From assembly GCF_030718205.1 (NCBI RefSeq), contig NZ_JAUZQF010000010.1, forward strand, positions 310,001 through 374,000: a stretch of DNA of 64,000 nt. The letters are read 5' to 3'. Below the pieces are notes generated by a model. It was given only the letters and a program-made list of their open reading frames with translations. It had not been told where the DNA came from and did not search any database. The translations under genes and the position numbers were made by a program. The stretch's first letter is position 1. Every line of letters starts with the position of its first letter. This document shows, in pieces, positions 1 to 64,000 of this stretch. The stretch comes from Nonomuraea turcica. Its GTDB lineage: Bacteria; Actinomycetota; Actinomycetes; Streptosporangiales; Streptosporangiaceae.

Positions 1-186
1 AACGCCGAGTGACGCCAGCCGTACCTTGACACCCTTGAACCCCATCCGACACGCCAATTGTCAAAGCACTACCTAAGCACACGGAAAGCAATCTTTGGGT
101 GACAGTGTGATGCCATATTGGGGGTTCTCGTCGAATGTCCGGCCGACGACGTCATCGCACCCTTCCGCTGCGCTGGAAGCCGGGCC

Positions 187-1554
187 TCACAGGAGGGCGA
201 AGCGGATCACTATGGGCATCGGTGCGCCGAGTTCGACGGACGTGACCAGGAGGCCGTCCGGCACGGCGTCGGCCCGTACCGGGAAATCGTCCAGGCGGAC
301 CGCCGTAGCAGGATCCAGCAGTCCCGGGCGAGTCTTCAGCAGGACTTGACCGCGGGCCGAGTCCGGGACGTCGGCGAGGAACGCGAAAGCGTGCCGGTCG
401 TCGTGGGTCCAGCGGATCCATGGGGCGCCGTCGCGTGGCGTGGCGTGCTTATGGTCGCGCTTGCTGCGGCCTCCGTTGGCTTCGTCCCTCGCTCTCTCCG
501 GCCTATCGCGCCGCTCCACGCCCAGGGGCCTGGTCGCGTGCACGGCGCGGCCGTGACCGGACATCCACGACGCGATGCCCTCCAGGACGGCGCGCTGCTC
601 GCCAGGCAGCGCGCCGTCGGCCTGCGGGCCGACGTTGAGCAGCAGGTTGCCGCCGCGTGAGGCGACGTCCACCAGCAGGCGGACGGCGCCTGCCGAGTCC
701 AGCAGGTGCTCAGGGCCCTCGTTCCTGTTGTAGCCGAAGGACAGGCCGATGCCGCGGCATTGCTCCCAGTGCGCGGCCGTCTCGTTCTGGCGGTTCGCCT
801 GGTATTCGCTGGTCAGGTAGTCGGCGTGAGCGCCGTCCCAGCGATCGTTGACCACGCCGTCCGGGACAGTGGCGTAATAGTGGTCGAACATGTCCTGCAG
901 GTCGGCCATGCCCGCGTCGGGCCACCCGATGTCGTTCCACAGCACGTCCGGCCGGTAACGGTCGATCAGATCGCGCACCTGGCGCAGCGCGTACGCGGCG
1001 TAGGCGGCCTCGTGAGGGCGGCACGCATCGATCAGATCCTCGTGGCGGATGACGGCCCGGCGGCCGGCGTGCCAGTCGAGCCCGCCGGAGTAGTACACAC
1101 CGAAACGAAGGTCGCGGGCCCGCGCCGCGGCGGCAAGATCGGCGACCAGGTCGCGATGCGGGCCGCGGCGGACCGTGTTGCGGGTGCCGGTGCCGGGCGC
1201 GTCCCACAGGGCGATGCCGTCGTGATGCTTGGTGGTCGGGACGACGTAGCGGGCTCCGGCGCGGGCGAACAACTCCATCCAGTCTGCGGGGTCGAAGAGC
1301 TCGGCCGTCCACGCGTCGAGGAAGTCGTCATAGGGAAGGCCGCCGTGCACGGTGCGGTGGTGCTCATGGGCGGGGCTGCCCTCGATCTGGCTGGTGTTCC
1401 AGTACCACTCGGCGTACGGATTGTGGGCGAACCACATCTCCGGGTTGACCGCCCCCAGCTCACCGGTGGGCTCGGCCCACGCCGGCACCGAGTACGCGCC
1501 CCAATGGATGAACACGCCGAACTTGGCGTCGGTGAACCAGGCCGGAACGGTCAT
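187..1554 (-). CDS. GH29 alpha-L-fucosidase
   Basis: Likely intracellular exo-alpha-L-fucosidase of family GH29, 455 aa with no signal peptide. The N-terminus (WFTDAKFGVFIHWGAYSVPAW) and the YAEWYWN and TKHHDG motifs are typical of the family. The Asp in RPDVLWNDIGWP fits the catalytic nucleophile. The ATG at 1554 was chosen because AAAGGAG sits just upstream; a longer form from 1605 would overlap the preceding permease gene. It is the last gene of a leftward operon (kinase, binding protein, two permeases, fucosidase). Oddity: about 25 residues near positions 345-372 interrupt the C-terminal beta-sandwich region and match an insert in the glutamate dehydrogenase of this window. Exact substrate linkage cannot be read from the sequence. 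Confidence 0.9.
   Translation of the reverse strand: MTVPAWFTDAKFGVFIHWGAYSVPAWAEPTGELGAVNPEMWFAHNPYAEWYWNTSQIEGSPAHEHHRTVHGGLPYDDFLDAWTAELFDPADWMELFARAGARYVVPTTKHHDGIALWDAPGTGTRNTVRRGPHRDLVADLAAAARARDLRFGVYYSGGLDWHAGRRAVIRHEDLIDACRPHEAAYAAYALRQVRDLIDRYRPDVLWNDIGWPDAGMADLQDMFDHYYATVPDGVVNDRWDGAHADYLTSEYQANRQNETAAHWEQCRGIGLSFGYNRNEGPEHLLDSAGAVRLLVDVASRGGNLLLNVGPQADGALPGEQRAVLEGIASWMSGHGRAVHATRPLGVERRDRPERARDEANGGRSKRDHKHATPRDGAPWIRWTHDDRHAFAFLADVPDSARGQVLLKTRPGLLDPATAVRLDDFPVRADAVPDGLLVTSVELGAPMPIVIRFALL
451..517 (-). repeat. In-frame dispersed repeat, copy A (inside the fucosidase)
   Basis: This stretch matches 29188-29254 at about 56 of 67 positions by hand count, in the same orientation. 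In the gene's reading frame both copies encode a related charged peptide: ERR, two residues, PE, one residue, AR, two residues, ANGG, three residues, RDH. The insert falls between the usual ATRP and IRWT segments of the GH29 C-terminal domain. The opposite strand is also open. The two host proteins are unrelated, so shared ancestry of the genes cannot explain the match. Confidence 0.8.
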
Positions 1555-1597
1555 GGCGCTCCTTTCACGATCACGGCCGCCCCACGAACGGTACAGG

Positions 1598-2425
1598 TCA
1601 CCCACGCAGCGCGCCCTTCATGGCGTCGCGGATGAAGCCGCGGGCGAACAGCACGAAGACCACCGCGAGAGGGAGAACGGCGACCAGCGCCCCCGTGAGG
1701 ACCAGGCTGTAATCCAGGTTGTGCACGGTGTTCAGCTGGGAGAGCGCGACCTGCAGGGTGAGGTTCGACGGGTCGACCATGACGATCAGCGGCCAGGTGT
1801 AGTCGTTCCAGGCGGCGATGAACGTGGTGATGCCGAGGAAGGCCAGGCCGGGCCGGATGGCGGGCAGCCCCACGTGCCAGTACTGCCGGAAGAACCCGCA
1901 GCCGTCGATGCGCGCCGCGGCGAGCACCTCGTCGGGCACCGCCCCCTTGATGTACTGACGCATCCAGAAGATGCCGAACGCGTTCGCGGCGGCCGGAACG
2001 ATCAGCGCGTTCAGCGTGCCCACCCAGCCCAGTTCCACCATGATCACAAATTGCGGGATGAGGGCGAGCTGCATCGGCAACATGTACGTGAGCAGCAGCA
2101 GGCCGAACAGCACCCGCCGCCCGGGGAACTCGTACTTGGCGAAGGCGAAGGCCGCGATCGAGTCGAAGAACAGGACGAGCGCGGTGGTGCAACACGCGAC
2201 GATCAGCGTGTTCAGCATCGAGCCGAAGAGGTCGATGGAGCTGATCAGCCGCCCGAGGTTATCGAACAGCGCCGGCCCGAAGGTTACCTTCGGCGGCACC
2301 TGGTACATGTCCTTGGTTGTGTTGGTCGCCATGACGGCGGTCCAATAGAACGGGAACAGCGAGACGAGCGCCCCCGCGACCAGAACGAGGTGCAGGGCGG
2401 CGGCCCTCAGCCGCGTGACGGTCAT
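1598..2425 (-). CDS. Carbohydrate ABC transporter permease (MalG type)
   Basis: Inner-membrane permease subunit of a CUT1-family sugar importer, 275 aa. It has about six membrane segments starting with LHLVLVAGALVSLFPF. The EAA loop (LAAARIDGCGFFRQYWHVGLP, residues about 165-185) would contact an ATPase supplied from elsewhere, since none is encoded in this operon. The ATG at 2425 overlaps the stop of the upstream permease gene (TGATG), implying translational coupling. A longer open frame to 2890 is only read-through over the upstream gene. It lies between the other permease gene and the fucosidase gene. Confidence 0.93.
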   Translation of the reverse strand: MTVTRLRAAALHLVLVAGALVSLFPFYWTAVMATNTTKDMYQVPPKVTFGPALFDNLGRLISSIDLFGSMLNTLIVACCTTALVLFFDSIAAFAFAKYEFPGRRVLFGLLLLTYMLPMQLALIPQFVIMVELGWVGTLNALIVPAAANAFGIFWMRQYIKGAVPDEVLAAARIDGCGFFRQYWHVGLPAIRPGLAFLGITTFIAAWNDYTWPLIVMVDPSNLTLQVALSQLNTVHNLDYSLVLTGALVAVLPLAVVFVLFARGFIRDAMKGALRG

Positions 2426-3414
2426 CACAGCCCCCGTTCCCGGCGCTGCACGAGGCGCCAGTTGATCGCGGTGAACAGCAGGATGACCACGAACACCGCC
2501 CACGCGATGGCGGCGCCGTACCCGTAGTCGTTGTTGTTGAACGCCTCGCGGTAGAAGTACAGGATCGCGGTGAGCCCGGCCCCGCCAGGCCCGCCCGAGC
2601 TGGCGTTGTTGGCAGAGTTGATGCCGAAGAGCACCTGCGGCTCGGTGAAGATCTGCATGCCGTTGATCGTCGAGACGACCACCGTGAACAGGATGATCGG
2701 GCGCAGCATGGGGATCGTGACGCGGAAGAAGAGCTGCACGGGGCCCGCGCCGTCGATCTTGGCGGCCTCGTACAGCTCGCTCGGGATGGCCTGCAGCCCG
2801 GCGAGGTAGATGATCGCGTTGTAGCCGGTCCACTGCCAGCCGATGATCGCGGCGATGACGATTTTGATCGTCCACTCGTTGACCAGCCACGGGACCGGCG
2901 AGGCCGACAGCCCCTGCAGGATGGCGTTGATCAGCCCGAAGTTGGTGCTGAACACCGAGCCGAAGAAGATCGTGACCGCGACGACCGAGGTGACGTTCGG
3001 CACGAAGTAGGCGATCCGGTAGAACCCGGCGAACCGCACGGCCGAGTTGAGCATGTTCGCCACGACGAGAGCCAGGAACAACATCGGGATCGTGGACATG
3101 AACCAGATCAGGAAGGTGTTCTGCAGCGCCAGCCAGAACCTGCCGTCCTGCATCAGCAGCTCGAAGTTACGCGGACCGACGAACTCCATCTCGCCCAGGC
3201 CGTCCCACTTGTGGAACGCCAGAAAGAGCGAGAAGAGCACCGGCACCAGCATGAACACGGTGAAGAGCAGGAAGAAGGGCGAGATGGACAGATATTGCGG
3301 CCAATAGCGGCGCCATGCCCTCTCCGGCCGGGCGCGTCGGGCGTGGGCGGGCCCGCCGCGGCCGGAGGCGGCCGCGGCGGGTCGGGGCATATCCGTGGAG
3401 GTGCGGGCGGACAT
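2425..3414 (-). CDS. Sugar ABC transporter permease (MalF type)
   Basis: First permease of the same importer, 329 aa. A basic Ala/Pro-rich N-terminal tail is followed by a membrane segment (LSISPFFLLFTVFMLVPVLF) and four or five more. The EAA-loop motif YEAAKIDGAGPVQLFFRVTIP is near residue 230. The ATG at 3414 is the first good start downstream of the binding-protein stop at 3432; its ribosome site is weak (AGGA about 13 bases upstream). A GTG-initiated form reaching 3489 would overlap the binding-protein gene and is less likely. Confidence 0.92.
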   Translation of the reverse strand: MSARTSTDMPRPAAAASGRGGPAHARRARPERAWRRYWPQYLSISPFFLLFTVFMLVPVLFSLFLAFHKWDGLGEMEFVGPRNFELLMQDGRFWLALQNTFLIWFMSTIPMLFLALVVANMLNSAVRFAGFYRIAYFVPNVTSVVAVTIFFGSVFSTNFGLINAILQGLSASPVPWLVNEWTIKIVIAAIIGWQWTGYNAIIYLAGLQAIPSELYEAAKIDGAGPVQLFFRVTIPMLRPIILFTVVVSTINGMQIFTEPQVLFGINSANNASSGGPGGAGLTAILYFYREAFNNNDYGYGAAIAWAVFVVILLFTAINWRLVQRRERGL

Positions 3415-3431
3415 GAGGGGGTGCCGTCCTC

Positions 3432-4724
3432 TCAGCTCACACCCTGGCGCCCGGCGATCTGTTTGGCCGCGCTCACCGCGTCGGTCCACGCCGTGTCGGC
3501 GTTCTTGCCCTTGGTCCAGACATTGATGATCTCGTCCTTGAAGGGCTGGGCCACGGCCGCGTCCGCGGGCGCCTCGTACTGGACCGGGATGTTCTTCGCG
3601 GCCGGCCCGAACACCTCGATCGTCTTCTGGTCCCCGAAGAACGGGTCCCCTCCGGTCAGCGCGGGCAGGTCATAGGAGGCGGGTGTGGAGGGGAACAGCG
3701 CCGCGTCGGTGAAGCCCCGCGCCTGGTTGTCCGCGCTCAGCAGCCAGGTGACGATCTGGAAGGCCAGTTGGGGATCCCGGCACTCCCTGGTCAGCGCCAG
3801 GAACGACCCGCCGATGTTCGCCGGCCCGCCCGGCATGGGCGCCACCCGCCATTTGCCCGAGGTGGCCTCCACGCCGCTCTTGAGGTCCAGCGCGAACCAG
3901 GCCGCGCCCACGGTCCCGGCGATCTTGCCCTGGGCGGCCGCGGCGTTCCAGTCCGCGCCGTCGTACTTGGGCGCGATGACGCCCAGCCCGTTGGCCTTGA
4001 TCACCATGTCCCAGGCGCCGCGGATGTGCGGCTGGTCGCCGATGAACTTGTTGCTCTCGTCGATGAAGCGCTTGGGGCCCTGGCCGACCATCTTGTCGAA
4101 CAGCCCTTCGGCCGAGTCGATGATGAACGCGTCCGGGTTGGCCTTCTTCAGCTTCACCCCGGCCTCGAAGAACGTGTCCCACGTGGACATGGACGTGCCG
4201 ACCTCGGTGGGGTCGCTCGGCAGGCCTGCCTTCTCGAAGATGTCGTTGCGGTAGAACAGCGCGGTGGGTCCGATGTCGATCGGGAATCCGATGAGCTTGC
4301 CGTCGGTGGTGGAGCCCTGCTTCCACTTCCACTCGACGTACTGCGAGGCCAGCTTGCCCGCGCCGAGGGTGTTGAGGTCGATGAACCGGTCGGACTCCGC
4401 CAGCATGGAGGCGATGTTCTCGCCCTTGATCCCCGTGATGTCGGGCACGAACTTGCGGCCGTTCATCGTGGCGATCAGCTTCTGCTTGAAGTCGCCGCCG
4501 ATCACCGACGGCTTGAGCGTGGTCTGGGCGAACTGTTTGACGGCGTCGGCCACGACCTTGTCGCTCAGGCCGCCACCCCAGTACCAGAGGGTCAGCTCCG
4601 TGGCGCCGCCGCCGCTGCCGGCAGCGGTGCCACCTGAGCCACCGCAGGCGGCCGTGCCCCCGATGCCTGCCGCCGCTAGGGAGAGAAGTCCGGACTGAAT
4701 GAGCCTTCTGCGGGAAAGTTCCAT
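3432..4724 (-). CDS. Sugar ABC transporter substrate-binding lipoprotein
   Basis: Extracytoplasmic solute-binding protein of the CUT1 type, 430 aa. The N-terminus is basic with a twin-arginine-like SRRRLIQSG, followed by a lipobox (GGTAACG) that would anchor the mature protein by its Cys. A Gly/Ser-rich linker leads to TELTLWYWGGGLSD, where the periplasmic-binding fold begins. The ribosome site GGAGG precedes the ATG at 4724, only two bases after the kinase stop. It should capture the oligosaccharide that the two permeases import; the ligand is not evident. Confidence 0.93.
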   Translation of the reverse strand: MELSRRRLIQSGLLSLAAAGIGGTAACGGSGGTAAGSGGGATELTLWYWGGGLSDKVVADAVKQFAQTTLKPSVIGGDFKQKLIATMNGRKFVPDITGIKGENIASMLAESDRFIDLNTLGAGKLASQYVEWKWKQGSTTDGKLIGFPIDIGPTALFYRNDIFEKAGLPSDPTEVGTSMSTWDTFFEAGVKLKKANPDAFIIDSAEGLFDKMVGQGPKRFIDESNKFIGDQPHIRGAWDMVIKANGLGVIAPKYDGADWNAAAAQGKIAGTVGAAWFALDLKSGVEATSGKWRVAPMPGGPANIGGSFLALTRECRDPQLAFQIVTWLLSADNQARGFTDAALFPSTPASYDLPALTGGDPFFGDQKTIEVFGPAAKNIPVQYEAPADAAVAQPFKDEIINVWTKGKNADTAWTDAVSAAKQIAGRQGVS

Positions 4725-4726
4725 TT

Positions 4727-5707
4727 CTAACCCTCCGGGTTATGGGGGATGACATCGGGGATGAAGCCGTACTCGTGGCGCAGCCGCTGGTCGGTGAGAT
4801 CCCGCCACCAGCCGGCCACATCCGCCCAGCCAGGCGCCGAGGGCGCGCCGCCCACCCGCCGCACCGACAGGGCCGCGACGAGGTTGGCGAACCGGATCCG
4901 CTCGGCGAGCGGCCAGCCGGCCAGGGTTCCCACGACGAGGGCCGCGCCGAACACGTCTCCGGCGCCGGTGGGGTCGTGGACGTCCACCGGCACTCCGGGG
5001 ACGTTCGCGTCTTCGCCGCTGATCGCATCGACCGCGAGGACACCGTCACCTCCGCAGGTGACGACCGCGAGCGGCACCAGATCCCCCAACCTGGAGAGCG
5101 CCGCCGCGGGTGTGTGCGTTCTGGTGTAGCTCATGGCCTCATGAGCGTTGGGCATGAAGGCGTGGCACCCGGCGAGCTGATCGAGCATCGCCGACGACCA
5201 CTCCTCAGTGGGATCCCAGCCCACGTCGGCGAAGACCAGGCCGCCGGTCCGCGCCGGCCACTCCACCGGCTGCGGGCCTAGATGGACGATCGCCGCCCGA
5301 GCCGCCGGAGGATCGCCGATCATCTGGTCCGCCCCCAGGGGTGGCGGGGAGCCGTGGGTCACCAGGGCGCGATCGCCCTCGTAGGCCAGGGAGGCGGTGG
5401 TCGGGGTGGACCATCCGGAGAACAGACGGGACCGGCTGAGGTCCACGCCTTCTTCCTCGCTGAGCGCCGTCCAGCAGTAGCGGCCGAAGGGATCGTCGCC
5501 GAAGGCCGCCGCCAGGCCGGTCCGCAGGCCGAGCCGGGCCAGCGTGAACGCGAAGTTGGCGATCCCGCCGGGCCCCGAGGCCATCTCGGTGGTCCAGATC
5601 TCCATTCCCGGCTTGGGCCCCTGGTCCAGGCCGGCGAAGACCACGTCGAAAAAGAGCAGGCCGGACACGAAGACATCGAGTTGCGGCTGGACCGCGTTGT
5701 CTGGCAT
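4727..5707 (-). CDS. PfkB-family carbohydrate kinase
   Basis: Cytoplasmic ribokinase/fructokinase-like sugar kinase, 326 aa. The N-terminal sugar-binding region shows SGPGGIANFAFTLARLG, a PfkB signature 1 pattern. The ATP-site signature DPTGAGDVFGAA lies near residue 250 and contains the catalytic Asp. It heads the leftward fucosidase operon. ATG 5707 is preferred over GTG 5719 because GGGCGGAG precedes it. The nearby GH4 enzyme often acts on phosphorylated sugars, so this kinase may supply or process phospho-sugars, but that link is inference. Confidence 0.9.
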   Translation of the reverse strand: MPDNAVQPQLDVFVSGLLFFDVVFAGLDQGPKPGMEIWTTEMASGPGGIANFAFTLARLGLRTGLAAAFGDDPFGRYCWTALSEEEGVDLSRSRLFSGWSTPTTASLAYEGDRALVTHGSPPPLGADQMIGDPPAARAAIVHLGPQPVEWPARTGGLVFADVGWDPTEEWSSAMLDQLAGCHAFMPNAHEAMSYTRTHTPAAALSRLGDLVPLAVVTCGGDGVLAVDAISGEDANVPGVPVDVHDPTGAGDVFGAALVVGTLAGWPLAERIRFANLVAALSVRRVGGAPSAPGWADVAGWWRDLTDQRLRHEYGFIPDVIPHNPEG

Positions 5708-5755
5708 CGCTCCGCCCACTTCTGGCGCACTCGCACCTCGCCGAATTTAGGCAGG

Positions 5756-5851
5756 ATCGTGCACCCTGCTGAGCGACTGTGCAATAGTTTGCTCGAGAAT
5801 TCCCAAAAATTCCTCTGGCAATGATCGTGTTTGAGCGCTACTGTCCCAGTC
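5756..5851. promoter_or_regulatory. Divergent promoter/operator between kinase operon and deoR
   Basis: The gap between the divergent operons contains a perfect inverted repeat, GAATT, six bases, AATTC, at 5797-5812. It is a reasonable DeoR operator. For the leftward operon a promoter can be read as TTGCAC (5784-5779), 17 bases, CACGAT (5761-5756), so the palindrome sits just upstream of its -35. For deoR, TACTGT (5839-5844) lies about seven bases before the ATG at 5852, with no ribosome site visible, so the transcript may be leaderless. Confidence 0.4.
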
Positions 5852-6604
5852 ATGCTCCGGGACCGACGCCACGAGATGATCGTGCGCATTGTGCGCTCAG
5901 AAGGCCCCGCCACCGTCGAGGCGCTGGCCGAGCGCCTCGATGCCAGTCCCGCGACGATCCGCCGCGACCTCGTGCAGTTACACGATGACGGGCTGCTCCG
6001 GCGGGTCTACGGCGGCGCCATGCCGATCGACGAGCGCGACGATCCGTTCGTGGATGTGGCGGCGGTCCGCGGAGCCGAGAAGGACAGGATCGCGCAAAGA
6101 TGCGCAGAGATGATCAAGGACGAGGAGACGATCCTGCTCGACATCGGCACGACCGCGCACCGCGTCGCCAGCTATCTGCGCGGCCGGCCTCTCACCGTCG
6201 TCACCAGCAGCCTCGCCGTTCTTGAGGAGCTGCAGGACGAGGAGGACATCCAGCTCATCATGCTGGGCGGCATGGTCCGTCGCGACTACCGGTCCCTGGT
6301 GGGCTTCCTCACCGAGGACAACCTGCGCCAGATCAAGGCCGACCGGCTCTTCCTCGGCACCAGCGGGGTGCGTCCCGGCGGACACGTCATGGACACCACC
6401 GTGGTGGAGGTGCCGGTCAAGCGGGCCATGATCGCGGCGAGTGACCAGGTGGTCCTGGTCGCGGACGTCGGAAAGTTCCCCGGCACCGGGATGGCCCGGG
6501 TGTGCGGTCCTGAGGATCTCGACGTCATCGTCACCAACGCCCCGGGCGACCAGGCAACGCTCACCGCCATGCGGGAGGCGGGGGTCGAGGTGATCACGGT
6601 ATGA
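5852..6604 (+). CDS. DeoR/GlpR-family transcriptional regulator
   Basis: Sugar-responsive repressor, 250 aa. The N-terminal winged helix (ALAERLDASPATIRRDLVQLHDDGLLRRVYGGA, residues about 20-55) is the DeoR signature. The C-terminal DeoRC sensor domain (ILLDIGTTA, TSSLAVLEEL, LIMLGGMVRRDYRSLVG) binds sugar phosphates in relatives. It is divergent from the kinase/importer operon and overlaps the GH4 gene by ATGA, so it probably controls both directions. The ATG at 5852 (MLRDRRHEM) fits the usual family start; an upstream TTG at 5831 is possible. Confidence 0.92.
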   Translation: MLRDRRHEMIVRIVRSEGPATVEALAERLDASPATIRRDLVQLHDDGLLRRVYGGAMPIDERDDPFVDVAAVRGAEKDRIAQRCAEMIKDEETILLDIGTTAHRVASYLRGRPLTVVTSSLAVLEELQDEEDIQLIMLGGMVRRDYRSLVGFLTEDNLRQIKADRLFLGTSGVRPGGHVMDTTVVEVPVKRAMIAASDQVVLVADVGKFPGTGMARVCGPEDLDVIVTNAPGDQATLTAMREAGVEVITV

Positions 6605-7941
6605 GGCTGACCGTTCTCGGCGGCGGCGGGTTCCGCGTACCGCTCGTCTACCGTGCCCTGCTCGCCGATCGCGGCAAGGGCCGGGTCACCCACGTCACGC
6701 TCCACGACCTCGACGCCTCGCGGATCTCGGCGATCCAGCGGGTGCTGGGCGAGCTGGCCGGAGGCGTGCCCGACGCGCCCGAGGTACACGCCACCACCGA
6801 CCTCACCGAGGCCGTCTCGGGAGCCGACTTCATCTTCTCCGCCGTCCGCGTCGGCGGTCTCGAAGGGCGCGCCATCGACGAGCGGGTGGCCCTCGACGAG
6901 GGCGTGCCAGGGCAGGAGACCGTCGGCGCCGGCGGCATCGCGTACGGCCTGCGCACGGTCCCCGTCGCCTGCGAGCTCGCGCGGCGCATCGCCGAGGCGG
7001 CGCCCGAGGCGTGGGTCATCAATTTCACCAACCCCGCGGGCATGGTCACCGAGGCGATGTCCCACTACCTCGGCGATCGGGTCATCGGCATCTGCGACTC
7101 GCCGATCGCCCTGGGCCGTCGGGTGGCCGGAGCGCTCGGCGTGGACCCCGCGACCGTGTGGCTCGACTACGCCGGGCTCAACCATCTCGGCTGGCTGCGC
7201 GGCCTGCGCGTCAAGGGCCGCGACCTGCTCCCCGATCTCCTGCGGGACGCCGACGCGCTGGGCTCCTTCGAAGAGGGCAAGCTCTTCGGCGTCGAGTGGC
7301 TGCGCGCCCTCGGCTGCATCCCCAACGAATACCTGCATTACTACTACTTCACCCGCGAGGCGGTGGCCGCCGCGCGCGCCGCCAGGCAGACTCGCGGCTC
7401 CGTGCTCATCGACCAGCAACGGCGGTTCTACACGCACACCGGCGGCTCGGCGCTGGCGGCGTGGGAGAGCGTCCGGCTGGAGCGGGAGGCCACCTACATG
7501 GCGGAGGCCCGCGAGGCCTCGGGCGCCGGCGAGCGTGCGCCCGGAGACCTCGAGTCCGGCGGCTACGAACAGGTCGCCCTGGCCCTCATGCGCGCGATCG
7601 CGCTCGACGAGCGGACCACGCTCATCCTCAACGTCCGCGGGCGGGGCGCGATCGGCGGCCTCGATCCGGACGCCGTGGTGGAGGTGCCCTGCTTCGTCGA
7701 CGCCAACGGCGCCCGCCCCATCTCGGTCGATCCGCTCCCCGGCCATGCGCTCGGCCTGGTGAGCGCCGTGAAGGAGGTGGAGCAGGCGGTCATCGAGGCG
7801 GCCGCCACGGGCTCGCGCGCGGCGGCGCTGCGTGCCTTCGCCCTCCACCCGCTGGTCGACTCCGTCACGGTGGCCGACCGGCTCCTCGACCGATACCAGC
7901 GCGAGCTGCCTCAGCTCGGCTACCTCCGCGGAAGGAACTGA
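6601..7941 (+). CDS. GH4 NAD-dependent glycosidase (6-phospho-beta-glucosidase-like)
   Basis: Family GH4 enzyme, 446 aa, a cytoplasmic hydrolase that in this family uses NAD+ and a divalent metal through an oxidation-elimination mechanism. The Rossmann start is MRLTVLGGGGFRVPL. The segments GVPGQETVGAGG, NFTNPAGMVTEA (residues about 140-151) and GICDSP (residues about 163-168) are characteristic of the family. The DYAGLNHLGWL stretch carries the His of the metal site. It overlaps deoR by ATGA and precedes the mannosidase gene by seven bases. Members act on 6-phospho-beta-glucosides, alpha-glucosides or alpha-galactosides; which applies here is not clear. Confidence 0.88.
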   Translation: MRLTVLGGGGFRVPLVYRALLADRGKGRVTHVTLHDLDASRISAIQRVLGELAGGVPDAPEVHATTDLTEAVSGADFIFSAVRVGGLEGRAIDERVALDEGVPGQETVGAGGIAYGLRTVPVACELARRIAEAAPEAWVINFTNPAGMVTEAMSHYLGDRVIGICDSPIALGRRVAGALGVDPATVWLDYAGLNHLGWLRGLRVKGRDLLPDLLRDADALGSFEEGKLFGVEWLRALGCIPNEYLHYYYFTREAVAAARAARQTRGSVLIDQQRRFYTHTGGSALAAWESVRLEREATYMAEAREASGAGERAPGDLESGGYEQVALALMRAIALDERTTLILNVRGRGAIGGLDPDAVVEVPCFVDANGARPISVDPLPGHALGLVSAVKEVEQAVIEAAATGSRAAALRAFALHPLVDSVTVADRLLDRYQRELPQLGYLRGRN

Positions 7942-7948
7942 CACCCCG

Positions 7949-10900
7949 ATGCACGACGACAGGAGCCTCGTCGAGGGCCGGATCGACCGCGTGCTCCGGG
8001 AACGCATCGCTCCCGCCGTGTACGCGGAGACGGTGCCGCTCGAGCTGGCCGCCTGGCACGTCCCCGACGAGCCGGTGCCCGTCGCGGAGGCGCTGGCCGC
8101 CGGCTACGAGCCGTTCGAGGTGGGCACGCGCTGGGGACGCCCCTGGTCGACGACGTGGCTGCGCGCCACCGGATCCGTTCCCGAACGGTGGGCGGGACGG
8201 CGCGTGGAGGCCGTCTTCGACCTGGGCTTCGTCGGCGACTGGCCGGGCAGCCAGGCCGAGGCGCTGGTGTACGACCTGACCGGCTGGCCGATCAAGGGCA
8301 TCGAACCGCGCAACCAGTACGTCCCGATCGCCGGGGACCGGGTGGGCCTGCTGCTGGAGATGGCCGCCAACCCCGACATCCTGGCGAACGGCTTCCTCCC
8401 GACCCCTCTGGGCGACAAAGCCACGGCCGGTGACGAGCCGCTCTACCGCCTCGCCCGTGCCGACGTGGCCGTGCTCGACGAGGAGGTCTGGCACCTGCGG
8501 CTGGACGTCGAGGTGCTGCGCGAACTGATGGCCGAGCTGCCGATCGGCGATCCCCGGCGGCACGAGATCCTGCGCGCCTTGGAGCGCAGCATGGACGCCC
8601 TCGACATCCACGACGTGGCCGGCACGGCCGGGGCGGCCCGCGCCTGCCTGACCGGTGTGCTGTCCTCGCCTGCCCACGCCGGCGCCCACACCATCTCGGC
8701 GGCCGGCCATGCGCACATCGACAGCGCCTGGCTGTGGCCGATCCGTGAGACCAAGCGCAAGGCCGCCCGCACCTTCGCCAACGTCACGGCCCTGGCGAAC
8801 GACTATCCGGAGTTCGTCTTCGCCGGGCCGCAGGCGCAGCAGTACGCGTGGGTCAAGGAGCGCCACCCGGAGATCTTCGAGCGCATGCGCAAGGCGGTCG
8901 AGGCCGGGCAGTGGGTGCCGATCGGCGGCATGTGGGTGGAGGCCGACGGCAACCTGCCGGGCGGGGAGTCCATGGCCCGGCAGCTCGTGCACGGCAAACG
9001 CTTCTTCATGGAGGAGTTCGGAGTCGAGTGCCGCGGCGTGTGGCTGCCCGATTCCTTTGGCTACACGGCGGCCTACCCGCAGCTCGCCAGGCTTGCCGGC
9101 ATGGAGTGGTTCCTCACCCAGAAGATTTCCTGGAACCAGACCAACAAGTTCCCGCACCACACCTTCTGGTGGGAGGGCATCGACGGCACCCGCATCTTCA
9201 CCCATTTCCCGCCGGCCGACACCTACAACGGCACGTTCGAGGGCGCTGAGCTGGCGCACGCCGTACGCAACTATGCGGAGAAGGGCGCGGGCACCCGTTC
9301 GCTGCTGCCCTTCGGGCATGGTGACGGGGGCGGCGGCCCCACCCGGGAGATGCTGGAGAAGGCGCGGCGGCTGCGCGACCTGGAGGGCTCCCCCCGCGTG
9401 GTGATCGAGAGCCCGGAGGAGTTCTTCGCCGCCGCCCACGCGGAGCTGCCGGACGCGGCCGTGTGGTCCGGCGAGCTCTACCTGGAGCTGCACCGCGCCA
9501 CCTACACCAGTCAGGCCAGGACGAAGGCCGGCAACCGGCGCAGCGAGCACCTGCTGCGCGAGGCTGAGCTGTGGGCGGCGACCGCCGCGGTGCACGCCGA
9601 CGTCCCCTACCCCTACGCGGAGCTGGACCGGCTGTGGAAGACGGTGCTGCTGCACCAGTTCCACGACATCCTGCCCGGCAGTTCGATCGCCTGGGTCCAT
9701 CGCGAGGCGGAGGTCACCTACGCCCGCGTGCGTGCGGAGCTGGAGGAGATCATCGCCTCGGCCGTCTCCGCCCTGACCGGCGCCGGCGAGGCGACCTGGG
9801 TCTGCAACGCGGCGCCGCGGCCGCGCGCCGAAGTGGTGACCGCTCCCGACGGCTCGGCCGTCTTCGTCGAGGTCCCGGCCTCCGGCATGGTACGCCTCGA
9901 GGCGCCATCGTCCCCTTCCCCGGTCACCACGACCACCGGCGAGACCGGGACGGTGCTCTACAACGGCCTGATCCGCGTCGAGCTGGACGCGGCCGGCCTG
10001 CTCTCGTCAGTCCTCGATGTGGCGGCCCACCGGGAGTTGCTGGCCCCCGGCTCCCGCGGCAACCTGCTGCAACTGCACACCGATCTGCCCAACCAGTGGG
10101 ACGCCTGGGACATCGACGCGCACTATCGCCGCCGGCGCACCGACCTCGACGAGGCGGAGGCGATCACCATCGTCGACGCGGGCCCGCTCGTCGGCGCCGT
10201 ACGCGTCGAGCGCCGCTTCGGGGCGTCCAGGATCGCCCAGACGGTCCGGCTCACGGCGGGCAGTCCCCGGGTGGAGATCGAAACCGAGATCGACTGGCAC
10301 GAGCGGGAGAAGATCCTCAAGGTCGCGTTCCCGCTCGACGTCCATGCCGACCGCTCGGCCGCCGAGATCCAGTTCGGTCACGTGTTCCGGCCCACGCACG
10401 TCAACACGAGCTGGGACATGGCCAGGTTCGAGATCTCCTGCCACCGGTGGGTCCATCTCGGGGAGCCGGGATACGGCGTCGCGCTGGCGAACGACGCCAC
10501 CTACGGCCACGACGTGACCCGTACCACGCGTGCCGACGGCGGCACCACGACCACGGTGCGGCTGAGCCTGGTCCGCGCGCCGCGCTGCCCCGACCCGGAA
10601 GCCGACCAGGGGCGCCATCGGATGACCTACGCGCTCGTCCCCGGCGCCGCCATCGGCGACGCCGTGGCGGCAGGCTACGCGCTGAACCTCCCGCTCCGCG
10701 TGACGAGCGGCGGTGCGGCTCCGACGCCCCCGCCGCTGGTGACACTCGAGGGGACCGCCGCCTGCATCGAGGCGGTCAAGCTCGCCGACGACCAGTCCGG
10801 CGATGTCGTCGTCCGGGTCTACGAGGCGCTCGGCGGGCGGGCCACCACCCGGCTGCGCGCCTCCTTCCCGGTCACCGGCGTGACGATCACCGACCTGCTG

Positions 10901-11002
10901 GAACGTCCCCTGCCAGGAAACGCCGTCACCGTGGAGGCCGACGGCGGCATCCCGATCTCTTTGCGGCCGTTCCAGGTGCTGACCGTGCGGCTGCGCCGCT
11001 GA
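7949..11002 (+). CDS. GH38 alpha-mannosidase
   Basis: Large cytoplasmic alpha-mannosidase, 1017 aa. The catalytic domain begins near residue 245 with AAGHAHIDSAWLWPIRET, whose His and Asp bind zinc. The nucleophile Asp is in WLPDSFGY near residue 365. The middle helical domain and the C-terminal beta-sandwich (QFGHVFRPTHVNTSWDMARFE) are complete. ATG 7949 lies seven bases after the GH4 stop, with GGAAGGA upstream. With the fucosidase across the divergent promoter it suggests degradation of fucosylated mannosides. Confidence 0.92.
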   Translation: MHDDRSLVEGRIDRVLRERIAPAVYAETVPLELAAWHVPDEPVPVAEALAAGYEPFEVGTRWGRPWSTTWLRATGSVPERWAGRRVEAVFDLGFVGDWPGSQAEALVYDLTGWPIKGIEPRNQYVPIAGDRVGLLLEMAANPDILANGFLPTPLGDKATAGDEPLYRLARADVAVLDEEVWHLRLDVEVLRELMAELPIGDPRRHEILRALERSMDALDIHDVAGTAGAARACLTGVLSSPAHAGAHTISAAGHAHIDSAWLWPIRETKRKAARTFANVTALANDYPEFVFAGPQAQQYAWVKERHPEIFERMRKAVEAGQWVPIGGMWVEADGNLPGGESMARQLVHGKRFFMEEFGVECRGVWLPDSFGYTAAYPQLARLAGMEWFLTQKISWNQTNKFPHHTFWWEGIDGTRIFTHFPPADTYNGTFEGAELAHAVRNYAEKGAGTRSLLPFGHGDGGGGPTREMLEKARRLRDLEGSPRVVIESPEEFFAAAHAELPDAAVWSGELYLELHRATYTSQARTKAGNRRSEHLLREAELWAATAAVHADVPYPYAELDRLWKTVLLHQFHDILPGSSIAWVHREAEVTYARVRAELEEIIASAVSALTGAGEATWVCNAAPRPRAEVVTAPDGSAVFVEVPASGMVRLEAPSSPSPVTTTTGETGTVLYNGLIRVELDAAGLLSSVLDVAAHRELLAPGSRGNLLQLHTDLPNQWDAWDIDAHYRRRRTDLDEAEAITIVDAGPLVGAVRVERRFGASRIAQTVRLTAGSPRVEIETEIDWHEREKILKVAFPLDVHADRSAAEIQFGHVFRPTHVNTSWDMARFEISCHRWVHLGEPGYGVALANDATYGHDVTRTTRADGGTTTTVRLSLVRAPRCPDPEADQGRHRMTYALVPGAAIGDAVAAGYALNLPLRVTSGGAAPTPPPLVTLEGTAACIEAVKLADDQSGDVVVRVYEALGGRATTRLRASFPVTGVTITDLLERPLPGNAVTVEADGGIPISLRPFQVLTVRLRR

Positions 11003-11053
11003 GTCCCGTCCAGAAGGGGGACAGTTGCTCGGACTGGCACGCGGCGGTGCGGG

Positions 11054-11575
11054 TCAGAGTTGCCAGTCGCAGACGTAACTGGCTCTGGCGGCGTGCCACT
11101 TGCTCAGCCCCGGCATCTCGCTGTCCACCGTGTCGGCAAATTCCTCCGACACGTCAGGCTCCTGCGGCGAGGGATCGACCTCTACCGTCTGGGCGCCCCA
11201 CCACCGCTCCACACGTACCGGGATCGGCCAGTCCTCGCTGGTGATGTTGTCGCAGTCGGTCACCTGGTAGACGAGCTCCACCTGCACCCGCTCGCCCGCT
11301 TCCAGCTCGAGCGGGAACCGCGGCCCGTCCGCCTCGATCAGCCGCATGAACGAGCTGCTGTGTCCCACCTGCGTGACCTGCACCGACGTCCAGCCGTCAT
11401 TCCTGATGGCGAAGCGCATGCTGACGGTTCGCTTTGCGGCGTCGGACCAGCCGCCACCCGATTCCACCGTGTCCGCCAGGAGCCGGGCTACCGGGAACCC
11501 CGCGGCCCAGGCGAGGGGCACCGCGATCAGCGCGAGCGCCAGCGCCGCCGCCGGCAGCACCCACGGTAACTTCAC
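11054..11575 (-). CDS. Hypothetical secreted or membrane-anchored protein
   Basis: Unrecognised 173 aa protein. The GTG at 11575 follows a G-rich ribosome site and starts directly with a hydrophobic segment (LPWVLPAAALALALIAVPLAW), a signal peptide or N-terminal anchor. The remainder is a small beta-rich domain (MRFAIRNDGWTSVQVTQVG, FPLELEAGERVQVELVYQV) with Cys in TDCDN and YVCDW that could form a disulfide. An upstream TTG at 11611 is the alternative start. It converges with the mannosidase gene, whose stop lies 51 bases away. The beta pattern resembles extracellular domains of unknown function. Confidence 0.6.
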   Translation of the reverse strand: MKLPWVLPAAALALALIAVPLAWAAGFPVARLLADTVESGGGWSDAAKRTVSMRFAIRNDGWTSVQVTQVGHSSSFMRLIEADGPRFPLELEAGERVQVELVYQVTDCDNITSEDWPIPVRVERWWGAQTVEVDPSPQEPDVSEEFADTVDSEMPGLSKWHAARASYVCDWQL

Positions 11576-11920
11576 CGCGCACCCCCGAACGCCTGGCTGG
11601 ATGTTGCGCAACCTTGAGATCGTCTCATGCAGTGCCGATCCCGAGAAAGGCCCGAATGGTACGTGTGGAACGACGCGCGCGATGGCGAGGGCGGCGTTGT
11701 GATGCGCTACGGGCCAAGGCCCACGTCCCGCCTCGTCCCCGGCGACACACCCACACAGGACCCACTCCCACCGACACTTGCCGCTTAACCTGCAGAAACA
11801 GGGTTACGCGAAGATCGACTCATACACGCGTCGTGGACGTGACCTGGAGCACGTTGCCTGATGTGAGCAGGGTCTCTGGCGGCTGTATCCGTCGGCGAAC
11901 GAAATTGGGGGGACAGGACC
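11576..11920. other. Intergenic region upstream of the capA-like gene
   Basis: About 345 bases between divergent genes. No convincing gene, RNA or long repeat was seen. It should contain promoters for both neighbours. The run GGGGGGACAGGACC just before 11921 provides the ribosome site for the TTG start of the capA-like gene. Confidence 0.5.
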
Positions 11921-14461
11921 TTGACCTCGGCCGTATTCGGTGGTCGCGTGCGTGTCGCGCTGACCGTGTTCGGTGTCGTCTTGGCGCTTGTGGCTGTCGT
12001 GGCCGGACTGGGTTATGTCCTGAACCATGACGGTGGCTGCATGGGGTGCAGACGGGCCACCGGCGATGTTTTCACTACGCGGCTGCGAGTGGTGGATGAG
12101 GCAGGTCGTCCGGTGGCCAGAGCCACTGTCGAACTGCACCCGTCTGCTGGTTCCGGGGGTTCGCCGTATCGACTGGTGACAGGTCAGGATGGGATAGCGC
12201 ATACGCCGAGATTGTCCGGACCGACTGTGGCGGTGGTGGGCAAAGCTCGCCATCTGCCCGAGCCGGTGCCGCTCGGCTGGTCGGATGCGGGGCGTGAGGT
12301 TCGGGTGCGTCTGATGGCCCGGCTGCGGAACCGGTTGGTCATGCATTCGGCAGGCGATGTGATGTTCGGGCGCCGGTACGAGACGCCACCAGCCGGGCAC
12401 GACCGTCATCAGCACGGAGGGCCGCCCCCTGATCCCGGCCAGACACCGCTCGTGCCTCGCTGGGACGCTGCGGACGGAGCCCGCCGGGTGGTGTCCTCGA
12501 TCGCCCCGGTCTTCCGCGCCGCCGACCTGCGGACCGTCAACCTGGAGACCGTGCTCAGCGACCGTCCGGCCGGCAACGCCTACCCCGGCAAGCGGTACGT
12601 GCTGAGGTCGGCGACGGCGAGCGTGGCGGGCCTGCGCGCCCTGGGTGTGGACGTGGCGGTGCTTGCCAACAATCACACCCGCGACTTCCTGGACGGCGGT
12701 GTGGCCGACACCCGGGCCGCACTGGCCAAGGCGGGGGTGGCCGCGGTCGGTGCCGGGCCGGATCCGCAGCAGGCCGCCGTGCCGTATCTCCGTCGGGTGG
12801 CAGGCGTCGACGTGGCGATGGTCGCCTACACCAGCGTCGACGGGTCGTTCGTCAACGACCACTATCCGCACGGTCCGGCCGTGGGCGATACGTCCGCGAA
12901 GGCCGGCTGGCAGACCAGGCCCCGGCTGTGGGGCTTTTCCGGCGGTGGCGTGACGATACCGCAGCGGCCTCGGCGCATCGGCGACGCTTGGCAAGCTTAC
13001 CGTGACATGGAACCGCGTCTGGTTCCCCGGACGGCGGCCGCAGTGTGGGCATCGCTGCAGAAGGTGTACCCGGAGTTGCAGGACTGGGTCGCCCGCCGCG
13101 GCCACGGCGGCCCCGCCATGTGGGACCCACGCACATCTCTGGAGCAGGTCCGCCGGCTGGCCCGCCAGGCCAAGCTTGTCGTGGTGCAGTGCCACTCCGG
13201 ATTCCAGTTCCAGGACGCCTCGTCGGAAAATCTGCGTGCGATGGCGCGGCAGGCCATCGACGCCGGCGCCGACATCGTCATCGCGCATCATCCGCACGTG
13301 CTGCAGGGGATGGAGTGGTACAAGGGCCGCCTGATCGCCTACAGCCTCGGCAACTTCGCGTTCGACCAGAACTTCCACGCCACGTTCCCCAGCACGATCC
13401 TGCGCACGGTTTGGGACGGCGATCGTCTTGTCCAAGCGCGTGCGATCCCGGTCGAACTGGTCGGCTACCGCCCGGTCCCAGTGGTGGACGCGGCCGCCGC
13501 GCGGGCGGTGGGCAGGCTCGCCGAACGCAGCGAGCTCTCCGCGGTGGCGACCCGCGACGCGTCCGGGGCGGTCCGGAAGTTCCCACGGACTCGGGACGCC
13601 CACAGCCGCCCAGCAAGCTTCGTGCTCGAACACAACACCGCGCGTATCACCGCCGACCCGCCGGTGCCCACTGTCCAGCGCGTCACCGTGACCGCGGGCG
13701 GCGTGGACCGGCTGCCGGCCGACACGCTGTCGCGTGCCCAAGCCCCTGTGCCGTCCGGTATCGAGATGGGGCGTGACCTGTTCGGCTGGGGCGGCTTCGA
13801 GGACGAGACAGCCGACCCAGCCGTTGCCCCCGGGGGACCGCCACCGGTCCACTGGCAGGCGAGATCCAGCGCGAGGGTGGTGACCGGGGACGCGGCGATG
13901 GGACGGCGCTTCCTACGGTTGTCGGCCGGCGGCGGCGGCACCGCGCTGATCCGCCCGGTCGCACGCGTGCCGCTGCCGCGACACCACCTCTACCAGACGG
14001 TGGCAGGCGAAGCGGTACCGGCTGACGCCGAACCGGCCTACTCGCTACGCGCTATGGTCCGCCGTTCCCAGGGCGCAAGCCCGTTCGCCCGCCTCACCGC
14101 GTATCACTTCGATGACACCGATCCCACCGAAGACCCCGAGTCGACGCAGCTGAAGACCCTTGAACGTCCCATCGACGTTCCGGCCGACGAACGCTGGCAC
14201 CAGATCAACATCGACATTCCCGCGCGATACCTCGACAAGGGAAACCTGCGAGGCAACGCGGCGATGCTATATCTGGGGATGAAGCAGTCCTCCGACGGCG
14301 CGGGCCGGGCCGACTTCGACGATGTCGAACTGGTGGAATGGCGCCGCCCCGACGGCGGTGGAGACTTCACGCGCTACGACCTGGTACGCAATTCTACTAG
14401 CCGCCCCCAAGAACTATCCCTGCAATCGTTCAGGCTCACGGCCGGGGTCCCGGGCGACTGA
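11921..14461 (+). CDS. CapA-family (PGA_cap) metallophosphatase-like membrane protein
   Basis: Extracellular protein of 846 aa with an N-terminal membrane anchor (ALTVFGVVLALVAVVAGLGYVL). A transthyretin/Ig-like domain follows (RLRVVDEAGRPVARATVELHP, residues about 50-120). The CapA/PgsA metallophosphatase domain covers residues about 138-500: HSAGDVMFGRRYE, TVNLETVLSD, VLANNHTRDFL, HSGFQF, IAHHPHVLQGME, YSLGNFAFDQ. The C-terminal third looks beta-sandwich-like and may bind glycan. The start is TTG with a strong G-rich ribosome site. CapA proteins are linked to poly-gamma-glutamate or capsule synthesis, but no synthase genes lie nearby. The size is large for the family because of the extra domains. 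Confidence 0.83.
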   Translation: MTSAVFGGRVRVALTVFGVVLALVAVVAGLGYVLNHDGGCMGCRRATGDVFTTRLRVVDEAGRPVARATVELHPSAGSGGSPYRLVTGQDGIAHTPRLSGPTVAVVGKARHLPEPVPLGWSDAGREVRVRLMARLRNRLVMHSAGDVMFGRRYETPPAGHDRHQHGGPPPDPGQTPLVPRWDAADGARRVVSSIAPVFRAADLRTVNLETVLSDRPAGNAYPGKRYVLRSATASVAGLRALGVDVAVLANNHTRDFLDGGVADTRAALAKAGVAAVGAGPDPQQAAVPYLRRVAGVDVAMVAYTSVDGSFVNDHYPHGPAVGDTSAKAGWQTRPRLWGFSGGGVTIPQRPRRIGDAWQAYRDMEPRLVPRTAAAVWASLQKVYPELQDWVARRGHGGPAMWDPRTSLEQVRRLARQAKLVVVQCHSGFQFQDASSENLRAMARQAIDAGADIVIAHHPHVLQGMEWYKGRLIAYSLGNFAFDQNFHATFPSTILRTVWDGDRLVQARAIPVELVGYRPVPVVDAAAARAVGRLAERSELSAVATRDASGAVRKFPRTRDAHSRPASFVLEHNTARITADPPVPTVQRVTVTAGGVDRLPADTLSRAQAPVPSGIEMGRDLFGWGGFEDETADPAVAPGGPPPVHWQARSSARVVTGDAAMGRRFLRLSAGGGGTALIRPVARVPLPRHHLYQTVAGEAVPADAEPAYSLRAMVRRSQGASPFARLTAYHFDDTDPTEDPESTQLKTLERPIDVPADERWHQINIDIPARYLDKGNLRGNAAMLYLGMKQSSDGAGRADFDDVELVEWRRPDGGGDFTRYDLVRNSTSRPQELSLQSFRLTAGVPGD

Positions 14462-14759
14462 CCTCCATGCTAACGAGAATCTGCAGGGGTTCGCCAAAAT
14501 GGCCGGCCTCGGCGATGCCGGCCACGATCATCTGCCCTCGTAGTCCGCGATGGCATCAAGGACCGCCTCGTGGGTGGCCTTGCCAGCGCTGCTCGCCGGG
14601 ATACGCCAGCGGAATAGGCTAGACGGGTCCAGCGTCAGGGCGTCGGAGTCGAGGTGCCAGAGTCCCCCGCTGCTGGGTCACGTAACAGAGGGCGGACCCG
14701 GAGTCGCCGCGGATGGTGTGCCCGCTTTCTCCTGCGGGGAGCGCGGCTCAATCCCGGGC

Positions 14760-14865
14760 AGCAGTGGCCGCGTCCCCCGCAGCCCAGCGTCCCGGAACCC
14801 CGTGATCCTGCCCGGCCGCCCGTACACGATCACCCGGATGCCCCGGCACAGCCGGTCTGCGCACG
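14760..14865 (-). pseudogene. Remnant of a small mobile-element-associated gene (copy 1)
   Basis: A short coding-like fragment reads RLCRGIRVIVYGRPG then RITGFRDAGLRG on the minus strand, without start or credible upstream frame. Its DNA CGTAcACGATCAcCCGG (14821-14837) recurs with two changes at 15274-15290 inside the next remnant. Together the two pieces look like diverged copies of one small gene, split around the EF-hand gene. Function is unknown. The rest of 14462-15038 shows no gene that can be supported. Confidence 0.4.
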
Positions 14866-15038
14866 TTTGTGCGAACAGGCGGTGGCGGTTGGCTCGATTG
14901 ACTTCCTGCCGATGCGGATCCGGGATGGGCGCCGCGACCGGCGTCTTTCTGCCCGTCACCCCTCGCCTGGGGTACAAGCTCGTGCTTCGATGTTGCCTTG
15001 TCCGCAGATCGCATGAATCGCACGATGAGAGGTCACCC

Positions 15039-15257
15039 ATGCCGAATCTTGACGACCCGACCGCCACGTTCCAGGAGTTCGACCGCGACGGGGACGGATA
15101 CATCACGCGCGAGGAATTCGCGCTCGCCATGAACACGCGCGGCGAGGAGGTCACCGCCGCCGAGCTCGACTCGATCTTCAAGGCCTCGGACGAGCACGAT
15201 GGGGACGTGGACGGGCACATCTCGTTCGCGGAGTTCTTGGTGGCCTGGAACAAGTGA
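15039..15257 (+). CDS. Small EF-hand calcium-binding protein
   Basis: Cytosolic 72 aa protein made of one EF-hand pair. Loop 1 is DRDGDGYITREE (residues about 15-26) and loop 2 is DGDVDGHISFAE (residues about 54-65). Both have acidic residues at positions 1, 3, 5 and 12 and Gly at 6, so both should bind Ca2+. The ribosome site GAGAGG precedes ATG 15039 by about seven bases. A longer frame from 14550 lacks coding character. It resembles small actinobacterial calerythrin-like buffers or sensors. It stands alone between decayed mobile-element fragments. Confidence 0.85.
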   Translation: MPNLDDPTATFQEFDRDGDGYITREEFALAMNTRGEEVTAAELDSIFKASDEHDGDVDGHISFAEFLVAWNK

Positions 15258-15540
15258 CGGGGCGCTTGCCTACCGTAAACGATCATCCGGTCGCACCGGT
15301 AGGCAGGCACCCGGTAGTACCGGCGCACATACTCTGCCGCGGACTCGCTGTCCCAGCCCTCCCGCCAGTACCTCGCGCGTGCGCGCGCGTTAGCCTCCCG
15401 AAACGCTTTGCCGCTTCCAGCGAGGTGATCAAATTCTCGAGGCTACGTACGAGCCCCTTGCTCTCTCTCCCGAGGTCGACGGCGAGAGCGGCCAGGTCGC
15501 CGATGTCGGACCCGGTCGCCTTGGGTCGAACTCGACCTGC
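15258..15540 (-). pseudogene. Frameshifted remnant of a small element-encoded gene (copy 2)
   Basis: Coding-like peptide is spread over two frames. The first part reads DIGDLAALAVDLGRESK, LVRSLENLITSLEAAKRF. After a frame change near 15405 it continues REANARARARYWREGW then AAEYVRRYYRVPAYRCDRM and IVYGRQ. Each piece has natural helical or basic character while the other frames do not, which indicates a broken gene. It ends against the EF-hand gene. It shares a 17-base motif with the fragment at 14760-14865. It lies downstream of the integrase remnant, so it was probably part of the same integrated element. Confidence 0.5.
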
Positions 15541-15686
15541 TGCAGACGCCATGCTCGGAGCACTAAGCGCAGAGTCTCCAGTTCCTGGTGGGCTCGCCAA
15601 AGGGCTTCGCGCAGCCGTCTGACCTGGTAGGAGAGGGTGCCGTCTTTCTTCTTCCGGTAGTCGATGCCTTCGGCTCGCTTTGCCAC
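15540..15686 (-). pseudogene. Integrase (tyrosine recombinase) N-terminal remnant
   Basis: A GTG at 15686 opens a frame reading AKRAEGIDYRKKKDGTLSYQVR, which resembles the extreme N-terminal arm-binding segment of phage-type integrases (a basic Y/R-K-K-D-G pattern followed by YQVR). The rest of the recombinase, including the R-H-R-Y catalytic residues, is absent. The frame runs into unrelated helical sequence (LREALWRAHQELETLRLVLRAW). The remnant starts about 160 bases beyond the 3' end of ssrA, a common integration target, and points away from it. Confidence 0.5.
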
Positions 15687-15792
15687 GGAACCATCTGTGT
15701 CCCTGCGTCTGAGGCGGTTCCGCGAACGTAGGCAACGACCAGGGCTTACGTCCCCGTCCAATGGTCCGTGCGTCCACGGTGCGTGCACGAAC

Positions 15793-15841
15793 AAAAAACC
15801 GCCCCTGGCCTGTCGATGTTTCGACAGGTCCGAGGCGGTTT
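15793..15841 (-). terminator. Rho-independent terminator of ssrA
   Basis: On the minus strand a GC-rich hairpin (outer stem AAACCGCC with GGCGGTTT, inner stem CCTGTCGA with TCGACAGG) ends in a run of six T. It begins four bases after the CCA end of tmRNA. The outer arms are 15834-15841 and 15796-15803. Confidence 0.85.
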
Positions 15842-15845
15842 AATC

Positions 15846-16229
15846 TGGTGGAGGTGGCGGGAATCGAACCCGCGTCCTTCAACCCCAAGTCAGGGCTTCT
15901 CCGGGCGCAGCCTGCTGTGCTTTTCTCGGCCCCGGCGATCACGCAGGCGAGTCGCCGACGGGCCCAGCCACTGTTTGGTTTCCCGATCTCCCCCGTGGCC
16001 GGGTTGATCGGTTGAGCCTTCTAGCGATGCCAGATCCCGGGCCGAAGGCACTCCCGGGCTGACAGTGGTTTCGCTGCTTAGGCAGCGAGGGCCAGGGAGT
16101 CCCTGGCCGCCACAGTGCTCTTGGAATTGGCACTTGTTGTTTGCGGTCACAGGATTAACGAGGTTATGTCCGCAGTCCTCGGCCCGCTTCACCTGGCTTG
16201 CAAAGTCGAAGTCGAAGCCAGTCACCCCC
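15846..16229 (-). ncRNA. ssrA: tmRNA (transfer-messenger RNA)
   Basis: Rescues stalled ribosomes with SmpB. The 384-nt RNA begins GGGGGTG (16229-16223), which pairs with CACCTCC (15856-15850) to form the acceptor stem, followed by discriminator A and an encoded CCA. The T-arm GGTTCGATTCC is intact. The internal frame starts at GCC (16131), after AAGT, and ends at TAA (16080-16078). It encodes the tag ANSKSTVAARDSLALAA, whose LALAA end is the usual protease signal. The gene lies downstream of smpB on the same strand and has its own terminator. The tRNA-like 3' end is a candidate attachment site for the decayed element beyond it. Confidence 0.95.
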
Positions 16230-16541
16230 TGTGCAGTTGTCAACACGCCCTCCGCGGAAGGCGCACAACATGAATCTACAGGGGACAACGCCCTCAACGC
16301 CAACTTAATTCCCCATGGCGAAACCCCCGGGAGAGTGGCACAGCAGCTCGCGCTCCCGGGGGCCGACCGGCAGGGTCGAGCCGGTCCGGACGGCAGGACT
16401 TCCCCCGAGATGAAGTCCTGATCTCATCACGGCGACTGGATCCGCAACCCCCCGAGCGGGCCCAGTCACTCAGTAAGACGCCACCGCGACCCTGGATGGT
16501 TGCTCAGCGTCGCGACATTTTCACGATGAGCTCACCACGGC
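16230..16541. other. Intergenic region with a hairpin downstream of the PBP-like gene
   Basis: About 310 bases separate the PBP-like gene from ssrA. A 10-bp inverted repeat (CCCCCGGGAG at 16324-16333 and CTCCCGGGGG at 16353-16362) is followed on the minus strand by GTTTCG. It may end the upstream transcript. The ssrA promoter should lie between about 16235 and 16320, but no clear -35/-10 pair was found. Confidence 0.45.
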
Positions 16542-18401
16542 TCACGACGGGTCCTGCAGGGCCTGGAAAAAGCCGCCCGCGACCGCCGACGCGTTGTAGT
16601 TCTTCGACAACACCGCAAGGGCCACGTCCCCCTGCCAGCCGACGAACCACGTCAGCTGGTCCCCGGCCGTCGCCGTCACCCCGTAGACCTTGCCCTTGCC
16701 CGCCTGGGCGGTCGTGCCGAAGGCGCCGGCCCGCATCATCGGCCTGAGCGCCGCGAGCACCCGCGGATCGACGGGCACAGGGGCGGGCTGGGTGATGGGC
16801 GCGGTCTCGACCGACGGGTCGGGCGACTTGGGGTCGGTGACGAGCACGGGCGAGCGCCAGGTGCCCGAGGACACCGCCGCGGCCACCAGTGCCATGCCCA
16901 GCGGACTCACCTCGACGTTCTGGCCCGCGATCGCCTTGGCCTTGTCGGCATCGCTGGACAACTTGGGGAACGAGCCGCTGAACGACTTCAGCGGCAGCCG
17001 CCACGACTGGCCCACGCCGAACGCCTCGGCGCTCTTGCGCAGCTCGTCGGCCTCGACGCGGCGGGCGAGCGAGGCCAGGGCGGTGACGCAGCCCTTGGCG
17101 AAGTTGTCCTGGAACGTGGCCGCCGTCGTGCTGCCGGCCGCCTGACCGGCGGCCACGAACCTGGCACCGCCGACCGTGCGTTCCTGCGGGCAGTCCAGCC
17201 GCTGCTTGGGGTCCATCCCCGCCCTGACCAGCGCGTCCGCGGCCACGATCGAGAACGCTGTGCCCGCCGGGTATTTGCCGGCCAGCGCGTCCTTCTCCTG
17301 GTGCATGCCGCCGTTGGTGGCCACCGCGCGGATCTCGCCGGTCTTCCGGTCCACGGCCACCAGCGCGCTCGTGTCGCTGTCGGCCACCGCCTGCTCGGCC
17401 GCCGCCTGAATGCCGCGGTCGATGGTGGTCTGCACCGACACGTTCTGCCGGCCCGGCCACTCCTTCAACAGGGCGACCTCCTTGCCGGTCTTGAGGTCGA
17501 GCGTGATCACCCTGGTCTGCGTGGAGCCGGTCAGGTAGCTCTGGTAGGCCTGCTGCAGCCCGCTCTTGCCCACCGAGTCACCGGCCCGTTGCGGGCCGCC
17601 GAGCTTCTGCTCGTATTCAGGGGTGAGCGCGCTGACGGTGCCGACGATCTGCCGGGGAGCGTCGGGGTTGACGGGCTGGTCCTGCTTCTGGGTCTCGATC
17701 TCCGAGATGTCGTCGAGCCTGGGCTTCATCTTCTGATAGAGCGAGCCGCCGAACGTGACCAGCGGCACGAACTTGTCGGGCGGCGAGGAGCGGATGCGGC
17801 TCAGCAGCCGGTCCTGGGCGTATCCCGTGATCTCCGACAACCTCGCGACGACCTCTTCGGCCTGATCGCCCAGCCTGGCCGGATAGACGCCGGCGCTGTA
17901 GACCACGGAGTCGGTCTGCAGCGCCTCACCGGTCCGGTCGACCACCGGCTGGCGCGGTTTGGGATCGATGTCGACCGCGAAGCGCTGCCCCTCCTTCAGC
18001 TCCGGATGCAGCACCGAGGGTGACCAGCGCACCTTCCACGTGCCGTCGACCAGGTGGAGCGGCAACGTCCCGTCGTACTCCCAGAGCGGGTTGTTCTCGC
18101 CCAGGTCGACCTCGGCGCGGAAGGCGGCCGTGGACTCGTCGCCGTTCATGCTCAAGTTTTTGATCTTGAAGCGGAACGAGGCCGCGTCCAGCTCCAACTT
18201 GGCGTCGGACAGCGCCTTGCGTACGGTCGCCTGATCGCCGTCGGCGCGTCCCGCGGCCAGGTCGTAGTCCTCCGTCTGCCAGCCCACGAGGAAGTCGCGC
18301 ACCGCGTCGTGCGGCGACGGCTCCTCGAAGCAGCCGGTCAGCATGGTGCACGCGACCGCCAGGGTGGCGGTCGCGGAGAGCGTGCGGCGCAGGCGTCTCA
18401 T
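16542..18401 (-). CDS. Penicillin-binding-protein-like lipoprotein lacking catalytic motifs
   Basis: Extracytoplasmic lipoprotein of 619 aa (lipobox LTGC, Cys24). An NTF2-like MecA_N domain (residues about 30-140) is followed by a PBP-dimer region and a transpeptidase-like domain (about 325-615). All three active-site motifs are changed. The SxxK position reads TAFS (381-384, in KYPAGTAFSIV). The SxN position reads KGC (436-438). The KTG position reads GKG or nearby (568-570). The paralogue at 42920-44509 keeps all three, so this copy is probably a non-catalytic cell-wall factor. It starts seven bases after smpB and is likely co-transcribed with it. The reading frame is intact, so it is not a pseudogene. 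Confidence 0.85.
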   Translation of the reverse strand: MRRLRRTLSATATLAVACTMLTGCFEEPSPHDAVRDFLVGWQTEDYDLAAGRADGDQATVRKALSDAKLELDAASFRFKIKNLSMNGDESTAAFRAEVDLGENNPLWEYDGTLPLHLVDGTWKVRWSPSVLHPELKEGQRFAVDIDPKPRQPVVDRTGEALQTDSVVYSAGVYPARLGDQAEEVVARLSEITGYAQDRLLSRIRSSPPDKFVPLVTFGGSLYQKMKPRLDDISEIETQKQDQPVNPDAPRQIVGTVSALTPEYEQKLGGPQRAGDSVGKSGLQQAYQSYLTGSTQTRVITLDLKTGKEVALLKEWPGRQNVSVQTTIDRGIQAAAEQAVADSDTSALVAVDRKTGEIRAVATNGGMHQEKDALAGKYPAGTAFSIVAADALVRAGMDPKQRLDCPQERTVGGARFVAAGQAAGSTTAATFQDNFAKGCVTALASLARRVEADELRKSAEAFGVGQSWRLPLKSFSGSFPKLSSDADKAKAIAGQNVEVSPLGMALVAAAVSSGTWRSPVLVTDPKSPDPSVETAPITQPAPVPVDPRVLAALRPMMRAGAFGTTAQAGKGKVYGVTATAGDQLTWFVGWQGDVALAVLSKNYNASAVAGGFFQALQDPS

Positions 18402-18408
18402 GCCGATC

Positions 18409-18876
18409 TCATCGGTTGCGGTGGCGCAGGGCGCGGGCCATCTCCCGTTTGGCCTGCTGCTCCGCCAACGACTGCCGCTTGTCCCAGTCCTTCTTGCCTC
18501 GGGCGAGACCGATCTCGACCTTGGCGCGGCCGTCCTTGAAATAGAGCGCCAGCGGCACGATCGTGAGCCCGCCTTCCTTGGTCTTGGCGGCGAGCTTGTC
18601 GATCTCCTTGCGGTGCAGCAGCAGCTTGCGCTTGCGGCGGGCGGCGTGGTTGGTCCACGTGCCCTGCGAATATTCGGGAATGTGCACGTTGAGCAGCCAC
18701 GCTTCGTTGCCGTCGATGCTGGCGTAGCCGTCGACGAGCGAGGCGCGACCCTCGCGGAGCGACTTCACCTCGGTGCCCTGCAGCACGAGACCCGCCTCGA
18801 AGGTGTCTTCGACGTGGTAGTCGTGCCGAGCACGTTTGTTCTGGGCGATGACCTTCCGCCCGGTCTCACGTGGCAT
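18409..18876 (-). CDS. smpB: SsrA-binding protein SmpB
   Basis: Partner of tmRNA in trans-translation, 155 aa. The OB-fold core is typical ([31 protein letters not shown]), as are [24 protein letters not shown] and the basic C-terminal tail ([26 protein letters not shown]) that enters the mRNA channel. It lies 48 bases after ftsX and just before the PBP-like gene. The ssrA gene follows on the same strand, so RNA and partner are adjacent as in many actinobacteria. Confidence 0.97.
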
Positions 18877-18924
18877 GCTTCGACTTTACCGGCGATCCTC
18901 CGTACCTCGGGTACGTCGCGGCGG

Positions 18925-19833
18925 CTACACCCGAAGGTAGCGGCGGAGCGTGACGAACGAGGCCAGGATACAGATGAACACACCGATGATCATCGTGTAC
19001 GTGATCGTCTGCGCCACCGTGTCCCAGCCCAGCTGAGCGGTCGCATCGCCGAAGAACTTGCCGAGCTCCTCGAACAGCAGGACCTTGGTCACGATCAGGA
19101 TGACCGCGGCGAACACCCCGCCGATCAGGCCCGCGATCACACCCTCCATGACGAACGGCAGCTGGATGTAGAGGTTGGACGCGCCGACCAGCCGCATGAT
19201 GCCCGTCTCTCTGCGCCGGTTGAACGCCGAGAGCCGGACCGTGTTGCCGATCAGCAGCGCCGCGGCGAGCACCAGGGTGATCGCGACGCCCAGCGCGTAG
19301 AAGGCGAGCTTGTCGAGCATCTGGAAGAACGGCCCGATCAGCTGCTTGTGGTCGGTCACCTGCGAGACGCCCGGCTGGCCCTGGACCGCCTGGATGATGG
19401 GCTGGTAGTTGTCCGGGTCGGCGACCTTGATGCGGAACGACTGCGGCATGTCCTCGACCTGGGTGGCCTTGACCAGAGCCGGGTTGGAGGCGTAGGCCTC
19501 CTGGAAGTTCTGGTAAGCCGTGTCCTGGTTCTCGAAGAAGACGTCCTTGACCCCTTGGGTGCCCCGGATGTGCGCCTCGAGCGCCTTGATCTGGGTCTGG
19601 GTGATCGCCTTGCCGTTGCACGCCGGCATGGCGGTCCCCTTGTTGCACAGGAAGACCGAGACCTCGACCTTGTCGCCCCAATAGCCCTTCATCAAGCCGA
19701 CCTGGGCGTTGATCATCAAGCCGACGCCCAGCATCGCCATTCCGACCGCCACGGTGATGATGACCGCGATCGTCATGGTCAGGTTGCGACGGAGGCCGAT
19801 CCAGACCTCGGAGAAGATGAAATTCGCCCGCAT
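18925..19833 (-). CDS. ftsX: Cell division ABC-type membrane protein FtsX
   Basis: Membrane partner of FtsE, 302 aa, which in actinobacteria regulates peptidoglycan hydrolases at the septum. One membrane segment near residues 20-42 is followed by a large extracellular domain (about 45-170) and three C-terminal segments (ALGVAITLVLAAALLIG, GVIAGLIGGVFAAVILIV, TITYTMIIGVFICILASFV). The cytoplasmic NRRRETGIMRLVGAS motif contacts the ATPase. It starts 20 bases after ftsE. Confidence 0.97.
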   Translation of the reverse strand: MRANFIFSEVWIGLRRNLTMTIAVIITVAVGMAMLGVGLMINAQVGLMKGYWGDKVEVSVFLCNKGTAMPACNGKAITQTQIKALEAHIRGTQGVKDVFFENQDTAYQNFQEAYASNPALVKATQVEDMPQSFRIKVADPDNYQPIIQAVQGQPGVSQVTDHKQLIGPFFQMLDKLAFYALGVAITLVLAAALLIGNTVRLSAFNRRRETGIMRLVGASNLYIQLPFVMEGVIAGLIGGVFAAVILIVTKVLLFEELGKFFGDATAQLGWDTVAQTITYTMIIGVFICILASFVTLRRYLRV

Positions 19834-19853
19834 GTTGTGTCTGCAGCTCCCTG

Positions 19854-20543
19854 TCAGTACGCCTGGCCGTAAACGCCACGCGACTGGTCACGGACGATCT
19901 TGCCGTCCTCCAGCTCCACGACACGCTTGCGCATGGAGTCGACGATGGCCGCGTCGTGCGTGGCCATGACGACCGTGGTGCCAGTCCTGTTGATGCGGTC
20001 GAGCACCTTCATGATGCCGATGCTCGTCGCGGGGTCGATGTTGCCCGTGGGCTCGTCGGCCAACAGGATCATCGGCCGGTTGACGAACGCGCGGGCCATG
20101 GCGACGCGTTGCTGCTCGCCGCCGGACAGCTCGTCGGGCATGCGGTGGGCCTTGCCTTCGAGGCCCACCAGCTCGATGACCTCGGGCACCACCTTGCGGA
20201 TGAACCGCCGGGGCTTGCCGATGACCTCGAGGGCGAACGCCACGTTCTCGTAGACGTTCTTGTTCGGCAGGAGCCTGAAGTCCTGGAAGACGCAGCCGAT
20301 GCGGCGGCGCAGGTGCGGCACCTTGAAGTTGGAGAGGCGGGCCAGATCCTTCCCCGCGACGTGAATCGCGCCGGAGTTGGGCCGCTCCTCCTTCAGGATC
20401 AGACGCAGGAACGTGGACTTGCCTGACCCCGAAGGGCCGACGAGGAACACGAACTCGCCCTTGTCCACGTCAACGGAGACGTGGTCGAGAGCGGGCCGGT
20501 TCTGGTTCGCGTAGACCTTGGTGACATTATCGAAATGGATCAC
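19854..20543 (-). CDS. ftsE: Cell division ATP-binding protein FtsE
   Basis: ATPase of the FtsEX complex, 229 aa. Walker [10 protein letters not shown] (residues about 37-45), Q-loop CVFQDFRLL, signature [14 protein letters not shown], Walker [13 protein letters not shown] and the H-loop ATHD are all present. The start is GTG at 20543 with only a weak ribosome site. The family normally begins MIxF as here. It leads the ftsE-ftsX-smpB run and is separated from prfB by the opposing small gene. Confidence 0.97.
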
Positions 20544-20745
20544 GAGAGCATCACGGCATGCCAGTCTAGGGGTCAGGACGGAAGCGAGGGTGGCACATGC
20601 CCACTTCCCGCCGCTGGCCGATCGGGGACCTCGTCTTTACTGATGATCGACGTTCCGATTGGCCAGAGCACAGTCTAGGGGGAAGACTGGCATGGAACGT
20701 CCATAACGGAAACAAAACGATTGTGCGGCTACACTTGGGGCTGTC

Positions 20746-20937
20746 ATGAGTTGTGAACACCTCGTATGCGCGCAGTGCGCCCACCCCGTGATCGAGGGGC
20801 GCTGCGCCCTCTGCCGCGCCAACAGAGAGCGGATGCACCACCACGGCTTCGCCGGGCTGTCACCCGCCCTCATCATCCTGCTGCTTGTCGTCCTGCTCTT
20901 CGCGAGCCTGGCGCTCAAGCACCTCAGCGGGCTCTAG
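20746..20937 (+). CDS. Small zinc-ribbon-like membrane protein
   Basis: A 63 aa protein of unknown function. Cys pairs in SCEHLVCAQCAHPV and GRCALCR (Cys 3, 8, 11, 20, 23) suggest a zinc ribbon. One C-terminal membrane helix follows (SPALIILLLVVLLFASLAL). A TACACT box (20730-20735) lies about ten bases before the ATG, so the transcript has almost no leader. It is divergent from ftsE and its stop falls five bases before that of convergent prfB. The compact layout with a clean frame supports a real gene. Confidence 0.75.
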   Translation: MSCEHLVCAQCAHPVIEGRCALCRANRERMHHHGFAGLSPALIILLLVVLLFASLALKHLSGL

Positions 20938-20941
20938 GGCC

Positions 20942-22060
20942 CTAGGACTCCGCCCCCGACTCCTGCCGCCGCATCCAGCGGATCTCCGACTCGATGAACC
21001 CGTCGAGGTCGCCGTCCAGGACGGCCGACGGGTTGCCTGCCTCGGTGCCCGTGCGCAGGTCCTTGACGATCTGGTAGGGATGCAGCACGTAGTTGCGGAT
21101 CTGCGTGCCCCACGACGTGGTCGTCGCGCCACGCAGCTCCGACATCTTCTCCGCCTCCTCCTGCCGCTTGCGCTCGAGCAGCTTGGCCTGGAGCACGTTC
21201 ATTGCGCTGGCGCGGTTTTGCAACTGGGAGCGCTCGTTCTGGCAGGAGACGACGATGCCGGACGGCAGGTGCGTGATCCGCACGGCCGAGTCGGTCGTGT
21301 TGACGCCCTGGCCGCCGGGGCCGCTCGAGCGGTAGACGTCGATGCGGAGCTCGTCCTCGTTGATGTCGATGTGGTCGGTCTGCTCGACGACCGGCACGAT
21401 GTCCACACCGGCGAACGACGTCTGCCTGCGCCCCTGGTTGTCGAACGGGCTGATGCGGACCAGACGGTGGGTGCCGTGCTCGCCACGCAGAGTGCCGTAG
21501 GCATAGGGCGCCTTGATCGTGAACGTGGCCGACTTGATGCCGGCCTCCTCCGCGTAGGAGGTGTCGTAGACCTCTGTGGCGTAGCCCTTGCGCTCGGCCC
21601 ACCGCAGGTACATCCGGAACAGCATCTCCGCCCAGTCGGCGGCGTCCACGCCGCCGGCCTGCGAGTTGATCGTGACCAGCGCCTCGCGGGCGTCGTATTC
21701 GCCCGAGAGCAGGGTGCGCACCTCGAGCGCGCCGATATCGGACTTGAGCGACTCGAGCTCCTTGTCGGCCTCGACGCGCGTGTCGTCGTCGCCCTCCTCG
21801 GCCGCCAGCTCGTAGAGGACGGTCAGGTCGTCGAGGCGGCGAGCGACGCCCTCGACGCGGTTGAGCTCGCCCTGGAGATGGGAGAGCTTGCTCGTGACCT
21901 TCTGAGCCTGCTCAGGGTCGTCCCAGAGGTCGGGCGCGGCAACCTGCTGCTCCAGCTCTGCGATCTGCTTGCGCAGCGCGTCGAGGTCGAGCACGTCCTG
22001 GATGCTGCGGACCGTGCCCGCGAGCTCGTTGATCTCTTCTGCCGGATCGATGCCTGCCAC
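20942..22060 (-). CDS. prfB: Peptide chain release factor 2
   Basis: Translation release factor for UGA and UAA stops, 372 aa. Domain 1 is helical. The stop-codon recognition motif SPF occurs in [15 protein letters not shown]. The catalytic GGQ is in [17 protein letters not shown]. The C-terminus is complete. The start is GTG at 22060 with AGGGAG close upstream. The N-terminal frame is continuous, so the autoregulatory +1 frameshift known from Escherichia coli is absent. It is divergent from the lipoprotein gene at 22157. Confidence 0.97.
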
Positions 22061-22156
22061 GTCTCCCTAGGGTACGCGCCTCGCGGGAGAACTCCGTCCT
22101 CCAACCCGGGACCCGCCCAAGGCGTCGTCTTCCCGCGCACCCAATACGATGGCGAC

Positions 22157-23203
22157 GTGCGTGTATTCGGGCGGCGGAAGGTGCTGGCGCTCGCCGCCGG
22201 CGTGCTGGCCGCGGCGAGCGCCTGCACGGGCAATGCGCCGCCGCCCTCCCCCTCGAAGCAGGCCGTGTCCGCCTCCTCGACGCCCACGCCCTCCGCGAGC
22301 GCGGTCGCGATCACCAGGGCCGAGGCGGCCAAGGAGTTCCACGACATCCTGGTCACCGACGACGCGCTGCGGGTGAAGAGCGACGAGGAGGACCTGCAGG
22401 GCCGCCTGGATCTGGCGGCCAAGGACCTCACAACCGGGGGGCAGGTGCTGCTGACCGTGGCGGCATACCTGTCGACCGACTACGCGCCGCCCCGCTACAA
22501 GTGGGGCCCGCCCACGCTCTACGTGCCCAGGTTCGTCCCGGAGGAGAAGGCGCCCTGGTTCAGCGCGCTGGCGACCCGCGATGGGCGGCCGACGCTGCTG
22601 ACGTTCGCCAAGGCGGCGGACGACTGGCGGCTGAGTTCCGTGGCGCAACTCCTGCCAGGACAGCAACTGCCGGAGATCGAGCTGGACGCCGAGGGCTATG
22701 CGACGGCGCTGGCTCCCGACGACAAGACCGTCACGATCAGCCCGCAGTTCATGCAGCCCGTGCACGCCAGCGTGGCCGAGACCGGGACGGCCGGGGTCAC
22801 GGCCGGGCTCCTCGCGCCGGGGCCCTATACGACCGAGGTGGCCGAGCAGATCGCCGAGCTGCGGCAGAAGGCCAAGGGCGACAGAAAGGTCGGCGGCTAC
22901 AGCTACGACTCGATCTTCAGCGCCGACAACTTCCCTGTGTACGCGCTGCGCACCAAGGACGGCGGGGCGCTGATCCAGTATTCGCTGTCGCGGACGTCAA
23001 CCACGACGACGAAGACGGCCGAGGACGACTACATCCCGGTGCCGGAGTCGGCCCGATGGGCGATCAGCGCGCCGGTGCTGCGCCGCACGCTGCGCCTGAT
23101 CGAAACCCACCAATATGCCACCGCCGTCCCGCCGCTGTCCCGCCCGTCCGCGGCGGCCGTGATCGCCCACGAGGGCGCTCTCACCCGGGCCTCCGGTCAA
23201 TAA
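22157..23203 (+). CDS. Hypothetical lipoprotein
   Basis: Secreted lipoprotein of 348 aa and unknown function. A basic N-terminus (GRRKVLALAAGVLAA) leads to a lipobox AASAC. A Ser/Pro-rich linker and a mixed alpha/beta domain (AKEFHDILVTDDALRVKSDEED, PPTLYVPRFVPEEKAPWF, LIQYSLSRTSTTTTK) follow. The frame opens at GTG 22157; TACGAT (22145-22150) lies six bases upstream and no ribosome site is visible, so the transcript is probably leaderless. It is divergent from prfB. The family seems to be an actinobacterial conserved protein but I cannot name a function. Confidence 0.75.
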   Translation: MRVFGRRKVLALAAGVLAAASACTGNAPPPSPSKQAVSASSTPTPSASAVAITRAEAAKEFHDILVTDDALRVKSDEEDLQGRLDLAAKDLTTGGQVLLTVAAYLSTDYAPPRYKWGPPTLYVPRFVPEEKAPWFSALATRDGRPTLLTFAKAADDWRLSSVAQLLPGQQLPEIELDAEGYATALAPDDKTVTISPQFMQPVHASVAETGTAGVTAGLLAPGPYTTEVAEQIAELRQKAKGDRKVGGYSYDSIFSADNFPVYALRTKDGGALIQYSLSRTSTTTTKTAEDDYIPVPESARWAISAPVLRRTLRLIETHQYATAVPPLSRPSAAAVIAHEGALTRASGQ

Positions 23204-23362
23204 CACCCAATGAGAGGCCCATTTTTTTACGGCAAGCCGCCTTGCCCGCACGCGCCGTAACTCCTTGCCGTCCGTCATGGCCGGTCGTGAAGGCTCACGG
23301 GTTGCTCGCCGTGACGAGCGTCATCTTTACCTGCTTCTTCGCTGACATCTTGGCCCGCTAAG

Positions 23363-23408
23363 CAACCACAGTTGACTAACGAGCCATTAGTCAACTACGG
23401 TTGCTTGT
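23363..23408 (+). promoter_or_regulatory. Inverted-repeat operator overlapping a leaderless promoter
   Basis: Arms CAACCACAGTTGACTAA (23363-23379) and TTAGTCAACTACGGTTG (23387-23403) form a 17-base inverted repeat with two mismatches around a seven-base centre. The inner ten bases are perfect. The promoter fits inside it: -35 TTGACT (23372-23377), 18 bases, -10 TACGGT (23396-23401), with transcription expected near the ATG at 23409. Symmetric overlap of both promoter boxes suggests tight repression, possibly by the HTH protein encoded immediately downstream. Confidence 0.65.
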
Positions 23409-23642
23409 ATGCCGGCAGATGATGTTTCCGTACCCAAAGACCCCGCGGACGCGCTCGCGGCCGTGATGGCGTTGCGGCGCCTGGCCGACCAGTTGGAGGA
23501 CGCCGCCGTCGAGCAGGCCATGCGGGCGGGCTGGAGCTGGCCCGACGTGGCCGAGGCGCTCGGCGTCACCCGGCAGGCGGTCCACAAGAAGCACTCCAAG
23601 CGGCTCATCGCGGCCGGCGTCACGTTGAGGAGACGACAATGA
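23409..23642 (+). CDS. Small helix-turn-helix protein
   Basis: A 77 aa DNA-binding-like protein. After a charged helix (ALRRLADQLEDAAVEQAMRAG) comes the HTH WPDVAEALGVTRQAVHKKH (residues about 41-59). No sensor domain exists. It overlaps the Clp-N gene by ATGA and starts directly at the predicted transcription start. Similar two-gene HTH/Clp-N pairs occur in actinobacteria. It may bind its own inverted repeat, and the downstream Clp-N protein may modulate it. Both points are inference. Confidence 0.82.
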   Translation: MPADDVSVPKDPADALAAVMALRRLADQLEDAAVEQAMRAGWSWPDVAEALGVTRQAVHKKHSKRLIAAGVTLRRRQ

Positions 23643-24118
23643 GCGCGATCGACCACTACATCCAGGCGATCATCGTGGGAGGCGGGGCGGAGACGCTGGA
23701 GGACGGCTCCGCGGTGATCGAAGCGCACCACCTCCTGCTGGCGATCGCCGCGCACGAGGGCACCGCCGCGCACCGCGTGCTGCTCGCGGCCGGCCTGGGA
23801 CGGCAGGCGATCAGGGAGGCGCTGGACCGGGAGTTCGAGCACAGCCTCAGCACGGTGGGGGTGTCTCTCGCCTCCTACGACCTCCCGAAGCCGAGCCGCG
23901 ACCCCAAGCTGCCGAAGATCGGCGCCTCGGCCAGGCTCGCCCTGGAACGCGGCTTCGCCGCCGCCACCGGCAAGAAGGACCTGCGACCCGCGCATCTGCT
24001 GCTCGGCATCCTGGACACCGAGATCGGCACCGTGCCCCGCGCACTCACCCTGGTCGGTGCCGACCGGGCCGACCTGATGGCACGCGCCCGGGAGACCCTC
24101 GCCCACGAGAGCTGGTAG
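23639..24118 (+). CDS. Clp N-terminal (double repeat) domain protein without ATPase
   Basis: A 159 aa protein consisting only of the two four-helix Clp-N repeats: HHLLLAIAAHEGTAAHRVLLAAG near residues 30-52 and PAHLLLGILDTEIGTVPRALTLVGAD near residues 119-144. The AAA modules and the ClpP-binding loop of ClpC are absent. In ClpC this domain binds adaptors or arginine-phosphorylated substrates. As a stand-alone module coupled by ATGA to an HTH gene, it may act as a sensor or anti-regulator. The stop codon lies inside a long hairpin. Confidence 0.85.
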   Translation: MSAIDHYIQAIIVGGGAETLEDGSAVIEAHHLLLAIAAHEGTAAHRVLLAAGLGRQAIREALDREFEHSLSTVGVSLASYDLPKPSRDPKLPKIGASARLALERGFAAATGKKDLRPAHLLLGILDTEIGTVPRALTLVGADRADLMARARETLAHESW

Positions 24119-24144
24119 CTCGGGTCTCCGAGCTACCAGCTCTC
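24107..24144 (+). terminator. Perfect 17-bp hairpin at the end of the Clp-N gene
   Basis: Arms 24107-24123 and 24128-24144 pair over 17 bases with a four-base loop (GTCT) and include the stop codon of the Clp-N gene. No T-run follows. It probably terminates the two-gene transcript or protects its 3' end, which would separate it from the ABC exporter genes starting at 24305. Confidence 0.6.
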
Positions 24145-24304
24145 ACCACCCCATCCCCCTGTCGTCCCGGCCCTTGCCGCGGACCGCCCACGCGTAGCGA
24201 TGCGGTCCGGCCGGTTCGGGTCGCGATGTGTCATGCCCTCGCGACGGGTGCCGCCGGCACGCGTCCCGTCACGGGGACATCCGATCACGAAGAGAGGTCA
24301 TTTC

Positions 24305-25207
24305 ATGACGATGAGCGACCAAGCCGCGCTCGACGTCGACGGGCTGCGCATGCGCTACGGCCCGGTCGACGTGCTGCACGATGTCACGTTCCAGGTCCGC
24401 CACGGCGAGGTCGTGGCTCTGTTAGGGCCGAACGGGGCGGGCAAGACCACCACGATCGAGATCCTGGAGGGCTTCCGCACCCGCTCGGCGGGCCGGGTCG
24501 AGGTGCTCGGCGCCGATCCCGCGCACGGCGACGAGCGGTGGCGGGCCCGGCTCGGGGTCGTGCTGCAGTCCTGGCGCGACCACGGCAACTGGCGGGTCCG
24601 CGAGCTCCTGGACCACCTCGGCGGCTACTACGCCGGCTACACCACCCCCCACATTCGGCGGCCGTGGGACGGCGCCGAGCTGATCGAGGCGATCGGCCTC
24701 ACCGGGCAGGCGGGCAAGAAGATCAAGACCCTGTCCGGCGGCCAGCGGCGCAGGCTGGACGTGGCGATCGGCATCGTGGGCCGCCCTGAGCTGCTGTTCC
24801 TCGACGAGCCGACCGCGTCGTTCGACCCGCAGGCCAGGAGCGAGTTCCACGACCTCGTACGCGGCCTGGTCGACGCCCACGAGACCACCGTGCTGCTCAC
24901 CACCCACGATCTGGACGAGGCCGAAAAGCTGGCCGACCGCATCGTCGTGCTGAACGGCGGCCGGATCATCGCCGATGGCACGGCCGGCGAACTGGCGCGG
25001 CGGATCGCCGGTGAGGACGAGGTGCGCTGGCTCCTCGACGGGCAGCGGTTCGTCCAGAAGACAGCGGACTCGACCCGGTTCGCCCAGGACCTGTTCGCCC
25101 GGTACGGCGACGACGTCCAGGAGCTCGAGATCCACCGGGCCTCGCTGGAGCAGACGTACCTCACCCTGGTCCGCCAGGCCGAATCGACCCCGGAGGCGAG
25201 CCGATGA
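24305..25207 (+). CDS. ABC exporter ATP-binding protein (DrrA/CcmA type)
   Basis: ATPase subunit of an ABC-2 exporter, 300 aa. Walker A is GPNGAGKTT (about residues 42-50). The signature LSGGQRRRLDVA, Walker B LLFLDEPTASFDP and the H-loop TTHDLDEAEKLAD follow. The C-terminal extension (LLDGQRFVQKTADSTRF) is typical of drug or lipid exporters. ATG 24305 has GAGAGG upstream; ATG 24311 is an alternative. It overlaps the permease gene by ATGA. The substrate is unknown. Confidence 0.92.
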   Translation: MTMSDQAALDVDGLRMRYGPVDVLHDVTFQVRHGEVVALLGPNGAGKTTTIEILEGFRTRSAGRVEVLGADPAHGDERWRARLGVVLQSWRDHGNWRVRELLDHLGGYYAGYTTPHIRRPWDGAELIEAIGLTGQAGKKIKTLSGGQRRRLDVAIGIVGRPELLFLDEPTASFDPQARSEFHDLVRGLVDAHETTVLLTTHDLDEAEKLADRIVVLNGGRIIADGTAGELARRIAGEDEVRWLLDGQRFVQKTADSTRFAQDLFARYGDDVQELEIHRASLEQTYLTLVRQAESTPEASR

Positions 25208-26049
25208 ACCCCACCACGACGGCACTGCGCGCGGGCTGGTCCCGCGGCCTGATCGAGTTGCGCCAGTCCTTCACCAATGGGCCCGAGCTCTTCTCGCATG
25301 TCCTCTGGCCCGGCCTGATGGTGGCCACCATGTTCTTCATCAGGGACCTGTCGTTCGGCTCCAGCGGGCTCCTGCTCAGCACCCTGGCCCTGCCGAGCAT
25401 CCTCGGGATGAACGCCGCGGTCGGCATGATCAGCATGAGCCAGCAGCTGACCGCCGACCGCGAGGACGGCACGTTACTGAGGGCCAAGGCGACTCCGCAC
25501 GGCATGCCGGCCTACCTCATCGGCAAGGTCATCTCGGTCTCCGGCGGCCTGCTCGCCGACCTGATGATCTTCCTGGTGCCCGGCGTGCTCATCGTCGAGG
25601 GCCTGGCGGTCGGCCCGGGCTCCTGGCCGACCCTGGCCTGGGTGCTGGTGCTGGGCCTGGTCGCGACGCTGCCCATCGGCGCGGTGCTCGGCTCGGCGTT
25701 CGCCAGCGCCCGGGCCCAGGGGTTGCTCCAGCTGCCGTTCCTCGGCGTGATCGGGATCTCCGGCATCTTCTATCCGATCACCGCACTGCCCGAGTGGCTC
25801 CAGTGGATCGCCCAGATCTTCCCGGTCTACTGGATGGGGCTGGGCATGCGCTCGGCCTTGCTGCCCGACTCGGCGGCGGCCATCGAGATCGGCGAGTCCT
25901 GGCGGCACCTGGAGACCGCCGGCGTGCTGGGCGCATGGGCGGTGCTCGGGCTGCTCGTGGCGCCGGTGGTATTGCGGAGGATGGCACGCGGGGAGTCGGG
26001 GTCGAGCGTGGCCGCCCGCCGCGAGCGCGCCCTGCGGCGCGTCGGCTGA
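25204..26049 (+). CDS. ABC-2 type exporter permease
   Basis: Membrane subunit of the exporter, 281 aa, with six predicted membrane segments (for example SVSGGLLADLMIFLVPGVLIV and WVLVLGLVATLPIGAVLGS). The ABC-2 pattern LPFLGVIGISGIFYPITALPEWLQWI is clear near residue 180. Coupled to the ATPase gene by ATGA. The short cytoplasmic C-terminus is Arg-rich. Confidence 0.92.
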   Translation: MNPTTTALRAGWSRGLIELRQSFTNGPELFSHVLWPGLMVATMFFIRDLSFGSSGLLLSTLALPSILGMNAAVGMISMSQQLTADREDGTLLRAKATPHGMPAYLIGKVISVSGGLLADLMIFLVPGVLIVEGLAVGPGSWPTLAWVLVLGLVATLPIGAVLGSAFASARAQGLLQLPFLGVIGISGIFYPITALPEWLQWIAQIFPVYWMGLGMRSALLPDSAAAIEIGESWRHLETAGVLGAWAVLGLLVAPVVLRRMARGESGSSVAARRERALRRVG

Positions 26050-26130
26050 GCACACGCCTGGGAGCGGCGCCGTGACGGCCCATGGCGCTGCGGCGGCGGA
26101 CAGAGCCGTCGCAGCGCCGATGGCGAAGGG

Positions 26131-29100
26131 CTACGCCTCCGTGTGCGGGAGGTTGCTGGCGGCTACCAGCGTGCGGATGGCACGCAGCGCGACCGAGAGC
26201 GTGGCCAGGTCGAAGTTGTCGCTCTCCCAGATCTCCGACAACGTCTGCCTGGCCCGGGAGACGGCCGCGGAGTTGGCCTCGGACCAGCGGGCCAGCCGCT
26301 CCTCCGGGGGCAGCCCCGGCTTGCTGTGGGCCAGCACATCCCTGGTCAGCGAGGCGTGCGCGGCGTACAGGTCGTCGCGCAGGGCCGAGCGGGCCATGGA
26401 ATTCCACCGGTTGTCCCTGGGCAGGGCGATGATCCGCTCCCTGAGGCGGGCCATCTGGAGGCGGTCGGCCAGGTCGAAGTAGACCTCGCCGACCTCGTTG
26501 ACCGGCCGTCCCGTCAGCGAGGAGACCTCGACCAGATCCAGCGTGGAGTACGCGGGCACCATGCCGGCCACCCGCTCGGCCAGCTCCAGCGGCACGCCCC
26601 GGGCCACGAACGAGTCCCGGCGCTCCTCGTACGCCGCCAGGTCGGGCCCGGTGAGCATCTTCGGGATGTGCGCGACGAGCCCGTTGACGCCCTTCGTGAA
26701 GAAGCTGACGGAACCGGCCAGGTCGAGCGGCGGGCGCCGGTTGACCAGCAGCCAGCGGGTGCCGCGCTCGACGAGCTTGCGGGCCTCCAGCAACATGGCG
26801 ATCTGGACATCGGTGTTCACCTTGTTGTCCAGCGACTCCACGGCCCGGTAGAACGACGGCAGGTCGAAGACCTCCCGCGCCACCAGCCAGGCCCGCGCGA
26901 TGTCGGGCGTCGAGGCGCCGGTCTCCTCGGCGAAGCGGTGCATGAACGTGGTGCCCATGAAGTTGACCAGCTCGTTCACCGCACAGGTGGTGATGATCTC
27001 CCGCCGCAGCGGGTGCCCGTCCATGTAGGTCCTGAAGCGTTCCCGCAGGTCCGACGGGAAGTACGACACCAGCCACGACTCCAGGTACGGCTCGTCGGGC
27101 AGGTCGGAGGCGAGCAGCTCGGCGTCGGCCACCAGCTTGGTGTAGGCCAGCAGGACGGAGAACTCGGGCGCGGTGAGCCCGAGCCTGGCCTGGCGGCGCT
27201 CGGCCAGCGTCTTGTCCGAGGGCAGGAACTCCAGCTCCCGGTTGACCAGCCCTTCGCGCTCCAGCCGCCGCAGGTAGCGGGCGTGGATGTGGAGCATCTC
27301 GACGGACTGGGCACGGGCGGCGGCCAGGACCACGTTCTGCGCGTAGTTGTCCCGCAGCACCAGCGCCGCGACCTCGTCGGTCATCGAGGTGAAGACCTGG
27401 TTGCGCTGCTTGTCGGTCAGCTCGCCGTCCCGGACGACCTGGTCGAGCAGGATCTTGATGTTCACCTCGTGGTCGGAGGTGTCCACCCCGGCCGAGTTGT
27501 CGATGAAGTCGGTGTTGACCAGCCCGCCGTTCAGCGCGAACTCGATCCTGGCCAGCTGGGTGAAGCCCAGGTTGCCGCCCTCACCGACGACCTTGCAGCG
27601 CAGGTCGGCGGCGTTGACCCGGAGCGCGTCGTTGGCCTTGTCACCCACGTCGGTGTGGGACTCGGAGGCGGCCTTCACGTACGTGCCGATGCCGCCGTTC
27701 CACAGCAGGTCCACCGGGGCCCGCAGGATGGCGCTGATCAGGTCGTTCGGCGCCAGCGAGCTCACCCCGGCGGGGATGCCGAGCGCCTCGCGCATCTGAG
27801 CCGTGATCTGGATGGACTTGGCGGTACGCGGGAAGACGCCGCCGCCCGCCGAGATCATCTTGGTGTCGTAGTCCTCCCACGAGCTGCGCGGCAGGTTGAA
27901 CAGGCGCTGCCGCTCGGCGTACGAGCGGTCGGCGTCCGGGGACGGGTCCACGAAGATGTGCCGGTGGTCGAACGCGGCCACCAGCCGGATGTGCTGGGAC
28001 AGCAGCATGCCGTTGCCGAACACGTCGCCCGACATGTCGCCGATGCCGGCCACCGTGAAGTCGGTGGTCTGCGTGTCCACACCCATGGTGCGGAAGTGGT
28101 ATTTGACCGACTCCCACGCGCCCCGGGCGGTGATGCCCATGGCCTTGTGGTCGTAGCCGACGGACCCGCCGGAGGCGAACGCATCGCCCAGCCAGAACCC
28201 ATAGTCCTTGGCCACGCCGTTGGCGATGTCGGAGAAGGTGGCGGTGCCCTTGTCGGCCGCCACGACCAGGTAGGGGTCGTCGCCGTCGTGCCTGACTACG
28301 TCGGGCGGCGGCACGACCTTGCCGTCCACGAGGTTGTCGGTGACGTCCAGCAGCCCAGAGATGAAGGTCCGGTAGCAGGCCACGCCCTCGGCGAGCAGAG
28401 CCTCGCGAGTGCCGCCCACTGGCGGACGTTTCACGACAAATCCACCTTTGGACCCAGTCGGGACAATGACGGTGTTTTTCACCATCTGCGCCTTAACCAG
28501 GCCCAATATCTCCGTCCGGAAGTCCTCCATCCGATCGGACCACCGCAGCCCGCCGCGCGCCACCTTCCCGAATCGCAGATGCACGCCCTCGACCCGGGGC
28601 GAGTAAACGAATATCTCGAACTTCGGCCGCGGCAGCGGCAGCACACTGATGGCCTGCGGATCGAACTTAAGTGAAATGTACGATTTGCGCCGTCCATTTA
28701 CCGTTTGGAAGTAATTCGTCCTCAATGTCGCCTGAATCATCTCCAGGTACGCCCGGAGGATGCGGTCCTCGTCCAGCGAGGCCACCTCGTCCAGCGCCCC
28801 CAGGGCCTCCTCGTGCAGCGCATCCAGGAGCTCGGCCCGCACGTCGTCGCTCCGCCGCGGATCCAGCTTGGCCTCGAACAGGCTCACCAGCAGCCGCGCC
28901 AGCCGCACGTTGCCGTTCAGCACCCGCTCGATGTAGGACTGTGAGAACGTGCTCCCGGCCTGGCGCAGGTATGTGGCGTAGACCCGGAGGATCTCCACCT
29001 CCTCCCAGGTCAGCCCGGCCTGCAGGATGAGCGCGTTGAAGTCGTCGGCCTGCACCCGCCCCTTCCACAGCGCGGTGAGCCCGTCCTGGAACAGCCGCTT

Positions 29101-31119
29101 GAAGTCGTTCCTGTCCACCTCATCGGAGGGCGTGTAACGCAGCCCGAAGTCGTAGATCCAGGCGTTCTTGGTGTTGGGGGCGAGTTCATGGTCGCGCTCC
29201 CTCGGGCCTCCGTTGGCTTTGTTCCTCGCGCTCTCCGGCCCGGCTCGCCGCTCCGGGTCCCTTTCGATCTCGTAGGGCCGCTCGTCGACGACCTCGACGC
29301 CGAGCCGCTGGATCAGGGGCAGCGCCTGGGACAGCGAGATGGGCGAGCCGACTTTGTAGATCTTGAGCCGCCGCTCCCCCTCAGTCGCGTCGTACGGCTC
29401 GTAGAGGTTGATCCCGACCTGCTCGTCGTCGCCAGCGGCGGCGAGCTCCTCCAGGCGGCGCAGGTCCACGACGGCCACCTTGGGCGGGAAGTCCGCCTTG
29501 TATCCCTCGGGGAACGCGGACGCGTACCGCCGGATGAGCGCGGGCGACTCCTCCTCGGAGGTCATCTCCCCCAGCGCGGCGGCCAGGTCGTCCTCCCAGG
29601 AACGGGTGAGCGCGGCCAGCCTGGCCTCCAGCTCCTCCACGTCCCCGCTCGGCGGCGGCAGCTGCCTGCCCCGCTCGCCCCGCACCACCACGTGCAGCCG
29701 GGCGAGCACCGACTCGCCGATCATCGCGCTGTAGTCCAGCGACTTGCCGCCCAGGGCCTTGAGCAGCACCTCCTGCATCTTCAGCCGCACCTTGGTGGTG
29801 TAGCGGTCACGCGGCAGGTAGATCAGGCAGGAGATGTAGCGTCCGTAGTCGTCGCGCCGCAGGAACAGCTTGACCTGCTTGCGCTCACGCAGCCGCAACA
29901 CGCCCATGGCGATCGGCAGCAGCTGCTCGACGGAGGTCTGGAACAGCTCGTCGCGCGGGAACGTCTCGAGGATCTCGATCAGGTCCTTGCCGTCGTGGCT
30001 GTCGGGCTGCAGCCCGGCCGCGTCGAGCACGTCGGCCAGCTTGCGCCGCAGCACCGGGATCCTGGAGATCGACTCGTTGTAGGCGACATGCGTGAACAGG
30101 CCGAGGAAGCGCCGCTCCCCGATCACCTCGCCCTCGGGCGAGAACGTCTTGACCCCGATGTAGTCGAGGTAGGTCGCCCGGTGCACGGTGGCACGGGAGT
30201 TGGCCTTGGTGATGATCATCAGGTGCTTCTCGCGTGCCTTGGCCCGCACCTCGGGCGGCAACACGGAGAAGCTGGCCGAGCCGGGCCTGTCGTCACGCAG
30301 GATGCCCAGCGCCGCCCCCGGCAGCGAGCGCAGCGCCTCGCCTTCGTCGGTGTCCTCGAGCCGGTATTCCCGGTAACCGAGGAAGGTGAAGTGCCCGTCG
30401 GCCAGCCAGCGCAGCAGGTCGATGCTGTCCTCGACCTCTGCCGGCTCCAGCGGCGGCGGGTTCATGCTCAGGGCTTCGGCGGTCTGCACGGCCAGTGCCC
30501 GCATCTTCCTGAAGTCCTCGACGGCGTGGCGCACATCTTCGAGCACCCGCTGGAGGTCGGCCTCGAGTCCCTTGAGCACGGCGGGATCGGACTGCCGGTC
30601 GATCTCGATGTGCATCCACGACTCGACCAGCATCTGGCCGGTGACGTCCTCCTGGCCGCGGCCGAGCATGCGGCCCGTCATGTCGCGGCGCACCCGCATC
30701 TGCGGGTGGACCACCAGGTGGGTGCCCAGGTCGTGCCGGTCGAGCTCCATCGTCACCGAGTCGACGAGGAACGGCATGTCGTCGGTGACCACTTCGACCA
30801 CCGAGTGCCCCGGGTCCCAGCCGTGCTCCTCCAAGGTGGGCGCATAGGCCCGGACCACCGCCCGGCCCTGCGGGCGGACCTCGGCCAGCTGGCGTTGCGA
30901 CATCGCGGGGCCGTAAACGTCGACCGGGTTGCGGTCGAGCAGGTCCTCGGGCGCCACGTAACGGTAGTAGAACCGGAGGAAGGACAGCGCCTCCTCGGTG
31001 GTCACGTGTTCGCTGCTCGCCGCACAGCTCTCGGCGGCTCGCTGCAGCAGCTCATCCTTGGCCTCGTCGAGGGGCATCGTAGGTCTCACTCCTTTGTGAG
31101 GGTTCGCCGTGGCGTTCAT
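26131..31119 (-). CDS. gdhB: NAD-specific glutamate dehydrogenase, large 180-kDa type
   Basis: Cytoplasmic NAD-dependent glutamate dehydrogenase, 1662 aa, catabolising glutamate to 2-oxoglutarate and ammonia. A long N-terminal regulatory region (residues about 1-700, with ACT-like parts such as VVEVVTDDMPFLVDSVTMEL) precedes the catalytic core, marked by GGLRWSDRMEDFRTEILGL and PTGSKGGFVVKRPP. The C-terminal helical domain is intact. ATG 31119 overlaps the dioxygenase stop (ATGA). ATG 31077, with AAAGGAG 11 bases upstream, is the alternative. A charged insert near residues 620-645 matches the repeat in the fucosidase gene. Confidence 0.93.
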   Translation of the reverse strand: MNATANPHKGVRPTMPLDEAKDELLQRAAESCAASSEHVTTEEALSFLRFYYRYVAPEDLLDRNPVDVYGPAMSQRQLAEVRPQGRAVVRAYAPTLEEHGWDPGHSVVEVVTDDMPFLVDSVTMELDRHDLGTHLVVHPQMRVRRDMTGRMLGRGQEDVTGQMLVESWMHIEIDRQSDPAVLKGLEADLQRVLEDVRHAVEDFRKMRALAVQTAEALSMNPPPLEPAEVEDSIDLLRWLADGHFTFLGYREYRLEDTDEGEALRSLPGAALGILRDDRPGSASFSVLPPEVRAKAREKHLMIITKANSRATVHRATYLDYIGVKTFSPEGEVIGERRFLGLFTHVAYNESISRIPVLRRKLADVLDAAGLQPDSHDGKDLIEILETFPRDELFQTSVEQLLPIAMGVLRLRERKQVKLFLRRDDYGRYISCLIYLPRDRYTTKVRLKMQEVLLKALGGKSLDYSAMIGESVLARLHVVVRGERGRQLPPPSGDVEELEARLAALTRSWEDDLAAALGEMTSEEESPALIRRYASAFPEGYKADFPPKVAVVDLRRLEELAAAGDDEQVGINLYEPYDATEGERRLKIYKVGSPISLSQALPLIQRLGVEVVDERPYEIERDPERRAGPESARNKANGGPRERDHELAPNTKNAWIYDFGLRYTPSDEVDRNDFKRLFQDGLTALWKGRVQADDFNALILQAGLTWEEVEILRVYATYLRQAGSTFSQSYIERVLNGNVRLARLLVSLFEAKLDPRRSDDVRAELLDALHEEALGALDEVASLDEDRILRAYLEMIQATLRTNYFQTVNGRRKSYISLKFDPQAISVLPLPRPKFEIFVYSPRVEGVHLRFGKVARGGLRWSDRMEDFRTEILGLVKAQMVKNTVIVPTGSKGGFVVKRPPVGGTREALLAEGVACYRTFISGLLDVTDNLVDGKVVPPPDVVRHDGDDPYLVVAADKGTATFSDIANGVAKDYGFWLGDAFASGGSVGYDHKAMGITARGAWESVKYHFRTMGVDTQTTDFTVAGIGDMSGDVFGNGMLLSQHIRLVAAFDHRHIFVDPSPDADRSYAERQRLFNLPRSSWEDYDTKMISAGGGVFPRTAKSIQITAQMREALGIPAGVSSLAPNDLISAILRAPVDLLWNGGIGTYVKAASESHTDVGDKANDALRVNAADLRCKVVGEGGNLGFTQLARIEFALNGGLVNTDFIDNSAGVDTSDHEVNIKILLDQVVRDGELTDKQRNQVFTSMTDEVAALVLRDNYAQNVVLAAARAQSVEMLHIHARYLRRLEREGLVNRELEFLPSDKTLAERRQARLGLTAPEFSVLLAYTKLVADAELLASDLPDEPYLESWLVSYFPSDLRERFRTYMDGHPLRREIITTCAVNELVNFMGTTFMHRFAEETGASTPDIARAWLVAREVFDLPSFYRAVESLDNKVNTDVQIAMLLEARKLVERGTRWLLVNRRPPLDLAGSVSFFTKGVNGLVAHIPKMLTGPDLAAYEERRDSFVARGVPLELAERVAGMVPAYSTLDLVEVSSLTGRPVNEVGEVYFDLADRLQMARLRERIIALPRDNRWNSMARSALRDDLYAAHASLTRDVLAHSKPGLPPEERLARWSEANSAAVSRARQTLSEIWESDNFDLATLSVALRAIRTLVAASNLPHTEA
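29188..29254 (-). repeat. In-frame dispersed repeat, copy B (inside glutamate dehydrogenase)
   Basis: Homologous to 451-517, same strand relative to its gene and same codon phase. It encodes ERR, two residues, PE, one residue, AR, two residues, ANGG, three residues, RDH. It sits between VDERPYEI and AWIYDFGLRY, two segments that are nearly adjacent in other actinobacterial glutamate dehydrogenases as I remember them. The open frame is preserved on both sides. Confidence 0.8.
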
Positions 31120-31919
31120 AGCCAGGCCCTTAGTTCCCACAGCAGCGGGAAGTAGTGCAGGCGCGCCCTACTGCGCAGATAGGGCGCGCCGGTCGAGCCG
31201 CCGGTGCCGGACTTGGTGCCGATCTGGCGTTCGACCATCTGAACGTGACGCATCCGCCACAGTGCGGTGGTCTCGTCGTGGGTGAGGAGGTCCTCGGCCA
31301 GCTGCCACAGGTCGTCGTGGGACCGGCGGTCTCTGGCCACGGCCAGCAGCGAGGCCATGATCTCGTCGTCCGAGACCGGCAGGCCACGCTGGGCGAGGGC
31401 GGCGAGGTAAGCATCCCACAATGTGGGCTCCTCCAGCCTGCGGCGCAGCCTGGTGAGCTCGGTGTCCGAGGCATGGCGGAAGCTGCCGACGTAGCGCTCG
31501 TCCTTCAGCCCCGACAGGAACTCCAGCTCGCGGAACTGCACCGACTGGAACCCGCTGGCCGGCGCCAGCTTCGCGCGGAACACCAGGAAGTCCTGAGGCG
31601 TCATCGTCTCCAGGACCTCGATCTGCTCGATCAGCACCCGCTCGACCGCGTGCACCCGCTGGAACAGGTGCCTGGCCTGCCACAGCTCGCCGCCGAACAT
31701 GGCGGCGCGAGCGGCCTCCAACTCGTGGAGCAGCAGCTTGAACCACAGCTCGTAGACCTGGTGGATGGTGATGAAGAGCAGCTCGTCCGGCGCCTCGGAC
31801 TGCGGCTGCTGCTGCGCGAGCAACGCGGGCAGGCAAAGGTAGCCGCCGTACGACAGCCGGCCGCCTTCCTCTCCGAACTGCCGATCCGGGGGACCGGGCG
31901 CATCACCGTCGATGCCCAC
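31116..31919 (-). CDS. kynA: Tryptophan 2,3-dioxygenase
   Basis: Heme enzyme opening the tryptophan ring to N-formylkynurenine, 267 aa. LSYGGYLCL near residue 20 and FITIHQVYELWFKLLLHE (distal His) near residue 50 are typical. WRMRHVQMVERQIG then TKSGTGGSTGAPYL carries the proximal His and substrate-binding Thr/Gly loop. GTG 31919 is chosen because GGAGG lies six bases upstream. It overlaps the glutamate dehydrogenase gene by ATGA, so the two are coupled. No other kynurenine-pathway gene is in the window. Confidence 0.93.
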   Translation of the reverse strand: MGIDGDAPGPPDRQFGEEGGRLSYGGYLCLPALLAQQQPQSEAPDELLFITIHQVYELWFKLLLHELEAARAAMFGGELWQARHLFQRVHAVERVLIEQIEVLETMTPQDFLVFRAKLAPASGFQSVQFRELEFLSGLKDERYVGSFRHASDTELTRLRRRLEEPTLWDAYLAALAQRGLPVSDDEIMASLLAVARDRRSHDDLWQLAEDLLTHDETTALWRMRHVQMVERQIGTKSGTGGSTGAPYLRSRARLHYFPLLWELRAWL

Positions 31920-31981
31920 CGAACACCTCCCCCTGAACCACCCGGCTTTCCGGTTGCCGGGCGTAAAGCCTCGCCGTACCG

Positions 31982-32010
31982 ATACCACCCGAAAAGGGGA
32001 CAGACGTCAA
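31982..32010 (-). promoter_or_regulatory. Candidate promoter of the dioxygenase-dehydrogenase operon
   Basis: On the minus strand TTGACG (32010-32005), 17 bases, TGGTAT (31987-31982) forms a reasonable vegetative promoter. Transcription would start near 31976, about 55 bases before the GTG at 31919. The -35 overlaps the end of the anti-sigma gene. Confidence 0.45.
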
Positions 32011-32204
32011 CGTGACATGGACATCGGGGGGTCGTCGTCGGAGGCCGAGGGGGTGTTCTTGAGCGCGTCGAGCTGATCGGGCAGCTCGGCGAGCTGGATG
32101 AGCTCCGCCTGGCACTGCTCGCACGTGTCGAGGTGGCGTTCGAACGCCTCGTGCTCCTCTTCATCGAGGACACCAAGGACGTAGGCGGCCACCTCGTCAT
32201 GCAT
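32007..32204 (-). CDS. Short zinc-binding anti-sigma factor (zf-HC2)
   Basis: A 65 aa protein containing only the anti-sigma zinc-finger domain: HDEVAAYVLGVLDEEE then HLDTCEQC, giving the H-x3-C-x2-C motif. There is no membrane segment or extracellular domain, so it is cytosolic like RsrA, where such cysteines respond to redox state. It overlaps the sigma gene by one base (TGATG) and is presumably the partner of that sigma factor. The acidic/Met-rich tail is short. Confidence 0.87.
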   Translation of the reverse strand: MHDEVAAYVLGVLDEEEHEAFERHLDTCEQCQAELIQLAELPDQLDALKNTPSASDDDPPMSMSR

Positions 32205-32758
32205 CAGCCGGCTACCCCCTTGTCCCGCAGCAGCTCGCGGAGAGCCCGGATCCCGTAGTAGAGCCGGGACTTCACCGTGCCCGGCGGGATCCCCAGAATC
32301 TCCGCCGCTTCACTTATCGTACGGTCTCGAAGGTAGGTCTGCTCAATGACTTCGCGGTGTTCTTCGGACAGACTGCGGAGCGCGTCGGCGACAACGATCG
32401 CCGAGAGGGCTCGCTCCGAGCCGTCGGGCACCGCCATCATGTCGACTTCGGGCGGTTCGACCTCGTGAGGCCGCACGCTCTTCCGCCGACGCCCATCGAT
32501 AACGATGCGGCGGGCCACTGTCAGTAGCCACGCCCATATGAGGCTTGGTTCCCATTGCAGTCTTGCCGAGTTACGCCAGGCTCTGACGAGCGTCTCCTGC
32601 ACGACGTCTTCAGCCCATTGAAGGTCGTTACCTGTAGATTTGCGTACGTGGCGCAGCAGAGGGCCGCCGAACTCCTGGTAAAGCACCGCAATGCGGTGCT
32701 CCGCCTCGGCATCCGCACTCTCGAACCTGCCGTCGAGGTGACCTAGCACGGGGCACAT
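32204..32758 (-). CDS. ECF sigma factor
   Basis: Sigma-70-family group 4 factor, 184 aa. Region 2 (RIAVLYQEFGGPLLRHV then WAEDVVQETLVRAWR, residues about 20-60) and region 4 (LSEEHREVIEQTYLRDRTISEAAEILGIPPGTVKSRLYYGIRALRE, residues about 125-170) are both complete. ATG 32758 has AAAGG seven bases upstream; a longer frame to 32872 has no support. The anti-sigma partner is encoded next. Divergent from the DUF4142/DUF1996 redox genes, which are possible targets. Confidence 0.94.
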   Translation of the reverse strand: MCPVLGHLDGRFESADAEAEHRIAVLYQEFGGPLLRHVRKSTGNDLQWAEDVVQETLVRAWRNSARLQWEPSLIWAWLLTVARRIVIDGRRRKSVRPHEVEPPEVDMMAVPDGSERALSAIVVADALRSLSEEHREVIEQTYLRDRTISEAAEILGIPPGTVKSRLYYGIRALRELLRDKGVAG

Positions 32759-32866
32759 CTTTACACCTTTGTTATTGGTTCGGTAGCCACTCCGATAACT
32801 CCAGTCATTTCTAACTATCTCCGGCCATAGGTGAACCTGGCCCGGGAAGCTCGCGTACCTCCGACC

Positions 32867-33511
32867 ATGCACAGGCTTTTGCGTGGCGAGCTCTTCATGC
32901 TCGGCGGCTTCGTCCTAGCCGCTGCGGTGACGATCGTGCTGGTCATGCCGCCGTCGATCGACCCCGCGGCCGCTCAGTTCACTGAGACACCCGCGGGACC
33001 GCTCACGGCAGCCGACCGCGACCTGCTGGTCAAGGTGCGACAGGCAGGCCTCTGGGAGATGCCCGCCGGCGACTACGCCAGGACTCGCGCCGAGTCCCAG
33101 CGCGTGAAGGAAGTCGGCAGGCTGATCATGGAGGAGCACGCGAGGCTGGACCAGATGACCCGCCAAGCGGCGAAGAAGCTCGGCGTGGCCCTGCCCGACG
33201 AGCCCAACGCCGATCAGCAGCGGTGGCTTGCGCAGCTGGCAGCCGAGAGCGGCCCTGCCTTCGACAAGGACTACGTGAACCTGTTGCGTGCCGCGCACGG
33301 CAAGGTCTTCACCGTCGTGGCGGGCGTACGGTCCGGGACCCGGAACTCCGAGATACGGAAGTTCGCCCAGGAAGGCATCAACTTCGTCATGCGCCACATG
33401 GCGTATCTGGAGTCCACCGGCCTGGTCGACCACACCCAGTTGCCCGAGGCCCCAACGCCCCCGCCTGCACCACCCGTCGCTCTGGCGGTCGAAACAAGGA
33501 GACACATATGA
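32867..33511 (+). CDS. DUF4142 ferritin-like secreted protein
   Basis: Extracytoplasmic helical protein of 214 aa. An N-terminal membrane segment (LFMLGGFVLAAAVTIVLVM) is followed by a four-helix DUF4142 bundle (TAADRDLLVKVRQAGLWEM, RLIMEEHARLDQMTRQAAKKLGV, FAQEGINFVMRHMAYLESTGLV) and a Pro-rich tail. The His/Glu spacing resembles ferritin-like folds, but metal binding is not proven. ATG 32867 is chosen; GTG 32831 is possible and neither has a strong ribosome site. Overlaps the DUF1996 gene by ATGA. Confidence 0.82.
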   Translation: MHRLLRGELFMLGGFVLAAAVTIVLVMPPSIDPAAAQFTETPAGPLTAADRDLLVKVRQAGLWEMPAGDYARTRAESQRVKEVGRLIMEEHARLDQMTRQAAKKLGVALPDEPNADQQRWLAQLAAESGPAFDKDYVNLLRAAHGKVFTVVAGVRSGTRNSEIRKFAQEGINFVMRHMAYLESTGLVDHTQLPEAPTPPPAPPVALAVETRRHI

Positions 33512-34977
33512 GTAGATCCAGACGCATGGCCGCGGCCGCGTCCGTCCTGGCCATGGCGGCCACCGGGCTGGTGTCCGCGGCCGTGATCGGCGTCGGCCCG
33601 GCGATCGCCGACCACTGCGTCCCCGGAGAGGCCACCGCGAGCCCGAGCCCCTCGGCGCAGCAGCGGAACGGGAACCAGAACCAGCAGGATCAAGACCAGC
33701 AACCGGACCAAGGACAGCAACCGGACCAGGGCCAGCAGCAGGACCAAGGACAGCAACCGGACCAGGGCCAGCAGCAGGACCAAGGACAGCAACCGGACCA
33801 GGGCCAGCAGGAAGGCACCGGCCAGCAGCAGGACGCCGATCAGCAGGCTCCCCAGGGCGGCGGCGCCGCGATCCTGGACCCGGCCGCGTCTCCCGCCCCT
33901 GAGGGCGACGGCCAGACGCAGACCCCCGAGGGCGACGACCAGGCCCAGGCTCCCGAGGAGGAGCAGAGCGCCTCGACGTTCTCCCGCCGCGGCCGGCCCA
34001 CCAGGACGGCCACACCGACCCCGACGCAGTCCGAGACCCCCGACGAGCAGCCGAGCGGAACCGCGTCGCCCTCGCCCACCGAGACCGGGAACGGCGAGGA
34101 GGAGGCGTGCGCCGACCTCGGCCCCTTCCCCGAGGACTTCATCGACATCCGCCAGGTCCCGCCGCGCCAGCTCGGCGCGCGGATCGGCAGGAGCGGCTCG
34201 CGCGGCACGTTCGTCTCCCAGTGCGGCCGCAACGAGAACCGCCACAACAACCCCGACAACTTCATCGTCGCCCCCGGCGTGAGCAACGGGGCGCACCACC
34301 TGCACGACTACGTGGGCAACGTGTCGACGGACGCGTTCTCCACCGATGAGAGCCTGGCGGCGGCGGGCACCACCTGCCGGCTGAACGACCGGTCAACCTA
34401 CTTCTGGCCCGTGCTCAGAGACCGCAACTCGGACCAGAACTCCAACGACCCCGACGGCAACGTCGGCCAGGCGCTGACGGCCCGCGCGGTGCAGCTGCAG
34501 TTCCGCGGCAACGCGACCTCCAGGGTCGTCGCCATGCCGAGGTTCCTCAGGCTGATCACCGGTGACGCCAAGGCCGCCACCAACGGCGGGGCCAACGCGC
34601 GGGCCGCGTGGAGCTGCACGGGATTCCAAAACCGTATAGCGACCGACAAATACCCGCTTTGCCCGCGCGGCAGCCTCGTTCTTCGTATTCTGGACTTCCC
34701 CAGTTGCTGGGACGGTCAGAACACCGACAGCGCCAACCACCGCACACACGTGGTCTTCCCCGGCCAGAACGGTGCTTGTCCTCAGGGCACTCGGGCGATT
34801 CCGCAGCTTCGCATGACCCTCGCGTACTCCGTGCCGCAGGGCCAGTCATTCGCGGTGGACGCCTTCCCTGAGCAGAAGCACAACCCGGTCACCGACCACG
34901 CCGACTTCGCCAACGTCATGCCCGATCGGCTGATGCGCTTCGTCGTCGATTGCATCAACCGGGGCCGCCGTTGCTGA
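33508..34977 (+). CDS. Secreted DUF1996 protein with a Gln-rich repeat linker
   Basis: Exported protein of 489 aa with a perfect AAGGAG site before ATG 33508. A signal peptide (residues 1-35) is followed by a low-complexity region of PDQGQQ repeats (about 60-105) and a Pro/Glu-rich linker (120-195). The C-terminal DUF1996 domain (about 215-489) includes FVSQCGRNENRHNNPDNFI, GAHHLHDYVGN and HRTHVVFPGQNG, with several conserved His and Cys. DUF1996 proteins are secreted in fungi and actinobacteria and have no clear biochemical role. Coupled to DUF4142 by ATGA. Confidence 0.9.
   Translation: MSRSRRMAAAASVLAMAATGLVSAAVIGVGPAIADHCVPGEATASPSPSAQQRNGNQNQQDQDQQPDQGQQPDQGQQQDQGQQPDQGQQQDQGQQPDQGQQEGTGQQQDADQQAPQGGGAAILDPAASPAPEGDGQTQTPEGDDQAQAPEEEQSASTFSRRGRPTRTATPTPTQSETPDEQPSGTASPSPTETGNGEEEACADLGPFPEDFIDIRQVPPRQLGARIGRSGSRGTFVSQCGRNENRHNNPDNFIVAPGVSNGAHHLHDYVGNVSTDAFSTDESLAAAGTTCRLNDRSTYFWPVLRDRNSDQNSNDPDGNVGQALTARAVQLQFRGNATSRVVAMPRFLRLITGDAKAATNGGANARAAWSCTGFQNRIATDKYPLCPRGSLVLRILDFPSCWDGQNTDSANHRTHVVFPGQNGACPQGTRAIPQLRMTLAYSVPQGQSFAVDAFPEQKHNPVTDHADFANVMPDRLMRFVVDCINRGRRC
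33708..33811 (+). repeat. 36-bp tandem repeat in the DUF1996 linker
   Basis: Nearly identical 36-base units begin at 33708, 33744 and 33780; the third is incomplete. Each encodes a 12-residue Gln/Asp-rich unit built on DQGQQ. The near identity implies recent slippage or gene conversion, so copy number may vary between strains. Confidence 0.85.
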
Positions 34978-35050
34978 CCCTGAAAACCGCGCCCTGAAGG
35001 GCAATTCCGCCTTCCGAGTCGCACCCTCACTCGACCTTGGAGGGAATGAG

Positions 35051-35905
35051 ATGCTCCACAGACGACACCCCCGGCACGCTCCCACGATGCTGGATACCCG
35101 AAGCATCCGGCTGGGAGCAAGCGCGACCGTCATGGCCCTCCTGCTGTCCGCGTTCGCGCTGACCAGGACGGAACGCGGTATCGCGCTGCTCGGCCGCGGG
35201 GTGAGCTTCCTCGAGTACTACGCGGGCGTGTTCGCTCTGGTGCTGCTGACCGCTACGGTCGCACTCGGCATCATCACCACGGAACGCGTCTTCCTGTCGC
35301 CGGCCAACCGGGTCAGGGCACAGCTCGCGCACCGGGCCACCGCCCTCATCGGGCTGGCCTATCTGGTCACGCACATCTCACTCATGATCAGTCTGGGGCA
35401 CGTGCCGCTGGGGGCCGCGGTCGTGCCGGTGGCCGGGATCTACGTGGCACTCGGGACGCTGGCCTTCGATCTGATGATCGTGGCCGTGGTCACGGGAATG
35501 CTCAGGGGGCGTTTCGCCGTACGGGCCAAGCCGTGGATGTGGCGGGTGCTGCACTCGTCCGCATACGTGGCCTGGCCCATCGGCATCATGCACGGACTGA
35601 CGGCCGGCCGTCCGCCGGCCGGATGGGTGGCCTGGTCCTACGTGGCCAGCCTGGCGGCGGTCGGCGGGGCGCTGATCGTGCGCGTGCTGGCCTCGCTGCG
35701 CCGGCCGCCGGTCGTACCCGAGATGGTCGAAGCGCCCGCGGTGACCTCCCCCGCCGCCGTCGGCGTGCCCGCCGAACGGCCGGAGACGGCCGCGACGCGG
35801 AACGCGGCCGCCGCCGAGGCCGCCAGGGCGGCCGCCGAGTCGGCCAGGACGAACGCACCGGTGAGCCTCGCCGAGGCTCGACGCAGATACCGGGAGGCCG
35901 GATGA
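35051..35905 (+). CDS. Ferric-reductase-like b-heme membrane protein
   Basis: Integral membrane protein of 284 aa with about six helices. His94/His108 and His168/His181, spaced 14 and 13 residues, match the two heme ligand pairs of the ferric reductase/NADPH-oxidase superfamily. The FAD/NADPH domain of that superfamily is absent. The Ala-rich cytosolic tail (AAAAEAARAAAESARTNAP) is long. Electrons may come from the NuoF-ferredoxin fusion encoded 28 bases downstream. The ribosome site GGAGGGAATGAG precedes ATG 35051. Confidence 0.85.
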   Translation: MLHRRHPRHAPTMLDTRSIRLGASATVMALLLSAFALTRTERGIALLGRGVSFLEYYAGVFALVLLTATVALGIITTERVFLSPANRVRAQLAHRATALIGLAYLVTHISLMISLGHVPLGAAVVPVAGIYVALGTLAFDLMIVAVVTGMLRGRFAVRAKPWMWRVLHSSAYVAWPIGIMHGLTAGRPPAGWVAWSYVASLAAVGGALIVRVLASLRRPPVVPEMVEAPAVTSPAAVGVPAERPETAATRNAAAAEAARAAAESARTNAPVSLAEARRRYREAG

Positions 35906-35933
35906 ACCCGAACGTCATCGCAAAGGAGCGACC

Positions 35934-37565
35934 GTGATTCCGGCTCGAGTGCCACGGGTGTTACGCATGGGTCCGGCCCGGCTGACCGCCGGGCTCGACC
36001 ACTGCCGCCGCCTCGACCTGCCCGCCCACCGCACGCTCCACGGCGTCGTGGAGCCGCGCACGCTGGACGAGCTCATCTCGTACGCCAACGAGGTGGACAT
36101 GCGCGGGCGGGGCGGCGCCGCCTTCCCCTTCGCCCGCAAGCTCCGGGCCGTCGCCGACGCGGTGGGCCCGGGCGGCGAGTGCGTCATCCTCGTCAACGGG
36201 GCCGAGGGCGAGCCGGCCAGCTCCAAGGACGCCATGCTGCTCACCCGCAACCCCCACCTGGTCCTCGACGGCGCGGTGCTGGCCGCCGAGGCGCTCGGCG
36301 CCCGCGAGGTGGTGCTCGCCACGGCCGGGGGCGAGGTCGCCGAGGCGTCCGTCGCCGCCGCCGTGGCCGAGCGCCGGGCCGCGAACGTGTCCGGCGGGGC
36401 CGAGAGCCGGGTGCCGATCCGCGTGGTCGGCATCAAGGAGCGGTTCATCTCCGGCGAGGGCGGCGCGCTCGTCAACGCCGTGAACGGCGAGATGGGCATC
36501 CCGCCCGGCCGCAAGAGGCGGGCCGCGACGAGCGGCGTGGACGGGCTGCCGACCCTGCTGTCCAACACGGAGACGTACGCGCAGCTCGCGCTGCTCGCCG
36601 AGTACGGGCCGCAGAAGTACGCCGAGGTCGGCACCGGCAAGGAGCCCGGCACGATCCTGCTCACCGTCAGCGGCGGCGCGGCCCACGGGGCGGTCATCGA
36701 GACGCCGACCGGCACCATGCTGGCCGACGTGCTCGACCTGTGCGAGGCCGACCTCGGCGACGGCGTGCTCATCGGCGGCTACCACGGCGCGTGGGTGTCG
36801 GCCGAGGCCGTCCAGACGGCCGTGATCTCGCGCGAGGGCATGAAGGCCGCCGGCGCCACCTTGGGGGCCGGGATCATCGTCCCGCTCGGCGAGTCCACGT
36901 GCTCGCTGGGCGAGGCCGCCAGGGTCGCCTCCTACCTGGCCGCCGAGTCGGCGGGCCAGTGCGGCCCGTGCCGCCTCGGCCTGCCGGACGTGGCCAGGCT
37001 CATGTGCGACCTCGTCGAGGGCAAGGGCTCCGTGGACGCGATCCGGCGGTCCGTACGCCTGGTCGAGCGGCGCGGCGCGTGCTTCCACCCGGACGGCACG
37101 GCGAAGTTCGTTTTGTCGGCGCTGGACGCGTTCGAGACCGAGATCGCGATCCACCTGGAGCACGGCTCGTGCGGGCGGCCGGTGCGCGGTGTGCTGCCGA
37201 TGCCCGAGCGCGAGGCCGAGATCGCCTATCGCCTGGAGGTGGACTGGTCGCGCTGCCAGGGACACGGACTGTGCGCGCACCTGCTGCCCGAGTTCGTGGA
37301 CCTGGACGACTACGGGTTCCCGTCGTTCAGGAGCGTCCCCGGGTGGATGGCCAAGGAGGCGCGGCGGGCGGTCGAGATGTGCCCGGCGCTGGCCCTCCGG
37401 CTGGCCTCCAGCAGCGGCGACGGGCACGGCGGACCGGGACCGAAGACGAGCGGATCGCCGTTGCGGCTGGTCAAGGACGGCATGATGAAAGCAGGTTCGA
37501 GTGTGCCACGGCTGACGCGGGTAGGCGCCGCTCCGAGCGTGAGAGCCCGAGGGACGGCCGGATGA
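35934..37565 (+). CDS. NuoF-like flavoprotein fused to a ferredoxin
   Basis: Cytosolic electron-transfer protein of 543 aa starting at GTG with AAAGGAG. The FMN/NADH-binding NuoF fold (RGRGGAAFPFARKL at 57-70, NGAEGEPASSKDAML) is followed by an SLBB segment and the NuoF Fe-S region. The usual ESCGxCxPCR appears here as ESAGQCGPCR, so Ala340 replaces one ligand and Cys343, Cys346 and Cys383 remain. A ferredoxin domain follows: CxxHxxC at 441-447 and CP at 483, the pattern of actinobacterial [3Fe-4S] ferredoxins. No NuoE or NuoG is nearby. It may pass electrons from NADH to the adjacent membrane b-heme protein. Confidence 0.85.
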   Translation: MIPARVPRVLRMGPARLTAGLDHCRRLDLPAHRTLHGVVEPRTLDELISYANEVDMRGRGGAAFPFARKLRAVADAVGPGGECVILVNGAEGEPASSKDAMLLTRNPHLVLDGAVLAAEALGAREVVLATAGGEVAEASVAAAVAERRAANVSGGAESRVPIRVVGIKERFISGEGGALVNAVNGEMGIPPGRKRRAATSGVDGLPTLLSNTETYAQLALLAEYGPQKYAEVGTGKEPGTILLTVSGGAAHGAVIETPTGTMLADVLDLCEADLGDGVLIGGYHGAWVSAEAVQTAVISREGMKAAGATLGAGIIVPLGESTCSLGEAARVASYLAAESAGQCGPCRLGLPDVARLMCDLVEGKGSVDAIRRSVRLVERRGACFHPDGTAKFVLSALDAFETEIAIHLEHGSCGRPVRGVLPMPEREAEIAYRLEVDWSRCQGHGLCAHLLPEFVDLDDYGFPSFRSVPGWMAKEARRAVEMCPALALRLASSSGDGHGGPGPKTSGSPLRLVKDGMMKAGSSVPRLTRVGAAPSVRARGTAG

Positions 37566-37654
37566 CCTCTGGGTGAACGCATGGGCAGTGCCGAACCCGG
37601 TGGGCCATCCGGGCGTCTCACCAGTCGATTGACGTCGATGACGAGGAGGCGCCG

Positions 37655-39085
37655 ATGGACCGCCGGGATTCGCCACGCCGGGAGACGCCCGTGGACCGGC
37701 GCGGTTTCCTGCGTGCCGCCGCACTGGCCCCGCTGGCCGCACTGGCCGCCCCGCCGCCCGATTGGGCGCGGTTGCGCCGGCGGTTGGCGGGGACGCTCGT
37801 GCTTCCGGGGGACGCGGGGTACGCCACCGCCCGCCGCCTGTACAACCCGGCCTACGACCGCATCAGGCCGGGCGGGGTCGTGTACGCCGAGAACGCGGCC
37901 GACGTGGCGGCGTGCCTGGCGTTCGCGAAGGCCGCCCGCGTCCCCGTCACCGCCCGCTCGGGCGGCCACTCGTACGCGGGCTGGTCCACCGGCACCGGGG
38001 TGGTGATCGACCTGTCCAGGATGAGCTCGGTCGCCTACGCGAACGGCCGGGCCACGATCGGCGCGGGCGCCAAGCTGATCGACGTCTACGACCGGCTGTC
38101 CCGGCACGGCGTGAGCGTGCCCGCGGGCACCTGCCCCACGGTGGGGATCAGCGGGCTCACGCTGGGCGGCGGGCTCGGGGTCGTGTCCCGCAAGCATGGC
38201 CTGACCTGCGACGCCCTGGAGTCGGTACGGGTCGTCACGGCGGACGGCCGGGTCCTGGACTGCGACGCCACCCGCAATCCCGGGCTGTTCTGGGCCTGCA
38301 GGGGCGGTGGCGGCGGCAACTTCGGCGTGGCCGTGTCCTTCACGTTCCGGACCTTCGAGACAGGCGACGCGACCGTGTTCTTCCTGCACTGGCCATGGTC
38401 CAGGGCGCGGGCGGCGGTGCGGGCGTGGCAGTCGTGGGCCCCGTCGGCGCCCGACGAGCTGTGGTCGTCGCTGCACCTGGCGCGGTCGGGGAGCGGCCTG
38501 GACGTGGAGCTCGTCGGCACCTATCTCGGCGGCAAGTCCTCGCTCGACCGGCTGCTGGCCCCGCTCGTGCGGCGGATCGGCCGGCCCTCGTCGCGCTCGG
38601 CGCGGACGGTCTCCCATCTGGAGGCCATGAAGATCATGGGTGGCTGCTCGTCGAAGCCGGTGGCCGAGTGCCGGCGGATCCCGCGGACGACGTTCTCCGC
38701 CAAGTCGCACATGGCGTACCGAAGCCTGCCCGAGGACGGGATCCGGGCGCTGGTGAGCGGGGTGGCTCGTGGCGGGCGGCACATGGTGCTGATGGACGCC
38801 ATGGGAGGCGCGATCCGCCGGGTGGATCCGACGGCGACGGCGTTCCCGCATCGGGCGGCGCTTTTCAGCGTTCAGTATTACCAGGACGGAATGGAGCGGT
38901 CGTGGCTGCGCGCCCTCCACACCGACATGTCCAAATATTTCGGCATTAATGCCTACGTGAATTACATCGACCCTGATCTGGAAAATTGGCGTACCGCGTA
39001 TTACGGGCCGAACGCGGCGCGGCTGGCCGAGGTGAAGGCCACCTACGACCCGGGCAGGCTCTTCCGGCTTCCCCAGGGCTTTTAG
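37655..39085 (+). CDS. FAD-linked oxidoreductase, berberine-bridge-enzyme type
   Basis: Likely Tat-exported flavoenzyme, 476 aa. The N-terminus has DRRGFLRAAALAPLAALAA. The FAD domain shows RSGGHSYAGWST, with His105 placed for covalent 8-alpha-histidyl FAD. CPTVGISGLTLGGGLGVVSR is also typical. The C-terminal BBE element is NAYVNYIDPDLENWRTAYYG then YDPGRLFRLPQGF. Ribosome site GAGGAGG before ATG 37655. Its stop overlaps that of the convergent L,D-transpeptidase gene by four bases. Substrate unknown; relatives oxidise sugars or secondary metabolites. Confidence 0.92.
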   Translation: MDRRDSPRRETPVDRRGFLRAAALAPLAALAAPPPDWARLRRRLAGTLVLPGDAGYATARRLYNPAYDRIRPGGVVYAENAADVAACLAFAKAARVPVTARSGGHSYAGWSTGTGVVIDLSRMSSVAYANGRATIGAGAKLIDVYDRLSRHGVSVPAGTCPTVGISGLTLGGGLGVVSRKHGLTCDALESVRVVTADGRVLDCDATRNPGLFWACRGGGGGNFGVAVSFTFRTFETGDATVFFLHWPWSRARAAVRAWQSWAPSAPDELWSSLHLARSGSGLDVELVGTYLGGKSSLDRLLAPLVRRIGRPSSRSARTVSHLEAMKIMGGCSSKPVAECRRIPRTTFSAKSHMAYRSLPEDGIRALVSGVARGGRHMVLMDAMGGAIRRVDPTATAFPHRAALFSVQYYQDGMERSWLRALHTDMSKYFGINAYVNYIDPDLENWRTAYYGPNAARLAEVKATYDPGRLFRLPQGF

Positions 39086-39789
39086 ATCTTGCCGCGCACG
39101 TACACGCGGTCGCCGATCCCGACGATCTCGTACAGGCGCTTGGAGACGGCCAGCGGCAGGCGTACGCAGCCGTGCGAGGCGGGCCACGGCGGCACCCGCG
39201 TCGCACCGTGCATCGCGACGCCGCCGACGAAGTAGAGCGAGTTGTACATCGCGCCCAGCCGCCCGGTCGTCCAGCCGGGCGACCGCCGCGTGACGCGGAA
39301 GTCCCCGGTCGGGGTGACCGCGCTCCCGCAGTGCCCGTTGAGGCAGAACGGCTTCTCGGCGCCCGAGGAGATGTGCGAGATCAGGACCGGCCGGTTGTGG
39401 CGGTAGACGGTGAGCAGCTGGTCGCGCAGGTCGATCTCGACCCTGTCCGCACCCCCGTTGGGCACCATGGGGCGGTTGCGGCTCGGCCCCTCCAGCGCCT
39501 TCCAGACCTCCGGGCCGACCGTGCCGTTCGGCCTCAGCCCGCCGCTCTTCTGCACGGCCCAGACCGCGAACATGGTCTGCTCGTCGTAGACGCCGTTGAT
39601 CTTGCCGTAGTAGTAGCCGCGGTTGTGCAACCGCTGCTGCAGCAGCGTGACGCTCTCGCCGCGGTCGCCCGGCTTCAGGACCGCCGTCTCCGTGCCCATT
39701 TCCTCCTCCGCTCCGGTGGGCTTGCTGACCAGGAAAGGCAGGCCGAAGGCGAGAACCAGAGCGGCAATTCCCCGTACCTTTGTGCTCAT
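39082..39789 (-). CDS. L,D-transpeptidase (YkuD) with peptidoglycan-binding domain
   Basis: Secreted cell-wall enzyme, 235 aa. Signal peptide residues 1-27. A PG_binding_1 domain (GDRGESVTLLQQRLHNRGYY, KINGVYDEQTMFAVWAVQ; about 41-100) precedes a YkuD domain (115-235). The catalytic motif is intact: HG at 194-195 and SHGCVRL at 205-211 with Cys208. It would form 3-3 crosslinks or anchor proteins to peptidoglycan. The position of domains differs from the Ldt types of mycobacteria, where Ig-like domains precede YkuD. Confidence 0.92.
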   Translation of the reverse strand: MSTKVRGIAALVLAFGLPFLVSKPTGAEEEMGTETAVLKPGDRGESVTLLQQRLHNRGYYYGKINGVYDEQTMFAVWAVQKSGGLRPNGTVGPEVWKALEGPSRNRPMVPNGGADRVEIDLRDQLLTVYRHNRPVLISHISSGAEKPFCLNGHCGSAVTPTGDFRVTRRSPGWTTGRLGAMYNSLYFVGGVAMHGATRVPPWPASHGCVRLPLAVSKRLYEIVGIGDRVYVRGKI

Positions 39790-40015
39790 ATATCGACGCG
39801 TACCCGGATCGCCGAGAATCCACCTCCAATGGAGGTTTTGGCAAGCAAAAGCTCGTCGATCTAATGAGTCCCACTAAATGCGTCATTTCGGAAAATAAGT
39901 CGTGAGCGGGTCGACCGCCGGGCGACCGGCCATCGGCGTCGGTGGCGCATGTCGCCGGGCCCGCCGATCCCGCGGAGGTCTTACCCTAGAACGAGATTCG
40001 AGCCAGGAGGTGTTC

Positions 40016-40663
40016 GTGGTCACGGGTGTGCTGATCGACTGGGGTGGGGTGCTCACGACCAGCCTCTCCGACGCCATCGCCAAATGGATCGAAGCGGACC
40101 GGATCGACGGCGAGCACTATCGCCACGTGATGCGCGAGATGGTCGACCACGCCTACAACGGCGACGGCGAGAGCACCATCCACGCGCTCGAACGGGGCGA
40201 GCTCGACGGGCCCTCCTTCGAGCGCGATCTCGCCGCCCGCCTGCAGACCCTGGACGGGGTGCCGCCGGTGGCCGACGGGCTGCTCGCCCGCATGTTCGCG
40301 GGGTTCGAGCGGGTCGAGGCGATGTACGACATGCTGCGCGACGTGCGCGAGCACGGCGTCAAGACCTGCCTGGTGTCCAACTCCTGGTCCAATGAATACC
40401 CGCGGGACGACTGGGACGGGCTCTTCGACGCGGTGGTGATCTCCGGCGAGATCGGCATGCGCAAGCCCGAGCCGCGCATCTTCCACTACGCGCTCGGCCA
40501 GGTCGGGCTGCCGGGCGAGGAGTGCGTGTTCATCGACGACATCGAGGCCAACATCGTGGCCGCCCGCGCGCTCGGCATGACCGGGATCCACCACCGCGAC
40601 ACGGACTCGACCCTTTCGGAACTCGAGTCTCTCCTACGCCTCACGTTGCGGCGGGCATCATAG
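40016..40663 (+). CDS. HAD-family hydrolase (epoxide-hydrolase-N-like)
   Basis: Cytosolic HAD-superfamily protein, 215 aa. Motif I is IDWGGVLT, the variant common in this subgroup. Motif II is LVSNSW, motif III includes MRKPEPRIF, and motif IV is FIDDIEANI. GTG 40016 is preferred because AGGAGG lies six bases upstream, while the open frame back to 39902 lacks coding features. Predicted phosphatase or haloacid-dehalogenase-like activity; substrate unknown. A double hairpin follows the stop. Confidence 0.88.
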   Translation: MVTGVLIDWGGVLTTSLSDAIAKWIEADRIDGEHYRHVMREMVDHAYNGDGESTIHALERGELDGPSFERDLAARLQTLDGVPPVADGLLARMFAGFERVEAMYDMLRDVREHGVKTCLVSNSWSNEYPRDDWDGLFDAVVISGEIGMRKPEPRIFHYALGQVGLPGEECVFIDDIEANIVAARALGMTGIHHRDTDSTLSELESLLRLTLRRAS

Positions 40664-40674
40664 TGACCTCAACG

Positions 40675-40735
40675 GCTGAGACGGATTCGCGGCCAAGCGA
40701 GGACCTCCGTCTCAGCGCGCCGAGCGGAGCTCGGC
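40675..40735 (+). terminator. Two consecutive hairpins after the HAD gene
   Basis: An 11-bp inverted repeat (GCTGAGACGGA at 40675-40685 and TCCGTCTCAGC at 40706-40716) is followed by a second hairpin (GCCGAGC, GGA, GCTCGGC; 40719-40735). Neither has a T-run. They occupy most of the gap before the DUF6912 gene and probably end the upstream transcript. Confidence 0.5.
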
Positions 40736-40757
40736 CAGAAAGCACGAAAGGTTCCTG

Positions 40758-41276
40758 ATGCGCGTCTATCTGCCGTGCACTCTCCCGGCCCTGGCCAGGG
40801 CAGTCGAAGCGGGAGAGCTGGGCCCGGCCCCGCTGACCGGCTACGCGGTGACCCCCGCCCTGACCGAGTGGTACGCCTCGGGGGACACCGAGGAGCTCGA
40901 ATACGTCGCACTGACCGAGGCGGCCCGCGCCTCGCTGCGGATGCTGGCCGCCGACCGCGCCGACGGCGTGGCGGCCGCGCCCCGCCGCGTGGTGGTGGCC
41001 GCCGAGGTACCGGACGGCTCGATCTCCGCGGGCGTCGATCTCGAGGAACGCGCCCGGGTCCGCCTGTCCGAGCCGGTCCCGCTGGCCAAGGTGGCTTCGG
41101 TGCACATCGACGATTCCGCCGCGACTCGCGACATCGAGGCGGCGATCGGCGCGTTGCCCGCCGCCGACCACGGCGACGACGACGCCCGGTTCACGGTGGA
41201 CGGGGCGGAGGCGCACGAGCTCATGTGGTACGCGACGCAAGAGATCCCGGACCTGCTGAGGTCACCCTCATCGTGA
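40758..41276 (+). CDS. DUF6912-like conserved actinobacterial protein
   Basis: A 172 aa cytosolic protein beginning MRVYLPCTLPALARAV, the hallmark of a family widespread in actinobacteria and usually listed as DUF6912. It has no known enzymatic motif. VVVAAEVPDGSI and a C-terminal DGAEAHELMWYATQEIPDLL are conserved-looking. AAAGG lies upstream of ATG 40758. It lies between HAD genes. No function can be inferred. Confidence 0.75.
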   Translation: MRVYLPCTLPALARAVEAGELGPAPLTGYAVTPALTEWYASGDTEELEYVALTEAARASLRMLAADRADGVAAAPRRVVVAAEVPDGSISAGVDLEERARVRLSEPVPLAKVASVHIDDSAATRDIEAAIGALPAADHGDDDARFTVDGAEAHELMWYATQEIPDLLRSPSS

Positions 41277-41365
41277 GCTCCCCCGCCTGCGCGCGGGGCC
41301 CCGACCGGTCGAGGCCCCTCGCCGTTCACAGGAATGTCACGGCCACCCACTAGGCTGGACGCGAA

Positions 41366-41992
41366 ATGACGAAGCACATTGTCTGGGATTGGAACGGCAC
41401 GCTGTTCCACGACATCGACGCCGTGGTCGGGGCCACCAACGAGGTCTTCAAGCCATACGCGCTGCCCGCGCTGACCGCCGACGGCTTCCGAGCCGTCTAC
41501 ACGCGGCCCATCTGGGTCGCCTACGAGCGCCTGCTGGGCCGTCCGCTCGCCGACGGCGAGTGGGAGCTGCTGGACGACGGGTTCCACGAGCATTACTACC
41601 GGCTGAGCGACGCCTGCGGGCTGGCCGCCGACGCCGAGCTCGTGCTCACCGGCTGGACCGGCAGCCAGTCGCTCTGCTCGATGGCGCCGCACGCGCACCT
41701 GGTGCCCAAGGTCGACTCGTTCGGCATCAGCAGGCACTTCACCAGGATCGACGGGCTGCTCGGCACCACGGGCGGCGAGAAGGCCGCGCACATGACGGCC
41801 CACATCCAGGCCATGGGCATGGACCCGGGCGACATCCTGGTGATCGGCGACAGCGTGGACGACGGGCTCGCGGCCAAGTATGTGGGGGCCAAGGCCGTGC
41901 TCTACACCGGTGGCATGACGACGCGGGCCGAGCTGCAGAGCACCGGGCTGCCGGTGGTCGACACGCTGGCCGACGCCCTGGATTACGCCTAA
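41366..41992 (+). CDS. HAD-family phosphatase (phosphoglycolate-phosphatase-like)
   Basis: A 208 aa HAD hydrolase. Motif I is VWDWNGTLFHD, with the nucleophile Asp8. The motif II region is VLTGWTGSQS. The conserved Lys lies in TGGEKAAHM. Motif IV is VIGDSVDDGLAAKYVG. The cap domain is helical. The ATG 41366 start immediately precedes the first beta strand. Likely a small-molecule phosphatase. Confidence 0.88.
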   Translation: MTKHIVWDWNGTLFHDIDAVVGATNEVFKPYALPALTADGFRAVYTRPIWVAYERLLGRPLADGEWELLDDGFHEHYYRLSDACGLAADAELVLTGWTGSQSLCSMAPHAHLVPKVDSFGISRHFTRIDGLLGTTGGEKAAHMTAHIQAMGMDPGDILVIGDSVDDGLAAKYVGAKAVLYTGGMTTRAELQSTGLPVVDTLADALDYA

Positions 41993-42071
41993 TACCACCG
42001 AAATCGCGCACGGGGCGAACGTCGGCCGGGCGCCGCCCGTACCCTTGCAGTGTCCCCCTCAGGAGGCTGCC

Positions 42072-42812
42072 ATTAATCGCCTTGTGCTGTGGAACGTCGA
42101 CCTGACCCTGGTCGACGTCGCCATCGTGTCCAGAGACGCCTACGCGGAAGCCTTCCGCGCCGTGACCGGCCGGCCGCTGGTCAAACTCGTAGCGCCGATG
42201 GGCCGCCCGGACTCCGAGATCGTCTTCGAGACGCTCGCCGTCAACGGGATCCAGGCCGAGGACGATCATCTGCCCCGGTTCCTGTCGGCGCTCGCCGCAG
42301 CCTTCGCCGACCGGCGCGGGCGGCTGGCCAAGGAAGGGCGGATGATGCCGGGGGCCAGGGACGCGTTGAAGTCGGTGTCCAGGCTGGACGGCGTGGTGCA
42401 GACCGTGCTGACCGGCACGATCAAGAGCAACGCCGTGCACAAGCTGAAGGCGTTCGGGCTCGACAAATACATCGACTTCGAGCTCGGAGGCTACGGCGAG
42501 GAGCCCTATCCCAAGGCGACGTTGCTCCAGGTGGCCCAGGGACGGGCCAAGCAGCGCCTGGGGACCGCGTTCACGGCGGCCAACACCGTGATGATCGGGG
42601 ACTCTACGCGGGACGTGCAGGCCGCCAAGATCGGCGGCGCGGCGATGATCGGCGTTGCCTCGGGGCGCTCGATGGCGAGCGAGCTTCGGGAGGCCGGCGC
42701 CGACGTCGTCCTGCCGGACCTCTCCAACGCCTCGGAAGTGGTGGCCGCGGTCGCCGGACTCACTTCCCCGGCTCGACCACAAAGCCGCCCGGCCCCCGCC
42801 CCGCCGCGATAG
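42072..42812 (+). CDS. HAD-superfamily protein with Asn at the nucleophile position; possible ATT start
   Basis: HAD-fold protein, about 246 aa. Motif I reads LWNVDLTLVD, so Asn replaces the usual nucleophilic Asp while the second Asp remains. Motif II is VLTGTIKSN, motif III includes YPKATLL and motif IV is MIGDSTRDVQAAKIGG. No ATG, GTG or TTG is well placed. AGGAGG (42061-42066) stands five bases before ATT at 42072, which would give the natural N-terminus INRLVLWNVD. TTG 42045 puts the ribosome site inside the gene, and GTG 42084 is 17 bases from it. Confidence 0.75.
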   Translation: MNRLVLWNVDLTLVDVAIVSRDAYAEAFRAVTGRPLVKLVAPMGRPDSEIVFETLAVNGIQAEDDHLPRFLSALAAAFADRRGRLAKEGRMMPGARDALKSVSRLDGVVQTVLTGTIKSNAVHKLKAFGLDKYIDFELGGYGEEPYPKATLLQVAQGRAKQRLGTAFTAANTVMIGDSTRDVQAAKIGGAAMIGVASGRSMASELREAGADVVLPDLSNASEVVAAVAGLTSPARPQSRPAPAPPR

Positions 42813-42822
42813 CGCCTGCCAA

Positions 42823-42858
42823 CCGACCCGACCGGCCCGACCGGCCCGACCGGCCCGA
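42823..42858. repeat. 9-bp tandem repeat
   Basis: CCGGCCCGA is repeated three times exactly from 42832 to 42858, preceded by a degenerate unit CCGACCCGA (42823-42831). It lies between the convergent HAD and PBP genes and is probably slippage-derived. Confidence 0.8.
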
Positions 42859-42919
42859 CGCAACACGACCGGAGCGGGCCGAAGGGGCGCGACCAAGCGG
42901 GACGGGGCGGCGGGACGGG

Positions 42920-44509
42920 TCAGGGTAGGGCGGTGAGGAAGCGGGAGGCGATGGGGGCGGCCACGGCGGAGCCGGCGCCGGCGCCTTCGACGATCACGGC
43001 GAACGCCAGGTCGCCTTTGTAGCCGATGAACCACGAATGCGCGGGTGGTTCCTTGCCGGAGCCGTACTCGGCCGTGCCGGTCTTACCGGCCGCGCCCGCC
43101 GGGAAGCGTACGGCGTGGGCGGTGCCGTCCGTGACGACGGCGGGCATGAGCTTGCGCAGTGCGGACACCACGGCGGGCTCCAGGGGCCGGGGCCCAGAGT
43201 CCTGCCCGGTCGGCTCCTCGCTGACGAGCCGGGGCGGGACCCAGGCGCCGGAGGCGACGGCCGCGGCCACGGAGGCCATGTTGAGCGGGCTCGCCAGCAC
43301 CCGGCCCTGACCGATCGAGGCGGAGGCCAGGTCGGTGTCGTCCTTGGGGTCGGGGAACTCGGCCCGTACGGCGGGCACGCCGGGCGTGATCGCCGTCCCG
43401 AAGCCGAAGCTCCTGGCGACCTCGGCCAGCCGCGCACCGCCCAGCGAGGCCACGCTCATCTCACCGAACGTCGTGTTGCACGAGTGCGCGAACGCCTCCT
43501 GGAACGTCAACGTTCCATAGTCCTTGAAGCCGGCGTTGTGGAACGGGAAGCCGCCGATGTTCTTCTCGGCCGGGCACGCGACCTGCTCCCCGGGCGAGAC
43601 CCCGCCCGCGACCAGCGCGGAGGCCGTGACGACCTTGAACGTCGACCCCGGCGGATACTTGCCGAGCAACGCCCGATTGAACCCACCCGGCTTGTTGACC
43701 ACGGCCAGGATCTCCCCGGTCGAGGCCCGCAGCGCCACCAGCGAGGCCGGCTTGCGCACGCCCTCCAGAGACGCCGCCCCGGCGCGGTGGACGGCCAGGT
43801 CGAGCGTGGTCTTGAGCGGCCGGTTCCCGCCTGCTTCGACGACCGTCTTGATGGGCTGGTCCCCCTGGTAGAGGTCGATTCTGTAGCGGGCGGGGGCCTT
43901 GAAGCGGTCGGGGTAGGTCTGCTTGAGGCCCTCGACGAGTTGCTGCACCGAGCCGGGCGCGTCCGGGGTGTTGAGGGGGGTGCCGTCGGCGGCCAGGACC
44001 CGCACCGGGTCGCCCTGCTCCGCGACCACCCGCAACGAGTGGCCCGCCTTGAGCAGGGGGTGCAGGGCGGCCGGGCTCCAGGCGACCTTCCACGTGCGGT
44101 CCCGCTCGACGAACCTGAGCTCTCCGCCGTAGTCCCAGTCCAGCTGCCGCCCGCTCAGCCTGGCCTGGAACGTCACGACGCCGCCCATGTCCTCGGCCGT
44201 GGCCGCGAAGACCCCCGTCGGCACGTGTCTGCGGAAGGTCGCCTCCGTGACCTTGAGGTCGTTGTGGAACCGTCGGTGCCGGGCCTCGAAGTCGGCGGGC
44301 GGGTCGGCGACGAGCGCCCGCATCGCCGCATAGTCCTGCGCGGTCCAGGCGGTGAGATACCGGTCGGCCATCTCCTCCGGTGTGCCCTGCGTACGCAGTG
44401 CCCAGATCACGCCGCCCGCCGCGACGGCGGGAACCAAGAGCCCCGCCGTGATCCACGGCCACCCTCGCGACCGCGGCCGTCGTCGTATTGTCCCCGTTTG
44501 TGGTGCCAT
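42920..44509 (-). CDS. Penicillin-binding protein with MecA_N/NTF2-like domain
   Basis: Membrane-anchored transpeptidase of 529 aa. Anchor WITAGLLVPAVAAGGVIWAL (about 19-38). NTF2-like MecA_N domain (40-160). Catalytic domain with all motifs: STFK (289-292), SCN (343-345) and KTG (476-478). Domain order resembles low-affinity class B PBPs such as PBP2a. It is divergent from a LysR regulator that is coupled to a serine hydrolase, suggesting response to beta-lactams or wall fragments. It is the intact paralogue of the degenerate copy at 16542-18401. Confidence 0.93.
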   Translation of the reverse strand: MAPQTGTIRRRPRSRGWPWITAGLLVPAVAAGGVIWALRTQGTPEEMADRYLTAWTAQDYAAMRALVADPPADFEARHRRFHNDLKVTEATFRRHVPTGVFAATAEDMGGVVTFQARLSGRQLDWDYGGELRFVERDRTWKVAWSPAALHPLLKAGHSLRVVAEQGDPVRVLAADGTPLNTPDAPGSVQQLVEGLKQTYPDRFKAPARYRIDLYQGDQPIKTVVEAGGNRPLKTTLDLAVHRAGAASLEGVRKPASLVALRASTGEILAVVNKPGGFNRALLGKYPPGSTFKVVTASALVAGGVSPGEQVACPAEKNIGGFPFHNAGFKDYGTLTFQEAFAHSCNTTFGEMSVASLGGARLAEVARSFGFGTAITPGVPAVRAEFPDPKDDTDLASASIGQGRVLASPLNMASVAAAVASGAWVPPRLVSEEPTGQDSGPRPLEPAVVSALRKLMPAVVTDGTAHAVRFPAGAAGKTGTAEYGSGKEPPAHSWFIGYKGDLAFAVIVEGAGAGSAVAAPIASRFLTALP

Positions 44510-44596
44510 GACCGAGAGGACACCAGAAGCGCGCTTGGAGTGTCCAATATTGATATGGCTGCCTCACCCATATAAATCTAGATATAGTTGCTGGTT
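44510..44596. promoter_or_regulatory. AT-rich divergent regulatory region (PBP/lysR)
   Basis: This gap is notably AT-rich for the window. It contains ATCTAGAT (44576-44583), a perfect palindrome, and CCAATATTGATATGG (44545-44559). LysR proteins bind such dyads between divergent genes. TATAAA and TATAG boxes here may serve the lysR promoter. Exact promoter limits cannot be assigned. Confidence 0.4.
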
Positions 44597-45514
44597 ATGG
44601 ACCTGGTCCGTCATCTTCGCTACTTCATCGCGGTGGCGGAAGAGCTGCACTTCGGCAACGCCGCGATCCGGCTCGGCATGGCCCAGCCGCCGCTCAGCCA
44701 GCGCATCAAGCGCTTGGAAGAGGAGCTCGGCACCCGCCTGTTCGACCGCTCCGCCCGCCAGGTCCGGCTCACCGAGGCGGGCAGGCTGGTGCTCGGCGAG
44801 GCCCGCGAGATCGTGGCCAGGGTGGACCGCCTGCACGAGCTGGCCAGGCACGGCGAGGACACGGTGCTCAAGGTCGGTGTCCCGCCCGACCTGGCCGCCG
44901 CCGTGATCGCCGCCCTGGTCGCGGACTTCCGCGAGACCCATCCCGAGGTACGCCTCGCGCCCACCGAGATCTGGACCGCCGACCAGGTGACCGCGCTGGC
45001 CGAGGGCATGATCGACGTCGGGCTCGTCCGGCATCCGGTGACCGCGCCGGGACTGCGCTTCGGCGATCCGCTCGTCCAGGTGCAGGGCGTGCTGCTGGCC
45101 GCCGGTGACCCGCTGGCCGGCGTGGGCGAGGTGCACCTGGCCGACCTGGCCGGGCGGGAGCTGCTGATGCCGCCCAAGGACGGCGAGCCCGGCATGTACG
45201 CCGAGACGCTGGCGGAGTGCCGCCGCCACGGCTATGTCCCCCCGCAGGTGCACCAGGGCGCCGGGCTCGGGCTGGTGCTGGCGGGTGCGGCGGTGGCGTT
45301 CGCGCCGAAGGCCGAGGTGCCGGGGCTGGCGTGGCGGCCGCTGCTAGGCTCGCCGATCGCCTACCAGGTCTCCACGGCCTGGCGGGTGGCCACGGGCCCG
45401 ATCGACGATTTCTCGGCCGTGGCCGTACGGACGTTGAAGGAGAGCGCCGGGATGACGGACGCAGGCGCCGTGCCCGCGCGGCGGGTCAGCCGCAGGCCGG
45501 GGATGCTGGCATGA
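44597..45514 (+). CDS. LysR-family transcriptional regulator
   Basis: DNA-binding regulator of 305 aa. N-terminal winged helix: LRYFIAVAEELHFGNAAIRLGMAQPPLSQRIKRLEEELGTRLFDRS. The effector-binding domain covers residues about 90-290. ATG 44597 (MDLVRHLRYF) is the family-typical start. Divergent from the PBP gene and overlapping the serine-hydrolase gene by ATGA. This recalls AmpR-ampC logic, but the inducer is unknown. Confidence 0.92.
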   Translation: MDLVRHLRYFIAVAEELHFGNAAIRLGMAQPPLSQRIKRLEEELGTRLFDRSARQVRLTEAGRLVLGEAREIVARVDRLHELARHGEDTVLKVGVPPDLAAAVIAALVADFRETHPEVRLAPTEIWTADQVTALAEGMIDVGLVRHPVTAPGLRFGDPLVQVQGVLLAAGDPLAGVGEVHLADLAGRELLMPPKDGEPGMYAETLAECRRHGYVPPQVHQGAGLGLVLAGAAVAFAPKAEVPGLAWRPLLGSPIAYQVSTAWRVATGPIDDFSAVAVRTLKESAGMTDAGAVPARRVSRRPGMLA

Positions 45515-46368
45515 GCGGGCCCGACTTCGAGACGCTGTTCAGGATGGCAGGCGTCGCCGGCTGGCTGTACGCGGCCGACATCGACTCCGGTCGCGGAATC
45601 GGCCACGGGGCCGACGAGCCGTTGCCCACGGCGTCGATGTTCAAGGTGCCGCTGCTGGTCGAGTTCTGCCGGCAGGCCGACGCCGGGCTGCTCGACCCGA
45701 CGAGCCGGGTGACGGTGACGGCCGGCGACCGGGTGGCAGGACCGACGGGCATCTCGGCGATGCTCGACGACGTGACGATCTCGCTGCGCGACCTGGCGTA
45801 CCTGATGATCGCGGTGAGCGATAACAGCTCGGCCGACGTGTTGCTCGGGCGGGTCGGGATGGACGCGGTCAACGCCATGCTGGCGCGCCACGGGCTGACG
45901 GCGACCCGCGTGACGCAGAGCGGCAAGGAGCTCAACGAGAGCATGCGAAAGGACACCGGGCACGGGTGGCCGTACCTGGATCCGGATGAGGTGGCCCGGC
46001 TCAGCGCGCTGGACCCGGCGCGGGCGAACCGCAGCACGCCGCGGGAGATGGCCCGGCTGTTCGGGCTGATCTGGCGGGACGAGGCGGCCTCGGTTGCCTC
46101 CTGCGCCTGGATGCGTACCGTTCTGAACATGCAAGTGTGGCCGCACCGGCTGGCCTCCGGCTTCCCGTACGACGACGTCGCGGTCAGCGGCAAGACGGGC
46201 ACGCTGCCGACGCTGCGCACCGAGTCCGGCGTCGTCGAATATCCCGACGGCAGGCGCTACGCGGTGGCGGTCTTCACCCGTTCCTTCAGCACCGCGCTCA
46301 ATCAGCCGCGCGCCGACGCCGTCATCGGCACGGCCGCGCGTATGGCGGTGGACCACCTACGGAGATAG
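45511..46368 (+). CDS. Class A beta-lactamase-like serine hydrolase without Glu166
   Basis: A 285 aa protein of the class A beta-lactamase fold, without a signal peptide, so apparently cytosolic. It keeps SMFK (42-45), SDN (103-105) and KTGT (228-231). In an ungapped alignment to TEM-type omega loops, the general base Glu166 corresponds to Gly138 (TQSGKELNES). The omega loop is followed by an insertion of about 20 residues. Acylation should be possible but hydrolytic turnover as a beta-lactamase is doubtful. Coupled by ATGA to lysR. It may be a peptidase, esterase or sensor. Confidence 0.87.
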   Translation: MSGPDFETLFRMAGVAGWLYAADIDSGRGIGHGADEPLPTASMFKVPLLVEFCRQADAGLLDPTSRVTVTAGDRVAGPTGISAMLDDVTISLRDLAYLMIAVSDNSSADVLLGRVGMDAVNAMLARHGLTATRVTQSGKELNESMRKDTGHGWPYLDPDEVARLSALDPARANRSTPREMARLFGLIWRDEAASVASCAWMRTVLNMQVWPHRLASGFPYDDVAVSGKTGTLPTLRTESGVVEYPDGRRYAVAVFTRSFSTALNQPRADAVIGTAARMAVDHLRR

Positions 46369-46426
46369 TCAGTTGTGTGGGGGGTACAGGTATGTCCTCC
46401 CACTGATCGGGCGACAGGATGGGCAC

Positions 46427-48394
46427 ATGGTTGCTGAGGGCGAGCTTCTCTGGGAGCCGAGCGAAGAGGTGGTCGAAAGGGCCCGGCTGACCCGCTACCT
46501 GGAGTGGCTGGGACGGCGGGAGGAGTCCTACGAGGACGTGTGGCGGTGGTCGGTCGACCAGCCGGCTGCGTTCTGGACGTCGATCTGGGACTACTTCGAC
46601 GTCATCGGGGAGCGTGGCGGCGGGCCGGTGTTGTCCGGCACCATGCCTGAGGCACGGTGGTTCGCCGAGAGCTCGCTCAACTACGCCGAGAACGCGTTGC
46701 GCGGGGCCGAGGGCACCGCGCTGGTCTTCGTCTCCGAGGACGGCGCCCGCCAGGAGCTGAGCCGCGCCGAGCTGCGTGAGGAGGTCGCCCGCGTGCGGGC
46801 CGGGCTGCTCAGGCTCGGCGTGCAACGGGGCGACCGGGTCGCCGGCTACCTGCCGAACATCCCGCAGGCTCTGATCGCCTTCCTGGCCACCGCCTCGCTG
46901 GGCGCCATCTGGTCGGCCGGCTCGCCCGACTTCGGGGTGCCGAGCATCGTCGACCGGTTCAAGCAGATCGCGCCGAAGGTGCTGATCGCGGTCGACGGCT
47001 ACCACTACAACGGCAAGAGCTACGACCGCTCGGCCGCGGTCAACGAGATCGCCGCCGAGTTGCCCTCGCTGCGTGCCACCGTGTGGATCCCTTACCTGGC
47101 GGCGGCCGACGAGGGCCGCGCGCCGCAGCAGGCCGAGCCCACTCCAGCGCACACCCAGGAGATGCCGCACGGCGAGGTGATCGGCTGGGAGGGACTGCGG
47201 GCCGAGCTTGGGCCGCTGGAGTTCGAGCGGGTGCCTTTCGATCATCCCCTGTGGATCCTCTACTCCAGCGGCACGACCGGGTTGCCGAAGCCGATCGTGC
47301 ACGGCCACGGCGGGGTGGTGCTGGAGCATCTCAAGTCGCTCGCCTTCCACCAGGACCTGGGCGAGGGCGATGTGTTCTTCTGGTACACCACCACGGGCTG
47401 GATGATGTGGAACTACCTCATCGGCGCCCTGCTGGTGGGGGCCACGCCGGTGCTGTACGACGGCTCGGCCACCCATCCGTCGCCGGCCGCGCTGTGGCGG
47501 ATCGCCGATTCTGAGGACGTGACGTACTTCGGAGTCGGGGCGCCGTACATCATGGCCTCGCTGAAGAGCGGTGTGCGGCCGTCCGGGCTGGAACGGCTGC
47601 GCGGGGTGGGCTCGACCGGGTCTCCGCTGCCGCCCGAGGGGTTCGCGTGGGTGGCGGCCGAGCTGCCCGGGATCCCGATCGGATCGTTCTCCGGCGGCAC
47701 GGACGTGTGCACGGGCTTCGTCGGGGCGACCATGCTCCACCCGATCAGGGCGGGGATCATCCCGTGCCGGTCGCTGGGCGCGAAGGTGGAGTCGTACGAC
47801 CCCGCGGGCAAGCCGGTCGTCGGCGAGGTCGGCGAGCTGGTACTGACGCAGCCGATGCCCTCGATGCCGGTGATGTTCTGGAACGACCCCGGCGGCGAGC
47901 GCTACACCGAGAGTTACTTCGACGTCTATCCCGGCGTGTGGCGGCACGGCGACTGGATCAAGATCAACGAGGACGGCAGCTGCGTAATCTACGGGCGCTC
48001 CGACTCGACGCTCAACCGGGGCGGCGTCCGGATGGGCACCAGCGAGTTCTACCGCGTCGTCGAGCGGTTCGAGGCGATCGCCGACAGCCTCGTGATCGAC
48101 ACGGGTCAGCTCGGGCAGGAAGGGCGGCTGCTCCTGTACGTGACGCTCGCTGAGGGCGCCGAGCTCACCGAGTCGCTCGAACGCGAGCTCTGCGCGGCCC
48201 TGCGCGAGGAGCTGTCACCCCGGCACGTGCCGAACGAGATCCGCGTGGTCCCCGGCATCCCCCGCACCCTGTCGGGGAAGAAGCTGGAGGTCCCGGTACG
48301 CAAGATCCTGCTCGGCACGCCGGTGGAGGAGGCCGCCAATCCCGACGCCATGGCCAACCCCGAAGTGCTGCAACACTTCAGGCCGCGGCCCTGA
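46427..48394 (+). CDS. Acetoacetyl-CoA synthetase
   Basis: Cytosolic acyl-adenylate-forming enzyme, 655 aa, activating acetoacetate with ATP and CoA. The N-terminus (FWTSIWDYFDVIGERGGGPVL, MPEARWFAESSLNYAENAL) is typical of acetoacetyl-CoA synthetases. The AMP-binding P-loop is YSSGTTGLPKPIVH. TTTGWMMWNYLIG follows, and the C-terminal Lys motif is SGKKLEVPVRK. ATG 46427 gives the family-length protein; the frame extends back to 46373. Downstream 48395-48564 holds no supported gene. Confidence 0.92.
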   Translation: MVAEGELLWEPSEEVVERARLTRYLEWLGRREESYEDVWRWSVDQPAAFWTSIWDYFDVIGERGGGPVLSGTMPEARWFAESSLNYAENALRGAEGTALVFVSEDGARQELSRAELREEVARVRAGLLRLGVQRGDRVAGYLPNIPQALIAFLATASLGAIWSAGSPDFGVPSIVDRFKQIAPKVLIAVDGYHYNGKSYDRSAAVNEIAAELPSLRATVWIPYLAAADEGRAPQQAEPTPAHTQEMPHGEVIGWEGLRAELGPLEFERVPFDHPLWILYSSGTTGLPKPIVHGHGGVVLEHLKSLAFHQDLGEGDVFFWYTTTGWMMWNYLIGALLVGATPVLYDGSATHPSPAALWRIADSEDVTYFGVGAPYIMASLKSGVRPSGLERLRGVGSTGSPLPPEGFAWVAAELPGIPIGSFSGGTDVCTGFVGATMLHPIRAGIIPCRSLGAKVESYDPAGKPVVGEVGELVLTQPMPSMPVMFWNDPGGERYTESYFDVYPGVWRHGDWIKINEDGSCVIYGRSDSTLNRGGVRMGTSEFYRVVERFEAIADSLVIDTGQLGQEGRLLLYVTLAEGAELTESLERELCAALREELSPRHVPNEIRVVPGIPRTLSGKKLEVPVRKILLGTPVEEAANPDAMANPEVLQHFRPRP

Positions 48395-48564
48395 GCGGCA
48401 GGCGCTCGGTCGCCCGCACGCCGTAGCCGACGCGCTTGACGGCCAGGTCGTGCACCCAGCGGGCGACGTTCATTTAGCACAAAGCAACGATATTTCAACC
48501 TCTTGATCACTTTCGGCTCCTGCAGTCATGGTGGGGTAGACCCATGATCGACAGGAGCTCGCGC

Positions 48565-50223
48565 ATGAACAGGTACAGCCGTCGAGGATTCCTCACAGCG
48601 ACGCTGGTGGCGGGCTCGGCCGCCGCAATACCAGGTTGGGTGGGGACGGGAACGGCGGCTGCCGCGAGCACCCCGTTCACCCTTGGGGTGGCCTCGGGCG
48701 ATCCGGCGCCCGACGGGGTCGTGTTATGGACCAGGCTGGCTCCTGAGCCGCTCGCCGTGGACGGCCGCGGCGGTATGCCAGAGCAGGCCGTACAGGTGCA
48801 GTGGCAGGTCGCCGCCGATGACCGGTTCCGGCGTGTCGTTCGCGAGGGCATCAGCCTGGCCAGACCGGAGCATGGGCACAGCGTGCACGTTGAGCTGCAC
48901 GGCCTGCGTCCCGGCAGGGAATACTTCTATCGGTTCCGCGCGGGCGGCGAGATCAGCCCGGTCGGCCGGACCAAGACCGCGCCTGCGCCGGGGGCGGACC
49001 TGAGCGCCCTGGCCTTTGCCTTCGTCTCCTGTCAGTGCTGGTATGAGGGCTTCTACACCGCCTACCGGCACCTGGCCCAGGAGGACCTGGACGTGGTCTT
49101 CCACCTCGGCGACTACATCTACGAGTACGGCGTGGGCGCGACCGGCGGGGTGCGCGGGGTCAGCCTGCCCGAGCAGTACCTGAAGGAGACCTTCACCCTG
49201 ACGGAGTACCGCAACCGGCACGCCCTCTACCGGACCGACCCTGACCTGCAGGCCGCGCACGCGGCGTTCCCCTGGATGGTGACGGTCGACGACCACGACG
49301 TGGAGAACAACTGGGCCAAGGACATCTCCCAGATCGACACCGAGCCCGACCAGGACCCGCAGGTCTTCCTGCAACGGCGGGCCGCCGCATTTCAGGCGTA
49401 CTACGAGCACCTGCCGCTGCGCCGCGCCTCCATGCCCGGAGGGCCTGACATGCGGCTCTATCGGCGCGCGTCCTTCGGCAGGCTGGCGACCTTCAACGTG
49501 CTCGACACCCGCCAGTATCGCGACGACCAGCCGTGCGGCGACGGATTGGACGTCGGATGCGCGGACCGGCTGGACCCGAACCGGACGATGCTGGGCGCCA
49601 GGCAGGAGGAGTGGCTGCTCGGCGGCCTCGCGCGCTCGCGTACGACGTGGAACATGCTGGCGCAGCAACTGCTCATGGCGCCGCTCGACCACGACGCCAG
49701 TCCCGACGTGCAGGCCTTCGGCATGGATCTGTGGGACGGCTACGCCTCCGCCCGCGCCCGGCTGCTGTCGGGGATGGTGGAGCACAACGTGCGCAATCCG
49801 GTGGTGCTGTCCGGTGACATCCACCGCAGCCTGGCGGCTGAGCTCAGGCCCGACTTCGACGACCCGAACTCTCCGGTCATGGGCGTGGAGTTCGCCGGGA
49901 CCTCGATCGCCTCCGGTAAGGACGGCGCCGACCAGGACGGGCTCGGGCAGACGTTCCTCGCCGCCAATCCGCACCTGAAGTTCCACAACGTTCAGCGTGG
50001 CTACGTGCGCGCCACGGCGACTCCGGAGACGTTGACCGTCGACTACCGGATCGTGCCCTACGTTACGCGGCCGGGGGCGCCCATCTCGACTCGTGCGTCG
50101 TTCGCGGTGGAGGCGGGCAACCCCGGCCTGCACCAGACGGCGGACAACCCGCCGATCGGCGTTCGGACCATTCCGGACGTGGCCGGCGAGCTGGACCATC
50201 TCGCCGAGCAACCGCAACGCTGA
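48565..50223 (+). CDS. phoD: PhoD-type alkaline phosphatase
   Basis: Tat-exported phosphodiesterase/phosphomonoesterase, 552 aa. Twin-arginine signal SRRGFLTATLVAGSAAA. An N-terminal PhoD_N beta domain (PFTLGVASGDPAPDGVVLWTRL) precedes the metallophosphatase domain, with VSCQCWYEGFY, HLGDYIYEYG, VTVDDHDVENNW and LSGDIHRS as metal-site motifs. The Cys and Asp ligands for Fe/Ca appear intact. ATG 48565 has AGGAG seven bases upstream; ATG 48544 is less likely. A full PHO box was not found. Confidence 0.93.
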   Translation: MNRYSRRGFLTATLVAGSAAAIPGWVGTGTAAAASTPFTLGVASGDPAPDGVVLWTRLAPEPLAVDGRGGMPEQAVQVQWQVAADDRFRRVVREGISLARPEHGHSVHVELHGLRPGREYFYRFRAGGEISPVGRTKTAPAPGADLSALAFAFVSCQCWYEGFYTAYRHLAQEDLDVVFHLGDYIYEYGVGATGGVRGVSLPEQYLKETFTLTEYRNRHALYRTDPDLQAAHAAFPWMVTVDDHDVENNWAKDISQIDTEPDQDPQVFLQRRAAAFQAYYEHLPLRRASMPGGPDMRLYRRASFGRLATFNVLDTRQYRDDQPCGDGLDVGCADRLDPNRTMLGARQEEWLLGGLARSRTTWNMLAQQLLMAPLDHDASPDVQAFGMDLWDGYASARARLLSGMVEHNVRNPVVLSGDIHRSLAAELRPDFDDPNSPVMGVEFAGTSIASGKDGADQDGLGQTFLAANPHLKFHNVQRGYVRATATPETLTVDYRIVPYVTRPGAPISTRASFAVEAGNPGLHQTADNPPIGVRTIPDVAGELDHLAEQPQR

Positions 50224-50317
50224 CCCCGTCGGGCCGGCGGGTGGGACGGCTTGCTTCCGAGTCTGCGCCTCCCACCGGCTGGCCTCGAGGGAGAACACCT
50301 CCTCTCCGGCATAAGAT

Positions 50318-50341
50318 TCTGGTTTTACCGGTCAAACCAGA
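50318..50341 (+). promoter_or_regulatory. GntR operator, SDR gene
   Basis: A perfect inverted repeat TCTGGTTT (50318-50325) and AAACCAGA (50334-50341) surrounds TACCGGTC. Within it GGTCAAACC (50330-50338) matches the GGTCARACC core found three more times in this locus. It abuts the ribosome site of the SDR gene, so binding would block transcription. Confidence 0.7.
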
Positions 50342-50353
50342 GGAGGATGGATC

Positions 50354-51109
50354 ATGCCCGTACTAGCGGGGCGCTCCGCGTTGATCACCGGTGGCGCAGG
50401 AGACATCGGTGCCGCGATGGCCGCCGAGCTGACTCGCAGGGGAGCTCGCGTTACGCTCCTCGACGTGAAGTCGCCGGCCGAGGCCGACCCATGGATCGCC
50501 ACCGCATCCGCGCACGGCAAGGTGGGCTATGTGCAGGCCGACGTGCGCGATCGGCCGTCCCTGGACGCCGCCGTCGACGAGGTCGGACATCTCGATATCG
50601 CCATCGCCAACGCCGGCGTCGTCAAATCCGCCCCGTTCCTGGAGATCTCTGTCGAGGATTGGGAACAACAGCTGGCGATCAATCTCACCGGCTGCTTCCA
50701 CACCGCCCAGGCGTCCGCACGGCGCATGGTGGCCCAAGGATCTGGCGGGCGCATCGTGCTGACGGGATCCTGGGTCGGCACGGTGCCGTGGCCGGAGATC
50801 GCGGCCTACAGCGCGTCGAAGGCCGGCGTGGCGATGCTCGCCCGGTCGATGGCCAAAGAGCTGGCACCGCACGGCATCCTCGTCAACGCCCTCGCGCCGG
50901 GAATTGTGGCCGCGGGGCTGGCCAAGTGGCAGTTCGACAACGAGCCCGCCTACGCCGCGCGGGCCGCCCAGGCCATTCCGCTGGGAGTTCCGCAATCCGC
51001 CGAGCAGGTGGCCAGGGTGGCCGCGTTCCTGTGCTCACCCGACGCCGACTACATCACCGGCACGACCCTGCTGGCCGACGGCGGCTGCTCGCTGTTCAAC
51101 CAGGACTGA
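50354..51109 (+). CDS. Short-chain dehydrogenase/reductase
   Basis: NAD(P)-dependent SDR, 251 aa. Cofactor loop TGGAGDIGAAMA (residues 13-24). Asp42 after the second strand (VTLLDVK) favours NAD+. NAG appears in IANAG. Catalytic Ser is in VLTGSWVG and the YSASK motif gives Tyr and Lys. C-terminal ITGTTLLADGGCS. In its locus it probably oxidises a sugar or sugar acid before the enolase-superfamily dehydratase step. Controlled by the operator directly upstream. Confidence 0.92.
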   Translation: MPVLAGRSALITGGAGDIGAAMAAELTRRGARVTLLDVKSPAEADPWIATASAHGKVGYVQADVRDRPSLDAAVDEVGHLDIAIANAGVVKSAPFLEISVEDWEQQLAINLTGCFHTAQASARRMVAQGSGGRIVLTGSWVGTVPWPEIAAYSASKAGVAMLARSMAKELAPHGILVNALAPGIVAAGLAKWQFDNEPAYAARAAQAIPLGVPQSAEQVARVAAFLCSPDADYITGTTLLADGGCSLFNQD

Positions 51110-51136
51110 CCAGGTCGGTGGCGGTTGGAGATGACC

Positions 51137-51964
51137 CTAGCGCTGACGGGAGTTGGGCTCCAGCCGCAGCAGGTCGTCGTCGGGGCCGTCGAGCGCGGTC
51201 AGCACCGATTCGATGATGCCGTCGAGTGACACACCCGGCCCCATCAGCCGGGTGAGCTCGCGGCGGGCGAGCGTGTCGAGCCCCTTGTCAAGATCTTCGC
51301 CGTAGTGGTAATGCGCCACGGACAGGTGCCCCTCCATGGCGCGGCGAGCCCGTTCGGTGTCGCGGTCGGCGATCGCCGCGAGGATGTCGTCGTGGTATGG
51401 AGCGCCCTCTCGGACGATCGTGGGGTCGGCGAGGCTGCGCAGCATGTATTCGAAGGTGAGCCCAGCGATCGACAGGAACATCACCTCCAGCACGGAGTTG
51501 CGGGCGGCCCGCGCGATGAGGATGTGGAAGGCGATGTCGGCGCGGGCCTTCTCGACGACATTCCCGGCCATCTCGAAGGCGCTCAGCATCTTGCGCAGCG
51601 CGGTGAGATCGTCCTCGGTCGCGTTTCGCGCGGCCAGCACGGCGGCGTGGGTCTCCAGCATGATCCGCGCGTCGGTCACCTCACGCGGGGTGGCGTTGCG
51701 CCGACGGTAATAGGCCTCCAGCGGGCGGATGCTGTCGACGCTGCTCGGCTCGCGGACGAACGTGCCGCGCCCGGGAATGACCCGGACCAGCCCACGCTCC
51801 TGTAGTTCCTTGATGACTTCGCGGACGGAGGGGCGGCTGAGCCCGAAACGCTGGGCAAGCAGCCGCTCGGAGGGAAGCCGGCTGCCCGGGCTGATCTTCC
51901 CGGTGAGCAGGGCGTCCTCGAGATAAGTGGACAGCATGTCACGCGGAACGGCGTCAATCGTCAC
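51137..51964 (-). CDS. GntR-family regulator, FCD subfamily
   Basis: Repressor of 275 aa. Winged helix: LLTGKISPGSRLPSERLLAQRFGLSRPSVREVIKELQERGLVRVIPGRGTFV. The helical FCD ligand domain (residues about 85-235) contains DARIMLETHAAVLA, FHILIARAARN and HHDD-like metal-site residues (EGAPYHDDILAAI, EGHLSVAHYHYG). GTG 51964 has GGAGG seven bases upstream. Such regulators sense sugar acids and bind TNGTNNNACNA. A matching site lies just upstream of its own gene. Confidence 0.92.
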   Translation of the reverse strand: MTIDAVPRDMLSTYLEDALLTGKISPGSRLPSERLLAQRFGLSRPSVREVIKELQERGLVRVIPGRGTFVREPSSVDSIRPLEAYYRRRNATPREVTDARIMLETHAAVLAARNATEDDLTALRKMLSAFEMAGNVVEKARADIAFHILIARAARNSVLEVMFLSIAGLTFEYMLRSLADPTIVREGAPYHDDILAAIADRDTERARRAMEGHLSVAHYHYGEDLDKGLDTLARRELTRLMGPGVSLDGIIESVLTALDGPDDDLLRLEPNSRQR

Positions 51965-51993
51965 CGGTGATCCTCCCCGACAGCACCCCGCGC

Positions 51994-52002
51994 GGTCAGA
52001 CC
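51994..52002 (-). promoter_or_regulatory. GntR operator, autoregulatory site
   Basis: GGTCAGACC lies 30 bases upstream of the GTG start of the gntR gene. It is identical to the cores at 57355 and 57421, which suggests autoregulation. Confidence 0.65.
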
Positions 52003-52043
52003 GGATGCTATTTCCCGCCCCCGCCGGAGGCAAACGTCCCTGA

Positions 52044-54269
52044 TCATGGTAGCCGACGGTAGGTCATGCGGACGGTGACGTCGTCGACCGCGGCCAGCGG
52101 GATCCGCCCGTCGGCGGGCGGCACCGCGCGGCCGTCGACGGTGATCTCGGTGGGCCGCCCCGCGGCCCACTCGGGAAGGGGCAGGCTCAGGGAGAGCCGG
52201 TCCGGTGCCGGGTGGCTGTCGCCTTGGCGGGTGTAGCGGACGGTGACCGTGATCACGTCCGTGTGCTCGGTCGTGACGTGCAGGCTGACCGGCCCGAAGC
52301 GGGTGGTGCTGCGCTCCAGTTCGATGGTCTGACCGGCCCCGAACCACCCAGCCGGTACGGCAGGCAGCAGTTCGAGTGTGTCGTCCCGCTCGAACAGCAG
52401 CAGATGCCTGACCAGCCGCACGAATTCGGCCGAGGCCCAGTTGTGCGGCATATCCCCCCACAGCTGCCCGTTGCCGGTGGCGGTCAGCGACTGCTCCTCC
52501 CGCCATACGCGGGTGGGCGCGGCATGGTTGGCGAAGGCGTAGAGGTAGTCGACCGCCTTGTCGGCACGGCCCGCGTACAGCCACGCGTGCGCGGCGAACG
52601 AGGCGGCGTAGGGCCAGACGGCGCGGTAGGGCAGCCAGCCGGTCTCGGCAGGAATCCCCTGCTCGTCATCGAGCGCGTCGAACAGCGCCAGCAGGTCGGT
52701 GACCACGTGGTCGTCGGGCTCGAACACCTCTCCCGGCCAGATGGCCTGACACAGCGCCCACGTGGCGCTGCCGGGCCGGATCCGATGCCATGCGGCCACG
52801 TCGGCCTCGACGGGACCCGCGTGGTAGTGATGCGAGCCGCTCTCCGGGTGGATCATGGGCAGGTACGCGAGTCCTTCCTCGCGGTGTCGGCGGGCCGCCT
52901 TGTCGAAGTTGGCGCGCAACTGGAGGTACTGCGCGTGAATCGCGTCGCGATCGGATGCGCGGCCGAGCATCGTCGCTCCCCTGACCGCGGCGCGCAGCCC
53001 CGCGAGCGTCCACAGCGTGGTGGTGTACTCCGCCCGTACACCTGCCACTCCTCCGTCGGCGAACGCCGGCGGCATCAGGCCGTGCAGCGGGTGGCCGATG
53101 GGCAGCGCGTCGGCCTGGCGGCGCAGGTCGGCGATGTGGTCGATGGCGCGCAGCACCACCGCCCAGTGCGAGCTGAGCGCGCCGCGCGGGTCGGCGCTGA
53201 GCTCCGACTGCCGCACCAGCGTGGCGATCGCGATCGCGGTCTCCTTGATGTGCGGCGCCAGCTCCAACCCAGTGATGGAGCCGTCGGGTCTGACCCGGCG
53301 CAGGAGTACACGCACGCCGGCGTCGGCGTCGTCGGCGAAGCCGAGGTAGCGGGCCGTCTCCAGGATGAAATGACCGTCGACGATCCACAAGCCGCGGTAG
53401 ACCGTGGCGCCGACCTGCGGCACCGGCAGCCCGTCGCGGATCTCCCGCGCCTGCAGGAGGTTGCGCACGCAGGCCACCAGCAGGTCCTGCACGGCCGGAT
53501 CGGGCACGGTGATCGGCAGCCGTAGCGCTGGAAGCTCGTCCCAGAAGGCGCGGGCACGGGTCAGGGCGGCCTCGGCCCAGGCCAGGTCCGCGATGGCGGG
53601 CGTCTCGGCCACGGCCGGCTGCGGCAGGACCAGTGCCCCGCCGATACGCCCGCCTGGTCGCAGGATCTCGGGGGTGACGTCAAGGCCGGTGGCGGGGTGG
53701 AATCCGGTCGGGTGGGCGAGATGGAGCCGTTGCGGCCGGTGGACCAGGGCGACAGGGCCGAGCGGCGTGCCGTCTTGTTCGGCGGTGTCGTCCATCCAGA
53801 TCGGCTGGGCAGGAGCCTGCTCGGGCGCCACCGAGTAGGCGACGTGGAACGGTGTCGTGCCACCCGTCAGCACCGCGTCGCGGTCGTGGTGGTCGATATG
53901 CAGTCCGGTGAGCACCTCGCCGTCGTCGCCGATGTGCGTCAGCTCCCACATCACGACATCGGCGCGGAAGCCGTCGTGCTCGTGGGCGAAGGCGGTCAGC
54001 GTGAGCTCCAGCCGGGGGTAGCGCATGGTGGTGACCACGATGGGGCGTGCGGCGGACTCGGTGCGCTGGGTCACCGACACTGGCCGGTCGGCGGTCTGGG
54101 CGGAGAACTCCACGACGGTGGCGAAGTGCCAGGCCGCGAGGTGCGTCTGTGTGAAGCCGTAGAGCAGGGCGCCGTCCTCGCGGACCAGGGTCTTGTGCGG
54201 GTCGTCGGGCAGGCAGATCGCTGTCCAGCGCGAGGGGGGCGCGAACCGGAAGTCGATGGCGTGGGACAC
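52044..54269 (-). CDS. Six-hairpin glycosidase-like enzyme
   Basis: Large cytosolic protein, 741 aa. An N-terminal beta region (about 1-270) is followed by an (alpha/alpha)6-type domain (about 280-650) and a C-terminal beta domain. Features include YRGLWIVDGHFILETARYLG, RPDGSITGLELAPHIKE and AETGWLPYRAVWPYAASFAAHAWLY. Acidic residues in the first and in GQLWGDMPHNWASAEFVRL are candidates for catalysis. GTG 54269 has AAGGAAGG upstream and follows the permease stop by 23 bases. Family level is inferred; the exact GH family and substrate cannot be assigned by eye. Confidence 0.65.
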   Translation of the reverse strand: MSHAIDFRFAPPSRWTAICLPDDPHKTLVREDGALLYGFTQTHLAAWHFATVVEFSAQTADRPVSVTQRTESAARPIVVTTMRYPRLELTLTAFAHEHDGFRADVVMWELTHIGDDGEVLTGLHIDHHDRDAVLTGGTTPFHVAYSVAPEQAPAQPIWMDDTAEQDGTPLGPVALVHRPQRLHLAHPTGFHPATGLDVTPEILRPGGRIGGALVLPQPAVAETPAIADLAWAEAALTRARAFWDELPALRLPITVPDPAVQDLLVACVRNLLQAREIRDGLPVPQVGATVYRGLWIVDGHFILETARYLGFADDADAGVRVLLRRVRPDGSITGLELAPHIKETAIAIATLVRQSELSADPRGALSSHWAVVLRAIDHIADLRRQADALPIGHPLHGLMPPAFADGGVAGVRAEYTTTLWTLAGLRAAVRGATMLGRASDRDAIHAQYLQLRANFDKAARRHREEGLAYLPMIHPESGSHHYHAGPVEADVAAWHRIRPGSATWALCQAIWPGEVFEPDDHVVTDLLALFDALDDEQGIPAETGWLPYRAVWPYAASFAAHAWLYAGRADKAVDYLYAFANHAAPTRVWREEQSLTATGNGQLWGDMPHNWASAEFVRLVRHLLLFERDDTLELLPAVPAGWFGAGQTIELERSTTRFGPVSLHVTTEHTDVITVTVRYTRQGDSHPAPDRLSLSLPLPEWAAGRPTEITVDGRAVPPADGRIPLAAVDDVTVRMTYRRLP

Positions 54270-54292
54270 GTACGGAGCCTTCCTTCTAAGGG

Positions 54293-55114
54293 TCAGCCCT
54301 TGACGGCGCCCTGCAGCATGCCGCGGATCACATGGCGTTGCAGGAAAAGGTAGACGAGGACGACGGGGACGGTGACGATGAGGGCCCCGGCCGACAGGCC
54401 GGCGACGTCCGTGGTGCGCTGGCCGACGAACAGGCCGAGGCCGGCGGGCGCGGTGCGGACGGCCGGATCCTGCAGCAGCACCAGCGACAGCAGGAACTCG
54501 TTCCAGCTCCAGACGAAGAACAGGACCATGAGCGTGGTGACGGCGGGCCGGGCGACAGGCAGCAAGATACGGAACAGGACGGTGAAGGAGTTGGCGCCGT
54601 CCATGCGGGCCGCCTCGATCAGCGCGCGGGGCGTGGAAAGGAAGAAGGCCCGCATCCAGAACGTGCCGAACGACACCGACAACCCGATCTCGGGCAGCAT
54701 CAGGCCCAGGTAGTTGTCGGTGAGACCGAACTGGCGCAGGTCGTAGTAGAGCGGCACGACGGTGGCCTCGTACGGCATGACGATGCCGATCAGCATCACG
54801 TAGAACAGCGGGGTGCTGCCGCGGAACCGCATGGTGCCGAAGGCGTACCCGGTCATGATCGACAGCACCGTCGCGACCGGGACCACCACCACCGCGACGA
54901 TCACGCTCGAGGTGATGAGGTCGCCGAAGGAGCCGGTGGTCCACGCCCGCGCGAAGTTGCCCCACTGCGGATCGTCTGGCCAGCTCAGGCCGGTGACCGG
55001 CGCCCCCTGGGGCTGCAGGGCGACGGAGAGGATGCTGAACAGAGGGAGCAGTACGGCAAGGGCGAACAGGCACAGGAAGGTGTAGGCGCCGAGCCGTTCG
55101 AAACGGGCGTTCAC
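54293..55114 (-). CDS. Carbohydrate ABC transporter permease (MalG type)
   Basis: Permease subunit, 273 aa, six membrane helices. The EAA loop is LIEAARMDGANSFTVLFRILLP (about residues 160-181). Coupled by ATGA to the upstream permease gene. No ATPase gene is in the operon, so a shared MsiK-type ATPase is likely. Confidence 0.93.
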   Translation of the reverse strand: MNARFERLGAYTFLCLFALAVLLPLFSILSVALQPQGAPVTGLSWPDDPQWGNFARAWTTGSFGDLITSSVIVAVVVVPVATVLSIMTGYAFGTMRFRGSTPLFYVMLIGIVMPYEATVVPLYYDLRQFGLTDNYLGLMLPEIGLSVSFGTFWMRAFFLSTPRALIEAARMDGANSFTVLFRILLPVARPAVTTLMVLFFVWSWNEFLLSLVLLQDPAVRTAPAGLGLFVGQRTTDVAGLSAGALIVTVPVVLVYLFLQRHVIRGMLQGAVKG

Positions 55115-55974
55115 AGCTTCTCCCGCAGCAACCGGGTGATCAACAGGACCACGGTGAAGATGAGCACGGTGAGCATCACGGCGACCGCACAGGCTTCGCC
55201 CACGGCCCCCTGGCGGAAGGCCAGCTTGTAGATCTCGAAACCGGGGACGTTGGTGGCGTTGCCCGGGCCGCCACCGGTGGTGACGTAGACCAGGTCGAAG
55301 GAGCGCAGCGCGGCGATCGTGGTGAGCGTGAGCCCCACGGCCATCTCCTGCTTGAGTCCTGGCAAGGTCACCGCGAAGAACTCCCTGACCGGTCCGGCTC
55401 CGTCGACGCGGGCCGCTTCGTACAGACTGGCGTCAATCTTGCTGATGCCGGCCAGGAACAACACCATGCACAGCCCGGACATCACCCAGGTGCCGACCAG
55501 CCCGAGCGCGGGCAGCGCCCAGGTGAAGTCACCCAGCCAGGCGCGGGCCAGCCCGTCCAGGCCGACCGCGGACAGCAGCTGGTTGATGGTCCCCTCGTCG
55601 GCGTACATCCACCGCCACGCGATGCCGACCACCACCGCGGTCACCACCTGGGGCAGGAAGATCACGGTGCGGAAGAAGCTCAGCCCGCGCAGTCGGAACC
55701 GTGACAGTACCGAGGCCAGCACCAGTCCCAGGCCGACGGGCAGCGCGGCGAAGAAGAACAGAAACACCATCGAGTGGCTGAAAGCGGTGCGGACGTCGGG
55801 ATCGGCCAGCTGCTCGGTGTAGTTGTCCAGCCCGGTCCAGGTGCCGAGGGTGATGCCGTCCCAGTCGTACAGCGACAGCCAGGCGGTGTGCCCCAGGGGC
55901 ACCAGAACGAACAGCGCGAAGACCAGGAAACCGGGCAGGATGTACAGGTAGGCGACTCTGGAGTTGGCCCTCAT
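55111..55974 (-). CDS. Sugar ABC transporter permease (MalF type)
   Basis: Permease subunit, 287 aa. Starts with LYILPGFLVFALFVLVPLGHTAW. The EAA loop is LYEAARVDGAGPVREFFAVTLP near residue 185. Follows the binding-protein gene by six bases and overlaps the next permease gene by ATGA. Confidence 0.93.
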   Translation of the reverse strand: MRANSRVAYLYILPGFLVFALFVLVPLGHTAWLSLYDWDGITLGTWTGLDNYTEQLADPDVRTAFSHSMVFLFFFAALPVGLGLVLASVLSRFRLRGLSFFRTVIFLPQVVTAVVVGIAWRWMYADEGTINQLLSAVGLDGLARAWLGDFTWALPALGLVGTWVMSGLCMVLFLAGISKIDASLYEAARVDGAGPVREFFAVTLPGLKQEMAVGLTLTTIAALRSFDLVYVTTGGGPGNATNVPGFEIYKLAFRQGAVGEACAVAVMLTVLIFTVVLLITRLLREKL

Positions 55975-55980
55975 ATCGCC

Positions 55981-57330
55981 CTAGCCGTTGCCGCGTTCGT
56001 CGGCCCAGTTCTCCTGAACCGTGGAGATGAGCTTGTCCGGCGTCGTCTTACCGGCGATCAGCTGCTGGACCGCGGGGAAGAGGGTGTCGCCCATCGACGG
56101 GGTCGCCCAGTCGAGGTAGAGCGCCAGCCCGTCGTCGGCGAGAACCTGCTGCCAGGTCTCCACCAAACCCTCCTGGGCACTGCCCGCCTTGGGCTGGCCC
56201 GTGTCACGCTCGGCGACGGGCAGGTAACCGCCCTGGAAGAGCGTGGCCGCGTTCTCCGGCCGGGTCATGAAGTCGATGAAGTTGGCGGCGACGTCGGGGT
56301 ACTTGGTCTTGGCGGAGATGCTGAACGGCGAGGTGGTCGCGCCCGTCGCGCGGACCGGGTCACCGGCCTTGACCGGCGGCATCGCGGTGAATCCTGCCTT
56401 GCCGTCCATGTTCTCGTCGATACGCGACCGGTTCCAGCTGCCGGAGACCATGAAGACGCCCTCGCCCTTGATGAACTTGCCGACGCCGTCGCTGTCGGAG
56501 GTGCCGTTGGCGGAGGAGTCGATGTAGCCGGCCTTGGCCCATTCCGCGAGGGTCTTGGTGGCCTGCTGCACACCGGGACTGTCGAAGGTGGCGCCCTTGC
56601 GGCCGTAGACCCAGTTGAGCCCGTTCTCGAGCGGCTCGTACTGAGCGATCAGGTCGGACAGCACGTGATTGCCCGGCCAGGCCTCCAGGTTGCCGAGCTG
56701 GATCGGCGTCTCGCCCGCCGCTTTGGCCTTGGCCAGCGCGTCCTGGAAGGCGGCCAGATCCTTGAAGGGGGTGGTGATGCCGAGCTTGGCGAGCTTGTCC
56801 CGGTTGTAGTAGATGCCGACCAGGTTGCCGCCCAAGGCTATGCCGTACAGCTCGCCAGTGCCGAAGGTCTTGCCGTCCTTGGAGAACCGGGCCTGGTCGA
56901 GCAGGCCAGGCTTGAACCGCTCGCTCCAGCCATACAGCTTGGCGTACTCATCCAGCGGCCGGAGCAGGCCCGCCTGGACCAGCGGGCCCTGCATCGTCTG
57001 CGCCTGGCCGGCCTGGGCGATGTCGGGCGCCGATTCCGAGGACATCTGCAGCTTGATGTTCTTGCCGTAGTCGGCGAAGGCCGTGTACGTCGGTTTGATC
57101 GTGATGTTGGGGTGAAGCTGCTGATACTTGGCGGCCAGCTGCTCGATCGCCTTCCCTTGGCCGCCTTCCTCGAAGTGGCTCAGTGTCAACGTGACCGGCT
57201 CGGTCGGTAGCGCACTGGACACGGCCTTGCCCGCGTCGGGGGCTTCGGTGGGTGCGGCACCAGGGGCGCAGGCCGTCACGGTGGCGGCGATGAGGGCCAG
57301 GCCGGCGATCGTACGTGTCGTCAACGTCAT
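55981..57330 (-). CDS. Sugar ABC transporter substrate-binding lipoprotein
   Basis: CUT1-type binding protein, 449 aa, with signal peptide and lipobox VTAC. Typical segments are VTLTLSHFEEGGQGKAIEQLAAKYQ, YYNRDKLAKLGI and MVSGSWNRSRI. ATG 57330 has AAAGGAG eight bases upstream; the frame continues to 57393 without a ribosome site. It heads the leftward operon importer-glycosidase and is divergent from the dehydratase gene, with two GntR sites in between. Confidence 0.93.
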   Translation of the reverse strand: MTLTTRTIAGLALIAATVTACAPGAAPTEAPDAGKAVSSALPTEPVTLTLSHFEEGGQGKAIEQLAAKYQQLHPNITIKPTYTAFADYGKNIKLQMSSESAPDIAQAGQAQTMQGPLVQAGLLRPLDEYAKLYGWSERFKPGLLDQARFSKDGKTFGTGELYGIALGGNLVGIYYNRDKLAKLGITTPFKDLAAFQDALAKAKAAGETPIQLGNLEAWPGNHVLSDLIAQYEPLENGLNWVYGRKGATFDSPGVQQATKTLAEWAKAGYIDSSANGTSDSDGVGKFIKGEGVFMVSGSWNRSRIDENMDGKAGFTAMPPVKAGDPVRATGATTSPFSISAKTKYPDVAANFIDFMTRPENAATLFQGGYLPVAERDTGQPKAGSAQEGLVETWQQVLADDGLALYLDWATPSMGDTLFPAVQQLIAGKTTPDKLISTVQENWADERGNG

Positions 57331-57354
57331 CGCAGACTCCTTTGCGGGCTTACC

Positions 57355-57429
57355 GGTCAGACCACCATCTAGGTAAACGGAAGGTTTCGTCAACCATGCC
57401 GGCCACCATCTAGGAGTTGCGGTCAGACC
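57355..57429. promoter_or_regulatory. Two GntR operators between divergent importer and dehydratase genes
   Basis: GGTCAGACC occurs at 57355-57363, next to the importer start, and at 57421-57429, next to the dehydratase gene. The second overlaps TTGCGG (57417-57422), a possible -35 for GATAAG (57439-57444). CCACCATCTAGG is also repeated directly at 57362-57373 and 57403-57414, 41 bases apart. This arrangement would let one repressor close both promoters. Confidence 0.7.
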
Positions 57430-57453
57430 AGTCTGGCCGATAAGAAGACATGC

Positions 57454-58683
57454 ATGAGCATCGAAGGCATCGAGACACTCGTCGTCGAGGAACTGCCCAA
57501 CCTGCTACTGGTTCAGGTGCACCTTGAGTCGGGAACCGTCGGGCTGGGCGAGACCTACTACGGGGCCTCCGCGGCCGAGGCGCACCTCCACGAGGCTCTG
57601 GCGCCCACCCTGATCGGGCGCGCCATGCCGCGGGACGCGGACGAGCTGCGGGCGCTGCTGACGGAGCTGGAGGGCTATGTCGGCTACCTGGGCAGCGGCG
57701 CCGAGGTCCGCGCGCTGTCGGCCATTGACCTGGCACTGTGGGACGCGATGGGTCAGGAGGCCGGCCTGCCGCTGGCCGAACTGCTCGGCGGCCGGGTCAG
57801 GAGCGACGTGCAGATCTACAACACCTGCGCGGGCCCGCACTACATGCGCCACCCCAGCGGCCAGAAGTCGGCCAACTGGGGGGTGGCCGGCGAAGGACGC
57901 TACGAGGACCTCTACGGCTTCCTCCACCACGCCGACCGGCTGGCCGAGGATCTCCTGTCCGAGGGGGTGTCAGCCATGAAGATCTGGCCCTTCGACGTCT
58001 ACGCCGAACGTTCGGCGGGACGAGAGATCAGCCGGGCCGACCTCGATGCCGGACTCGGCCCCTTGCGCAAGGTGCGCGACGCCGTCGGTGATCGCATGCG
58101 CCTCCTCGTGGAGCTGCACGGCTTGTGGGAGCCTTCCGTGGCGCGGGTCATTCTGGCGGCGCTCGCGGAGTTCGATCCCCTGTGGGTCGAGGACCCGATA
58201 CGGCCGGATCGCTACGCCGAGCTCGGCGAACTGCGAGCGACCAGCCCGGTTCCGATCGCCGCCGGTGAGACGCTGGGTGGCCGCACGGCCGTGACCCCTC
58301 TGCTCGATCGGCGCGGGGTGGACGTCCTCATCGCCGACCTCGGCTGGTGTGGCGGGATCAGCGAGGTGCTGGCTCTGGCCGAGCACACGCTCGCGGCCGA
58401 AGTGCCCCTTGCGCTGCACGACTGCAGCGGGCCCGTGGTGCTGGGCGCCTCGGCGCACCTGGCCGTCCATCTGCCGCACGTGTTCATCCAGGAGACCACC
58501 AGGGCCTACTACGCCAGCTGGTATCCGCAGCTTGTCACCGGCCTGCCGGACATCTCCGCCGGTCGGCTGAGCCCGGGAACGGCCCCCGGCCACGGAGTCC
58601 GGCTCCGCCCCGATCTCGACCAGAGCGCCACTGTACGCCGCCGCGTAACCGGCGCCACCCATCCCCTCCCGCTGGCCCGATAA
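57454..58683 (+). CDS. Mandelate racemase/enolase-superfamily sugar-acid dehydratase
   Basis: Metal-dependent enolase-superfamily enzyme, 409 aa. The capping domain is followed by the barrel. The motif MKIWPFD near residue 175 contains the Lys. Metal ligands are in LVELHG, WVEDPI and AGETLGG. LHDCSGPVVLGASAHLA carries the candidate catalytic His. Relatives dehydrate acid sugars or epimerise. With an SDR, a glycosidase and an importer under one operator, a sugar-acid pathway is likely; the substrate is unknown. Confidence 0.88.
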   Translation: MSIEGIETLVVEELPNLLLVQVHLESGTVGLGETYYGASAAEAHLHEALAPTLIGRAMPRDADELRALLTELEGYVGYLGSGAEVRALSAIDLALWDAMGQEAGLPLAELLGGRVRSDVQIYNTCAGPHYMRHPSGQKSANWGVAGEGRYEDLYGFLHHADRLAEDLLSEGVSAMKIWPFDVYAERSAGREISRADLDAGLGPLRKVRDAVGDRMRLLVELHGLWEPSVARVILAALAEFDPLWVEDPIRPDRYAELGELRATSPVPIAAGETLGGRTAVTPLLDRRGVDVLIADLGWCGGISEVLALAEHTLAAEVPLALHDCSGPVVLGASAHLAVHLPHVFIQETTRAYYASWYPQLVTGLPDISAGRLSPGTAPGHGVRLRPDLDQSATVRRRVTGATHPLPLAR

Positions 58684-58766
58684 CCAGCGCTCGCCTGGCC
58701 CCTCGAAGGGCTGTACAGGTGGCGGGCGCTCAGGCATGTGGTCACGGCATTTCCGCCGCAGACCAA

Positions 58767-60470
58767 TTAGGGATAGAGCGTGATTTTTCCGTGCGTGTCG
58801 CCCGATTCCGCCCTGCGGTGGATCTCGGGCAGCTCGGACAGGGCGTGTGACTCCGCGACCTCCACCGCGAGCCGTCCCTCGTCGATCAGGGCCGCCATCG
58901 CGACCAGTTGTCCGGGGTCGTAACGCATCACGAAATGTGTGCCACCCTCGATGGGGGTGGCGATGGTGACGATCACCCGGCCCAGCCCGGCCAGGGCTCT
59001 GGCCGCGTCCTCAGGGATCGGGATCAGGTTCAGCAGCACGTCCATGCCGCCGGGCAGCGGAGCCTCGGTGTAGTCGACGACTTCGTCGGCACCGATCCGT
59101 CTCACCGCATCGGCGCTGCGCGGGCCGGCCGTGGCGGTCACGTGCGCGCCTGCCAGCTTGGCCAACGGCACGGCGAACCGGCCGACGCCGCCGCCCGCGC
59201 CGTTGATCAGCACGCGCTGCCCCGGCGTGATGCGGGCGTGCTCGAAGATCGCCTGCCAGGCGGTGAGCCCGGCCACGGGGATGGCGCCCGCGTCCGCGAG
59301 CGGGATGCTCTCCGGCGCCTTGACCAGGACGTCCGCGGGCGCGGCGACGTACTCGGCCGCGGCGCCGCTCACCATGCCGAAGACCCGGTCCCCCGGCACC
59401 AGGGTGGTGACGCCCGCGCCGGTCTCGACGACCGTGCCGGAGACGTCCCAGCCGAGCGTGTGCGGCAGGGTCGCCTGGAACACCTCGGGAAGCAGCCCGG
59501 AGCGCAGGCCGACCTCCGACGGGTTGAACGAGGTGGCCGCCACCTCGACGAGCACCTCCCCAGGTCCCGGACGGGGGGTGGGAACCTCGTCCTGGCGGAT
59601 CATCGAGGCGTCACCGAACCGGTGGATACGTGCCGCCCGCATCGTGGGCGCCGCCTTCGGAGGGGTGCGGAACGCGCCGGCGTGCTCCACCACCCACTGC
59701 CGGAACGTGCTCGCGGGGCTCTTCGTGACCTCCTCGACCGTCGAGGTGACCGATGCCTGCACCCGGCTCCCCTCGGCCTGGGCCTGGAGGACGCCGTCCA
59801 CCGCCTCAGGTGGCCAGCCCCTGGCCAGGAGGTCCGGGTGGGCGCGGTCCAGCGGGATCTCCTCCCAGCGGGCGGGTATCCCGGTGACCTCGGAGATGAT
59901 CCGCACCTGGTCGGCCTGCGTGATCGCTTCGGGGCCCGTCAGCTCGTACGCCGCGCCGTGGTGCCCCTCGTCCAGCAACGCCCGCACGGCCACGGCCGCG
60001 ATGTCCCGCTCGTGCACCACCGGGCCGGCGGCCTGCCCGTACGCGCCGCGCACCGCACCCGCCCGCACCTGCCGAGCCCACCGCAAGGCGTTGGCCGCGA
60101 AGGCGTGCGGGCGCAGGAACGTCCACTCCGTGCCCGACTCTTCGATCAGCCGCTCGACCTCGCGTTCGTGATCGCGCCGCGCCGCCGACGAGAGATAGAC
60201 GATCTTCCCCGACCAACCGACCCCGACCGACCTCCCGGTACGCCGGGCCCGCCCGGCGACGGCATCGACCACCGCCCGCGCCCCCTCGGCCGTGGCGAAC
60301 GGCCACACCAGGAACACCGCCTCCACCCCGTCGAGCGGCATCGTGGCCGGATCGGTCAGATCACCCGTGCTCCTGCTCAGGGCCACGGGCTCGGCCCCGG
60401 CTTCCTTCAACAACGCCATGACGTGCCGGCCGACGGTTCCGGTCGCGCCGGTCACCAGGACTCGCTTCAT
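58767..60470 (-). CDS. Fused NmrA-like and MDR quinone-oxidoreductase protein
   Basis: Two complete NAD(P)-binding modules in 567 aa. Residues 1-265 form an atypical SDR/NmrA unit (VLVTGATGTVGRHV, VYLSSAARRD, WTFLRPHAFAANAL). Residues 277-567 form a zinc-free MDR unit (MRAARIHRFGDASMI, GWDVSGTVVETGAGV, LINGAGGGVGRFAVPLAKLAGA). ATG 60470 fits the NmrA start. Divergent from an AraC regulator. The fusion implies two linked redox steps or a redox sensor with reductase. Frame is clean, with no sign of an assembly join. Confidence 0.88.
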   Translation of the reverse strand: MKRVLVTGATGTVGRHVMALLKEAGAEPVALSRSTGDLTDPATMPLDGVEAVFLVWPFATAEGARAVVDAVAGRARRTGRSVGVGWSGKIVYLSSAARRDHEREVERLIEESGTEWTFLRPHAFAANALRWARQVRAGAVRGAYGQAAGPVVHERDIAAVAVRALLDEGHHGAAYELTGPEAITQADQVRIISEVTGIPARWEEIPLDRAHPDLLARGWPPEAVDGVLQAQAEGSRVQASVTSTVEEVTKSPASTFRQWVVEHAGAFRTPPKAAPTMRAARIHRFGDASMIRQDEVPTPRPGPGEVLVEVAATSFNPSEVGLRSGLLPEVFQATLPHTLGWDVSGTVVETGAGVTTLVPGDRVFGMVSGAAAEYVAAPADVLVKAPESIPLADAGAIPVAGLTAWQAIFEHARITPGQRVLINGAGGGVGRFAVPLAKLAGAHVTATAGPRSADAVRRIGADEVVDYTEAPLPGGMDVLLNLIPIPEDAARALAGLGRVIVTIATPIEGGTHFVMRYDPGQLVAMAALIDEGRLAVEVAESHALSELPEIHRRAESGDTHGKITLYP

Positions 60471-60517
60471 GGGCACAACCGTAGAGATGCCGGGAGAGAT
60501 GCCCAATGCGTTGCTAT

Positions 60518-60543
60518 CTGAGATTCATACGTCATCGTCTCAG
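60518..60543. promoter_or_regulatory. Candidate AraC operator in divergent gap
   Basis: CTGAGA (60518-60523) and TCTCAG (60538-60543) form an inverted repeat with a 14-base centre, 17 bases before the araC-type start and 48 bases from the fused oxidoreductase start. It is placed to control both genes. Confidence 0.4.
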
Positions 60544-60559
60544 TCGCTAGAGTCGCGCT

Positions 60560-61537
60560 ATGGACGTACTCAGCGACGTGATCGCCGTCATGCGCGCCGG
60601 ACGGCCCCGCTCGGCCCGCGTCGAATGGCGCGCGCCCTGGGGCCAGCGCTTCCCCGACGTCCCCGGGTCGGCCGGGTTCCAGGTGGTCCTGCAGGGGTCG
60701 GGCTGGCTGCTCCCTCCTGGCGAGGAGCCGATCGCGCTGTCCGTCGGGGACGTGGTGTTCTTCCCGCACGGCGGCAGCTACGCCATGGCCGACAGCCCGT
60801 CCACGCCGGTGGCCGAGCCGCAATGCGACCCGCTGACGGAGGATCTCGACCTGTTCTCGTCCGCGTCGGCCGGCGGCGGCCCGGGCGCGGTGACGGTCCT
60901 CCTCTGCGGCGGATACCGGCTCGACCCCACCCAAACCCATCCGATCTTGCATGACCTGCCGGCGCTGATCCACCTGCCGGCCAGGCTCGGCGGCAACCCG
61001 GAGCTGCGGGCGGCCGTGGAGTTGCTGGGCGCGGAGATCCAGCGTCCCCGGCTGGGCGCCGACACGGTGGTCTCGTCGCTGCTGGACATGCTGCTGCTGT
61101 TCATCCTGCGGGCCTGGTTCGACGCCGAGCACGGGCACTGTGCGGTCTCGGGCTGGGCGCAGGCGCTGGCCGATCCGGGCATCAGCGCCGCACTCGACGC
61201 CATGCACCGCGATCCGGCGTATCCGTGGACGGTGGCGGAGCTTGCCGGGCGTGCGAGGTCGTCGCGGGCGGCGTTCGCGCGCCGGTTCACCGCCCTGGTG
61301 GGGCAGCCACCGCTGGCGTACCTGACCTGGTGGCGTCTGTCGAGCGCGGGGCGGCTGCTGCGGGAGTCGGACGCGCCGCTGAGCGAGATCGCGGTCCGTG
61401 CGGGCTACGGCTCGGAGTTCGCGTTCGCCAACGCGTTCAAGCGGCAGTACGGCCTGGCGCCCGGTAGATACCGCCGCAACCCCTGCTCGGCGCCGGCGGG
61501 TCCCACGGTTCCCACCAGAGCTGTTGTTAAAACGTAA
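60560..61537 (+). CDS. AraC-family regulator with cupin sensor domain
   Basis: A 325 aa regulator. An N-terminal cupin_6 domain (residues about 10-190; WLLPPGEEPIALSVGDVVFFPHGG) precedes two C-terminal HTH motifs: WTVAELAGRARSSRAAFARRF and PLSEIAVRAGYGSEFAFANAFKRQYG. This subgroup usually controls a neighbouring oxidoreductase, consistent with the divergent fused enzyme. ATG 60560. Confidence 0.92.
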   Translation: MDVLSDVIAVMRAGRPRSARVEWRAPWGQRFPDVPGSAGFQVVLQGSGWLLPPGEEPIALSVGDVVFFPHGGSYAMADSPSTPVAEPQCDPLTEDLDLFSSASAGGGPGAVTVLLCGGYRLDPTQTHPILHDLPALIHLPARLGGNPELRAAVELLGAEIQRPRLGADTVVSSLLDMLLLFILRAWFDAEHGHCAVSGWAQALADPGISAALDAMHRDPAYPWTVAELAGRARSSRAAFARRFTALVGQPPLAYLTWWRLSSAGRLLRESDAPLSEIAVRAGYGSEFAFANAFKRQYGLAPGRYRRNPCSAPAGPTVPTRAVVKT

Positions 61538-61663
61538 CAATCAGCTTAACGCTCGGACACATCGCAACTTTCCGGAAAGCCGCCCTTAACAGGGCATTGA
61601 CGCGCCCCTGGTTACTGCCTTACTTTCCATCCACCGATTAAAACGATTTTGCCAGGGTGTGGC
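61524..61663 (+). promoter_or_regulatory. Promoter region of the RbsA-type importer
   Basis: TTGTTA and TAACAA form a perfect inverted repeat at 61524-61540, overlapping the end of the AraC gene. A promoter can be read as TTGACG (61597-61602), 18 bases, TACTTT (61621-61626). ATTAAAACGATTTT just downstream (about 61637-61650) is a further AT-rich candidate operator. Confidence 0.4.
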
Positions 61664-63178
61664 ATGCCAGATACTCCCGTGCTGTCCCTCTCACGGGTCA
61701 GCAAGGCGTTCGGCGCGGTGCGGGCCGTACGCGAGGTCTCTCTAGAACTGTATGCGGGCGAGGTCCATGCCCTCGCCGGCGAGAACGGCGCGGGCAAGTC
61801 CACGCTCGTGAAGATCCTTTCGGGCGTGCACCGGCCTGACTCCGGAGAGATCCTGCTGGACGGCGCGCCGGTGGAGTTCGCCGGTCCCGCCGACGCGCAG
61901 CAGGCCGGTGTCGCGGTGATCTACCAGGAGCCGACCCTGTTCCCCGACCTGTCGGTCACCGAGAACATCTTCATGGGGCGCCAGCCTCGTGGCCGCCTCG
62001 GCATCGACCGGCGGGCCATGCGCACGAGCGCCGCCGAGTTGTTCACCAGGCTCGGCGTGCAGCTCGACCCCGACCAGCCGGCCCGCGGTCTGTCGATCGC
62101 CGACCAGCAGCTCGTGGAGATCGCCAAGGCGCTGTCGCGGCAGGCCAGGGTACTCATCATGGACGAGCCGACCGCCGCGCTGTCCGGCAAGGAGGTCGCC
62201 CGGCTGTTCGGCGTCGCCAAGGCGCTGCGCGAGCAGGGGTGCGCGCTGCTGTTCATCTCGCACCGGCTAGAGGAGATGTTCGAGCTGTGCCAGCGGGTCA
62301 CGACCCTGCGGGACGGCGGCTTCGTCGCCAGTGACCTGATCGCCGACATCACGGCCGACGACCTGGTGCGCCGCATGGTGGGCAGGGAGCTGGAGGCACT
62401 GTTCCCCAAGCAGGAGACGACCGCCGGCGCGGTGGCGCTGAGCGTGCGCAGGCTCACCCGCGAGGGCGTCTTCACCGACGTGTCGTTCGAGGTGCGGCGG
62501 GGCGAGATCGTGGCGCTGGCCGGGCTCGTGGGAGCCGGGCGCAGCGAGGTCGCCAGGGCCGTGTTCGGCATCGACCGGTGGGACGCCGGCAGCGTCGAGG
62601 TGGACGGCAAGCGACTGCGGCCCGCCAGCCCCACGGCGGCGATGGCCGCCGGGCTGGCCCTGGTCCCCGAGGACCGGCGCCAGCAAGGGCTCGTCATGGA
62701 CCTGTCGATCGAGCGCAACATCGGCCTGGCCGGGCTGGCCGCCCTGCACCGTGGGCCGCTGATCTCACGGCTCGCCGAGCGGCAGCGGGCCAAGGACTGG
62801 GCGGTACGCCTGCAACTGAAGTTCGCCCAGCTGACGGACCCGGTGAACGTGCTGTCCGGCGGCAACCAGCAGAAGGTCGTGCTGGCCAAGTGGCTGGCAC
62901 GCAAGCCGTCGGTGATCATCGTGGACGAGCCGACCCGGGGCATCGACGTGGGCACGAAGGCCGAGGTGCACCGGCTGCTGTCGGAGCTGGCCGGGACCGG
63001 GGTGGCGGTGCTGATGATCTCGTCGGAGCTGCCCGAGGTGCTGGGCATGGCGGACCGCGTGCTCGTCATGCACGAAGGACGGCTGGTCGCCGAGATCGAC
63101 CGCGCGCAGGCCACCGAGGAGAACGTGATGGCCGCCGCGACCGGAAGGACCACCACTGAAAGGAGGGATGTCGGATGA
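61664..63178 (+). CDS. Sugar ABC importer ATPase (RbsA type, two ATPase domains)
   Basis: CUT2-family ATPase, 504 aa, with tandem cassettes. The first has [30 protein letters not shown] and [11 protein letters not shown]. The second has the degenerate P-loop [16 protein letters not shown] and [19 protein letters not shown] 61664 gives the family length; the frame opens at 61649. It overlaps the permease gene by ATGA. The [20 protein letters not shown] sequence is common in rhamnose or ribose importers, but the sugar is unknown. Confidence 0.93.
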
Positions 63179-64000
63179 CCGCCACCGCGACCCGGCCCGC
63201 GAGCGCCACGCGCAACGGCGGCCGGCGGCTCGTCGACATGGTCGCGCGGGTGCGGGAGCTGGGCATCCTGGTCGCGCTCGCCGTTCTGTTCGGCGTCACG
63301 GGGGCGGTGAACCCGAGCTTCCTGACCTACGGCAGCCTGCGCGACATCCTGCTCAATTCCGCCATCGTGGCCATGCTCGCCGTCGGCCAGACACTCGTCG
63401 TGATCACCCGGAACGTGGACCTGTCGGTCAGCTCGGTGGTCGGGCTGTCGGCGTTCGGGGGCGCGCTCGTCCTCGCCGACAACCCCGGCGTGCCGATCCC
63501 CGTCGTGATCGCCGGCTGCGTGGTGCTCGGCGCGGCCTGCGGGGCGATCAACGGGCTGCTCGTCGGGGTGGCCAAGGTGCCCGCCCTGGTGGCCACGCTC
63601 GGCACCCTGTACGCCTTCCGCGGCATCGACTACGCCTGGGCGGGCGGGCGGCAGGTCAACGCGGCCGACATGCCCGACGGCTTCCTGTCCCTGGGCTCGC
63701 GCTCGGTGCTCGGAATGCCGCTGCTCGCGCTGGTCGCCCTGGTCGTCCTGCTGGTCGTCGGCTGGATGCTGCGCAATCTGCGCGCCGGCCGCGAGCTGTA
63801 CGCCATCGGCTCCAACCCCGAGGCCGCGGTGCTGGCCGGGATCCGGGTACAGCGGCGGATCATGGCGGCGTTCGTCGCCAACGGCGCGCTGGCAGGGCTC
63901 GCCGGCGTCATGTGGGCGGCCCGCTTCGGCACCGTGGACGCCACCGTGGCCACCGGCAAGGAGCTCGACGTGATCGCGGCCGTCGTGGTGGGCGGCGTGG
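63175..64000 (+). CDS. Sugar ABC importer permease (RbsC type), partial
   Basis: CUT2-family permease continuing past the right edge; 275 residues are visible. Membrane segments include [22 protein letters not shown] and [28 protein letters not shown]. The family motif [19 protein letters not shown] is present near residue 205. Coupled by ATGA to the ATPase gene; AAGGAGGGATGTCGG supplies the ribosome site. Confidence 0.93.

Follow-up and report, generated by a model that had tools for sequence, protein, structure and literature searches.

A small dispersed repeat of Nonomuraea lies in frame in unrelated enzyme genes

Results

Two enzyme genes share an in-frame stretch of DNA

The window (the whole 64,000-nucleotide stretch analysed) holds two unrelated enzyme genes with nearly the same short stretch of DNA, and we asked whether this likeness reflects chance, common descent or a mobile repeat. 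The stretches at 451-517 and 29188-29254 were identical at 56 of 67 bases (83.6%), close to the figure of about 84% in the first-pass annotation, and the extended pair, 442-517 versus 29179-29254, was identical at 62 of 76 (81.6%). Both copies lie on the minus strand and share the codon phase GAG CGG CG. and the peptide ERR...ANGG...RDH; the common orientation, phase and charged peptide described earlier were thus all recovered. The length of 67 bp given for the element was too short; the match itself is real, and the unit extends approximately from (C)GGAGCGG to GACCAT-NRRCAC. In a whole-genome search with the GDH copy and its flanks as the query, the fucosidase copy was retrieved with E = 3.1e-14, indicating that the likeness is no chance match. 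A profile search of the window gave only the fucosidase and GDH copies at E < 0.9 (Table 1).

Table 1. Element copies, stem arms and host genes in the window
Feature	Position	Strand	Remark
First element copy (subfamily A), in-frame within the fucosidase gene	444..517	-	With flanking codons: VERRDRPERARDEANGGRSKRDHKHA
Variable stem of the first copy, 3' arm (GGCC)	468..471	-	Stem type GGCC/GGCC
Variable stem of the first copy, 5' arm (GGCC)	500..503	-	Stem type GGCC/GGCC
Host gene 1, GH29 alpha-L-fucosidase	187..1605	-	PF01120, residues 16-352
Second element copy (subfamily A), in-frame within GDH	29181..29254	-	With flanking codons: DPERRAGPESARNKANGGPRERDHELA
Variable stem of the second copy, 3' arm (GGCCC)	29204..29208	-	Read from sequence
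Variable stem of the second copy, 5' arm (GGGCC)	29237..29241	-	Read from sequence
Host gene 2, large NAD-glutamate dehydrogenase (GDH)	26131..31140	-	PF05088/PF21073-PF21079

The fucosidase copy is located after the catalytic domain (the structure PDB 1hl8 aligned to residue 358), and the fucosidase of a second genome of the same species has 22 fewer residues at this point. Hereafter, this second genome is called G046 and the present genome (12.66 Mb) G000. The GDH copy splits the ACT3 domain between two predicted strands; PF21077 was matched over positions 2-57 of 80 and ends at residue 630. The best matches of the window GDH among named relatives were 83-88% identical, which puts the window in Nonomuraea. 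Its loop contains 36 residues compared with 12 in G046; i.e., the copy adds exactly 24 residues. We fetched 80 GDH homologues, of which the site was readable in 64 and 16 were not read; in 63 of the 64, the loop had 8-14 residues, N. rhodomycinica being the exception with 25 unrelated ones. These lengths, together with the shorter conspecific fucosidase, bear out the earlier statement that homologues have a short loop. No element match was found in any of the 80 named GDH loci, and the 64 readable sites lack the element; therefore, the GDH insertion is the derived state. In the solved GDH 7a1d, five residues lie, by sequence, between the two aligned stretches at the insert point. An AlphaFold2 model of GDH residues 424-800, built from 30 sequences, had a mean confidence of 88, and the insert, mostly at a confidence below 50, sits in it between one strand and the next. 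Elsewhere in the window, 33646-33858 is a coding tandem repeat with an 18-bp period, rich in Gln, Asp and Gly.

The element is dispersed through the genome and the genus

The query of the GDH copy with its flanks matched at least 49 places in G000 at E up to 1 (itself included, some of them short, 40 of 104 candidates being scored), the best match other than itself having E = 1.1e-16. A query from a second subfamily matched 35 places in G000 at E up to 0.1. A covariance model built from 25 copies gave 40 matches in G000 and 56 in G046. Across the genus, 44 of 54 Nonomuraea genomes, including G000 and G046, had at least one match at E <= 0.001; the number of copies ranged from 0 to 56 per genome, and these counts are lower bounds because 88 candidates were scored in each genome. 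In a family sample of 150 genomes (our own included), at least 16 matched at E <= 1e-4 with 31 candidates scored, namely six Nonomuraea genomes and ten genomes from five other genera, each of these ten having one or two weak matches. In a class sample of 296 genomes, at least three matched at E <= 1e-5 with 16 candidates scored, and all three belong to this family. Further copies, as a dispersed element would leave them, thus occur both in the host genome and in relatives of its family, and some sites are common to several species and even genera.

A search of phages and plasmids gave no match, and neither did a search of viral contigs with one 29-base core of subfamily B; a fuzzy pattern scan for copies returned chance matches for the most part. 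In other genera (L245-L247, about 1500-1575), a divergent copy lies at a conserved location, with a tRNA gene about 75 bp away.

Filled and empty alleles occur within one species

We grouped the 56 matches of G046 by hand into 33 sites, 18 of which are common to G000. Flank probes for 23 sites, nine found in G000 only and 14 in G046 only, were then searched in both genomes. An empty counterpart was found at 18 sites (eight G000-only, ten G046-only), 17 of them with a readable length, and none of the 18 empty loci contained an element match at E <= 1. Flank identity was 95-99% at most filled and empty pairs and lower at C93 (94/98%), the fucosidase site (91/90%), g181 (85/87%), g184 (85/92%) and g199 (83/94%); the last was counted as empty as it has no element, its flanks being too diverged for a length. 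No empty site could be read with probes g178, g183, g187 and g207, L194 was outside the probe set, and C71a and L010/L194, which are array contractions, were left out of the count of empty sites.

Alignment of homologues, proposed earlier as a check, thus revealed empty sites both in the conspecific genome and in other species. Target duplications were sought at the insertion boundaries as well, and the filled and empty pairs showed no fixed duplication; two candidates, CACGGAG at g190 and CTGA at C71b, may be true duplications or may reflect chance homology. A few target bases were often replaced at insertion sites. Other species also have the element at g191, g193 and g181 (L157, L161 and L150); for this reason, and because of the PEPCK remnants described below, some empty sites may be losses rather than places that were never filled.

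The unit has constant ends and a covarying stem

The unit measures about 72-77 bp and is frequently tandem. It has a conserved head, (C)GGAGCGG, and a conserved tail, GACCAT-N-R-R-C-A-C, and nothing outside them was conserved in 44 left and 48 right independent flanks. The constant tail is GACCATNRRCAC; as regards terminal inverted repeats, the head GGAGCGG is the inverse of this tail over only a few bases. No target tetranucleotide was found in the 44 left flanks, in which only position -1 was informative (C in 32).

Within arrays, the units are spaced by 72 bases in subfamily A (C65) and by about 74-77 in others. The same methyltransferase gene contains a single unit in G000 and a pair of units in G046, in frame in both genomes; arrays change within the species. 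Two contig ends of G000 (the start of C30 and the end of C65) break within such an array and correspond to a single place in G046. Two variants of the unit were also noted: the 3' end of the element occurs alone in tandem with a 27-bp unit at L024 (about 1172-1331; L208 of G046 has three units), and L054 (about 1480-1527) has GGGGC-GGA-GCCCC with no long loop, perhaps a short or deleted form.

The arms of the stem differ among copies and yet remain complementary (GGGGC/GCCCC, GGCCC/GGGCC, GGCC/GGCC, CGGTCC/GGACCG, CGGCCCCG/CGGGGCCG and others). Over 90 arm pairs, own arms had a mean of 5.16 paired bases compared with 4.27 +/- 0.09 when arms were exchanged (300 shuffles, maximum 4.50). After thinning to 23 arms, in which shifted windows count as different and several copies of one subfamily are kept, the values were 5.00 and 4.11 +/- 0.16 (1000 shuffles, maximum 4.65); both sets of figures are generous because the copies are related. 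The test left out three of 123 units, and in a few units the best-paired stretch was not the expected stem. The longest paired stretch per unit was 3-8 bp.

Copies inside genes favour one reading frame

A site was scored as inside a gene when, in the empty allele, it was preceded by an open frame of 60 codons or more, with G or C in 85% of the third positions, and followed by 10 codons or more. By this test, eight of the 18 polymorphic sites lie inside a gene and ten do not. At the eight, the net gain was a multiple of three in seven, and seven copies were in sense and one in antisense orientation. Six sense copies lie in genes for an inositol-monophosphatase family protein (C23b, net 75), a Gfo/Idh oxidoreductase (C48, net 78), NAD-glutamate dehydrogenase (gdh, net 72), alpha-L-fucosidase (fuc, net 66), an acyl-CoA dehydrogenase (g204, net 81) and a GH9 cellulase (g191, net 75). 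The antisense copy, in a polysaccharide lyase 8 gene (C71b), is in frame and 32 codons before the stop, and the copy in a gene with no family name (C45) adds a net 74, a length not divisible by three, and alters the 12 codons at the end of the gene. Site g181 (net +78), which may be in-gene in a short frame, was kept outside this count.

Six sites lie deep in their genes, with at least 83 codons remaining; all six copies are in sense and read in the GAG-CGG frame (GAG-CAG in g191). On length alone, the chance of a multiple of three at six sites is (1/3)^6, approximately 0.001. Of 118 units, 57 had the GAG-CGG frame open; the two remaining sense frames were free of stops in 84 and 60 units, and each antisense frame in 100-102. 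The GAG-CGG frame was also the most hydrophilic, with a mean of -1.84 compared with -0.23 to +0.24 for the antisense frames. Subfamily B, which has stops in the GAG-CGG frame, was seen by eye at none of the six deep-gene sites. These frame data fit the survival of harmless hydrophilic loops.

Sense orientation is not a rule, since antisense copies lie in frame both at C71b and at a site shared by L023 and L179, the latter within an MPAB/rubber-oxygenase domain. At L178, an antisense frame is open across three units. Harmlessness is not universal, as seen at C45 and at L200/L214; in the latter, the match to cytochrome bd subunit II ends at the element copy, and the gene therefore looks broken or shifted. 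Altogether, 14 distinct host genes with in-frame sense copies were found, two of them (L150 and L153) without a named family; this count includes sites from a search with the sense-frame peptide, which are sense by choice. With these genes, the additional genomic copies and the orthologous empty sites, the first-pass description of a dispersed element inserted in frame holds.

One site in PEPCK is filled, empty or partly filled

PEPCK was present in 54 of 54 Nonomuraea genomes. Among 30 PEPCK loci, three (G016, G004 and G049) have a full element at IEER|G.F, with exactly 24 residues or 72 bp more, two have tail-like in-frame remnants (RDHEHS in G006 and RDHA in G050), one (G051) has other extra residues at the same point and 24 are empty. 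In another genus, three genomes are filled at this point, one of them with two units and a part. The filled rows are scattered on the PEPCK tree, which implies frequent loss of an old insertion or repeated hits on the site, and the pattern argues against the view that every empty site was never filled. The element also occurs at the end of the PEPCK gene, as two units and a part in G000 (L010, 1218-1364) and only as a part in G046 (L194, 580-606).

Discussion

A probable mobile repeat and the rival explanations

Each of the two stretches is probably a copy of one small mobile repeat of Nonomuraea that is non-autonomous and behaves as follows. The element inserts with neither a fixed target sequence nor a regular duplication of the target, and an enzyme supplied in trans, most likely one that reads a folded single strand, would move it. 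Arrays grow and shrink by whole units. Copies inside genes are seen mostly where a stop-free, hydrophilic sense frame with a length that is a multiple of three yields a floppy loop; the insert is presumably translated, and selection would give rise to the frame bias.

A version in which the family is tuned to genes, the stop-free hydrophilic sense frame and near-multiple-of-three unit of its genic subfamilies providing a harmless disordered loop and a non-Y1 enzyme moving it without a target sequence, is a doubtful possibility; it is weakened by the existence of antisense in-frame copies.

The element might instead be of the REP/REPIN type or derived from IS200/IS605 and owe its movement to a Y1 (HUH) transposase, for example a RAYT, an alternative that we hold only tentatively. 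The short hairpin, the head-to-tail arrays and the lack of fixed target duplications and long terminal inverted repeats would suit such an enzyme. Matches to Y1 transposase (PF01797, which divergent RAYTs could escape) numbered 13 in G000 and occurred in 34 of 54 Nonomuraea genomes, including 12 of the 13 genomes with 10 or more element copies. However, the Y1 count correlated poorly with the element count over the 54 genomes (Spearman 0.24, p 0.08; for genome size, rho 0.28, p 0.04); no Y1 match was found in G051 despite its 10 copies, while G020, G012 and G019 have 17, 12 and 10 Y1 matches, respectively, and no copy. The cognate RAYT gene of REP/REPIN elements often lies beside copies, and IS200/IS605 elements insert 3' of a fixed tetra- or pentanucleotide. 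In eight of the 13 Y1 loci of G000, no element was found within about 1.5 kb, and, unlike at IS200/IS605 insertions, the left flanks have no fixed target, only the C at -1 (32/44). A Y1 partner is thus unsupported, as the counts do not track each other and the eight loci have no adjacent copies. We also searched for a coding partner marked by an orphan copy of the exact tail, AGCGCGACCATNNNCA, which occurs at 23 places in G000 and 27 in G046; none was found with this exact pattern in the two genomes, where a divergent tail would be missed, and the three G000 places off known copies were plain coding DNA.

It is unlikely that no dedicated enzyme is involved and that copies arise by template switching during replication or short-homology recombination, with expansion by slippage. 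Such events could explain why target bases are often replaced and arrays change by whole units, and the flanks may share homology with the ends of the element (CACGGAG at g190, CTGA at C71b and GAGCGC in PEPCK). Nevertheless, the constant ends at many independent sites (44 left and 48 right flanks) and the compensatory changes in the stem point to recognition of the element itself.

That the repeat is mainly a transcribed structured RNA, a regulatory or stability element occasionally caught in genes, appears quite improbable. Pairing is kept, with some G-T pairs seen by eye, and ten of the 18 polymorphic sites are outside genes; however, a search of Rfam with the element gave no known RNA family, single copies folded no better than shuffles (five copies, z -0.3 to 1.7) and the copy number varies from 0 to 56 within one genus. 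Finally, an ordinary vertically inherited loop or chance similarity, which the sites common to species and even genera might suggest, is ruled out for the window copies by the genome-wide family (E = 1.1e-16 and 3.1e-14) and the empty sites of the same species at both.

Comparison with known repeat families

In-frame mobile palindromic repeats in conserved enzymes are best known from Rickettsia, in which the small genomes are usually blamed. The hosts here are free-living soil actinomycetes whose genomes span roughly 8-14 Mb, and the enzymes concerned include central ones such as GDH and PEPCK. Because two conspecific genomes differ, filled and empty alleles of one enzyme can be compared directly, and the cost of the inserts, the retention of the peptide and the movement of the DNA become testable. 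For annotators, stretches of the type ERR..ANGG..RDH in Nonomuraea proteins represent dispersed DNA, not domains.

Rickettsia palindromic elements are dispersed in unrelated genes, and conserved enzymes retain them in frame as an additional peptide; the elements measure 105-146 bp or about 150 bp and have long stem-loops and terminal inverted repeats (PMC2229807, PMC10969869). The Nonomuraea element is similar in lying in frame in unrelated protein genes and differs in its unit of 72-77 bp, its short covarying stem without long terminal repeats, its tandem arrays and its free-living, high-G+C host. The Rickettsia precedent named in the first-pass annotation, compared by description, is therefore apt for the behaviour of the element and not for its length and structure.

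REP/REPIN sequences are small hairpin repeats of 20-40 bp with a GTAG or CGTC tag at one end, an uneven copy number among relatives and some intragenic copies (PMC3733652). The Nonomuraea repeat resembles them in its small size, hairpin, uneven copy number and presence in some genes, whereas its ends, (C)GGAGCGG and NRRCAC, lack GTAG/CGTC and it shows no clear tie to a Y1 transposase in the counts over 54 genomes. Like the MITEs Correia/NEMIS and ERIC, it is non-autonomous, both intergenic and intragenic, and in some cases fused to reading frames; unlike MITEs of the DDE type, it has neither terminal inverted repeats nor a regular target duplication. The open-frame form of Correia is the intragenic one (PMC2229807), and the absence of the stop-bearing subfamily B from the deep-gene Nonomuraea sites is similar to that extent. 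In summary of these comparisons, the element behaves like a Rickettsia palindromic element, and no family definition that we tried fits it fully. In searches of open-access literature, no listed title or abstract opening described such an element in Nonomuraea or its family, and the suggestion that it may be undescribed stands within that scope, most subscription papers lying outside it.

A second, longer repeat family hosts copies of the element at CGGCTG|GGCCCTCC (L014, L019, L180, L183, L184 and L187), and G046 also has a copy of this longer family without the element (L223).
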